Source of the DNA: a virus
Strand: one strand, 5' to 3'
IMG/VR virus record: IMGVR_UViG_3300042289_000474
Location: 1-36,809 of that record
Length of the DNA: 36,809 nucleotides
This document shows, piece by piece, positions 1 to 36,809 of the stretch. A program made the translations under genes and the position numbers. The number at the start of each line of letters is the position of its first letter. Position 1 is the stretch's first letter. The notes below the pieces were generated by a model. It searched no databases. It saw nothing but the letters and a program-made list of their open reading frames with translations, and had not been told where the DNA came from.

Positions 1-2
1 CA

Positions 3-491
3 GCACAGGTCATCGTGAACACCGCGCAAGCGGCGTTCACGCTCACGGGTGGCTTTGGCATCGAACTCACTGGCGCGGCGGCGACGTTCGCTGCCGCCAA
101 CAAGGACGCGCTCGACATCGCGAAGAACGGCGCGTCGCAGGCCGTCGCGGCGACGGGCATGGGCGCGGTGGTCACGGCCACCTACGCCTTCGCGGCGAAC
201 GCGACGGGCGGCAACGTGGACAACCCCTTCGTCCTCACGAACACGCGCTCGGTCAGCGTCATCGACGCCTACATCCTCTCGGGCGGCGCGGGCGGCACGG
301 GCGTGAGCATCCGCACGACTGCCCCGGCGGCGGTCACTGACCCGATGGCCCCCTCGGCGACCGTCAACGGCGTGACCCGCGCCGGGGTCATCGACCCGAC
401 GAACACCTTCGCGGCGGGGGCGACGCTCGTCGTCCGCACGACGAACAACACGCTGGCGGGTCGCTGCCGCGTCACCTTCACGGTGAACTAA
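3..491 (+). CDS. Putative small virion-associated protein (possibly 5'-truncated)
   Basis: An open frame is already in progress at the left edge and ends with TAA at 489-491. A GTG at 15 with a weak AGG upstream could be the start (158 residues), but the frame is open back to base 3, so the gene may begin outside the window. The product is rich in Ala, Thr, Gly and Val, has no charged clusters or transmembrane (TM) segment, and alternates short hydrophobic strands with Thr/Asn, like small beta-rich capsid decoration or fibre proteins. Its ending (Gly-Arg-Cys-Arg-Val-Thr-Phe) resembles the end of the 113-residue protein at 12883-13224 (Gly-Asp-Cys-Ile-Ile-Thr-Phe). The stop overlaps the next ATG by one base (TAATG), so the two are translationally coupled. 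No family is recognised; a structural role is inferred from context. Confidence 0.7.
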   Translation, partial: AQVIVNTAQAAFTLTGGFGIELTGAAATFAAANKDALDIAKNGASQAVAATGMGAVVTATYAFAANATGGNVDNPFVLTNTRSVSVIDAYILSGGAGGTGVSIRTTAPAAVTDPMAPSATVNGVTRAGVIDPTNTFAAGATLVVRTTNNTLAGRCRVTFTVN

Positions 492-1207
492 TGGCGCGCA
501 CCCGCGTCATTCTGCGGCGCAACGGCCAGACGGTCGGTGAGGTGGTGTACGCCTCCGAAGCCGAAGCCGTCGCGAACGCCGCGAAGATGCAGGGTGCATC
601 GTCGGGTCTGGAAGCCCTTCTGGCCCCGGCGTCGAACCGCAAGCCCCGCCGCAACCCGTCCATCGGGCGCAGGACGAAGCACCGGGACACCGTGGCGAAG
701 GCCATCGCCAAGCGTCTGCGGGGCGAGGGCGTCGCGAAGCGCGAAGCCGTGTCGCGTGGCTTCGCCATCGCGACCGCTGCCGAACTGCGGAAGAACCCGA
801 CGCCCATCGACATCGCCTCACTGGACTTTCCGCACTTCAAGAAGACCGTCAAGATCGCGGGCTACTACAACGTCCGCACCGGACGCCGCTTCGCTCGCGT
901 CGTGTCGAAGGACGGGACGTTCGTGACGGACGTTCCCGTAGCCGACGGGGGGAAGGACGGGAGCCGCGCCAAGGGTGCCGACGCGATCAAGCGTCGCGCC
1001 TACGAGCAACTTCGCATCCACATCCAGCCGACGACGTGGAAGCCCAGTGTCCGCGTCAACCCCAGCCGCGCCGGGAACGTTGCGTATGGGGGCACCAGCA
1101 TCCGCATCGCGAACGGCACCTACACGGTGCAGCCGCATGGACCGTCGTTCAGCGGGCCGGATGGCTTCGTCAGCGCGAAGAAGTGGATCGACACTCACGG
1201 GGCGTAG
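491..1207 (+). CDS. Hypothetical basic protein with RRNP motifs
   Basis: A 238-residue protein whose ATG overlaps the preceding TAA. Three parts are visible. The N-terminal ~50 residues contain an Ala/Glu helix. A strongly basic middle part carries Arg-Arg-Asn-Pro near residue 55, a helix-rich stretch of Lys/Arg-Ala repeats, and Arg-Lys-Asn-Pro near residue 103. The C-terminal half has Tyr/Trp-containing strands and a third Asn-Pro (Val-Arg-Val-Asn-Pro-Ser). The x-Asn-Pro motif with preceding basic residues recurs in the neighbouring genes. The basic helical segment could bind DNA. No family is recognised. Clustering with the following module-rich giants suggests a virion or co-delivered protein, which is inference only. 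Confidence 0.75.
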   Translation: MARTRVILRRNGQTVGEVVYASEAEAVANAAKMQGASSGLEALLAPASNRKPRRNPSIGRRTKHRDTVAKAIAKRLRGEGVAKREAVSRGFAIATAAELRKNPTPIDIASLDFPHFKKTVKIAGYYNVRTGRRFARVVSKDGTFVTDVPVADGGKDGSRAKGADAIKRRAYEQLRIHIQPTTWKPSVRVNPSRAGNVAYGGTSIRIANGTYTVQPHGPSFSGPDGFVSAKKWIDTHGA

Positions 1208-1241
1208 GTTCCCCCATCAACCTCTCACGACAGGAGCATCA

Positions 1242-1550
1242 ATGTACGGGTACTACGGAGCGAACTACGACCTCGGTGACTACGAGGGCGACGACATGGG
1301 CGAACTCGACGGCGTCATGGACATGCTGAAGAAGGAAGTCTTCGGCGTCCCCGCGTGGGCACTGGCCCTCGGCGGCGCGGCCCTCCTCGCCTTCACCAAG
1401 CCGGGCAAGCGTCTGCTCGGTGGCCTCGGGATCGGCGGCAAGGCCGCGAAGAAGAACCCCCGTCGTCGGAAGAGCCGTCGGAGCCGCAAGGCCCGCCGCA
1501 ACACCGTGGCGATGAAGATGAACCGCCGCCGTCGTCGTAGCCGCCGCTGA
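1242..1550 (+). CDS. Small membrane protein with acidic head and very basic tail
   Basis: A 102-residue protein. The start at 1242 is chosen because AGGAG (1232-1236) lies just upstream; in-frame translation further back merely shadows the previous gene. The first ~30 residues are Tyr/Gly/Asp rich and acidic. Residues ~36-52 form a short hydrophobic, Ala/Leu-rich possible TM helix. The rest is extremely basic: Lys-Lys-Asn-Pro followed by arginine clusters, ending in a poly-Arg tail. Such tails can bind nucleic acid or be trimmed by proteases. It sits between the basic RRNP protein and the 1578-residue giant and shares the Asn-Pro signature. A minor virion or membrane-apposed DNA-binding protein is possible but unproven. 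Confidence 0.7.
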   Translation: MYGYYGANYDLGDYEGDDMGELDGVMDMLKKEVFGVPAWALALGGAALLAFTKPGKRLLGGLGIGGKAAKKNPRRRKSRRSRKARRNTVAMKMNRRRRRSRR

Positions 1551-1580
1551 ACCATCAGCGGTAGCCCTCGACGGGCTTCC

Positions 1581-1632
1581 ACGGGGTTGTCCCCCCTCGC
1601 GCTTTCGTTAGCGTGGGGAGAGACAACCCCGT
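1581..1632 (+). terminator. Long stem-loop between genes, possible terminator or 5' UTR structure
   Basis: A perfect 11-base inverted repeat, ACGGGGTTGTC (1581-1591) and GACAACCCCGT (1622-1632), encloses a second pairing of CCCC with GGGG and CGC with GCG. Only a short T run (GTTT) follows, so it is not a classical rho-independent terminator. It ends about 20 bases before the ATG of the giant gene and just before its SD (GGAGG), so it could equally protect or regulate that mRNA. Confidence 0.5.
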
Positions 1633-1651
1633 GTCCGTTTGGAGGTAGCCG

Positions 1652-4600
1652 ATGCTCGCTGCCCTTCGCTCTGCCGTCGCCGCCGTTTCGTCCGAACTTG
1701 CGGAGAAGAACGCGGTCATCCGTGTCCTCGCGGAGCATGGGCATCGCCGCCCGCCCAGCGTCGTCCAGCACCGCGACGCCAGCGGCGTCACCCGCGTCTA
1801 CCTGTGGGACGACGCGGGCATCGCCCTCGTCACGGGGCCGTCGCTTGAGGGCACGGTCTACGAGGTTCACGCCGTACCCGCTGACGCGGACCCCACGGCG
1901 TTCGACGTGTTCATCCCGGCGGCGCGTGGCCGCTCGGCGTTCGCCGCTGGCCGCAAGGCCAAGGCACTGGCGAATCCCGCCCCGGCGCGTGCGCCGCTCG
2001 CGCAGGCCCCCCGTCGCGTCGGCGCGCACTCGCCCCCGCAGCCCCCCGTGCGTCAGCCCGCCGTCCTCACGCGGCACAACCCGCCCGACGCCTACGAGGT
2101 CAACCCCGGCCTCCCCGGCGGGAAGCAGACCCTCGGTGACATCGTCCCCTTCGCGGACATCGCCGTCGGCACCATCCTTTTCCGCATCGTGAACGGCAAC
2201 GAGGTTGGCATCGAGCAAGTCACGTCGAAGTCGATGGCTGGCCCCTACGCCAACATGAAGATCAAGAATCTTGCGAAGACGATGAAGATCGGCGGGGGCC
2301 GCGTGCTGATCGCGACGACTGCCGCGCCGACGCAGGGGATGCACGCTGCCGAAGACCTCACGGCGACGACCTTCTACGGGTCGAAGACGAAGCCGACGCA
2401 GGCGTGGGAACTGGCGCACAAGTACCTGCCCATGATCGGCATCGACCCCGCCGCCCAGCCGCTCCTCATGGCCTACGGGTCGGACGAGTTTCGCACGCTG
2501 CCGATGCCCAGCGGGGCCGTCGCGCCCGCTGCACCGTCGAGCGGCACGCCCATCCCTGCCTCGGCGGCGGCGCAGCCCGTCTACGTCGTGTTTGAGCCGG
2601 GCACGGGCATCCTCGTGTCGGGCGGGACGAAGCCCTACAAGGACGCCATCAAGGCGCAGGGCTTCAAGTGGTCGGGGCCGTCCGGCTACCTCACCTACCC
2701 TCCGAACGTGTGGTTCTACCCGCACTCCGACGTGGCGAAGAGCGTCGGCAGTTTCCTCGGCGGGAAGTCGGTGCTGGTCATCGCGGCGAACCTCGCGAGC
2801 GCGCTGAAGGCAGCGGGCGCGACCGTCCAGTTGTCGTCGGCTCTCAACACCGATGCCGTGGCCCCCGTCGCCGCACCCGCCGCAGCGTCGGGCGATCCGT
2901 CGCCTCCCCCGATGTCGCCGCTTCCGGCGGTGGGCATCCCCGTCCAGTTTTCGTCGGATCGCTTCCGTGCGCTGCCGCCGAACCCCGTGTGGGCCGAAGG
3001 TGGCGGCGTGGACGCCATCGCGAAGCGGTTGAAGTTGACCGGGGGCAAGCCCGGCGGCGGGTTGGCGGGCGGCGTCTACACCGATTCGCAGACGGGACTG
3101 ACGTACCTTGCGAAGTTTCCCCCGAACGCGCAGATGGTCGCGAGCGAAGTCCTCGCCGCCCACCTCTACCGTGCCCTCGGCGTCTTCGTGCCCGATATGC
3201 GCCCCGCCGTCGTGGACGGGAAGGCGACGATCCTCTCCCCGTGGATCGCGGGGCTGAAGCCCCTCGCCACGTCGGGGGCGACGTTCGCGGCGAACGTCCC
3301 CCTCATGGAGAAGAAGTGGCTGGCCGCATCGTTCCCCTCGGACGTGTGGCTCGCGGACTACGACGTGGTGGGCCTGTCGTGGGACAACCTGCTGAAGTTG
3401 CCCGACGGGCACTCCGTCCGCATCGACCCCGGCGCGTCGCTCATGTTCCGCGCAGGCGGGCAGTTGAAGTCGCCGCTCCCGACGGTGAACGCCGACGCCG
3501 AACTGGATTCGATGCTCTTCCAGCCCATCAACGACAAGACCCCCGTGGTCTTTGCGCTGGCGAAGGACGACCCCGCGCTCATGGTCCCGATGGCGACGGC
3601 CATCGCGGTCTACATGCAGCAGCCCTACATCGACGCTCTGGCAAACTGGACGGGCTACTCGCTGAAGGCGGGCATCCCCTTTGGCATGACCATCGGGGAC
3701 TACCTCTACAACCGGGCGCAGTCGGTGCTGGAAGCCGTGCTTGCCAAGGCGGGCACCACCGCCCCTGCCCCCGCCGCTGCCCCTGTCTCCACCCCGGCCC
3801 CTGCCCCGGCCCCCACTGTCGCCCCGCTGGCCGTTGCCGAAAGCGTCGCGAAGAAGGTCGCGGCTCTGCTCCCCGGCACGTCGTCGGGCGGCGTCGGGCC
3901 GTTCGTGTGGACGGTGATGAGCAGCGTCGGAACCTACGTCGAACTGGCGATAAAGTACGACTCGCTCGTCGCGACCATCTTCGCGAACGACGGCACCCCG
4001 AAGCAGCAGTTGTCCTACGACATCCCCTCGGGGTCGCTCACATCGTTCATCGTGTCGCGTGCCGCTGACATCGCGAACGCCTTCAAGCCCTACTTGGCGG
4101 GCGCGGCCCCCGCAGCGGCTTCGACGCCGACGCTTCCGGTGCCCACTGCATCGGCGGGCGCGGGCCTTGCCGACGTGTCCAGCATGACGGAGATCGACGC
4201 GCTCCCCGAAGGCTCCATCGTCACGGGGGCTGCGTCCCCCGGCGCGCTGCTCTACGTCCGCGACGCCTCGGGCCTGTGGCGCGAGTTGACGGACGACGGC
4301 GGCTTCATGCCGGGGCTGTTCTCCGATGACGTGTACGACACGCTCGGCGGCGAGGTTCTGCTGGTCTACGAGGGCAACGGCACGGGGCCGGAAGCCGACG
4401 ACGCGATCATGCTCTCGGCCTACTACTCGATGGCGCAGCAGATCCTCTCGGGCAAGAAGCCCGCGCCCGCTGCCGCCCCGGCCCCCGCCCCCGTCGCGGC
4501 CCCGCCTGCGGCTGCGGCTGCGCCGTCCGGTGACCCGCTCTCGTGGCCCGTGCTGGACGGCTTTGAGGCCGGGATGGGGCCGGACTTCACATGGGACGCC

Positions 4601-6388
4601 GTGGGCGGCGTCGCGGCTCTCGTGAAGCGGCTTGAACACGCACCGCTCGGCCCGAAACTGGGATCGTTCTACGGCGGGAAGATGGTCGATCCGCTGACGG
4701 GCGCGGCGTTCTACGTCAAGTTCTTCAAGAACGCCGAACACGCGGACACGGAAGCCCTCGCGTCGCACCTCTACCGGCTGCTCGGGATCAACGCTCCCGA
4801 TGCCCGCGTTGCGGGCGCGCTCTGGTTTGGGGCGAAGGGCAAGGGCTTTCAGCGCGCACTGCTCTCCCCGTGGGAGAGCGGCTACGAGCAGCGCGTCAAC
4901 GGCTCGTTCACCAGCGACGAGAAGGCCGTGCTGCGGTCGCAGTTCCCCGCCGACGTGTGGATGTCCAACTACGACGTGGTCGGGAAGGGTCCGGCCACCA
5001 AGTACGACAACCTGCTGGTGAACCTCGGGTCGCCCGTCGCCGCCGCGTCGCACTTCCTCCGCGTCGATCAAGGGGCCGCGCTCGACTACCGCTCGACGGG
5101 CAGCGCGAAGAAGTCCTCCTCGGAGTGGGATAGCGACGCCGCGAAGACGTGGGGTGGCTTCCTCTCGTCGCAGCACCCGACGATCTTCAAGGTCTTCGAC
5201 GGTGCGACCCCGACGAACGGGGCCGCGATGATCCAGCGCATCGGCAAACTGGTGGGCCACCCGCAGTTTGGGGCGGTCCTCGGCTACGCGAAGCGCGGCG
5301 ACTTGAGCGAGATGCTGAAGGCGCGTGCGGGCTGGCTCGCCGGGATGCTCTCGGCTGAAACGTCCACCGCTGCGCCCGCCGTGTCGATGCCCTCGGCTGG
5401 CCCGACGGCTCTTTACGTCGGCATGAAGGCGGCGGCGACGATGCTGAAGCCGCTGATCAAGCAGGGCAAGTGGTCGCTGCTGAAGAAGGACGACGACACG
5501 CTCTACCTCGCGGGCTTTGGCGACGGGAAGGTCAACAAGATCGACTCGATGGGCTGGAGCGGCGATGTCCTCCTCCTCCCGCCGGGCGGCTACACGGTGC
5601 TGGCAGTCGGCGGCGATCTCGGGAACACGGAACCGAAGGTCTTGCACGCGCAGTACAGTCCCCCAACCATTCCCGCCGCTGCGGCCACGCCTACGTTCAA
5701 GTTTGTCAGCCCAAACGCGGTGGAGGCACTGGCCGAACAGGTGCGGCAGACCGTCGCGTCGAAGGGCTTCGCCACGTCGAAGCCCCCGTCCGTCATCACG
5801 CACTTTGTCGTGACGCTCTACGAGGGCACGGAGGCCCATGCGTTCTCGGTCAAGTTTATCGGGCAGTTTGAGAAGGTGGTGGTCAAGTTGAACCTTGACG
5901 AGATCGGCCTCTTCTCTCCCGACAAGGCTGGGGTCGCAGACGCCATCGCCACCGCGATCCTCGGCGCGCTGCGGCTGAAGATGGCGAACTTTGGGCTGAT
6001 GAAGCAGCCCCCCGGCGCGGCCCCCGTCGCGTCCGCTGGCTCCGTCACGGTGGGGACGATCCTCACGACCGTCGAGCAGATCAAGGCTCTGCCCGTGGGC
6101 AGCGTGATCGCCTACGGGCACAACACTGGCCCGAACACGACGCCCTATGTCTCCCTCTACCGCTGCGTCGATTCCGACGAGTGGATGCTGACGACGTTCA
6201 GCGGCGAGTTGAAGACCGGAACCAACATAACGACCTCGGAGATGGCCCCCAGCACCGAACAGTGGGGGGTTGTCGTACTCCGTGTAGGCGGCGAGGGCGA
6301 TCTGCCCGAAGCGTTCTACGAACATTTGATCGACGTGACGGGCAAGTCGGCCAAGTCGATTCTCTCTTCCTTCCCCCTCGGAGCCTAG
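1652..6388 (+). CDS. Giant modular protein with two kinase-like domains
   Basis: A 1578-residue protein. GGAGGT precedes the ATG at 1652. It reads as globular modules separated by Ala/Pro linkers. Residues ~310-370 hold a small module with a Lys-Pro-Tyr-Lys-Asp...Gly-Phe-Lys-Trp motif. Residues ~446-640 and ~985-1180 are two copies of one domain. Copy 1 has Tyr-Leu-Ala-Lys488, Glu499 in a helix, then DVWLADYDVVG with Asp571, Asn579 and Arg-Ile-Asp592-Pro-Gly. Copy 2 has Tyr-Val-Lys1023, Glu1034, Asp1108, Asn1120 and Arg-Val-Asp1139-Gln-Gly. Lys, Glu, Asp...Asn and Asp-x-Gly in this order are what a HipA, actin-fragmin-kinase or PI3-kinase-like ATP site shows; the fold assignment is inference. 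LPxGS...W modules occur near residues 850 and 1479, and a related one near 170. Co-ejected polyvalent phage proteins have this kind of layout. The role is probably virion-borne or early host takeover. Confidence 0.85.
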   Translation: MLAALRSAVAAVSSELAEKNAVIRVLAEHGHRRPPSVVQHRDASGVTRVYLWDDAGIALVTGPSLEGTVYEVHAVPADADPTAFDVFIPAARGRSAFAAGRKAKALANPAPARAPLAQAPRRVGAHSPPQPPVRQPAVLTRHNPPDAYEVNPGLPGGKQTLGDIVPFADIAVGTILFRIVNGNEVGIEQVTSKSMAGPYANMKIKNLAKTMKIGGGRVLIATTAAPTQGMHAAEDLTATTFYGSKTKPTQAWELAHKYLPMIGIDPAAQPLLMAYGSDEFRTLPMPSGAVAPAAPSSGTPIPASAAAQPVYVVFEPGTGILVSGGTKPYKDAIKAQGFKWSGPSGYLTYPPNVWFYPHSDVAKSVGSFLGGKSVLVIAANLASALKAAGATVQLSSALNTDAVAPVAAPAAASGDPSPPPMSPLPAVGIPVQFSSDRFRALPPNPVWAEGGGVDAIAKRLKLTGGKPGGGLAGGVYTDSQTGLTYLAKFPPNAQMVASEVLAAHLYRALGVFVPDMRPAVVDGKATILSPWIAGLKPLATSGATFAANVPLMEKKWLAASFPSDVWLADYDVVGLSWDNLLKLPDGHSVRIDPGASLMFRAGGQLKSPLPTVNADAELDSMLFQPINDKTPVVFALAKDDPALMVPMATAIAVYMQQPYIDALANWTGYSLKAGIPFGMTIGDYLYNRAQSVLEAVLAKAGTTAPAPAAAPVSTPAPAPAPTVAPLAVAESVAKKVAALLPGTSSGGVGPFVWTVMSSVGTYVELAIKYDSLVATIFANDGTPKQQLSYDIPSGSLTSFIVSRAADIANAFKPYLAGAAPAAASTPTLPVPTASAGAGLADVSSMTEIDALPEGSIVTGAASPGALLYVRDASGLWRELTDDGGFMPGLFSDDVYDTLGGEVLLVYEGNGTGPEADDAIMLSAYYSMAQQILSGKKPAPAAAPAPAPVAAPPAAAAAPSGDPLSWPVLDGFEAGMGPDFTWDAVGGVAALVKRLEHAPLGPKLGSFYGGKMVDPLTGAAFYVKFFKNAEHADTEALASHLYRLLGINAPDARVAGALWFGAKGKGFQRALLSPWESGYEQRVNGSFTSDEKAVLRSQFPADVWMSNYDVVGKGPATKYDNLLVNLGSPVAAASHFLRVDQGAALDYRSTGSAKKSSSEWDSDAAKTWGGFLSSQHPTIFKVFDGATPTNGAAMIQRIGKLVGHPQFGAVLGYAKRGDLSEMLKARAGWLAGMLSAETSTAAPAVSMPSAGPTALYVGMKAAATMLKPLIKQGKWSLLKKDDDTLYLAGFGDGKVNKIDSMGWSGDVLLLPPGGYTVLAVGGDLGNTEPKVLHAQYSPPTIPAAAATPTFKFVSPNAVEALAEQVRQTVASKGFATSKPPSVITHFVVTLYEGTEAHAFSVKFIGQFEKVVVKLNLDEIGLFSPDKAGVADAIATAILGALRLKMANFGLMKQPPGAAPVASAGSVTVGTILTTVEQIKALPVGSVIAYGHNTGPNTTPYVSLYRCVDSDEWMLTTFSGELKTGTNITTSEMAPSTEQWGVVVLRVGGEGDLPEAFYEHLIDVTGKSAKSILSSFPLGA

Positions 6389-6390
6389 CC

Positions 6391-9300
6391 ATGCGTGCTT
6401 CCATGCTGCGCCCCACCCGCCCCGCCCGTCGCAACCCCTACAACGCCGCCGTCGCGCAAGCGTTGCACCAGTGGCTCACGTCGAACGGCCTGCTCGCTCT
6501 CGTCGCTGAAGGGGCTGCGGCCCCCGCGTCGTCCACGCCGCAACACCTGTCCGACGTGTCGCTGCTACCGCATGGAAACTACGGTGCGGGCAGCGGTGCG
6601 CTTCTAGTCGTCACCCTACCAGTAGAGGGGAAGTCGGCGTGGTTCCACTACGACACGAACGAGTGGCGCAAGGTCAACCCCGACGGCTCGATGTCGCCGC
6701 CCTTCTTGACCAACCTCGCGATGCAGATCGCCGTAGACGCGGCGTTCGCGAACGGCGGGAACGTCGTGAACTTCGGGGCCTTCTCCGGCATGGCGCATGT
6801 GCTGCAAGCCGCGCTCGCGCAGGCGGGCATGGGCGTCGTCGCCCCAGCCCCCGCTGCGCCCGCTGCGGCACTGGACGTAAAGACCCTCCCGCACGCGAAC
6901 TACGCGCCCAGCCCCGACAACATGGGCACGCTGCTGCTCATCACGCACCCCAGCGGTGCAACGGAAGCGTGGTATCACTACACCCTCGGGGATTGGTCGG
7001 GAGTAGCGGACAACGGGGGCTACTCGGGGGCCGTGCTGACAGAAGCCGCGATGCAGAGTGCCGTGGACAACGCGCTTGCGAGCGGCGGCACGGTGCAGAA
7101 CCTCGGCCCCGTGTTGTGGAGCAGTTCGTTTCTTACGAAGGCCATCACGAAGGCGATGTCGTCAACGCCTGCTGCGGCCCCCGCCCCCGCCGCCGCGCCC
7201 GCGCCTGCTCCCGCCGCACCCGCCGGGGCCGCGTCCTCGGGGCCGTGGGGCACCGTGCTTCCGAAGACGATGGATTGGTCGGTGATCCCGAACAACTCCG
7301 TGGTTGTCCTGTTCAGCGTAGACGGCGACAAGACGGTGTGGTTCCACTTCTCCAAGAACGATTGGTCGGAGTTGACGGGTGGAACGTACCACTACGTCAC
7401 GTTGAAAGAGGAGAACTTCGCGACCAAGGCGTCGGGGTCTGCCGCTGCCGTGCTTCTCCCCGGCACCTTCAACTGGGACGCCAAGCATGAGGTGGCCCTT
7501 GCGGCCACGAAGGTGCCCCCGCTGGAGAGCCTGTCGGTGTCCGCTCCCCCGGCACCCGCCGCCCCGGCTGCGGAGCCTGTGGGCCTCGACGCCAGCACCC
7601 TCGGCGCGCTGCAAAACCTGCACGACTACATCAAGGGCGACGACGCCAAGATCGGCATGGCAGGCGCGATCCTAAAGCGCATCGTGCCGAAGCCCAACGA
7701 CCTCTTCGCGTCGGCCTACCCCCAAGACTTTGATGGGTACGGCACAAAAATGGGCCGTGCGAAGTTCCTTTCGAAACTGGTCAATCTCGGCATCGCCGTC
7801 CCCTACACGACACTGGCGAGCGGAGAGAAGGCCGTCAAGGCGAGCCAGACGGGCATCCTCGTGGCCGATGCGTGGATGAACAAGGGCTACTCCGACCCCG
7901 CGATGCTCGGGAAGAAGCCGAAGGCGAAGAAGGCTCCCTCGGGAGTCGCGGCTGCGGTTGCCGAAGTCACGACCCCGGTCGCCACGGGTCCGAAGGGCAA
8001 GCAGATCACGTCCATCGCGGACAACCTCGGCGTCCTCGGGCCGCTGATCGTGGAAGCCGCCGCGAAGGTGTCCGGCGTGACCGCAGAAGCGGGCGCGGGC
8101 GGCATCACCATGATGACGAACGATCTGAAGTCCTCGGTGACGCTGGCGAGCGCGACCGTGAACACGGTCACGATGGCGTACTACGAAGACTCGTTCTTCA
8201 AGTCGGAGAAGACGACGACGTTCGCCGTGCCAGACATGGCAGGGATGCTCGCGAGCAGCATCGCGCAGGCGATGGTCTACTTCCTCGTCTACTCGCACGA
8301 GAGCGGCGGGAAGGTCGCCGTCCAGCCCCCGCCCGGTCTGCCCGACCCGCAGGTTGTGGACGATGTCGCGCTCGTCACGGGCGCGCAACTCACGACGGGG
8401 GCGCAGATGTCGGCCCTGCCGCCCGGCTCCGTCACCATCGGCGGGGAGGTGCGCTACTTCGCCTACCCGAACTGGGACACCTACTTCAAGCCCGTGGCTG
8501 ACCCGAAGGTCGCCGCGCAGTCGGGCATCGTGTTCCCGGCTCCGAAGCAGCCGGGGTGGCCCTCCGTGCAGATCGCGCCGACGCTCACGGTCTACTCGGA
8601 ACTGCCCGTCGGCACGCTCCTCCGCACCGACTTCTCGGGCGGCTCGGTCTACGCCGCCCGCGTGGACAGCACCGGCTACCAGAAGGTCGATTCTGGCTCG
8701 GGCACGGTCAACACGTCGTCGTCCAAGCGCGCCCCCTCGCAACTCGTCACCGACGCCGCGAAGAACAAGGCGACGCCGTACATCATCTACTTGGGCAAGG
8801 GGAAGGTCGAGGACGCCCACACCTACAAGGAGTGGATCGAGGGCAAGCGCATCGACAACGCGGAGATCAAGGCGCAGCAGGCGTCCGCACTGGTCGAGAT
8901 GCTGGCCGAAGCCCTCGGCATCGACCCGCGAGTCGCGGCCCTGTTCACGACGAAGGCGTTGCAGGCGATGCTCGCGCAGACGGGCATCCCCTACATGGGC
9001 AGCACCCTTGTCCCGCCCATTACGACGACGGCGCAGTCGCCCCTGCTGAAGAAGAACCCCGCCAGCCTGCTCGGGGGCTTCCGCTCCAACCCCGAACGCT
9101 ACCGCGACACTGTGCGCGCCGTGCTGCGGAACCCGCGCCCGACGCTCCGCGACCTACAGGACGCCGAACTGCTGGAAGCAGCGGGCCTGCCCCTTCACGA
9201 TGCCGTGCCCCGTCGCCGCAACCCCGATGGCGGGCTGGCCCCCGCGACGGACGCGGAGAGCGGCATCATCAAGGCCGTGGCCGATGCGCTGAAGGCCGCG

Positions 9301-10500
9301 CTCGGCAGCGGGCCGCAGCCCAGCGGCGGCACGAAGGTCGGATCGTCCATCGACGCCAAGTTGGGCAGCATGTATCAGTCGGGGGGTACGCCGCGCCCCG
9401 AAACCTCGGGGAGCCTCGCCCAGTGGCTTCGCTACCTCGTGGCGGCGCGGGCGGCGGGCCTCTGGAAAAACTACATCGACCCCGGTGAGCGCGAGGTCAC
9501 ACGCGGACTCTCTTTCGGGTCCACGCAGGCCAACGACCCGTCGCAGTCCGTCCGCGTCAACGCCGACGGCCTCACGCAGATCGAGGTGATGAAGGCGGCG
9601 GGGTTGATCTCCACGCCCCTCAAGCCCTACGACGCGATGGCGGCGTGGTTGAACAAGCAGGCGTCGGGCAGCGGGTGGTTCCGCGAGGACGTGGGCCAGC
9701 CGTGGCAGGCGTCGAACAACCTCACGCCCCCTCCGTCCTACCCCGGCAAGTTGTCGGCCTCGGGGAGCAGCGGCGACAGCGACAGCATCCAGCACTGGAA
9801 CACCTACCAGCGTGCGGAGGGCGGCGGCGCGTGGAAGGGCAAGTTGCCCTATCCGGCGTGGGCTGCGGAGCCGTGGGCGAACGTCGAGGGCTTCGGCGTG
9901 GACTACCACGACCCGACGTACTCCAAGTTCACGGCATCGGAGTGGTCGGCCCCGCTCTTCGGCTACGCGGGGTTGTCCTACTTCCTTCTGCGGGCGAACA
10001 CCCGCGATCCCCGCTTCGTGCTTCTGCCGGGATCGAAGTTGAGCAGCGGCCCGATGACGCAGTTCAAGAGCGAGGGAGCCATCGTCTTCGTCACGGTGGA
10101 CGAGAAGCCGCTGAAGGCCGAAGTGGTCAGCGTCGGGCACGGGGACGGGCATCTCACGAAGGAGCAGTTGTCCGCGTGGATTCGGGCGCGGCCCGCCTAC
10201 CCCACGGGGCCGAAGCCCGTCGGCCCCGCGCAGGGCATCGTGCTTCACCGCAACCCGGCCCCGGCTCCGACGCGGCTCACGATGCGCGAAGTCCACGCCT
10301 TCCTGTTCCCCCGCGCCAAGTGGGGGCCGGGAGCGGTGCGAAACTGGCTCGCGCAGCGTGGCATGGAAGGTCTGCACGTCGCGGCGGCGGGTGGAAACTG
10401 GCGCGTCGAGGTCTACGGCTCTGCGGGCTTCTACCCCGGCACGATCCGTCAACGCTCCGTCGGGGACGGCGTCGTCGCCCTCGTTGGGCGTCCTCTCTAG
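6391..10500 (+). CDS. Giant modular protein with repeated ~100-residue domains
   Basis: About 1369 residues, starting at the ATG two bases after the previous TAG; the frame is open upstream, but that part only shadows the preceding gene. Arg-Arg-Asn-Pro occurs at residues 13-16. Residues ~54-147, 163-257 and 286-372 are three copies of a module marked by Leu-Pro-His-x-Asn-Tyr or a similar start and Trp-Phe/Tyr-His-Tyr/Phe...Trp, linked by Ala/Pro runs. The middle contains LPxGS/T modules like those of the preceding giant. Residues ~887-946 hold four Asn-Pro motifs with basic neighbours. The last ~70 residues (Trp-Gly-Pro...Trp-Leu-x-x-Arg-Gly, then Phe-Tyr-Pro-Gly-Thr-Ile-Arg) match the C-terminal module of the SNF2-like helicase at 10956-12686. 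No enzyme motif was recognised. A virion or co-injected partner of the preceding gene is inferred. Confidence 0.85.
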   Translation: MRASMLRPTRPARRNPYNAAVAQALHQWLTSNGLLALVAEGAAAPASSTPQHLSDVSLLPHGNYGAGSGALLVVTLPVEGKSAWFHYDTNEWRKVNPDGSMSPPFLTNLAMQIAVDAAFANGGNVVNFGAFSGMAHVLQAALAQAGMGVVAPAPAAPAAALDVKTLPHANYAPSPDNMGTLLLITHPSGATEAWYHYTLGDWSGVADNGGYSGAVLTEAAMQSAVDNALASGGTVQNLGPVLWSSSFLTKAITKAMSSTPAAAPAPAAAPAPAPAAPAGAASSGPWGTVLPKTMDWSVIPNNSVVVLFSVDGDKTVWFHFSKNDWSELTGGTYHYVTLKEENFATKASGSAAAVLLPGTFNWDAKHEVALAATKVPPLESLSVSAPPAPAAPAAEPVGLDASTLGALQNLHDYIKGDDAKIGMAGAILKRIVPKPNDLFASAYPQDFDGYGTKMGRAKFLSKLVNLGIAVPYTTLASGEKAVKASQTGILVADAWMNKGYSDPAMLGKKPKAKKAPSGVAAAVAEVTTPVATGPKGKQITSIADNLGVLGPLIVEAAAKVSGVTAEAGAGGITMMTNDLKSSVTLASATVNTVTMAYYEDSFFKSEKTTTFAVPDMAGMLASSIAQAMVYFLVYSHESGGKVAVQPPPGLPDPQVVDDVALVTGAQLTTGAQMSALPPGSVTIGGEVRYFAYPNWDTYFKPVADPKVAAQSGIVFPAPKQPGWPSVQIAPTLTVYSELPVGTLLRTDFSGGSVYAARVDSTGYQKVDSGSGTVNTSSSKRAPSQLVTDAAKNKATPYIIYLGKGKVEDAHTYKEWIEGKRIDNAEIKAQQASALVEMLAEALGIDPRVAALFTTKALQAMLAQTGIPYMGSTLVPPITTTAQSPLLKKNPASLLGGFRSNPERYRDTVRAVLRNPRPTLRDLQDAELLEAAGLPLHDAVPRRRNPDGGLAPATDAESGIIKAVADALKAALGSGPQPSGGTKVGSSIDAKLGSMYQSGGTPRPETSGSLAQWLRYLVAARAAGLWKNYIDPGEREVTRGLSFGSTQANDPSQSVRVNADGLTQIEVMKAAGLISTPLKPYDAMAAWLNKQASGSGWFREDVGQPWQASNNLTPPPSYPGKLSASGSSGDSDSIQHWNTYQRAEGGGAWKGKLPYPAWAAEPWANVEGFGVDYHDPTYSKFTASEWSAPLFGYAGLSYFLLRANTRDPRFVLLPGSKLSSGPMTQFKSEGAIVFVTVDEKPLKAEVVSVGHGDGHLTKEQLSAWIRARPAYPTGPKPVGPAQGIVLHRNPAPAPTRLTMREVHAFLFPRAKWGPGAVRNWLAQRGMEGLHVAAAGGNWRVEVYGSAGFYPGTIRQRSVGDGVVALVGRPL

Positions 10501-10509
10501 GAGATCCAC

Positions 10510-10935
10510 ATGAAGATGCGTCGCAACGGCTCGCTGGTCGCAGCCGCCGTACTCGTACAAGAGCGCAAGGTTCGCAACGGAACCCGCGCACAGGCTCTCG
10601 TTCTGAAGCGGGGCGTCACGGCCCCGTGGCTCCCGAACTACTGGAACCTTCCCGGTGGCGGCGTCGATCCCGGCGAAACCGCGATGCAGGGCGCAGCGCG
10701 TGAGTGCGAGGAGGAGATCAGCCTCGTTCCGCAGGGCTTGCGCCCGCTGGCGACCTACCATGACCCCGAAGGCTGGACGCTGGAAACCTTCGTCACCGAC
10801 CGCTGGAAGGGCGAGCCTGTCGTGACGTGGGAGAGCGACGGCTACGCATGGGTGAGCCTTGACGACCTTCCGCACATGCGCTTCGTCCCCGGCGTCCGCG
10901 AGGTGCTGGAACAGGTGTTCCGCGCATTGAAGTGA
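10510..10935 (+). CDS. Nudix hydrolase
   Basis: A 141-residue protein with AGGAGA overlapping the previous stop and an ATG at 10510. The Nudix box spans residues ~50-72: Gly50, Glu56, Arg64-Glu65 and Glu68-Glu69, the residues that bind the metal and catalyse hydrolysis of a nucleoside diphosphate linked to another group. The usual Gly near the end of the box is Ser71. Length and the upstream strand (Pro-Asn-Tyr-Trp-Asn-Leu-Pro-Gly-Gly) are typical of the family. Substrate cannot be read from the sequence; phage Nudix enzymes act on (d)NTPs, dinucleoside polyphosphates, NAD or ADP-ribose, or RNA caps. It sits between a giant modular protein and a helicase. Confidence 0.92.
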   Translation: MKMRRNGSLVAAAVLVQERKVRNGTRAQALVLKRGVTAPWLPNYWNLPGGGVDPGETAMQGAARECEEEISLVPQGLRPLATYHDPEGWTLETFVTDRWKGEPVVTWESDGYAWVSLDDLPHMRFVPGVREVLEQVFRALK

Positions 10936-10955
10936 CGGGTGGTTAGGGTGGGGGC

Positions 10956-12686
10956 ATGATCCCTGCCCGCCGTACCGCGCCTGCTCATCGCCCCCGTCCT
11001 CGCGCTCGGGTCGCACCGAAGGCTCCCCCGCCGGAACTGCGCCCCTTCCAGCGTGAGGGCGTGGACTTCCTCGCGACGAGCAACTGGCGGGTGCTGCTTG
11101 CGGACGCCCCCGGCTGCGGCAAGACGCCGCAAGTCCTCGTGGCGATGCGCGAGAACGCGAAGACGCTCTGCCCGATGCTCGTCGTCTGCCCGTCGTCCGT
11201 GGCGTGGAACTGGCGGCGGGAGGCGACACGCTGGGTGCCCGGCGTGAAGGTGCATGTCGTGGAAGGGTTCAGCGGGCCGCTGCCTCGCGGCGTCCATCTC
11301 ACGATCTGCCCGTGGGACGTGCTGGCGGCGCGGCTCCCCGACCTCATGGCGCGGGGCTTCAAGTGTGTCGTCGCGGACGAAGCCCACTACGCGAAGGCGG
11401 GCGTCGAAACGCAGCGCGGGCGAGCGTTGCAGTCGATCTGCGCGACGGCTCCGCACGTCCTTCTTCTCTCGGGGACGCCGTTGGTGAACAACGCCGACGA
11501 ACTGAACACCCTGCGCGGGATGTTCGGCTCGGAACCCCCGACGATGCTGCGGCGGCTGTTGGAGGACGTGGCTCCCGACATCCCCCCGAAGCGGCGCGTC
11601 ACGCTCAAGACCACCATCCCCGACGACATCCGCGTGGAGTACGACAAGGCCAAGGAAGAGTTTGGGGAGTGGCTGGACGACTATCTTCCCCGCGTGCTGG
11701 ACGACGCGGCGGCTGCGGAGAGCGCGGCGTCGAAGGCACTGGCAGCGGAGCCGTTGGCGAAGGTGGCCTACCTGCGGCGCATCCTCGGGCGCGGGAAGGT
11801 GCCGGGAACGGCGGCGTGGACGGCGAGCATGGTCAAGCGGGGCGAACCCGTCGTCGTGTTCGGCCAGTTTTCCGACGTGCTGGATCTGCTCGGGCAGGCC
11901 CTCTCACGACTCGCCATCCCCTTCGTGCGCCTCGACGGGACGGCGAGCCGCCAGCAGCGGCAGATCGCCATCGACGCCTTCCAAGCCGGAAAGGTGCCCG
12001 TTTTCATCGGCAGCATGGCCGCGAAGGAGGGCATCACGCTCACGAAGGCGCGGCACCTCCTGTTCATGGAGCGGTGGTACACCCCCGCCGCAGAGGAGCA
12101 GGCCGAAGACCGCATCCGGCGCATCGGGCAGACGCGCCCGACGACCATGTGGTATCTGCACGCCGACGACACCATTGACGAGCGCATCAGCGAGATCGTG
12201 GACGCGAAGCGCGGCATCGTCGCCGCGAACATCGGGACGGCGACCATCGAACACCTCGACGCCCCGACGGTCATGGATGCGTGGGAGCGGATGAAGACGC
12301 TGAAGGACGGCGTGCCCACCGTCGCGAGCAACCCCGACGCCTCGCTCCCGCTTCCGAAACTTCCCGACCAGCGCATCGTCCACGCCGTCGTCTTCGACGC
12401 GACCCGCTGGCCCATCCCCGACGTGCAGCGTGCGCTGCGGGCTGCGGGCTACCGGCAGCGCAAACTGGACCGGAAGGGGAACACCGTCCGCATTGAGATC
12501 CGCAGCAAGGGCGCGTTCCTCCCCGGCACCCTGCGGACGGCCCGCCTCGCCATTGACTTCGGCATGGTCGCCGGGAAGCCCGCCCCGACGCAGCGCGCCC
12601 GCTCCGCTGCCTACCGCGCCATGAAGCGGCAGCAGCAGGCGCAGCGGCGCATGGCATCGTCGCCGCTTCTGCGCCGCGCACGCTGA
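10956..12686 (+). CDS. SNF2-like DEAD/H superfamily 2 helicase
   Basis: A 576-residue protein. Motif I is Pro-Gly-Cys-Gly-Lys56-Thr. Motif II is Asp141-Glu-Ala-His. Motif III is Leu-Ser-Gly-Thr-Pro. The C-terminal RecA-like lobe carries a Gln-x-x-Asp-Arg-Ile-Arg-Arg-Ile-Gly-Gln motif VI (residues ~382-392), diagnostic for SNF2-type helicases. These act as ATP-driven double-strand DNA translocases in phage replication, transcription or recombination. Residues ~478-545 form an extra module shared with the C-terminus of the preceding giant protein, after a linker with Ser-Asn-Pro. The ATG at 10956 follows the Nudix stop by 20 bases with no clear SD (GGGTGGGGG only). Confidence 0.93.
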   Translation: MIPARRTAPAHRPRPRARVAPKAPPPELRPFQREGVDFLATSNWRVLLADAPGCGKTPQVLVAMRENAKTLCPMLVVCPSSVAWNWRREATRWVPGVKVHVVEGFSGPLPRGVHLTICPWDVLAARLPDLMARGFKCVVADEAHYAKAGVETQRGRALQSICATAPHVLLLSGTPLVNNADELNTLRGMFGSEPPTMLRRLLEDVAPDIPPKRRVTLKTTIPDDIRVEYDKAKEEFGEWLDDYLPRVLDDAAAAESAASKALAAEPLAKVAYLRRILGRGKVPGTAAWTASMVKRGEPVVVFGQFSDVLDLLGQALSRLAIPFVRLDGTASRQQRQIAIDAFQAGKVPVFIGSMAAKEGITLTKARHLLFMERWYTPAAEEQAEDRIRRIGQTRPTTMWYLHADDTIDERISEIVDAKRGIVAANIGTATIEHLDAPTVMDAWERMKTLKDGVPTVASNPDASLPLPKLPDQRIVHAVVFDATRWPIPDVQRALRAAGYRQRKLDRKGNTVRIEIRSKGAFLPGTLRTARLAIDFGMVAGKPAPTQRARSAAYRAMKRQQQAQRRMASSPLLRRAR

Positions 12687-12882
12687 CGCAGCGCGTTTTT
12701 CGCGTTCACACCCGCGTCATGGGTTCGTCATGCGTAAACCCGCGTAATCACTAGGTTTCTCCCACTTACGATAATGTATCCTTATCGGAACGCGAGGGGA
12801 CGCGAGGATGAACGGGGGCCAACGGCCATCCATGCAGGCTTGACGCACGGCGTGGTACGATGCACGCCGATAGAGGGCGCAC
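12687..12882 (+). promoter_or_regulatory. Intergenic regulatory region with repeats
   Basis: A 196-base gap without a gene, noticeably more A/T rich than its surroundings. It contains an inverted repeat CGATAA (12769-12774) and TTATCG (12782-12787) with a 7-base spacer, overlapping a GATAAT that could serve as a -10. Direct repeats ACCCGCGTCAT/ACCCGCGTAAT and ACGCGAGG (twice, back to back) flank it. A TTGACG (12840-12845) and TACGAT (12856-12861) occur nearer the next gene, but their 10-base spacing is too short for a sigma-70 promoter. Most likely this is the promoter/operator region for the tail-fibre block; the exact start point is not clear. Confidence 0.5.
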
Positions 12883-13224
12883 ATGGCTATCTCCACGAAC
12901 ACGCTCGACTCTCAACGGGTGCAGGTTGCCGCCCCCGGCACCTCGGTTGCGGCGAACCCGCAGCCTTACGAGAACACGCACACGCTGGTGATCTACAACC
13001 GGGGGACGAACACCATCCGCGTGGGCACGGGCACGCCGGGCGGGGCCATCGCCGTCGGCGGCGGCGCGGAGATCCCCGGTAGCGGTGCGCTCACGCTCGC
13101 CATCGGCACCGTGACGAACCGGGCGGGCGGCAACTTCGACGCAGGGCGGCAGATCATCGTGGATGCGAGCGGCGGCGCGGGCGACTGCATCATCACCTTT
13201 CTGAACTCCATCGGGCCTTCGTAA
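12883..13224 (+). CDS. Small fibre-cluster protein, hypothetical
   Basis: A 113-residue protein starting at ATG 12883 after the regulatory gap; no strong SD is visible. It is beta-rich, Gly/Thr/Asn-rich, without charged clusters or TM segment. A central Thr-x-x-Leu-Val-Ile-Tyr-Asn-Arg-Gly-x-Asn-x-Ile-Arg-Val-Gly run looks like a strand pair of small decoration or fibre-attachment proteins. Its C-terminus resembles that of the protein ending at 491. The stop overlaps the next ATG (TAATG), tying it to the tail-fibre gene. A structural role is inferred. Confidence 0.75.
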   Translation: MAISTNTLDSQRVQVAAPGTSVAANPQPYENTHTLVIYNRGTNTIRVGTGTPGGAIAVGGGAEIPGSGALTLAIGTVTNRAGGNFDAGRQIIVDASGGAGDCIITFLNSIGPS

Positions 13225-14330
13225 TGTCCACGGCGCGGCCCCCGTTCAGCGGGTACACGGGCGTCGGCGGGGGCGGTGGCGGCGGCGCACCCGTCAACGC
13301 CGAATACCTCGTCCTCGCGCTCGACGGCACGCTCACGAACGAGCGTCGCTTCGTCCCGGCGGCACGGCTCGCGGCGACGGACGGCGGCGCGGGGGGCGAC
13401 TACACCCTCGATCTCGCAGCGGTTGCGGGCGTCGCGGGTTCCTACACCTACTCGTCGCTCACGGTGGACGGCTACGGGCGCGTCACGGCGGCGAGCAGCG
13501 GCGTCGCCCCCGTCACCTCGGTCACGGTGGACGCGGGCGAACTGACGAACACGGGCACCGCGACTGCCCCCGTGCTGGGGCTGGCGACAACGACGGTTGT
13601 CGCGGGTTCCTACACGACGGCAGACATCACCGTGGACGCCTTCGGGCGCATCACCGCAGCGGCGAACGGCACGGTCCCTGCCGCCTCGGGCTGGACGGAC
13701 GGCGGCACCGTCGTCTACCTCACGACCTCGACCGATGACGTGAGCATCGGCAGCAACACCCCGGTCACGAACCGCAAGTTGAGCGTCTACAACACCGGGA
13801 CGGATCTCGGCATCTCCGTCGTCACGCTCGCAAGCACGGACAATGTGCTGGAAACCGGCGTCACGGCAGAGGCGAACCTTCGCTTCAGCATCAACGGCGC
13901 GGGGTCGCACCTGTGGGGGGCAGGCGGGGGCAGCGCGCTCGACGTGCGCCTCTACCGCTCGGCAACGAAGACCATCACCGTAGACGACGGCGCAGCGGGT
14001 CCGGCGGTCTTCTCCGTGCTGGGGCAGACGAGCATTCAGCGCGTGCAGTGGTCCACGGTCACGACGGCGGCATCGCCCTACGCGGTGACCGCCACCGATA
14101 TGGTGGTCCTCGCAAACCCCGGTGGGGCGCAGACCGTCACGCTGCCAGCGGCAGCGGCGGGCCAACTGGGGCGGCAGATCGTCGTCAAGCGCGTCAACAC
14201 GTCGGTCAACGTCGTCACGGTCAACGCGACCAGCGGCAACATCGACGGCGCGGCCTCCCTTGCTCTCCCCGCCGGTTCCTACGCATCCATCACCGTCGTC
14301 TGTGACGGTACAAACTGGTGGGTCATCTAA
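13224..14330 (+). CDS. Tail fibre / adhesin-like protein
   Basis: A 368-residue protein with a Gly-rich N-terminus. It carries repeated units of the form Gly-Ser-Tyr-Thr-x-x-x-Ile/Leu-Thr-Val-Asp-x-x-Gly-Arg-Ile/Val-Thr-Ala-Ala near residues 72-90 and 128-146; this repeat is common in phage tail-fibre and spike shafts. The C-terminal ~80 residues (valine/threonine strands, Pro-Gly-Gly-Ala-Gln-Thr-Val-Thr-Leu-Pro, ending in Asp-Gly-Thr-Asn-Trp-Trp-Val-Ile) match the common fibre tip/knob ending. It likely trimerises and contacts the host surface. ATG and stop each overlap neighbours by one base (TAATG), so the cluster is co-translated. Confidence 0.85.
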   Translation: MSTARPPFSGYTGVGGGGGGGAPVNAEYLVLALDGTLTNERRFVPAARLAATDGGAGGDYTLDLAAVAGVAGSYTYSSLTVDGYGRVTAASSGVAPVTSVTVDAGELTNTGTATAPVLGLATTTVVAGSYTTADITVDAFGRITAAANGTVPAASGWTDGGTVVYLTTSTDDVSIGSNTPVTNRKLSVYNTGTDLGISVVTLASTDNVLETGVTAEANLRFSINGAGSHLWGAGGGSALDVRLYRSATKTITVDDGAAGPAVFSVLGQTSIQRVQWSTVTTAASPYAVTATDMVVLANPGGAQTVTLPAAAAGQLGRQIVVKRVNTSVNVVTVNATSGNIDGAASLALPAGSYASITVVCDGTNWWVI

Positions 14331-14782
14331 TGGCGTACAACACCTTCCCCTCCGTTACCCGTGCGGGTGTGCCCAGTGTCGGCAACGACAGCACGCAAGG
14401 GTTCGTCGTCGGCTCCCAATGGACCGACACCTCGGCGGCTCCGCGCAAAATCTACCTTTGCACCGACGCCTCCGCAGGCGCGGCGACGTGGGTCAACGCG
14501 GGCGGCGTCACGTCGCACCCCGCGCTCACGACCCTCGGGTGGTCTTCTTCGGGGCACACGGGGACGCAAAACAGCGTGGCCTGCTTCGACGGAGCGGGGG
14601 CGGCTCTGAATGTGCAGGCGACTGCGGAGGGCAGCGTGCTGACCTTCACGGGGGGTGTGCTGACGTTCGCCGTGTTCGCCGCGACGGTTGCCTACGTTTC
14701 CGAACGCTCGACGGAAACGTACTACGTTGACACTCTCTCCGATGCGGCTGCGGACTTCGTCCTCGCCGGGAGCATGATCTGA
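14330..14782 (+). CDS. Fibre-cluster protein, hypothetical
   Basis: 150 residues from the ATG at 14330, which overlaps the previous stop; an in-frame ATG at 14318 is less likely because it lies within the upstream gene. The N-terminal half (Gly-x-x-Trp-x-Asp...Ile-Tyr-x-Cys-Thr-Asp-Ala-Ser...Trp-Val-Asn) resembles short Gly/Ser/Trp modules seen in phage fibre and carbohydrate-binding regions. The C-terminal half is Val/Thr-rich. The TGA overlaps the next ATG (ATGA-type coupling). A component or accessory of the receptor-binding apparatus is inferred from position. Confidence 0.75.
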   Translation: MAYNTFPSVTRAGVPSVGNDSTQGFVVGSQWTDTSAAPRKIYLCTDASAGAATWVNAGGVTSHPALTTLGWSSSGHTGTQNSVACFDGAGAALNVQATAEGSVLTFTGGVLTFAVFAATVAYVSERSTETYYVDTLSDAAADFVLAGSMI

Positions 14783-15786
14783 TGGCACTCTCTCCGCTCA
14801 ACTGGCGTCTGCTGCCTCCCTACACGCTGAAGGTGGGCTACACGATCTTCGACTACATCGACGCCGTCTACCAGATGGGCATTTCCACGGAGTACGCCGA
14901 TGGATCGCCCCGAACGCCGGGCACTGGCTCGGCGTGGACGTGGACGCGGGATCAGACGCTCGTTCCCGGCAGCACGACGGCGGCTATCGGCATCCCGCCG
15001 ATCAACTCGCTGGGCATGGCCTACATCGTGGCGGGGGACACCGCTTCACGCAACCCCGTGATGAACACCGACCAAGCGTACACCATCACGCAGAACGCCC
15101 CTATCCTCGGCATGAACAAGAACAGCGGCGTTTACAACTCATGGGTGGCGGCAAACCCCATGACGAGCGGGCAGTTTTACGGGTTCGTCCGCGCTCCCGC
15201 GCTCGGAACCTTCGCAGGTGCGGCGTTCCCCCAACTGCTGATGATGATGGAGTGTGAGGAAGGCTTTATGGTCGCGTGGAACCGGACGGACGCTGCGGCA
15301 CAGTCTTCCTTCGGGGGCGGTGCGCTCATCGACCCGCTCTCGGCAGCGGCTCTCAACGCAGAGAGCGATGGGCGGCTCTACTCTTACGTCACCTCGGGTG
15401 CGTCGAACTTCACCGTTGCCACCTTCCTCGATGGGGGCACAAACGGGAACTGGTTGGTCGGAAGCACAGGCTCGAACGCTCAACACTTCTTTACCGCCAA
15501 CATCGGCGCGGTCGCGACAAGCCGCAACACCGCCAAGATCGGGGCTTACTCGGGCATCACCAACTCTTTCGTCGCGCCGAACGGCGAGATTCCGCAGATC
15601 CCGCTCTCGGCCTACTTCACGCCCAGCGGGCAGTACGCAGGACAACTTCGGGGCATGAACGTCACCAAAAACTACCTCACGGGCGCAGAGGTTGCCGTGG
15701 GCAACGCGGGCGTGCGGACGGTGAAGGGCTACGCGCTTGGCTACTCTACGAACACGCAGACCCCCGCGCTCCTGTTGACGTACTAG
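14782..15786 (+). CDS. Fibre-cluster structural protein, paralogue A
   Basis: A 334-residue protein that begins Met-Ala-Leu-Ser-Pro-Leu-Asn-Trp-Arg and is clearly related to the following gene. Shared blocks are the Trp-Arg...Thr-Leu opening, Asn-Pro-Met/Phe-Thr-Ser/Thr-Gly, Leu-Asn-Ala-Glu-Ser-Asp-Gly-Arg and Pro-Asn-Gly-Glu-Ile/Phe-Pro. It is rich in aromatic and small residues, with no TM segment. I do not recognise the family. Its location between fibre genes, and duplication with divergence, suggest a surface-exposed or receptor-related virion protein. ATG overlaps the preceding TGA. Confidence 0.8.
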   Translation: MALSPLNWRLLPPYTLKVGYTIFDYIDAVYQMGISTEYADGSPRTPGTGSAWTWTRDQTLVPGSTTAAIGIPPINSLGMAYIVAGDTASRNPVMNTDQAYTITQNAPILGMNKNSGVYNSWVAANPMTSGQFYGFVRAPALGTFAGAAFPQLLMMMECEEGFMVAWNRTDAAAQSSFGGGALIDPLSAAALNAESDGRLYSYVTSGASNFTVATFLDGGTNGNWLVGSTGSNAQHFFTANIGAVATSRNTAKIGAYSGITNSFVAPNGEIPQIPLSAYFTPSGQYAGQLRGMNVTKNYLTGAEVAVGNAGVRTVKGYALGYSTNTQTPALLLTY

Positions 15787-15796
15787 GAGGCGAAGC

Positions 15797-16822
15797 ATGG
15801 CTCTCCCCACGCTGACATGGCGGGCGTTCACTCCGGTCACGCTCTCCGCGAACACGACGGTGGCGATCCTCGACGCGATCTACACCAACGGCACGGCGAC
15901 GGTGAACTACGCGGACGGCACGCCACGCCCCGTGCCGGGAACTGCGGGCAGCACCTCGTGGACATGGAACCGCGAAAGCCCTGCGGGCGTCACGGTGTCG
16001 GCTTACGGCTCTCCCCCCCAGCCCATCGCTCCCGACGCGATGATCCCCACGACCTACATCGTCGCAGGCGCGAGCGCGCTACCCGGCACCGGGCCGACAA
16101 TGGCGACGATCAACGGAACGACGCCCGACACCAACGCCATCAACCGACTGAACCTCGGCATGGTGAAGAACCCCGGCGCGTACACCAACTGGAACGCGGC
16201 CAACCCCTTCACGACCGGCAACTTCTCGGGCTACGCGACGGTGTCGCCCGCGACGACGGCGATCACCTACGTCACGCTCTATATGTGGGAGTGCCAAGAG
16301 GCGTGGATCGCGATGCTGTTCAACGCGGGCGGCACGCAGGGCTACGTCATGGGCGGCGGTGCGTTCGTCAACCCGCTTTCGACGGCGTCGCTCAACGCGG
16401 AGAGCGACGGTCGCTGCTACTCGATCACGACGACGGGGGCGACCTCGTTCGTCGGGACTACATGGATCAGCAACGTCAGCGGAAGCGTTGGCCCGTGGCG
16501 CGGGACAACCGCCGCTAGTGGCTCGCGGTGGTATCAGTTCGCTCCCGGCACTGGAACGCTGCGTAGCCTCAACCGCGTAGCAAGCGGGACGGCAGCGGCT
16601 CTCGCCTCGACCTCGACTACGCCTAACGGCGAGTTTCCGTTCATCCCCATGTTCGACATGATCGACACGACGAGCAGCCAATACATGGGCGAAATGCGGC
16701 AGATCGGGGTCACACGCGCTGCGCGAACAGGGCAGCGGTGGGCGAACGGGGGCACTATCGTCGCCTACATCCTTTCGGCGCAGACCGGAACCGACCGCGA
16801 AGCCGCAGCGATGCTCTACTAG
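15797..16822 (+). CDS. Fibre-cluster structural protein, paralogue B
   Basis: A 341-residue protein with a strong SD (AGGAGG, overlapping the previous stop) and ATG at 15797. It is the second copy of the tandem pair. The block around Pro-Leu-Ser-Thr-Ala-Ser-Leu-Asn-Ala-Glu-Ser-Asp-Gly-Arg and the Pro-Asn-Gly-Glu block are conserved with paralogue A, while intervening parts have diverged and carry small insertions. Overall length is nearly equal. No enzymatic motif is visible. Related but unequal copies side by side are usual for host-range proteins, but function is inferred from context only. Confidence 0.8.
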   Translation: MALPTLTWRAFTPVTLSANTTVAILDAIYTNGTATVNYADGTPRPVPGTAGSTSWTWNRESPAGVTVSAYGSPPQPIAPDAMIPTTYIVAGASALPGTGPTMATINGTTPDTNAINRLNLGMVKNPGAYTNWNAANPFTTGNFSGYATVSPATTAITYVTLYMWECQEAWIAMLFNAGGTQGYVMGGGAFVNPLSTASLNAESDGRCYSITTTGATSFVGTTWISNVSGSVGPWRGTTAASGSRWYQFAPGTGTLRSLNRVASGTAAALASTSTTPNGEFPFIPMFDMIDTTSSQYMGEMRQIGVTRAARTGQRWANGGTIVAYILSAQTGTDREAAAMLY

Positions 16823-16831
16823 GAGATCTTC

Positions 16832-17023
16832 GTGACCTACCACGACCACCTCGTCGCCTACCTTGCCTACTGCCCCGGCACCGCCGTCATCGCAGTCCCG
16901 ACGGGCAACCTCGCAGCCGCCGGAACCATCCCCGACGTGATCATCGTTGAACACGACGCCTACTACAATGAGTACCGCGCAGCCGACGGCTCCGCTCTCG
17001 CCCGCGTCGTTTTCCCCGATTAG
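16832..17023 (+). CDS. Small hypothetical protein
   Basis: 63 residues from GTG 16832, with AGGAGA at 16821-16826 overlapping the stop of the previous gene. It ends at TAG, 13 bases before the end of the convergent minus-strand gene. It contains aromatic and small residues, no TM helix and no recognised motif. It closes the plus-strand block; no hairpin terminator is visible in the 13-base gap. Confidence 0.65.
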   Translation: MTYHDHLVAYLAYCPGTAVIAVPTGNLAAAGTIPDVIIVEHDAYYNEYRAADGSALARVVFPD

Positions 17024-17036
17024 TCGGCAGAGCCGT

Positions 17037-17405
17037 TTAGGGCGGCGGGGCTGACGCCGCTGCCGTCGTGGCCGTGATGCCGAAGCCCTTGAAGTAGACC
17101 GTCGCCCCCGCGAGCGCGGCGAGTACGACGAACGAGAGAACGAACGTCGTCACCAGCACGTTGAGGTGGCGGCGCAGTTCCAGCCGCATCTCGGTGATGT
17201 TCGCGTCTACGCGGCCCCCTAGACGGTCCATCGCGGCGACGAAGGCGTCCGTCTGCGCGGTGCGTTCCTTCTGCTGCTCATGGCGCATCTCTCGCATCTC
17301 GCGGAGCCATGCCATCTGCGAGATCCCGTCGTCCAGCGGGGCCGCTGCGGGCGCGGGAGCGCGTGGGGCGGGCGTGGGGAGCGTGACGACGTTGGGGTCG
17401 GGCAT
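17037..17405 (-). CDS. Coiled-coil protein with C-terminal TM anchor
   Basis: 122 residues from ATG 17405; an alternative TTG lies two codons upstream. The N-terminus is Pro/Ala-rich. Residues ~35-85 form a charged helix with heptad-like spacing (Met-Arg-His-Glu-Gln-Gln-Lys-Glu-Arg, then Asn-Ile-Thr-Glu-Met-Arg). Residues ~88-110 are a hydrophobic TM helix, followed by a short Ala/Pro tail. Coiled coil plus C-terminal anchor is the architecture of XhlA-like and other phage membrane proteins, but the main lysis cassette is elsewhere (33019-35205). It is the last gene of the minus-strand arm. Function unknown. Confidence 0.75.
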   Translation of the reverse strand: MPDPNVVTLPTPAPRAPAPAAAPLDDGISQMAWLREMREMRHEQQKERTAQTDAFVAAMDRLGGRVDANITEMRLELRRHLNVLVTTFVLSFVVLAALAGATVYFKGFGITATTAAASAPPP

Positions 17406-17438
17406 GGTCAAGGCGTACCACGTCGTGCGCGTGGCGGG

Positions 17439-17993
17439 CTACTCGTCCACGTCCTCGGTGTCCATCGACGCGAGGACGGTGAGAAACTCCTCGCGCACCA
17501 GCGACGCGACGACGGTCGCGAGGGCTTCGTCCATCTCTGGTCCCAACTCCTCCAGCAGATCCTCCAGATCTCGGACGGGGATGGACAGGCGCATCGAGAA
17601 GGTGCGGGTGTTGATCGACGTTTCGATGGCCGTGATGTCGCGGACCCGCTCGCGGAGCGTCATGCCTTCGCGGAGCGAGGTCGCGGCGTCGCGCAGAAAC
17701 GCCCACACATCGCCCATGAAGCCGGTTGGCTTCGGCGGCTCGGCTTTGCCGCTGGCCTTGAACCCACTGGCGGCAGGGCGCGGGGGCACACCCCATGCGC
17801 CCGCCCACGGGGGCGGTGGGGGCGGGACCGCTTCGGGCGGCTCGGGGGCGTCCAGCGGGGCGCGGACGTTCGGATACTTCAGCAGCAACTTCTCCAGCAC
17901 GCTTTTCGCGGCAGCGCGCTCCCCTTCGGTCGCGCCCTTCTCCACCAGCGTCTTCAGCAGTCGCGCCTTCCGCAGTGCTTCTTCGTCGGTCAT
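17439..17993 (-). CDS. DUF2786-like protein
   Basis: 184 residues from ATG 17993, which overlaps the integrase stop (TGATG). The first ~45 residues (a charged helix with Lys-Ala-Arg-Leu-Leu-Lys, then Thr-Glu-Gly-Glu-Arg-Ala-Ala-Ala and Leu-Leu-Leu-Lys-Tyr) fit the DUF2786 N-terminal helix pair seen in many phage and bacterial proteins of unknown role. A Pro-rich linker (five consecutive prolines) follows. The C-terminal ~90 residues are helical with acidic Asp/Glu-Asp-Leu clusters. Translation is coupled to the integrase. Function unknown. Confidence 0.8.
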   Translation of the reverse strand: MTDEEALRKARLLKTLVEKGATEGERAAAKSVLEKLLLKYPNVRAPLDAPEPPEAVPPPPPPWAGAWGVPPRPAASGFKASGKAEPPKPTGFMGDVWAFLRDAATSLREGMTLRERVRDITAIETSINTRTFSMRLSIPVRDLEDLLEELGPEMDEALATVVASLVREEFLTVLASMDTEDVDE

Positions 17994-18781
17994 CACAGTC
18001 CCTTCGACTTGCCCACGGTACGCGCAAGGTCGTCGGTGGACGGATGGAGGTAGCGCATCGTCGTCGCGACGGCCTCGTGGCCCAGCAGGGCTTGCAGCGA
18101 GCGCACGTCCACGCCTTCGGAGAGGAGCGAGGTCGCGTAGGTGTGGCGCAGAACGTGCGGGGAGAGGTCCGCGATGCCGTGCTTGTCGCGGAGGATGCGC
18201 GTCACACGGCGCACGGCAGCGGGGGTGATCGGCCCACCGCGCCCGGCGAACAGGTAGTCCGCGTCGGCGGGGAGCGCGTCGATGTGGGCGCGGAGGATGG
18301 CGGTGCCCGTTTCGCCCAGCGGGACGATGCGCGGTTTGTCGCCTTTGCCTCGGATGCGGAGAATCAGCCGCTCGCCGCGCTCGGTCACTTCTTCGCGGCG
18401 CAGGTTGCACGCCTCGGAGATTCGCAGCCCGCAGCGCGGCAGCAACAGGAGGATGGTGCGGACAGGCTCGTTCGCTTCGATCTCCACTGCCTCGTAGTAG
18501 GCGGCGAGGTCTTCGGGCGACAGGGCTTCACGGGTCGCCCCCTTGCGGCCTCGGATGCGTGGGAGCAGGGCACGAACCTCTTCCTCGCTCTTCCCCTCGC
18601 TCTCCAGCCGATGTCGCACGGCGGCGCGAGCAGGGGCCAGCGTGCCCATCGGACGGCGTTCGGCCACCAACCCCTTGAGCCAGCCCACGGGGTCATCGCC
18701 CGCTTGGGTGGCAAGGTGCTGGTACGTCTTGCGGGTGTTCGGAAGCAGCCCGCGCTCGGAGAGGTGACGGTCGAAGGTCAT
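17993..18781 (-). CDS. Tyrosine recombinase (phage integrase family)
   Basis: 262 residues from ATG 18781, which overlaps the upstream TGA (ATGA); a longer start at 18808 is possible but would lie inside the previous gene. Catalytic residues are all visible: Arg120 (Arg-Cys-Gly-Leu-Arg-Ile-Ser-Glu), Lys146 in Gly-Lys-Gly, His209-x-x-Arg212, His235 (Leu-Leu-Gly-His) and nucleophile Tyr244. The short N-terminal core-binding part and overall length are XerC/D-like rather than lambda-like. It could integrate the genome or resolve dimers. No matching attachment site could be identified in the window, and the gene sits mid-operon rather than beside a tRNA. Confidence 0.93.
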   Translation of the reverse strand: MTFDRHLSERGLLPNTRKTYQHLATQAGDDPVGWLKGLVAERRPMGTLAPARAAVRHRLESEGKSEEEVRALLPRIRGRKGATREALSPEDLAAYYEAVEIEANEPVRTILLLLPRCGLRISEACNLRREEVTERGERLILRIRGKGDKPRIVPLGETGTAILRAHIDALPADADYLFAGRGGPITPAAVRRVTRILRDKHGIADLSPHVLRHTYATSLLSEGVDVRSLQALLGHEAVATTMRYLHPSTDDLARTVGKSKGL

Positions 18782-19164
18782 CGGTGAAGGTGCCCCGGTC
18801 GCGGCCACGTTCCCGGCGCGAGGGTCTGGACGTGGCGGGCGTCGTAGTTCAGCCGGTCGCCCCAGATCGCCTCGGCCAGTTCGTCGGCGTCGCGTTCGGA
18901 ATGATCCTCGTGCCCGTGGAACAGGAGGATGCCGTGGGCAAGTTCATGCCGCAGCAGCGCGTGGATCACGTCGTCCGGCTCGTCCTCGATCTTCGGCGCG
19001 ACGATGACGTTGGCCTCGTTGGGCGCGACCAAACCGCACATGGCGAAGTTTCGCTCGTGCGGGAAGTCGCGAGGGTCGCCACGCGACAAGCGGCACCGCA
19101 GCCCCGGTGCGTGGGGTGCGATGCCGCTTGCGAGGTCACGGAAGATGGTGCGAGTACGCTTCAC
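18778..19164 (-). CDS. Putative zinc metallopeptidase (HExxH)
   Basis: 128 residues starting with GTG 19164. His73-Glu-Leu-Ala-His77 is the zinc motif, and the following Ser-Glu90-Arg-Asp-Ala-Asp-Glu-Leu-Ala-Glu helix supplies the probable third ligand, as in ImmA/IrrE-like and related minimal metallopeptidase domains. There is no signal peptide, so it is cytoplasmic. ImmA-type enzymes cleave phage repressors; that role is possible beside an integrase but not shown. The -10-like TATAGT just upstream of the GTG has no good -35. The stop overlaps the integrase ATG. Confidence 0.8.
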   Translation of the reverse strand: MKRTRTIFRDLASGIAPHAPGLRCRLSRGDPRDFPHERNFAMCGLVAPNEANVIVAPKIEDEPDDVIHALLRHELAHGILLFHGHEDHSERDADELAEAIWGDRLNYDARHVQTLAPGTWPRPGHLHR

Positions 19165-19177
19165 CCCCGCACTATAA

Positions 19178-20923
19178 CTACTTGGCCTCCCCCACGGCGT
19201 CGAAGCCCGCGTCGTCGCCCTTCTTCGCCTTCGTTGCCTTCGGCGCGGAGAGGTCGATCACCGTCCAGCCCTTCGGGGTGCGACCCGCCGGGGCCACCGG
19301 GGAGCAGAGGATGACCTGTCCCGGCGCGTTGCCCAGCGCACGCATCACGGCGGCGAGCGTTTCGGCGTCGAACGCACGGTCCTCGGGGGTGAGGATGGAC
19401 AGGTTCGCCTCGTCGTCGTCGGTCACCGCAGCCGCGAGGGCCAGCGTGAGCCGCGCCCACTCCGCGCCGGAGAGAGCGGTGTGCAGCGCGCCGTCGCGGA
19501 CGAAGCCAAACTGGCACACGTCCTTCCCGTTCGCGGAGAGGACGAGGTCGAAGGCGTCCTCGGTGGGCAAGTAGGACTGCACCTTCGCCACAAAGGCAGT
19601 GCGGGCACGCTCCAGCACGCCCCCGATGGCGTCCTCGATGGCGGCGTGCAGATCGGTGTAGAGCCGCTGCCGGGCCGTGAGGTCACGGGCGCGAGCCTTC
19701 GCGGCGCGGACGTTCTGCCACGCGGCACGGCTCCCCTCCAGCGCACGCACCTGTTCCTCCGCAGCGCGGAGCGCGGAGAGCGGGTCGGGGTGCGGAGCGG
19801 GGAGAGCGGCGATGCGTTCGTCCTCCGCGACGGCGATGCGGAAGCGGTGGACGGCTTCCTCTGCGAGCCGCTGGGCCTCGGGCAGCGCAGCGGTGAGGCG
19901 AGCCCGCCGCTCGCGGTTCTCCAGCACCGTCACGTCGCCCTTCGCGGCGTTGGCGAGGGCTTCGGCACGCTGGAACATCAGCCCATGCGCCCCGTGGGGG
20001 ATCGGGGACGCGCAGACCAGACACTCGGCGGCGTCCTTCGCCGCGTGGAACACCAGCATCTGCGTCAGGGCGTCGCGCACACGGGCCACCTCGGCGTTCG
20101 GCTGGGCGATGACGTGGTTGTCGGCCACCGTGAGCCGCGTCACCTCGGCGTCGATCTCGGCGTAGGCTTGCACCTTCGCCTCGGCGTAGCCGCGCAGCGC
20201 GGCGACGTTGGGGCGCACCGTCGGGGCCGTCGCCGCCGATGCGGCCACCGCAGCCTCGCGGACACGCTGCCGCGCACGCTCCATCTCGTCGTCCGTCGGC
20301 TCGGCTCCCAGCGTGGCCCCGATCTGCTCGGCCAGCGAGGTCGCGGCCTTCGCGTCGCTGCTCGCGTTGCGGCTCTGCTTCCCCGCAGCCTCACGGGCAT
20401 CAAGGAGGATCTGCGCCGGGTAGCCGAACAGGGGGCGGCAGAGGTCGATGTACGCGGCGTGCAGATCCTCGGGGATCAGCCCCATGACCGTCGCCTCGCT
20501 CACGGACGCGCCGATGCGCCCGACGAGCCACGCCCGCACCGTCGCCGGGGCACCCGACAACGCCTCGCGAACCTGCCGCACGGGGAACGACGGCTTCAGA
20601 TCCGCAGGGAGCGTCGTCGTCGCCTCGCGTGCGCCGCCCGTCTTCGCGTTGCGCTCGCACCGCCACTCGACGGCTCGCCCGTCGGAGAGGGTCGCCTTGC
20701 TCCACAAGGCGTCCGCATCAGCGGGGGCGAGGGCGAGGAGGTCGATCCCCTTCGCCACCTCGGTGCGCCCGACGACATCGGACGCCCGCCCGTTGAGCGC
20801 GAGTTCGACGGCGTTGACGACGCTGGACTTCCCCGATCCGTTGGGTCCGATGATGAGCGTCAGACGGCCCAGTTCCGTCTTCGCGCCCTTCTTCACGTTG
20901 CTCTCGATGTTCTTGACGTACAC
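19178..20923 (-). CDS. Rad50/SbcC/RecF-like SMC-family ATPase
   Basis: 581 residues from GTG 20923, chosen because AAGGAGG (20932-20938) sits 8 bases upstream and a promoter lies just before it. Walker A is Gly-Pro-Asn-Gly-Ser-Gly-Lys32-Ser. A long helical middle contains Cys301-Leu-Val-Cys304 near its centre, like the Rad50 zinc hook. The signature is Leu-Ser-Gly-Ala-Glu (484-488) instead of LSGGE. The Walker B region reads Ile-Leu-Thr-Pro-Glu-Asp, lacking the usual Asp-Glu pair. Rad50-type proteins process DNA ends with a nuclease partner, but no Mre11/SbcD gene is visible here. The frame stays open upstream into the methyltransferase, so a fusion product is possible. Confidence 0.88.
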   Translation of the reverse strand: MYVKNIESNVKKGAKTELGRLTLIIGPNGSGKSSVVNAVELALNGRASDVVGRTEVAKGIDLLALAPADADALWSKATLSDGRAVEWRCERNAKTGGAREATTTLPADLKPSFPVRQVREALSGAPATVRAWLVGRIGASVSEATVMGLIPEDLHAAYIDLCRPLFGYPAQILLDAREAAGKQSRNASSDAKAATSLAEQIGATLGAEPTDDEMERARQRVREAAVAASAATAPTVRPNVAALRGYAEAKVQAYAEIDAEVTRLTVADNHVIAQPNAEVARVRDALTQMLVFHAAKDAAECLVCASPIPHGAHGLMFQRAEALANAAKGDVTVLENRERRARLTAALPEAQRLAEEAVHRFRIAVAEDERIAALPAPHPDPLSALRAAEEQVRALEGSRAAWQNVRAAKARARDLTARQRLYTDLHAAIEDAIGGVLERARTAFVAKVQSYLPTEDAFDLVLSANGKDVCQFGFVRDGALHTALSGAEWARLTLALAAAVTDDDEANLSILTPEDRAFDAETLAAVMRALGNAPGQVILCSPVAPAGRTPKGWTVIDLSAPKATKAKKGDDAGFDAVGEAK

Positions 20924-22480
20924 GACAGGTGCCTCCTTGCGTGCGGTTGGTGGACTAGACATCATAGCCGCACCGTTGTCACCCGTCAACGGGGGCGGCG
21001 CGTATGCGGTGCGAAACACGGTGAGCGGCGGCGGGGCGGTCTTCGCGAACCCGTCACCCTGCGCGGCCCCGATGCGGGCGCGGGCGATGGCGAGGTAGTC
21101 CTCGCTCATCTCGATCCCGACGAAGCGCATCCCCTCCGTCACGGCGGCGATGCCCGTAGACCCGCTCCCCATGAAGGGGTCCAGCACGACGCCGCCTTTG
21201 CGCGTGACCAGCCGGACAAGGTGGCGCATCACGGCCACGGGCTTGACCGTGGGGTGATGGTTGCGGACCTTGCCGTCCTCGCTCCCCCGCACGGGAAGGT
21301 CGCCGCAGCCCTCCTCGCGCTCACCCCGCGACGCCTTCGCGGCGTAGATGAACGGGACGAGGTCATCGGCCTCGATGGGGAGGTTGTTGAAGTAGCGGGA
21401 CGCGCCATCGCCGCCGCTCTGCGCGTCCATCGCGGCCACCGGGCACCCCGGCGCGCACCCGTTCTCGCCGCAGTCGGGGCCGTGCGACAGGATGACGTTC
21501 GCGGGCCAGCGGCCTCCGTGGTGATTGGTCGGCTGAAACCCTACCTGTTTCTTATAGACCTCACGGGCGTTGTTTGTCGGCTGAAAGGGACGCATATGCT
21601 CTCCACCGCTCTCGACGCGGCACCCGTCGATGTTCATGGCCCCGGTGCCGTACTTAAGCACGTTCCCCGCGACGGTGCCGATCAACGGGCGGCGAGCCAC
21701 GACGACAGGCTCCCATGCGGGCTTGAGCGCGGTCCCCCATCCCCCCCATGCGAGGGCCTCGGGGTCGGTCACGTTGACTTTCCCACCCGTCCACGCCTGT
21801 TCACCGTTTGCCATCGTGCGGGCAGATGCGTCTTGCCATTGGTTGCCGGGAGCGGAGAGCGTGCCGCTCTCGACGCTCAAGTTGGGGTCAGATGCGGAAT
21901 ACCTTGCGCCCCTGCCCCTCTTCATCCCCTCGATGGAGCGGGACACGGAGAGCGACTTCGGGAAGCCGCTGCCGTATTGCCATGAGAGGCAGTCACGAAT
22001 CTCGAATCCGGCGTCCTCGATGGCGACCGTCATGCGGTGGTAGGTGCGGGTGCCGCTGAAGGCGAGCAGGTAGCCCCCCGGCTTCAGCACCCGCAGCACC
22101 TCGCGCCACGTTTCGGGCCGGAAGGCCACGTCGCCGCCGTCCCACTGTTGACCCATGAACCCGCGTGTGGAACGGGCGTAGACCCCGCTCCCGCCTTCGG
22201 GAACGATCACGGGAGCGGAGTTCTCCTTGCCGAACCGCTCCACGACGGACGTGAGATGGTAGGGCGGGTCGCACACGACGGCGTCGATGCTGCCCGCTTC
22301 CAGCGTCGGCAGCATCGCAAGGCAGTCGCCCAGATGAAGGACTACGTCGGAAGGTCGCTCGCCGTCGGGGCTACGAGGTCCGGCGTCGTCAGCAGGGCCT
22401 CCAGCGTCCGCAGCGCGTCCTCGTCGCTTGGACGCTGCGGGCGTGCCTCGCCCTTCGCCCAGCGGTAGATCGTGCGCCAC
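19178..22480 (-). CDS. DNA methyltransferase, frame continuous with Rad50-like ATPase
   Basis: The methyltransferase part occupies ~21030-22345. A conserved opening (Leu-His-Leu-Gly-Asp-Cys) precedes Asp-Pro-Pro-Tyr-His near 22270 (motif IV, N6-adenine or N4-cytosine type). Motif I (Phe-Met-Gly-Ser-Gly-Ser-Thr-Gly near 21175) comes last, so the motif order is beta-class. A Cys-rich target-recognition part lies between (Cys-Gly-Glu-Asn-Gly-Cys-Ala-Pro-Gly-Cys). No stop separates it from the ATPase that starts at 20923, so translation would yield a fusion of over 1000 residues. The start is unclear: the nearest in-frame canonical codon before the conserved opening is GTG 22480, inside the HTH gene, while ATG 22315 would cut off the opening. 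It likely modifies phage DNA to evade restriction. Confidence 0.75.
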   Translation of the reverse strand: MAHDLPLGEGRGTPAASKRRGRAADAGGPADDAGPRSPDGERPSDVVLHLGDCLAMLPTLEAGSIDAVVCDPPYHLTSVVERFGKENSAPVIVPEGGSGVYARSTRGFMGQQWDGGDVAFRPETWREVLRVLKPGGYLLAFSGTRTYHRMTVAIEDAGFEIRDCLSWQYGSGFPKSLSVSRSIEGMKRGRGARYSASDPNLSVESGTLSAPGNQWQDASARTMANGEQAWTGGKVNVTDPEALAWGGWGTALKPAWEPVVVARRPLIGTVAGNVLKYGTGAMNIDGCRVESGGEHMRPFQPTNNAREVYKKQVGFQPTNHHGGRWPANVILSHGPDCGENGCAPGCPVAAMDAQSGGDGASRYFNNLPIEADDLVPFIYAAKASRGEREEGCGDLPVRGSEDGKVRNHHPTVKPVAVMRHLVRLVTRKGGVVLDPFMGSGSTGIAAVTEGMRFVGIEMSEDYLAIARARIGAAQGDGFAKTAPPPLTVFRTAYAPPPLTGDNGAAMMSSPPTARKEAPVVYVKNIESNVKKGAKTELGRLTLIIGPNGSGKSSVVNAVELALNGRASDVVGRTEVAKGIDLLALAPADADALWSKATLSDGRAVEWRCERNAKTGGAREATTTLPADLKPSFPVRQVREALSGAPATVRAWLVGRIGASVSEATVMGLIPEDLHAAYIDLCRPLFGYPAQILLDAREAAGKQSRNASSDAKAATSLAEQIGATLGAEPTDDEMERARQRVREAAVAASAATAPTVRPNVAALRGYAEAKVQAYAEIDAEVTRLTVADNHVIAQPNAEVARVRDALTQMLVFHAAKDAAECLVCASPIPHGAHGLMFQRAEALANAAKGDVTVLENRERRARLTAALPEAQRLAEEAVHRFRIAVAEDERIAALPAPHPDPLSALRAAEEQVRALEGSRAAWQNVRAAKARARDLTARQRLYTDLHAAIEDAIGGVLERARTAFVAKVQSYLPTEDAFDLVLSANGKDVCQFGFVRDGALHTALSGAEWARLTLALAAAVTDDDEANLSILTPEDRAFDAETLAAVMRALGNAPGQVILCSPVAPAGRTPKGWTVIDLSAPKATKAKKGDDAGFDAVGEAK
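20961..20989 (-). promoter_or_regulatory. Promoter P1 (phage-specific family)
   Basis: On the minus strand TTGACG (20984-20989), 17-base spacer, TATGAT (20961-20966). The spacer contains GACAAC, close to the GGCAAC of the other four copies. It drives the Rad50-like gene and downstream HExxH-integrase genes, yet lies inside the uninterrupted methyltransferase frame. Confidence 0.75.
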
Positions 22481-22599
22481 GACACCCGCCCGTCGAGCAA
22501 GTCCGCTATCTGCATCGCGGAGTACCCGCGATCCATCAGCGTCGTCACGATCTGCTGCGCTGGCGGCATCGGCTCTGTTGTCTCGTCCGTTGTTGCCAT
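22342..22599 (-). CDS. Helix-turn-helix regulator
   Basis: 85 residues from ATG 22599, about 20 bases downstream of promoter P4. Residues ~17-52 hold a helix-turn-helix: a helix with Met-Gln-Ile-Ala-Asp-Leu-Leu, a turn, then the recognition helix Ser-Trp-Arg-Thr-Ile-Tyr-Arg-Trp-Ala-Lys-Gly. The remainder is helical. Length and layout fit a small phage transcriptional regulator. Its TAG falls where the methyltransferase homology begins in the -1 frame, so it may be coupled or frameshifted into it. The repeated promoter family is a natural candidate target, which is inference. Confidence 0.82.
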   Translation of the reverse strand: MATTDETTEPMPPAQQIVTTLMDRGYSAMQIADLLDGRVSWRTIYRWAKGEARPQRPSDEDALRTLEALLTTPDLVAPTASDLPT

Positions 22600-22617
22600 C
22601 GTCGTACCCTTTTTGCA

Positions 22618-22646
22618 TGGTTAGCCTCTCTGTTGCCTCTCGTCAA
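22618..22646 (-). promoter_or_regulatory. Promoter P4 (phage-specific family)
   Basis: TTGACG (22641-22646), 17-base spacer containing AGAGGCAAC, then TAACCA (22618-22623) on the minus strand. It lies directly before the HTH gene. The -10 is the weaker part; the -35 and the GGCAAC core match the other copies. Confidence 0.65.
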
Positions 22647-22654
22647 CCTTGACC

Positions 22655-23053
22655 CTATGCCGTGGCATCCCCGGTCACCAGTTCCCAGCCCGCCTTCCAC
22701 GAGGTCGGGTCAGCCTGCACGACGCCGATGACCCGGCGCACGCCCACGCTCCCGGCGAGCAGCACCGGCTTCCCGTTGCGAAGCGCGCACTCCACGATCT
22801 GCGCCGTCGCCTTGCCGACGCAGGCACGGGGGCAGATGATCGCGTCGTAGCGGGCACGCCCGTTGATGTCCCGGCCCCCCGCCACGTCCTCGGCCCAGCC
22901 GTTCCACCCGCCGCAGCGGGCGAAGTTCGCGTGCCAATCGGTCAGCCCGTCTACCACCTCGACGCCGGGAGCCTGCGCCTCGATCTCGGCCTTCCACTCG
23001 GCCACCTTGTCCGCACTCTCGTCCTTCGCCGTCGCGAGAAAGACCCGCTTCAT
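22655..23053 (-). CDS. Hypothetical protein, possible Rossmann-like enzyme
   Basis: 132 residues from ATG 23053, with AGGAGGT just upstream and a 4-base ATGA overlap with the polymerase stop. It begins Met-Lys-Arg-Val-Phe-Leu-Ala-Thr-Ala, a typical first strand of a Rossmann-like fold, followed by alternating strands and helices; Tyr-Asp-Ala-Ile-Ile-Cys-Pro and Lys-Pro-Val-Leu-Leu-Ala look like later strands. Nucleoside deoxyribosyltransferase-like or SLOG-type folds share this shape, but no catalytic motif is certain. Coupling to the DNA polymerase suggests nucleotide metabolism or replication. Confidence 0.75.
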   Translation of the reverse strand: MKRVFLATAKDESADKVAEWKAEIEAQAPGVEVVDGLTDWHANFARCGGWNGWAEDVAGGRDINGRARYDAIICPRACVGKATAQIVECALRNGKPVLLAGSVGVRRVIGVVQADPTSWKAGWELVTGDATA

Positions 23054-25827
23054 CCTACCTCCTTCCATGTGAAGCCCACGTCAGCCGTGGCCGTGAACGT
23101 GACGCCGGGGAGCGACGGGTCGCTCTGCCGCATGGCGTCCTCGATGATCTGCTGGACTTGCCACGGGATCGACCCCTCGGGCACCGTCCACTTCTTCGCC
23201 TCGGGGTCGTACACCGCCGTGTCTTGCGGACATTCCACGACGAGCGCGTCGTGCGTCTGCGTGATGAGGCCCGTCCCCGCGCCCCACTTGTGCAGCGGGA
23301 TGGCGTCCGCAATCTTGATCATGGCCCGGTTCATCAGCGACGACGCAGCCCCTTGGATGGGGAAGTTCACGATCTCGTTCAGATCCTCGCCGTTGAGGCA
23401 GTCGCGACGACGGCCCATGACCGGCTCGGAGATGAAGCCCTGCGCCCGAAAGGTCGCCAGTTCTCGGTCCCAGCCCAGCGGAAACTCCTTCGCGCCCTCC
23501 AGCCACGCACTGTGCATGGCGCGAACCTCGCGGAGCGTGAGGCCCAAGTAGACCAACTCGCCTTTGTCGTCCTCGGTCAACTGGAGCAGCCGCAGAACCG
23601 TTTCGACGGACCCGCCGTATTGCGAAGCGTACTGCACCATCTTCGCGAGGTTTCGCATCCGGTAGGCGTCCTCGGTCCACTTGCCCGTCGGCGCGAACAG
23701 GAACGGGATGCGACGGTCGCCGGGGCGCGGGTAGCGGTGCCCCTCGGGGAAGCCCTTCGCCGCCGCGAAGCGGTCCCCGAACACGGCCATCGCCGTCATG
23801 GAGTGAGGGTCGGCACCCGCTGCGAAGGCGTCGAGGTACAACTTGCACCCCCAGCGGGCAGCGGCGATCCGCAACTCCAACTGGTCGGCGTCCGCGCCGA
23901 CAAGGACGTGCCCCGGCTGCGCTGTGACGAGCGAGCGCAGCCCCTTCGGGAAGTTCTGCGCGTTGATGGGCTTGGACGACGAGAGCCGCCCCGTCACCGT
24001 GACGTGCGCGTTGTAGCCGGGGCGCATCCGGCCATCGGCCCACACGATGCCCCGCTTGACGTAGCCGCGCTTCTCGCGCTCGCCGCGCTCCTCGTCCGTT
24101 TCGTCGTCGTCCCAGCCCACGCCGTCCACGGCGTCGGTCATGGGGCGCAACTTGACGATGTACGTCCCCAACTCCTTCTGCGCGCTTCGGTAGTTCCGCA
24201 GCGTCTTGAGGAACGTCTTCTGCTGCTCCGTCAGTTTCGGGATCATCAAGCAGCCCCGAATCACGTCGTCCGACGTGCTTGGGTCGCCGCTCCCGGTGAA
24301 GCGGAGGTCGTCGTCAATGGGCGGCTGGAGATCCCACGTCCCGAACAGGAGGCGACGCAGGGCGTGCGTGCTGCCGGGGTTGAGGTCGGGAAGGCCGGAA
24401 GCGTCGCGGAGCGCGGCCCGCAGTTCCAGCACCTCGCGCATCTTCGACTTCTCCTTCGCGGCGCGGGCGGGCTGATCCACGAACATGCCCACGGTGTGCA
24501 TGTCGCAGCAGATCCGCTGGATGCGATGGTCGCACGCGAGAAGGTGGTCTTGCCCCCGCACCCGCGTCGCGTCGTAGAGCGGGGGCAGCACCCGCGCCGT
24601 CACGGCCACGTCGAGGGCGCAGTAGCGGTGCAACTCCTCGTCGGTTTCGGAGTCGAACGCCAACTTGCGCCCCTCCCTGTCCGTCTTCCACGCATGGATG
24701 TCGGTGTACATGGAGCCGACGAACGCGAGGTTGTGGGGCAACTCCGACTCGACCAAACGGTGCAGAAGGATGGTGTCGAGCGTAGGCATCGGGTCGATGC
24801 CGTACTGCGCCCGCACCACCATGCGGTCATAGGAACCCGCGTTGTGGCCCACCTTCACCACCTCGGGGTGCGTGAAGAACGCCCGCAGCACCTCGTGGAT
24901 GCGGGCTTCGTCGCTCGGCGTGTAGAAGCGGCTCACGCCGTCCTTCGCGAGCAGCCCGACAAGGTGAACCTCATCGGCGTCCCCGATGCCGATGCACCGG
25001 ACGTTCGCCGTCAGCGGTTCGATGCCGTCCGTTTCGTAGTCGTAGGCCAGCACCGCGCCGGGGCGCAGAAGGAACGCCGCCAACTGCTCGGGGGTCGGCT
25101 GATAGACGACACTCGGCTCCCGCCATGCCAGTGAGCCTCGGAACCATCGGATGGCGCGGCCCACGTCGGAGCGGAACGGGACCGTCCACTTCGGCATGTG
25201 GGTGACGAAGCCGGGGGAGAGGGTCGGCATCACCTTGACCCGCCCACCCGTGTTCGCCTCGCTCGCCTCGCTGCCCACCACGCGGAGCGTGTTCGCAGCG
25301 GGGTCGTAGTGCAGCCGCCCCTCCATCATGCCGCCCCGCAGATCGAGGATGGACGCCCCCGCGCCCGTCACCGCTTTCGTCGCGGTACTCCCCATGAGGA
25401 TGATCTTATCGAAACGGGCCAACTCGGACGCGAGCCGGGGGCGGCAGCAGTCAATGGGCGACGGCTCCAGCGGCAGGGCGGGGTAGCCGTCCTTCGCACG
25501 CTGCGCGTTCTCCCGCCGACGCTCGGCGTTGCGGCTCTGGATCTGCGCCAGCAGCCGCTTGAGGTCGTTCCCCGGCGGCTGGCACGCCACTGTCGTCGTC
25601 CAGAAGGCGTCGCCGCGTCGTAGGCTTTGCGCGGCCAGTGCGCGCATGGCCTCTTGGTTCGACGGCCCGACGAAGGGACGCCCCTCGCGCACTTCCACGT
25701 CGCCGGGACTGTCCCCGACGACGGCGATGCGGGCACCGTCGTTGTCCTCGGCGGGGACGGGGCCACCCTGTCGGCACGTCGCCAGCGGGCACACGTCGCA
25801 GCGTGCGCCTCGGAAGGATTCCGTCAT
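23050..25827 (-). CDS. Family A DNA polymerase with N-terminal UDG-like domain
   Basis: 925 residues from ATG 25827, which overlaps the upstream stop (ATGA). Residues ~1-220 resemble family-4 uracil-DNA glycosylase: Cys10, Cys13, Cys18 and later Cys82, Cys127/128 as possible Fe-S ligands, and Gly-Asp-Ser-Pro-Gly at 38-42. Residues ~255-420 are a 3'-5' exonuclease with Asp263/Glu265, Asn329...Asp334 and Tyr402...Asp406. The polymerase has motif A Asp646-Ala-Asp-Gln-Leu-Glu-Leu-Arg, motif B Arg-Asn-Leu-Ala-Lys729...Tyr737-Gly, and motif C His859-Asp860-Ala. A UDG-like N-terminus on a phage PolA of this size also occurs, as I recall, in SPO1-type phages. This is the replicative polymerase. No 5'-3' exonuclease domain is present. 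Confidence 0.95.
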   Translation of the reverse strand: MTESFRGARCDVCPLATCRQGGPVPAEDNDGARIAVVGDSPGDVEVREGRPFVGPSNQEAMRALAAQSLRRGDAFWTTTVACQPPGNDLKRLLAQIQSRNAERRRENAQRAKDGYPALPLEPSPIDCCRPRLASELARFDKIILMGSTATKAVTGAGASILDLRGGMMEGRLHYDPAANTLRVVGSEASEANTGGRVKVMPTLSPGFVTHMPKWTVPFRSDVGRAIRWFRGSLAWREPSVVYQPTPEQLAAFLLRPGAVLAYDYETDGIEPLTANVRCIGIGDADEVHLVGLLAKDGVSRFYTPSDEARIHEVLRAFFTHPEVVKVGHNAGSYDRMVVRAQYGIDPMPTLDTILLHRLVESELPHNLAFVGSMYTDIHAWKTDREGRKLAFDSETDEELHRYCALDVAVTARVLPPLYDATRVRGQDHLLACDHRIQRICCDMHTVGMFVDQPARAAKEKSKMREVLELRAALRDASGLPDLNPGSTHALRRLLFGTWDLQPPIDDDLRFTGSGDPSTSDDVIRGCLMIPKLTEQQKTFLKTLRNYRSAQKELGTYIVKLRPMTDAVDGVGWDDDETDEERGEREKRGYVKRGIVWADGRMRPGYNAHVTVTGRLSSSKPINAQNFPKGLRSLVTAQPGHVLVGADADQLELRIAAARWGCKLYLDAFAAGADPHSMTAMAVFGDRFAAAKGFPEGHRYPRPGDRRIPFLFAPTGKWTEDAYRMRNLAKMVQYASQYGGSVETVLRLLQLTEDDKGELVYLGLTLREVRAMHSAWLEGAKEFPLGWDRELATFRAQGFISEPVMGRRRDCLNGEDLNEIVNFPIQGAASSLMNRAMIKIADAIPLHKWGAGTGLITQTHDALVVECPQDTAVYDPEAKKWTVPEGSIPWQVQQIIEDAMRQSDPSLPGVTFTATADVGFTWKEVG

Positions 25828-26129
25828 GCGGTGCCCCACGGGTCGATGCCGTCGTCGTCCTCATCGCCCCGGTAGTGCATGATGGGCGTGCCGGGTCCGG
25901 CGTAGGTGCCGACGACGTTGAACTCGACCCACTCGACGGCGTCCTCCTCCGTCCACTCGGGGTTCATGGCGAGGAAGGCATTGACCACGGCGTCGTAGTC
26001 GTAGACGGCGACCGCGACGTTGTCCCGCAGCCCGATGCCCACGATGGCGGCGTCCAGCCCGTCCCACAGGACGGCCTCGGGGTTGCCGAACGCGAGCATG
26101 GCGCGAAGGGTTTCGTGCGGCGCGCTCAC
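25824..26129 (-). CDS. Conserved phage hypothetical protein
   Basis: 101 residues, ATGA-coupled to both neighbours. The acidic sequence has a pattern I associate with small conserved phage proteins next to replication genes: an N-terminal helix, Asp-Gly-Leu-Asp-Ala-Ala-Ile-Val-Gly, Val-Tyr-Asp-Tyr-Asp, then Glu-Trp-Val-Glu-Phe-Asn-Val. No catalytic motif is evident. Tight coupling to the polymerase suggests a replication-linked role. Confidence 0.78.
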   Translation of the reverse strand: MSAPHETLRAMLAFGNPEAVLWDGLDAAIVGIGLRDNVAVAVYDYDAVVNAFLAMNPEWTEEDAVEWVEFNVVGTYAGPGTPIMHYRGDEDDDGIDPWGTA

Positions 26130-26482
26130 GGCAGCACCCGCAGGTAGTCGCAGTCGTCGCCGGTCGCGACGACGCGAGAGTAGGCGCGCACGTCGTCCTC
26201 GTAGCGGCGTTCCGCGAGGACGGCCTCGTAGTGCGCGATCTCCTCCTCGGTCACGGCGTCGATCTCGGACCCGTAAACGAGGACGGCGTAGCGAACCTCG
26301 GCCCCCGACTCACGTCGGAGGACGAGGGTGATGTGCGCGGCGTCGGGGGAGTAGTACCGCACCGCGCTGATGAGGGCGCGATGGATCGGCTCGCCGTAGG
26401 CGTCAAGTCGGCGCGCTGCGACGACGAACGCACGTCGGACGATGTTGGCGTGGGCTTCATAGGCGATGCGGTACACGGTCAC
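26126..26482 (-). CDS. Hypothetical protein
   Basis: 118 residues, ATGA-coupled at both ends. The composition is mixed alpha/beta with a Glu-rich helix in the second half (Thr-Glu-Glu-Glu-Ile-Ala-His-Tyr-Glu). There is no TM segment, signal peptide or recognised motif. It belongs to the polymerase operon by overlap. Confidence 0.7.
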   Translation of the reverse strand: MTVYRIAYEAHANIVRRAFVVAARRLDAYGEPIHRALISAVRYYSPDAAHITLVLRRESGAEVRYAVLVYGSEIDAVTEEEIAHYEAVLAERRYEDDVRAYSRVVATGDDCDYLRVLP

Positions 26483-26706
26483 TCCTCTTCTGCGTTGAGC
26501 GCGGCGTCTTCAGCGGCGGCGACGATGCCGTCCAGCACCTTGTCGGCGCGATCCATCGCGTCGTGCAGATCGGCGTCGAAGCGGTGCGCGAGGTCGCGCA
26601 TCACGTTGGGTCCGGCTGCGGTGTCTGCGAGCGTCATCACGTTCCGCACGGCGTCGCGGAGGTCTTCCAGTGCGGCGACGGCGTCGCCGGGGGTCGCGTG
26701 GGTCAT
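26479..26706 (-). CDS. Small acidic helical protein
   Basis: 75 residues, almost entirely helix-forming and rich in Ala, Asp and Glu, ending in a Glu cluster. Its stop overlaps the next ATG. It is the first gene of the polymerase operon, starting 38 bases beyond the upstream terminator. No member of the repeated promoter family is evident before it. Function unknown. Confidence 0.68.
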   Translation of the reverse strand: MTHATPGDAVAALEDLRDAVRNVMTLADTAAGPNVMRDLAHRFDADLHDAMDRADKVLDGIVAAAEDAALNAEEE

Positions 26707-26743
26707 GGTCGTTCACCCGTGGGGTAAGGGTTGGCGCACGAAA

Positions 26744-26770
26744 GGGCGGGCAGTCTTCGACCACCCGCCC
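26744..26770 (-). terminator. Rho-independent terminator after SSB-like gene
   Basis: On the minus strand GGGCGGG and CCCGCCC pair around an inner GTC-GAA-GAC hairpin; the two-base steps between are G-T wobbles, so the 12-base stem is continuous. TTTCGT follows. It closes the Sak4-SSB unit. Confidence 0.8.
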
Positions 26771-26793
26771 CCCGTGTTGCCGTGAGGCGAGGA

Positions 26794-27435
26794 CTACGCG
26801 CCCAGAGCCTTCAGCAGATCAGCCGCCGCGACGCCACCCTTCGGGGCACCGCCCAGACCGCCGCCCAGACCGCCACCCGCCGGGGTGGTGACCGTCGCGG
26901 CCATGCCGCCACCCATGCCGCCGACGGCCTGCGTGTTCGGCATGGTCACCTTCGCGCCGCCGCCCAGTGCGGAGCCGTTGCTGCCCGCGTTGGCGACCGC
27001 GCCCTCGGACTTCTTGCCCTGCTCCCACGCGCCCGGCGAGAGGAACTTCAGCGAGTCACGCTGACCCGCGTCCTTGTCGCCCGCCGTGTAGTGGATGGTG
27101 ACCTCACGGCCCACGAACAGCGCGGGGCTGGCGTTGATGGTGCCCGCCTCGATCTGCGCCGGGGTGTAGCCCGCCGACTCGAACGCAGCGCGCCAGTAGT
27201 AGCGCACGCCGTCGTCAGCGGACTGCGGGATGCCCAGCCACGTCGTGCGGACGACGCCAGCGTACTCGGGGTCGGTGATCTCGACCTTGAACGCGACCTG
27301 CGGGCGACCCGTCGAAGCGACGGTGCCGTCGGCGTCCACGATCTTCCCCTTGTAGTAGCCCGTGGGCAGGTTGCGTGCGCCGGTTCCAGCGGGCGCGACG
27401 CCCGCGAGGTTCACGGAAAAGTTCCACTCGGCCAT
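26794..27435 (-). CDS. SSB-like protein (DUF669-type)
   Basis: 213 residues with a perfect AAGGAGG before ATG 27435. The N-terminal ~130 residues look like a DUF669-type OB-fold protein: Leu-Pro-x-Gly-Tyr-Tyr-Lys-Gly-Lys-Ile-Val-Asp-Ala, Ala-Phe-Lys-Val-Glu-Ile, and an aromatic-rich segment. Such proteins are found beside Sak4-type ATPases in phages and are thought to bind single-stranded DNA. The C-terminal ~70 residues are a flexible Gly/Ala/Met-rich tail, like SSB tails but without the acidic tip. It follows the Sak4-like gene and is closed by a strong terminator. Confidence 0.8.
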   Translation of the reverse strand: MAEWNFSVNLAGVAPAGTGARNLPTGYYKGKIVDADGTVASTGRPQVAFKVEITDPEYAGVVRTTWLGIPQSADDGVRYYWRAAFESAGYTPAQIEAGTINASPALFVGREVTIHYTAGDKDAGQRDSLKFLSPGAWEQGKKSEGAVANAGSNGSALGGGAKVTMPNTQAVGGMGGGMAATVTTPAGGGLGGGLGGAPKGGVAAADLLKALGA

Positions 27436-27466
27436 GATGATTGCCTCCTTGCAGTTTGATGAACGT

Positions 27467-27488
27467 CCCGGTGCTTACGCCCACCGGG
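27467..27488 (-). promoter_or_regulatory. Hairpin in the 5' leader of the SSB-like gene
   Basis: CCCGGTG (27467-27473) and CACCGGG (27482-27488) form a 7-base stem with an 8-base loop in the 90-base gap between the Sak4-like and SSB-like genes. No T run follows on the minus strand, so it is more likely an mRNA stability or translational element than a terminator. Confidence 0.45.
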
Positions 27489-27525
27489 GGGAAGCGTGAG
27501 GGCGAAACCGCGCCCCCTCGGAAGT

Positions 27526-28419
27526 CTAGAAGAACGTCGCCCAGCGAGTCGCCTTCGCACGGCGCAGCGCGGCTCGGTCCCATGCGTCGCGGATCGTCCA
27601 GCGGGCGTGCCGGGGGTCGATCCCCTTGCCCACGAGGTCGGCGTAGAACGCCTCCAGAATGGCAGCGTCGCCTTCGGGCGTCCCTGCGAGCAGTTTCCCG
27701 GCGACGGCCTCGACCACCTCTTCTTGCCACGCCAGCGACGGCAAGCGGCTGATGGTGTAGCCGTTGAGGCGCAGAATCTCGCCAAGGTTGAGCGGCGCGG
27801 GGCTAGGCGTCCCGGCGTCGCGGTCCTTGCCGGTCCACTCGATGCCGCCGTCGCAGCGGTAGACCGCGCCCCACGGGCGTCGGGCAGCGTCGAACGTCGC
27901 CCGCAGCACAAGGTCAGCCATCGCGGGCAACTGCTCGGGAAGGTCACCGGAGAGTTTCGGGCCACCGCGCACGCGGGTGCCGTCCGGCTTCGTCATGGGC
28001 AACTGCTCCCAGCAGTTCACGACGACGTGGATGCCCGCGTAGCGAGCGGCGGCGCGGAAGTCCAAGACGTACTCGCGCAACTTGCCCCACAACTTGTAGC
28101 CGGAAAACTTGTTCTCCAGCAGGTTGAAGGTGTGTTCGGCCATGAACGAGAAGTCATCGACCACGACGGCATCGACGGTCTTCGCCTTCGCCGCCGCCTC
28201 GATGGCCTTCGTCGCCGCGTCGATGGTCGCGCAGTCGTAGACCTTCGGGTTGTAGCCGCAGAGGGCGGGGAGCGGCTTCAGCGCGCCGGGGGCCGCGAGG
28301 AAGAGCGCATTAGGGAAACTGTAGCCTTGGTCGGTCGTCTTTCCGACGCCGCTGCGCCCGTAGGTCACGACGAACGCTGGCCCGCCGGGGTCGGCGGGGT
28401 TCTTTGCTTGGGTGGTCAC
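27526..28419 (-). CDS. Sak4-like RecA-fold recombination ATPase
   Basis: 297 residues from GTG 28419, chosen for the GGAGG six bases upstream. Walker A is Gly-Arg-Ser-Gly-Val-Gly-Lys27-Thr. Walker B is Ala-Val-Val-Val-Asp88-Asp89. The length and short RecA-like core fit the phage nucleotide-binding/Sak4 (AAA_24) family, which promotes single-strand annealing together with the SSB-like partner encoded next. Promoter P3 precedes it. The nuclease at 28490 lies immediately upstream, giving a compact recombination set. Confidence 0.85.
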   Translation of the reverse strand: MTTQAKNPADPGGPAFVVTYGRSGVGKTTDQGYSFPNALFLAAPGALKPLPALCGYNPKVYDCATIDAATKAIEAAAKAKTVDAVVVDDFSFMAEHTFNLLENKFSGYKLWGKLREYVLDFRAAARYAGIHVVVNCWEQLPMTKPDGTRVRGGPKLSGDLPEQLPAMADLVLRATFDAARRPWGAVYRCDGGIEWTGKDRDAGTPSPAPLNLGEILRLNGYTISRLPSLAWQEEVVEAVAGKLLAGTPEGDAAILEAFYADLVGKGIDPRHARWTIRDAWDRAALRRAKATRWATFF

Positions 28420-28439
28420 GTTGCCTCCGTGATGCTTTC

Positions 28440-28468
28440 CATGTAGTACCCGCTTTGCCACCTGTCAA
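28440..28468 (-). promoter_or_regulatory. Promoter P3 (phage-specific family)
   Basis: TTGACA (28463-28468), 17-base spacer with GTGGCAAAGCGGG, then TACATG (28440-28445) on the minus strand. It drives the Sak4-like and SSB-like genes. Confidence 0.7.
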
Positions 28469-28489
28469 CGGGGCGCGGGCCTTTTTCTT

Positions 28490-29326
28490 TCAGCCCTGCT
28501 CGGGGGGCGTCGCCCACTCGCACCGCGCATACATCGGGCACGCGCCGTAGCGGGTCCAGCAAGTGTGTTCGCTCGGATGCGCGGGCCACTCGCTCACCGC
28601 GAGGTTCCGCGCCTCCAACTCCTGCAAGCGACGCCACGCCTCGCGGATCGCCTCGGGGAACTTTCGGAGCAGCCCCGGCACCGGGGCCAACTGCGGACGG
28701 GCGAAGGTGATGTCCTTCACGTCGGTCTGAATGAGGTTGCACACGACGCCGCCGAACTGGTCGCCGTAGGCGAGCCGCCCGGCCCAGCGGTAGGCGAGGA
28801 ACTGGCCCGACACCGCATACCACCGGGGGTGCGACGTGGTGATGCGCCCGGTCGTCTTGTGGTCAACGAAGTAGACGCGCCCGTCGCGCCCGCGCCACAC
28901 CAAGTCCACGCGCATCGTCAGCGGTGCGCCGTCGAACTCCAGTGCGAAGACCTCCTCGACGTGAAGGATCTCGGGACGCTCGGCGGCGTAGCGGGTGACG
29001 TAGCCACGCACGATGTCGCGAGCCAGCCCCGCGAACTCGCGCCACGCGGGACCGTCCTTCTTCGCCGCGAGCGCGGTGACGGCGTCCAGCGGCTCGTAGT
29101 AGGCGGCGGGGTCACGGCCCTGCTGGTCTTCGCGCATCCGTGCGTAGTGATGCGCCAGCCCGACGTGAACCATGCTCCCCAAGGCGAGCGCACGCCCGCT
29201 CTCGGAGTCGTCGTGCTTCTCCCCCTTGTGGGAGTACGCATAGAGTTGAGGGCACCGGAGGAAAGTTTCGTAGCGGTGCCAGCCGAACGGGGACGGCCCC
29301 GTGTCGAGCAGAAGAGGTTGGGTCAT
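28490..29326 (-). CDS. Cas4/RecB-like PD-(D/E)xK exonuclease
   Basis: 278 residues with GAGG upstream of ATG 29326. Gly-Ser-Met-Val-His54 is the family's histidine motif. Asp141 (Arg-Val-Asp-Leu-Val) and Asp155-His-Lys157 form the PD-(D/E)xK active site. Cys25 and Cys256, Cys263, Cys269 match the split 4Fe-4S ligands of Cas4/AddB-type nucleases. Such phage enzymes resect DNA ends for annealing recombination or degrade DNA. It is not part of a CRISPR locus; no array is present. It lies just upstream of the Sak4-like gene and after a terminator. Confidence 0.9.
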   Translation of the reverse strand: MTQPLLLDTGPSPFGWHRYETFLRCPQLYAYSHKGEKHDDSESGRALALGSMVHVGLAHHYARMREDQQGRDPAAYYEPLDAVTALAAKKDGPAWREFAGLARDIVRGYVTRYAAERPEILHVEEVFALEFDGAPLTMRVDLVWRGRDGRVYFVDHKTTGRITTSHPRWYAVSGQFLAYRWAGRLAYGDQFGGVVCNLIQTDVKDITFARPQLAPVPGLLRKFPEAIREAWRRLQELEARNLAVSEWPAHPSEHTCWTRYGACPMYARCEWATPPEQG

Positions 29327-29389
29327 TCGCGTTGCCTCGCGTGCTGGAGTACCTATGCGCCGGAGGCGGGGACGGCCACCAAAATCGAA

Positions 29390-29425
29390 CCCGCCGCCCG
29401 GTCAGAACATGACCGCGACGGCGGG
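29390..29425 (-). terminator. Rho-independent terminator after DUF2325-like gene
   Basis: On the minus strand CCCGCCG...CGGCGGG encloses CGGTCA-TGTTC-TGACCG, followed by TTCGATTTT. Just before it, 29431-29446 is a perfect 16-base palindrome (GGCGCGCTAGCGCGCC) that could add to termination or bind a protein. Together they fill the 126-base gap between 29327 and 29452. Confidence 0.8.
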
Positions 29426-29452
29426 CCGATGGCGCGCTAGCGCGCCGTCCCG

Positions 29453-30490
29453 TCAGATCGTGAGCGAGGACGTGATGACGATGCGGCGGCGCAGGTTGAC
29501 CTTGCCGTCGTCGCTCACGGTGACGCTCTCCACGCCCTCGGCGCGCATCGCCTCCAGCAACAGGCGCAACGCCTCCAGCGTGTCCTTCGCGGCCTCGCCG
29601 GGGAGCAGCGCGGCGACGGGAGCGGGCGACGGGGGCGCGGGAGCCTCGGGGACCGGGGCAACGTGCGAGACATCGAACTCGCTGCCCACCTTTGCGGGCA
29701 CGGGGGCCGTGAGCGGGAACTGCCCGACGGCAGCGCGCCAGCCACCCGCCCGCGTGTGCGCCGTGCCCGGCGCACGGGTCGGGCTGGCGTCCTCTGCGGT
29801 GGGGACGACGCCCAGCGTGGCGCACACGGACTCGTAGAGGGCGCGGTTCACGATGCGCGTCGCCGCCGCGCCCTGCCCCGCCTTGATGCCCAACGCGAGC
29901 CGGGCGGCGCGGACGGGCTGGAAGAGGGCCGTCGCGTTGTGGTCGGTCTTCTCCGCGATCTCGGCCACGGTGAACCACGGGTTCGCGGCGACGAGCGGCA
30001 GCACGCTCTGATAGACCTTGTCCTCGGTGGGCTTCAGACGCAGGGGGGCGGGGGGAACGGTGACGACGGGGACGCGCATGAGGGACTCCTGTTCAGCGGG
30101 TTGATCGAGCGGGGGAAGGTCGAGAATGACGGACGCGGGGAGCGACATGATCGCGGCTTGCGTCACGTCGATGGGCTGCGGCTTGCCCTCGGCCACGAGA
30201 GTCAGAGCCGGGAAGCCCTGCCTCTCCAGCACCGGGGACATCGCGGCCTTGCGGTGGGGTCCGCACACGAGCGGGACACCCGCCTCGCGTGCGCGCTCCA
30301 TCGCGGGCTTCGACAGTTTGTGGGAGCAGTTGTCCGTCGCGACGACGACGACGCCGCAGCCAGCCGGGATGCTGCCCAAGTGCGAGGTCGTGGGCCACCA
30401 CCACGCCACCTCAATGCCGTGAGCGAGGAGCGTCGTGTCCATCTGCCGCCGCCACGTCGTGCGGGAGCCGACGAGTAGAGCCGCGATCAT
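29453..30490 (-). CDS. DUF2325-like protein with possible wHTH
   Basis: 345 residues from ATG 30490, ATGA-coupled to the upstream gene. The first ~90 residues (Leu-Leu-Val-Gly-Ser-Arg, Val-Val-Val-Val-Ala-Thr-Asp-Asn-Cys-Ser-His, Val-Pro-Leu-Val-Cys-Gly) match the Rossmann-like DUF2325 pattern found in many phages and bacteria. Residues ~155-210 (Phe-Thr-Val-Ala-Glu-Ile-Ala-Glu-Lys, then Ala-Leu-Phe-Gln-Pro-Val-Arg) look like a winged helix. An Ala/Pro linker and a short Val/Arg-rich C-terminal domain follow. A DNA-linked or regulatory role is inferred. It is the last gene of the P2 operon. Confidence 0.78.
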   Translation of the reverse strand: MIAALLVGSRTTWRRQMDTTLLAHGIEVAWWWPTTSHLGSIPAGCGVVVVATDNCSHKLSKPAMERAREAGVPLVCGPHRKAAMSPVLERQGFPALTLVAEGKPQPIDVTQAAIMSLPASVILDLPPLDQPAEQESLMRVPVVTVPPAPLRLKPTEDKVYQSVLPLVAANPWFTVAEIAEKTDHNATALFQPVRAARLALGIKAGQGAAATRIVNRALYESVCATLGVVPTAEDASPTRAPGTAHTRAGGWRAAVGQFPLTAPVPAKVGSEFDVSHVAPVPEAPAPPSPAPVAALLPGEAAKDTLEALRLLLEAMRAEGVESVTVSDDGKVNLRRRIVITSSLTI

Positions 30491-30999
30491 TCGACACCCC
30501 ACGGGAGCGTGATGTCGTGCGTGATGAGGTCTTTCGCGATGTGCTTCATGCGGGCCGCGAGCGCGTCGATGCACGCGAACATGAAGGTCGTCGCCACCTC
30601 GCGCTTCGTGTCGGCGGGCATCCCCGTCGCCCACAGAGCCGTGTGCTGCTCCAGCAGATCGTAGAGGGCGATCATGCCGCCGTCGTCGTGGGCAACGTCG
30701 GCGAACGTCGCGGCGTCCTCCGCGAACCTTTCGCGGACGGCGTTGCGCGACGTGGACGCGGCGACCCGGTGTTCCGTCGAGCCGACGGGCACGGCGATGC
30801 GCTGCACCGCTTCGCGGGCGAAGCCCTGCATCGTCCACCCGCCGTGCGGGAGGTCGCCGGGACGAAGCGCGTAGGCGGCAGCGGTCGCCTTGCGGGACCG
30901 GATCTTCTCGTAGCCGACGAGCGCGTAGACTTCCGTGCATCCCGTCGGCACGGGTGCGCCGGGGGCGAGGAGGATGTGGTCGATGTAGTTGCGGCTCAT
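30487..30999 (-). CDS. Hypothetical protein
   Basis: 170 residues, ATGA-coupled on both sides. The N-terminal half is mixed alpha/beta with several Gly-Pro turns; the C-terminal half is helical (Phe-Ala-Asp-Val-Ala, Ala-Leu-Tyr-Asp-Leu-Leu-Glu, Phe-Met-Phe-Ala-Cys-Ile-Asp-Ala-Leu). No motif is recognised and there is no TM segment. It is the second gene of the P2 operon. Confidence 0.7.
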   Translation of the reverse strand: MSRNYIDHILLAPGAPVPTGCTEVYALVGYEKIRSRKATAAAYALRPGDLPHGGWTMQGFAREAVQRIAVPVGSTEHRVAASTSRNAVRERFAEDAATFADVAHDDGGMIALYDLLEQHTALWATGMPADTKREVATTFMFACIDALAARMKHIAKDLITHDITLPWGVE

Positions 31000-31208
31000 G
31001 CGATCCCCACGGGTGCGGGGCGACGGGCATCGGCTTCCGCGAGCGCGTCAGCCAGCGCACGGAGCGCGTCGGGGATCGTGGCGCGGCCAATGACGTGTCC
31101 GGCGTAGCCGGGGATGGTCGCCGCGAGGGTCACACCGTGGGCGGTGTAGTCGATGCTGATGGCCGCATCGTGGGGGGTGCGCCTTCGGGCGCGGGGGGTG
31201 CTGGACAT
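30996..31208 (-). CDS. Small hypothetical protein
   Basis: 70 residues from ATG 31208 (Met-Ser-Ser-Thr-Pro-Arg), chosen because AAGGAGG lies about 8 bases upstream; upstream in-frame codons overlap promoter P2. It has a basic N-terminus, a beta-like centre and an Ala-rich helix at the end. First gene of the P2 operon. Function unknown. Confidence 0.7.
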   Translation of the reverse strand: MSSTPRARRRTPHDAAISIDYTAHGVTLAATIPGYAGHVIGRATIPDALRALADALAEADARRPAPVGIA

Positions 31209-31237
31209 GGGAGCCGCCTCCTTGGTGCGGCCCATTC

Positions 31238-31265
31238 ATCATAGCACCCGTTTGCCACGGGTCAA
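31238..31265 (-). promoter_or_regulatory. Promoter P2 (phage-specific family)
   Basis: TTGACC (31260-31265), 16-base spacer, TATGAT (31238-31243) on the minus strand. The spacer region contains an inverted repeat CCCGT-GGCAA-ACGGG, the clearest operator-like form of the family. Confidence 0.78.
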
Positions 31266-31313
31266 GGGGCGTCGGGCAGAATAGTGCTAGCGGGACAGGT
31301 CGGCGCGAATCAG

Positions 31314-31341
31314 AAGGGGGAGGGCTTTCGCCCTCCCCCTT
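31314..31341 (-). terminator. Strong hairpin terminator
   Basis: A perfect 12-base stem (AAGGGGGAGGGC with GCCCTCCCCCTT) closed on the minus strand by a GAAA tetraloop, placed 48 bases after the stop of the 84-residue gene and before promoter P2. The 3' T run is short, so it may also act as a processing or insulating hairpin. Confidence 0.8.
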
Positions 31342-31389
31342 CACCCTACCAGCAGCACACCACGTCGTCGGACCACCGACAGAACGAGT

Positions 31390-31644
31390 CTAGCGTGGAC
31401 GCCGCATGTAGGCCAGCGTCAGACGAAGACTCGCGTCGTGAACGGTTTCGTGCGCGGTGATCTCCTCGTCCGGTGTCATGGCGACCCACTCGCCGGATGA
31501 GAGCCGCCCCGTCACCCCGATGGCCGTGCCTTCCTTTGTGCGCCACGCTCGCAGCGTGCCGGGCACAAGGTCGAAGTCAGCGAGGTCATCGGGCGGGTCG
31601 TTCGCGTCAGTGGGCGGTGGGTCCAGTTTCAGTGCAGCAGCCAT
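31390..31644 (-). CDS. Small hypothetical protein
   Basis: 84 residues with AAGGAGG six bases before ATG 31644 and promoter P5 about 25 bases upstream. It has an Asp/Pro-rich N-terminus and a compact beta-like core (Thr-Ala-Ile-Gly-Val-Thr-Gly-Arg-Leu). It forms a single-gene unit ended by the strong terminator at 31314-31341. Function unknown. Confidence 0.75.
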   Translation of the reverse strand: MAAALKLDPPPTDANDPPDDLADFDLVPGTLRAWRTKEGTAIGVTGRLSSGEWVAMTPDEEITAHETVHDASLRLTLAYMRRPR

Positions 31645-31668
31645 CGGGTGCCTCCTTGTGGCCTCCAG

Positions 31669-31697
31669 AGACTAGTCCCCGCGTTGCCATTCGGCAA
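31669..31697 (-). promoter_or_regulatory. Promoter P5 (phage-specific family)
   Basis: TTGCCG (31692-31697), 17-base spacer with ATGGCAACGCGGGG, then TAGTCT (31669-31674) on the minus strand. Both hexamers are weaker than in P1 or P2, but the spacer core matches. Confidence 0.65.
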
Positions 31698-31714
31698 GGT
31701 GCCGCCTATGCCCG

Positions 31715-32251
31715 TCAGTCGTTCGTGTGCGCCCCGCAGCCACAAGTACGGCGTCCGTTCAACAGGTGGCCGTGCGCGACACGATGAAGCGTGAGGTTCG
31801 GGATCTGCGCCGTCTTGACCATCGCCGGGAGGTCGGCATGGTCGTCGTAAAGGTGGATGTCGTCCTCGTCGTCGGCAAGGTCGCGGATGAGCCGCAGTTT
31901 CACGTCGGGGATGCGCTCCCCGGCCCGCCGGAACCGGGGCACCGGGATCGTCCCCTCCAGAACCGCCAGACCGGGAGCCACGTCGGGGTCGTTGGCGTGA
32001 GCGTCCAGCCACTCGTCCACGGCTTCGGGCGCACGCCCGCTGAACAGGACATGCCGCCCCGGCGTGCGGGCCATCAACTCCCACATCGCCGGGAAGGGCG
32101 CAGTCTCCGCGAGAGCGATGCGCGCATACCGCACGTCCCGCCACCACGCCGATCCGTCAACCTCGGGGTGCTGGCGAGCCAGCCGCTCCACGACTTCGTT
32201 GGAGGCGGCGAGGGTGTCGTCAAAGTCCCAGAGGTTGAGCCGCGTCGTCAT
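31715..32251 (-). CDS. HAD-superfamily phosphatase
   Basis: 178 residues from ATG 32251, coupled to the upstream stop. Motif I is Trp-Asp9-Phe-Asp11-Asp-Thr, with the nucleophile and acid aspartates. Motif II is Leu-Phe-Ser-Gly-Arg. A Lys in the Asp-Val-Lys-Leu segment serves motif III. Motif IV is Leu-Tyr-Asp-Asp-His. The C-terminus has Cys-Gly-Cys-Gly-Ala-His, a possible metal site. Phage HADs include 5'-nucleotidases, polynucleotide phosphatases and RNA-repair enzymes; the substrate is unclear. Confidence 0.88.
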   Translation of the reverse strand: MTTRLNLWDFDDTLAASNEVVERLARQHPEVDGSAWWRDVRYARIALAETAPFPAMWELMARTPGRHVLFSGRAPEAVDEWLDAHANDPDVAPGLAVLEGTIPVPRFRRAGERIPDVKLRLIRDLADDEDDIHLYDDHADLPAMVKTAQIPNLTLHRVAHGHLLNGRRTCGCGAHTND

Positions 32252-32814
32252 GGCTCGGTCTGCATCTCCCACCACGCCTTGCTCCAGACCCACCCGCTCC
32301 ACGCCGCGACGGCGAGGGCCGCAGCCTGCGTAGCGTACCCCAATGCCTTCTCGTCCTTCTTCTTCAGCCGGTGCCCGGCGTAGAAGATGACGGGAGCGCA
32401 GACCAAGAACGCCGCCAGCCGAAGGGGCTGAACCTGCGTGCGCTCTACGTCGTAGGACACGCAGAGGTAGGGCTTGCCGTCCACGCGAGTCTTGCTGACG
32501 GCTCCCGCATCGGGGAGCCTCTGCCCGGTCACGCCGGGGTAGCCGTAGGCTGGCACTTGTCCTCCCGCTTCAAGGATCGCGGCGACCGCATCCCGCCGCG
32601 ACGTAGCCCCTGCGGGATCATTCCCGCTAGCCAGCACGTCGCACGTCAAGCGTCCGATCCAAAACCACACGTCTTCTTGTCCGCGCCGCAACGCGGCAGC
32701 ATCCCCGCGACGGCGCGCACGCTCCCGTGCTGCAACCGCGCCCCGAAGGCGAAGTGTCCACGCCGGAAGCCGATCCGCATGTTCTTCGGGGGGTAGGCCA
32801 TAGGGCGCGGGCAT
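32248..32814 (-). CDS. Membrane protein, hypothetical
   Basis: 188 residues from ATG 32814. The N-terminal half is soluble with Arg-rich helices. Two hydrophobic segments lie near residues 133-150 (Leu-Arg-Leu-Ala-Ala-Phe-Leu-Val-Cys) and 163-182 (Ala-Ala-Ala-Leu-Ala-Val-Ala-Ala-Trp), separated by Lys/Asp residues, giving a two-TM protein. It is the first gene of the minus-strand arm and is divergent from the lysis cassette. Translation is coupled to the HAD gene. Function unknown. Confidence 0.72.
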   Translation of the reverse strand: MPAPYGLPPEEHADRLPAWTLRLRGAVAARERARRRGDAAALRRGQEDVWFWIGRLTCDVLASGNDPAGATSRRDAVAAILEAGGQVPAYGYPGVTGQRLPDAGAVSKTRVDGKPYLCVSYDVERTQVQPLRLAAFLVCAPVIFYAGHRLKKKDEKALGYATQAAALAVAAWSGWVWSKAWWEMQTEP

Positions 32815-32834
32815 GACCGCACACTATCGGGGAA

Positions 32835-32873
32835 TGGCCCTCGGCGGTGGGGCGTGTGGCCCTCGGCGTTGGG
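32835..32873. repeat. Tandem 17-base repeat in divergent promoter region
   Basis: TGGCCCTCGGCGGTGGG (32835-32851) and TGGCCCTCGGCGTTGGG (32857-32873) differ at one base, with a 22-base period. They lie between the divergent membrane gene (ATG 32814) and the lysis cassette, a natural operator position. A GATAGT on the minus strand nearby could be a -10. Confidence 0.6.
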
Positions 32874-33018
32874 CATAGCGGGCGACGTACCGCAAAGAGG
32901 CGACTACCACCGGGACATGGCCGACTGCACCACCCGCCTCGGAGACAGCGCAGATCCCTGCGCGGTTGTGCCGGGAGCAGTGCTGCGCTTCGCCTTCGAC
33001 ACCCCAAAGGAGGCACCC

Positions 33019-33552
33019 GTGGAACCCACCGCACCCATCGCCGCCGCGCCTGTGGCCGCTGTACCCGTCGCACCTGTGGCTGCTGCCCCTGTGGTCGTTG
33101 CTCCCGTTGACCCGGCGACGCTGACCGCGACGACGGCCCCGGCCCCTGCGGCCCCGACGCCCGCCGACATCGGCGCACTGGCCCAGCAGGGTGGCGGTGG
33201 CATGACGGGCATCATCCTCGCAGTCATCGCGGTCGCCGGGGGCGGCGCGGCCATGAAGTTCTACTCCCAGCGCAGCGAGCAGCAGTACGAACTCGCCAAG
33301 GAGAAGATGAAGATGGAGCAGGCGGCGCAGGGCTTGAACGGTGCCCAGCCCCCGCCTTGCCAGACCGCGAACGCCGCCATCGAGCAGCGGATCGCCGCGC
33401 TCACCGCTCGCGTCGAAGCCGCCGAAGCGAAGGCCGCTGCGGCAGAGAAGAAGAGCGCGAGCCTGTCGGCTGACTTTGACGCCGAAGCACTGGAGCGGAA
33501 GGTCAAGCGGCTGGAGAAGAACGTGAAAGAGATGCTGGAGGACAAGGTCTGA
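33019..33552 (+). CDS. TM plus coiled-coil protein, lysis cassette
   Basis: 177 residues from GTG 33019, chosen because AAAGGAGG lies upstream and the product then begins Met-Glu-Pro-Thr like its neighbour; an in-frame ATG at 32917 would add 34 residues. A ~60-residue Ala/Pro/Val-rich N-terminus is followed by one TM helix (residues ~62-78, Gly-Ile-Ile-Leu-Ala-Val-Ile-Ala-Val). A long Ala/Glu/Lys coiled coil runs to the end. It is a bitopic protein beside a holin-like gene and an endolysin, so a spanin-like or holin-accessory role is inferred. Coding density in 32854-33018 is ambiguous. Confidence 0.78.
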   Translation: MEPTAPIAAAPVAAVPVAPVAAAPVVVAPVDPATLTATTAPAPAAPTPADIGALAQQGGGGMTGIILAVIAVAGGGAAMKFYSQRSEQQYELAKEKMKMEQAAQGLNGAQPPPCQTANAAIEQRIAALTARVEAAEAKAAAAEKKSASLSADFDAEALERKVKRLEKNVKEMLEDKV

Positions 33553-34115
33553 TGGAACCCACCCCAACCGTGCCCACGCAAGCCGTACCCGTTACGGCTC
33601 CCGTGGATGCTGCACCCGCCGCCGACGCTGCCCCCACTGCTCCTGTGGCTGCTGACGCCCCCGCACCCGACGTGGCAAGCCCTGCGGCTGCGGACGATGC
33701 TCCTGTTGACGCAGTGGACGCCGACGCTGGTGTTCAGCCTGTTGTAGTCGCGGTCCCGCACCACGCCCCGGCGCGCACCTACCCGTCGCTCTACGACTCG
33801 ACCTTGACGACGATCCTCGCCATCGTCCTCGGCATGAGCATCATCGGCGGCATCCAGTTTGCGGTGAACCGGATGTTCAAGAACGCGAAGGACGAGTACG
33901 CCGCGCTCACGCAGTTCGTCGTGAGCATGGTCGCGCTCGTCGTCGGGGCCTACCTCGTGGATCTGGTGATCAGCGGCCCCGACACGTCGCTGCTCTCCGC
34001 GAGCGAGAAGGCCACGATCCTCGACTTCGTGAAGGCGAACGTCGCCCTCGTCTTCGGCTACTACTTCGGGTCGCGCAGCCGTACCCCGCCCCCTTCTTCC
34101 ACCCCCTCGGAGTGA
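33552..34115 (+). CDS. Holin-like membrane protein
   Basis: 187 residues, ATG overlapping the previous TGA. The N-terminal ~70 residues are a Pro/Ala/Asp-rich extension that begins like the preceding protein (Met-Glu-Pro-Thr...Val-Pro). Then come two TM helices (near residues 80-100 and 118-140) and a third hydrophobic segment (~155-175) before a Ser/Pro tail. Position directly before the endolysin and TM count fit a holin. The long soluble N-terminus is unusual. Confidence 0.75.
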   Translation: MEPTPTVPTQAVPVTAPVDAAPAADAAPTAPVAADAPAPDVASPAAADDAPVDAVDADAGVQPVVVAVPHHAPARTYPSLYDSTLTTILAIVLGMSIIGGIQFAVNRMFKNAKDEYAALTQFVVSMVALVVGAYLVDLVISGPDTSLLSASEKATILDFVKANVALVFGYYFGSRSRTPPPSSTPSE

Positions 34116-34822
34116 CCATGACCCCCACGGCCTCGCAGAAGCACGTCATCGACTGCGTCCTCTCGATCTTTGAGACAGGGCGCGTCCCCACCGCTGCCTC
34201 CTACGCTACCTGCACCATCCTCCCCGACGGGGCGGGGATCTCCTACGGGAAGCACCAATGCACCGACCGCGCCGGGAGCCTCGACGCGGTGGTCAAGCGG
34301 TACATCGAACTCGGGGGCGCGCACGCGGCGGCGTTGCAGGGGATGCTCCCGCTGCTCGCCAGCAACGCCAGCACGAAAGAGCCGCCGAAGGGTCCGCACT
34401 CTGCGCCGGTCGCCGCGCTCATGCAGACGTTGCGGACGGCGGGTGCCGACCCGCTCATGCAGCGGGCGCAAGACGAAGTGTTCGACCGCGATTACTTCGC
34501 CCCGGCAGTGAACCTCGCGCAGCAGATCGGGCTGAAGACGGCTCTCGGGCTGCTCGTGGTCTACGACTCGTGCATCCACAGTGGCCCCGGCGGGGTGACG
34601 ATGATCCGGCAAAAGTTCGCGGAGAAGTCGCCCGCGAACGGCGGCGACGAGAAGGCGTGGGTGCTGGCCTACATCCGCACCCGCCGCAACTGGCTGGCGA
34701 CGCACTCCATGACGGTGCTGCACGCGACGGTCTACCGGATGGACGCACTGAAGGCCATCGCGGACGCGGGCAACTGGGACTTGGCGACACCGCTCACCGT
34801 GCGTGGTCAGCGCATCGCGTGA
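34112..34822 (+). CDS. Endolysin, GH46 chitosanase/lysozyme-like
   Basis: 236 residues from GTG 34112, which overlaps the holin-like stop (GTGA); ATG 34118 is an alternative. Phe-Glu21-Thr-Gly...Tyr-Ala, then Leu-Pro-Asp39-Gly-Ala-Gly-Ile-Ser-Tyr-Gly-Lys-His-Gln matches the catalytic Glu/Asp region of family GH46 (lysozyme-like fold). Phages use such domains to cut peptidoglycan. There is no signal peptide, so export would depend on the holin. The remaining helices fit the all-alpha fold. Confidence 0.85.
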   Translation: MTMTPTASQKHVIDCVLSIFETGRVPTAASYATCTILPDGAGISYGKHQCTDRAGSLDAVVKRYIELGGAHAAALQGMLPLLASNASTKEPPKGPHSAPVAALMQTLRTAGADPLMQRAQDEVFDRDYFAPAVNLAQQIGLKTALGLLVVYDSCIHSGPGGVTMIRQKFAEKSPANGGDEKAWVLAYIRTRRNWLATHSMTVLHATVYRMDALKAIADAGNWDLATPLTVRGQRIA

Positions 34823-35205
34823 TCTACATCGTACCTGTTGCCTTCGCCCTCTCGACCCCTGCGTGGGGTCTAGAGGACTGCGGGCTGCTGCCCGGCGAAC
34901 GCTGGTGGGTCGTCACAGGCGGGCTGCTCGTCGCGGACGATGGCCGGGTCGTGGACGCGGCAGGGTGCATCATCCCCGCCGGGGTGACGCTCTCTCTCCG
35001 CGTTGAGAACGTGGCCCCGCCGACGGTGCTGACCATCACGCCGCCGTGCGGCGAAGCGGAAACGGCGTTCATCGCCCGCGAAGGCGCGAAGGCCCGCGAC
35101 TACCTAGAGAGCCGGGGCGTTCGCGACATTGAGATCATCGTCGCGGCGTGCGCGGCGGTGCCCATCATCACGGCGACGATCAAGGGTGGGGACGGCGGGA
35201 CTTGA
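34819..35205 (+). CDS. Secreted protein of the lysis cassette
   Basis: 128 residues from GTG 34819, GTGA overlap with the endolysin. The N-terminus is a short signal peptide (Ile-Tyr-Ile-Val-Pro-Val-Ala-Phe-Ala-Leu...Ala-Trp-Gly). Four more cysteines may form disulphides. An outer-membrane spanin or periplasmic lysis factor is possible from position, though no lipobox is evident. The last 19 bases overlap the 3' end of the tRNA gene on the other strand. Confidence 0.75.
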   Translation: MIYIVPVAFALSTPAWGLEDCGLLPGERWWVVTGGLLVADDGRVVDAAGCIIPAGVTLSLRVENVAPPTVLTITPPCGEAETAFIAREGAKARDYLESRGVRDIEIIVAACAAVPIITATIKGGDGGT

Positions 35206-35269
35206 ACCCGCACTCCGTGTCGGAACCCGCTTTTGAGGCGGGCGCGTCTACCATTCCAGCCACGTCCCC
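35187..35269 (-). tRNA. tRNA-Leu (anticodon CAA)
   Basis: A class II tRNA on the minus strand. The 7-base acceptor stem is GGGGACG with CGTCCCC. The anticodon stem CCCGC/GCGGG closes loop CTCAAAA, giving anticodon CAA for UUG. A long variable arm has a TCCG/CGGA stem. The T arm is GCGGG-TTCAAGT-CCCGC. Discriminator A is present; CCA is not encoded (ACCC follows). Its 3' end overlaps the stop of the convergent secreted-protein gene. Confidence 0.93.
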
Positions 35270-35276
35270 GTGAGGG

Positions 35277-35477
35277 CTACCCGCGCAGCCACGCCGCCAG
35301 ACGGGCGAAGAAGCCCGCCGCCGGGACGGGCGCAACGAGGTGCGGGTACTTCAGCGACCGCTCGCGGATGCGCTCGACTTCGTTGTCGGTGAGCAGCCAG
35401 TGTTCGATCCCGCCCGTGCGGGTGCGGATCGCGAGTTGCCAGTAGGCACCGGACTTCGTGAGGATAGAGAGGTTCAT
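35277..35477 (-). CDS. Small hypothetical protein
   Basis: 66 residues from ATG 35477, ATGA-coupled to the upstream gene; its stop lies 7 bases before the tRNA 5' end. It is beta-like in the first half (Trp-Gln-Leu-Ala-Ile-Arg-Thr-Arg) and helical and basic after. No recognised motif. Confidence 0.68.
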   Translation of the reverse strand: MNLSILTKSGAYWQLAIRTRTGGIEHWLLTDNEVERIRERSLKYPHLVAPVPAAGFFARLAAWLRG

Positions 35478-35728
35478 CGTGATGCTCGTTTCGTGACGGC
35501 GTGCGCTCGGATCGCTTGTGCCAGTTCTGTCCCGGTGGCGCACGCGGGGGTGAAGGTGGACTTCATGGTATCGGTGCCGAACACCGCGCCCGTCACCAGC
35601 ACGCACCGTGAACAAGAAGCGGAAGCAGCGTGTGCGGTGAGAGCGCGGTGCAGATCGGCATCTTGCTCCCACGGCCACACGAGGTCATGGCCGTTGTCGC
35701 CGGGGAGCGTCAGAAAGAGAAGGGTCAT
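35474..35728 (-). CDS. Small hypothetical protein
   Basis: 84 residues from ATG 35728, preceded by TTGACAGGG and a weak SD. A Cys-Ser-Arg-Cys sits mid-protein with a third Cys near residue 63. It has a hydrophobic start and basic end. No family recognised. ATGA-coupled to the next gene. Confidence 0.65.
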   Translation of the reverse strand: MTLLFLTLPGDNGHDLVWPWEQDADLHRALTAHAASASCSRCVLVTGAVFGTDTMKSTFTPACATGTELAQAIRAHAVTKRASR

Positions 35729-35746
35729 GCCCTGTCAACTATCGCG

Positions 35747-36037
35747 CTATGGTACGAGCCGCTGCGGCACGGACGCCTTCGCTGCGATGGACCGGGCGGC
35801 GGCGGCGCGCTCTCCGTCCCGACGGCCCACGCCGGGGGTGAGGCCCAGTGCCACGTCGATGTCGTGGAGTTCATCCGTCATCTCGATCACCGCTTGGCCG
35901 TGCCGCGTGATCTGCTCGCGCAGGTTCCCGATGGTGTGGTCGCGCTCCGCGATGTCGTCGCGCAGCCGGTCGATGACTTCCAGCAGCGCGGCGCGTACTG
36001 CTTGGTGCTTCTTCTGCACCTTCTTCGGCGTGGTCAT
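35747..36037 (-). CDS. Coiled-coil hypothetical protein
   Basis: 96 residues from ATG 36037 (ATGA overlap). A basic N-terminus is followed by a long charged helix with heptad-like spacing (Val-Ile-Asp-Arg-Leu-Arg-Asp-Asp-Ile, then Ile-Gly-Asn-Leu-Arg), then a short loop and an Ala/Arg helix. No motif beyond the coiled coil. Confidence 0.7.
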   Translation of the reverse strand: MTTPKKVQKKHQAVRAALLEVIDRLRDDIAERDHTIGNLREQITRHGQAVIEMTDELHDIDVALGLTPGVGRRDGERAAAARSIAAKASVPQRLVP

Positions 36038-36357
36038 GCTCCGATCTCCGTGTGCATGTAGGAGGCGAGCGCGCCAAACACGCGCTCGTCGTCCACGCGC
36101 TCGGCCTTGCCGTTCTGCTGGAGCGCGGCGTAGAGGCCGCGAGCGAACGCGAGACTGTGGCCCCTGCACGTCCCCGGCATGTCGAGGACCGTGCAGAGGT
36201 CGCTGCCGGGGTCCGCGACGTGATCCGTCACGTCGCACCCGATGAAGTCGCGGTCCACCTTCAGCACGGTGAGCGTCACGGCGGTCTTGCCGTTGCGGTG
36301 CGTGTAGAAGATGCTGCTCTCGTCCTCTCGGACGCTGAAGAGTCGCGGGGGGTTCAT
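36034..36357 (-). CDS. Hypothetical protein
   Basis: 107 residues from ATG 36357 (Met-Asn-Pro-Pro-Arg-Leu), ATGA-coupled to both neighbours; a longer frame upstream only shadows the previous gene. A beta-rich N-terminal half with several Thr/Val strands and three Cys is followed by a helical end. Function unknown. Confidence 0.7.
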   Translation of the reverse strand: MNPPRLFSVREDESSIFYTHRNGKTAVTLTVLKVDRDFIGCDVTDHVADPGSDLCTVLDMPGTCRGHSLAFARGLYAALQQNGKAERVDDERVFGALASYMHTEIGA

Positions 36358-36698
36358 TCGCTGCTCCCCGTGTCCACGGGCGTCGGGGCGTCGGACTCCA
36401 CGCCCCAACCGCTGACGAAGGCGGGGCTGATGGGGTTGCTCTCGGTCCACTGCGTCACCACGTCCGCAGGGGCACTGACGGTTTCGATGTCCGCGAGGAA
36501 GTCGTCGCCGGGGAGCGCGAGCAGTACGCCCATGCCCTTGTCGGTCGCGACGGCGACGAGAAACTGGAAGTCGGGGGCCTTCGCGCCGATGAGTCCGCTC
36601 TGCGCGGTGAGTTTCGCAAGGTGTTCGCGGATCGTCGCGGCGGCACCGCGCAGCCGCTCGGCGGGAGTGAGGTCATGGGGGATGAGGTCAGTGATCAC
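36354..36698 (-). CDS. Hypothetical protein
   Basis: 114 residues from GTG 36698, chosen for GGAGA upstream and the GTGA overlap with the preceding stop. An N-terminal helix (Thr-Pro-Ala-Glu-Arg-Leu-Arg) precedes alternating strands (Phe-Gln-Phe-Leu-Val-Ala-Val-Ala-Thr and Gly-Val-Leu-Leu-Ala-Leu). No motif recognised. Confidence 0.72.
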   Translation of the reverse strand: MITDLIPHDLTPAERLRGAAATIREHLAKLTAQSGLIGAKAPDFQFLVAVATDKGMGVLLALPGDDFLADIETVSAPADVVTQWTESNPISPAFVSGWGVESDAPTPVDTGSSE

Positions 36699-36808
36699 GG
36701 CTTCTCCTTGATGTCGGCAGGGTACGAGGGCCACTTGCCCTCTTCGATGTAGGCGGCGGCGTCGTTGAAGGCGTCGGCGCGGTAGTGCTGGCCCGTGCCC
36801 TCGCAAAC
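36695..36808 (-). CDS. Hypothetical protein, 5' end outside window
   Basis: The last 37 codons of a minus-strand gene, reading Val-Cys-Glu-Gly-Thr-Gly from the window edge and ending at TGA 36695-36697. The final residues are acidic, then Pro/Lys rich. It is upstream of, and GTGA-coupled to, the 114-residue gene. Too little remains to assign a function. Confidence 0.65.
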   Translation of the reverse strand, partial: VCEGTGQHYRADAFNDAAAYIEEGKWPSYPADIKEKP

Positions 36809-36809
36809 C

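What the first reader, a model, noticed from the sequence alone, without database searches (positions are those of the whole stretch)
2980..5260. Two tandem kinase-like domains in one giant phage protein
Both copies keep Lys in a strand, Glu in the following helix, a DVW-x-x-x-Tyr-Asp-Val-Val-Gly motif, Asp-Asn, and an Asp-x-Gly. That order matches HipA/actin-fragmin/PI3-kinase-like ATP sites. If active, a virion-borne double kinase could phosphorylate host or phage proteins early in infection. Copies differ in loops and in Asp-Pro-Gly versus Asp-Gln-Gly.
Basis: inference. Interest (0 to 1): 0.75.

Follow-up and report, generated by a model that had tools for sequence, protein, structure and literature searches.

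The report
Twin kinase domains in giant phage protein
A very large protein of an uncultured phage carries two copies of an enzyme domain that is predicted with high confidence to have a kinase fold (closest solved relative: the bacterial kinase CtkA, then PI4-kinase and HipA), and relatives elsewhere are built into phage head proteins, so the phage may use it to rewire the host cell, although activity and delivery are not shown for this phage.

Summary
One 1578-aa protein (window 1652-6388, +) has two homologous domains, aa 436-708 and 962-1268 (34% identical, E=5e-27). Both keep Lys, Glu, D-V-W-x-x-x-Y-D-V-V-G, Asp-Asn and Asp-x-Gly. AlphaFold models are confident (pLDDT 95.9 and 89.9). Best structural matches are CtkA (Z 15.8 and 14.4), PI4-kinase II-alpha, CotH or Fam20C, actin-fragmin kinase and HipA/HipT, so the kinase-fold call is well supported. 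The domain is a widespread, poorly named phage family: 469 confirmed stretches in IMG/VR and 58 in bacterial genomes, usually one copy per protein. In a sample of 37 proteins 12 also have the Mu-F head domain and 13 an ADP-ribosyltransferase; one relative (Yersinia phage fHe-Yen8-01) is recorded as particle-associated. The tandem pair is an old internal duplication shared with two syntenic contigs; all six copies keep the catalytic set. Not shown: kinase activity, substrate, or presence in this phage's virion. No Mu-F, portal, terminase or ART was found on the window or its two relatives. A HipA-family kinase between portal and capsid genes was published for 'Gratiaviridae', so this is a new variant of a known kind.

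The parts
1652..6388 (+). Giant protein gene, 1578 aa, with two kinase-fold domains separated by proline/alanine-rich linkers and small domains
   Evidence: ORF; GC3 0.89; homologues in L013 and L014
2957..3775 (+). Kinase-fold domain 1 (aa 436-708)
   Evidence: AlphaFold pLDDT 95.9, pTM 0.93; best VIA match CtkA Z 15.8 over 222 residues, rmsd 3.6; family HMM hit 248 bits
4535..5455 (+). Kinase-fold domain 2 (aa 962-1268)
   Evidence: AlphaFold pLDDT 89.9, pTM 0.86; best VIA match CtkA Z 14.4 over 215 residues, rmsd 3.5; family HMM hit 170 bits
3113..3115 (+). d1 Lys488, strand Lys (ATP site, predicted)
   Evidence: Lys in 114 of 114 family members, not part of the search patterns
3146..3148 (+). 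d1 Glu499, helix Glu
   Evidence: Glu in 113 of 114
3341..3376 (+). d1 catalytic-loop motif D564-VWLADY-D571-VVGL; Asp569 replaces the usual Asn
3383..3388 (+). d1 Asp578-Asn579
   Evidence: Asn in 114 of 114
3425..3433 (+). d1 Asp592-Pro-Gly594 (metal-binding Asp, predicted)
4718..4720 (+). d2 Lys1023
4751..4753 (+). d2 Glu1034
4952..4984 (+). d2 catalytic-loop motif D1101-VWMSNY-D1108-VVG
5006..5011 (+). d2 Asp1119-Asn1120
5066..5074 (+). d2 Asp1139-Gln-Gly1141
6181..10500 (+). Adjacent second giant gene (1439 aa as listed; true start probably downstream of 6181), repeated small domains; one part shares a weak match with the C-terminal part of the kinase protein
   Evidence: syntenic in L013 and L014
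10510..10935 (+). NUDIX hydrolase gene two genes downstream; NUDIX genes also follow (or are fused to) several single-kinase relatives
   Evidence: PHROG 1198 E=2.5e-18

Best explanation
The gene encodes a large phage effector protein with two tandem ATP-dependent kinase domains of the CtkA/HipA/PI4KII/actin-fragmin-kinase fold group, made by an internal duplication before the three known phages with the pair split. Each copy has its own predicted ATP and metal site: strand Lys, helix Glu, catalytic Asp in D-V-W-x-x-x-Y-D, Asn, then Asp-x-Gly. Most likely both phosphorylate proteins on Ser/Thr, and the protein is made late, packaged and injected, as inferred for the Mu-F-fused and ADP-ribosyltransferase-fused relatives, so that it modifies host proteins at the start of infection. 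Shown here: homology of the copies, predicted fold, conservation of the catalytic set. Inferred: activity, protein substrate, packaging and timing. The two copies have kept different loops and D-P-G versus D-Q-G in all three phages, which suggests different substrates or regulation.
For: Fold: confident models of both copies and top matches to kinases of one structural group. A profile alignment places CtkA's K-F-P, S-E and F-V-A-D-T-L-L-G-N-F-D segments on the family's strand Lys, helix Glu and D-A-W-L-A-N-W-D motif, though at a non-significant E-value. Conservation: 111 of 114 members keep K, E, D, D, N and D; the phages found by plain tblastn, without motif patterns, keep them too. All six copies in the three double-kinase phages keep them, and each copy is 61-66% identical to its counterparts, so neither is decaying. 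Effector/virion link: of 37 sampled relatives 12 have Mu-F, 13 ADPrib_exo_Tox and 8 WGR in the same protein; Mu-F hits lie in an open frame of the kinase protein's own length; a relative lies between portal and capsid maturation protease genes in phage DSL-LC01 and between minor head and capsid genes in a plasmid-borne prophage; the fHe-Yen8-01 relative is annotated 'phage particle associated protein'. Matches among predicted viral structures include a phage portal protein and ADP-ribosyltransferases.
Against: No activity data. The Gly-rich loop of both copies departs from the family's G-S-N (G-G-L and G-S-F), and d1 has Asp for the usual Asn two residues before the catalytic Asp. No Mu-F, ART, TerL or portal was found on the window or on the two syntenic contigs, so packaging cannot be shown. 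Fold alone does not prove protein kinase chemistry: members of this fold group phosphorylate proteins or lipids.
Confidence: 0.55

Rival explanations
1. Active kinase made late or during lysogeny that acts inside the cell that made it (for example superinfection exclusion or cell-envelope modification), not injected from the virion.
For: This is what was proposed for the HipA-family kinase encoded between portal and capsid genes of 'Gratiaviridae' phages (PMC8008677). The window carries an integrase, so a temperate life is possible.
Against: Fusions of the same domain to Mu-F and ADP-ribosyltransferase, and a particle-associated relative, point to packaging.
Confidence: 0.2
2. One copy is active and the other is a pseudokinase that binds ATP or a partner and regulates or recruits (d1 is the suspect).
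For: d1 has Asp at the Asn position of the N-x-D loop, and Gly-rich loop changes. In another tandem protein (L117) the second copy has lost the catalytic Asp and the Asp of Asp-x-Gly. Active plus pseudokinase pairs are known in eukaryotes (established knowledge, e.g. JAK kinases).
Against: All six copies in three phages keep all six predicted catalytic residues, and both copies are about equally conserved.
Confidence: 0.25
3. The fold is used for another reaction or substrate: a lipid, sugar, nucleotide or cell-wall precursor kinase, or AMP transfer.
For: The same fold group contains PI4-kinase II-alpha (Z 13.5); NUDIX genes recur next to the family.
Against: The nearest structure, CtkA, is a Ser/Thr protein kinase, and HipA, HipT, Fam20C, CotH and actin-fragmin kinase are protein kinases (established knowledge; matches).
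Confidence: 0.12
4. Chance motif resemblance in a structural or adhesin-like repeat protein, no kinase fold.
For: Pfam HipA_C hit alone is below threshold (E=0.24).
Against: Models, fold matches and family conservation.
Confidence: 0.02

Closest known systems
CtkA (Helicobacter pylori Ser/Thr kinase; PDB 3akj, 3akk, 3akl)
   Same: Best structural match of both copies: Z 15.8 over 222 residues, rmsd 3.6 (d1) and 14.4 over 215, rmsd 3.5 (d2); strand Lys, helix Glu and L-G-N-F-D loop fall in the same order.
   Different: Only 12-18% identity and no significant sequence match (E 2.8). CtkA is a single, small stand-alone protein; here two copies sit in a 1578-aa phage protein.
HipA / HipT toxin kinases (Pfam HipA_C PF07804, HipA_2 PF20613)
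   Same: Same fold (Z 9.7-11.2); profile match over the Lys-Glu region to seven HipA_C proteins, E 9e-5 but only 44 columns.
   Different: Below Pfam's cut-off (11.4 against 30.5 bits); Asp and Asn of the loop are eight residues apart here, five in the HipA sequences at hand (T-D-G-H-A-K-N); no HipB-like partner next to it.
HipA-family kinase of 'Gratiaviridae' gut phages (PMC8008677)
   Same: Phage-encoded HipA-related kinase, located between portal and capsid genes, as some relatives of this family are.
   Different: Single kinase as described; the authors proposed a superinfection role; whether it belongs to this exact family could not be tested because the supplement is not held.
Kinase domains of phage polyvalent proteins (Iyer et al. 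2017, PMC5512222)
   Same: Kinase in very large multidomain phage proteins thought to be injected.
   Different: That group has lost the C-terminal subdomain and has a His...Asp with an insert; here C-terminal helices are present and conserved and there is no conserved His.
PI4-kinase II-alpha, actin-fragmin kinase, CotH, Fam20C
   Same: Same atypical-kinase fold group (Z 11-13.5).
   Different: Eukaryotic or spore-coat proteins, 8-17% identity, no sequence-level match.

Membership tests
Protein-kinase-like fold, CtkA/HipA/PI4KII group | Two-lobed fold with strand Lys, helix Glu, catalytic Asp loop with Asn, and Asp-x-Gly | tested here: met
   Models and fold matches; residues present in both copies and 111 of 114 members
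Protein-kinase-like fold, CtkA/HipA/PI4KII group | ATP binding and phosphotransfer | not testable with these tools
HipA_C (Pfam PF07804) | Score over the curated cut-off of 30.5 bits | tested here: not met
   11.4 bits, E=0.24 for the window protein; best relative in the sample E=0.00023
HipA toxin-antitoxin toxin | HipB-like helix-turn-helix partner gene next to it | tested here: not met
   Neighbouring genes 491-1207 and 6181-10500 have no HTH match in Pfam up to E=1
Phage polyvalent protein | Several unlike enzyme domains in one polypeptide | tested here: inconclusive
   Only the two kinase domains are recognised in the window protein; relatives combine kinase with ART, NUDIX, WGR and Mu-F
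Phage polyvalent protein | Encoded among virion genes and packaged | tested here: inconclusive
   Met for some relatives; no recognisable head, portal or terminase gene on the window, L013 or L014 contigs
Polyvalent-protein kinase clade of Iyer et al. 2017 | Loss of C-terminal subdomain; His and Asp separated by an insert | tested here: not met
   C-terminal helices present with Arg688 kept in 112 of 113 rows; no conserved His
'Gratiaviridae' HipA-family kinase | Sequence relationship to those five proteins | not tested
   Sequences are in supplementary files that are not held

The most novel reading that the evidence does not exclude
A virion-injected twin kinase whose two copies have diverged to different targets: d1 with an unusual D-x-D catalytic loop and d2 with the family's usual N-x-D loop, giving the phage two phosphorylation activities from one delivered polypeptide.
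Probability: 0.25. Interest if true: 0.7.

Novelty: new variant of a known kind. Interest (0 to 1): 0.5.

Why it matters
Well-characterised phage protein kinases are few; the gut-phage paper counts only two, those of T7-like phages and of 933W (PMC8008677). This family is large (hundreds of contigs), joined to head proteins and ADP-ribosyltransferases, and practically unnamed in public annotation, so it points to a second kind of enzyme besides T4 Alt-type ARTs that phages may deliver with their DNA. The twin-domain form gives a simple test for division of labour inside one delivered protein.

Tried and rejected
Plain-protein scan of viral contigs with domain 1 found nothing; the alignment-based scan worked. 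PDB sequence search with one domain gave only unrelated weak hits. Membership of Pfam HipA_C was rejected on score. Searches for Mu-F, TerL, portal and ART on the window and its two syntenic contigs were empty; the PF06381 portal search rang nowhere in its controls and says nothing. A family tally over 81 mostly unannotated genes of those contigs found endolysins, peptidases, primases, one 'minor head protein' and one 'tape measure' match, but no capsid, portal or terminase among the 25 of 34 families shown. The idea that Asp569 is unique to the d1 copies was weakened on reflection: the scan pattern demanded Asn at that position for most loci, so only the motif-free set (1 of 10 rows has Asp) is unbiased. 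Likewise conservation of the D-A-W-L-x-N-W-D and R-x-D-x-G Asps among scan-found members is partly by construction; Lys, Glu and Asn579 are not. An antisense 1681-aa ORF (1280-6325) was set aside: composition and homology support the + strand. Pseudomonas syringae rows were left out of the fold alignments as a precaution. Literature searches for this exact family found no description in the held library.

Full report
What is there. The window is a 36.8-kb virus record, possibly a fragment. The gene at 1652-6388 (+) encodes 1578 aa. Two regions, aa 436-708 and 962-1268, are homologous (34% identity over 221 columns, E=5e-27; independently E=4.8e-24). Codon composition (GC3 0.89) and third-position-rich divergence from a relative (0.38 against 0.23-0.30 at positions 1 and 2 in d1; 0.38 against 0.24 in d2) show a real coding gene.

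Family. Domain 1 finds eight phages by tblastn at 33-38% identity and five plasmid records. The phage and prophage proteins are very long (1177-3289 aa). Of four checked, three end in an ADP-ribosyltransferase above Pfam's cut-off (the fourth scores below it), one with a NUDIX domain as well. An alignment-based scan gives 469 confirmed relatives among viral contigs and 58 in bacterial genomes. In a sample of 37 full-length proteins, 12 have a Mu-F head domain, 13 match the ADPrib_exo_Tox model, 8 the ART model and 8 the WGR model. All eight Mu-F hits found at E<=0.001 in 41 phage records lie in an open frame of exactly the kinase protein's length. In phage DSL-LC01 the gene lies between portal and capsid maturation protease genes.

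Fold. AlphaFold2 with 114 and 108 rows gives pLDDT 95.9, pTM 0.93 for d1 and 89.9, 0.86 for d2. Foldseek's best PDB matches for d1 are CtkA and actin-fragmin kinase. VIA-align gives CtkA Z 15.8, PI4KII-alpha 13.5, CotH 13.2, actin-fragmin kinase 12.0 and HipT 11.1 for d1, and CtkA 14.4, PI4KII-alpha 13.2, Fam20C 12.6, actin-fragmin kinase 11.4 and HipA 11.2 for d2. Nearly all leading matches are kinases; LepB (Z 11.8 with d1) is labelled only as an effector fragment. By sequence the link is weak: Pfam HipA_C E=0.24; profile against seven HipA_C proteins E 9e-5 over 44 columns. So it is built like this fold group, but by sequence it is its own family.

Are both copies likely active? The predicted set is K488/K1023, E499/E1034, D564/D1101, D571/D1108, N579/N1120, D592/D1139. 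Across the alignment 111 of 114 rows keep all six. Part of this is circular: loci were found with patterns around the D-x-W-L and R-x-D-x-G motifs. Lys (114/114), Glu (113/114) and Asn579 (114/114) lie outside the patterns, and the motif-free phage set keeps everything. Both window copies depart from the Gly-rich G-S-N loop, and d1 has D-Y-D for N-Y-D. In another tandem protein, L117, the second copy has lost two catalytic residues, so loss does happen; it has not happened here. I put about 0.75 on at least one copy, and 0.6 on both, being enzymatically active (inference).

Origin of the pair. Contigs L013 and L014 share gene order around the giant protein, and largely from it to the DNA polymerase, and also have two kinase domains. 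In a maximum-likelihood tree the three d1 and three d2 form two clades that are sisters (100/97), nested in the family, which indicates one duplication before these phages split; the program warns that long branches meet there. The D-P-G/D-Q-G difference is fixed in all three.

Context. The contig also encodes an integrase, a DNA methyltransferase, a DNA polymerase, a Sak4-like annealing protein and an exonuclease on the minus strand, and a second giant gene, a NUDIX hydrolase, an SNF2-type helicase and possible tail-fibre genes on the plus strand. Searches for Mu-F, terminase, portal and ART on the window and both relatives were empty, and a tally over 81 other genes of the relatives gave endolysins but no capsid, portal or terminase in the families shown. 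Virion location is therefore argued from relatives only.

What is known. Iyer et al. 2017 described polyvalent proteins and a kinase clade in them, with features that do not fit here. A HipA-family kinase located between portal and capsid genes was reported in 'Gratiaviridae' phages in 2021, with a superinfection role proposed. Among predicted viral structures, matches of the d1 model include proteins already named 'Phosphatidylinositol 3-/4-kinase, catalytic domain containing protein', 'ADP ribosyltransferase' and 'Phage portal protein'. I found no paper in the held library on this family as such. The tandem form with two complete catalytic sets is the new part.

Verdict. Observation confirmed; interpretation partly supported. 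Kinase fold: about 0.97. Activity of at least one copy: about 0.75. Packaged and injected in this phage: about 0.5. New variant of a known kind; interest 0.5.

Noticed in passing
window 6181-10500 (+): Second giant gene next to the kinase gene has repeats of a roughly 80-aa W-F/Y-H-Y/F...W domain (aa 125-215, 232-325, about 365-410), and its C-terminal piece is weakly similar (27%, E 4e-4) to the end of the SNF2-type helicase gene at 10956-12686.
   Followed up: partly
window 14782-15786 and 15797-16822 (+): Two adjacent genes are paralogues (36% identity over 351 aa); both have counterparts on L151 and L154, near possible tail-fibre genes.
   Followed up: no
window 10510-10935; L004 10148-10891; L007 7747-8502; L006 6558-10955: NUDIX hydrolase genes recur just downstream of, or fused to, members of this kinase family; in relatives this may go with the ADP-ribosyltransferase, but the window has no recognised ART.
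   Followed up: partly
L105, L108, L112, L116, L120, L126 and others: Cellular proteins of about 700-900 aa with one such kinase domain in the Pseudomonas syringae group and actinobacteria; no Mu-F fusion was found in those proteins, so they may be a separate cellular use of the domain.
   Followed up: partly
L117 4350-7070: Another tandem pair, in an unnamed bacterial MAG; the second copy has lost the catalytic Asp and the Asp of Asp-x-Gly, as in a pseudokinase.
   Followed up: no
L019, L066, L067, L083, L084: Two neighbouring separate genes each carry one kinase domain (one of about 500-530 aa, one of about 1200-1600 aa), a split version of the twin arrangement.
   Followed up: no
window 1-36809 with the contigs of L013 and L014 (58.6 and 73.0 kb): An unclassified phage-like group with integrase, DNA polymerase and endolysins but no recognised terminase, portal or capsid gene on the three contigs.
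   Followed up: partly
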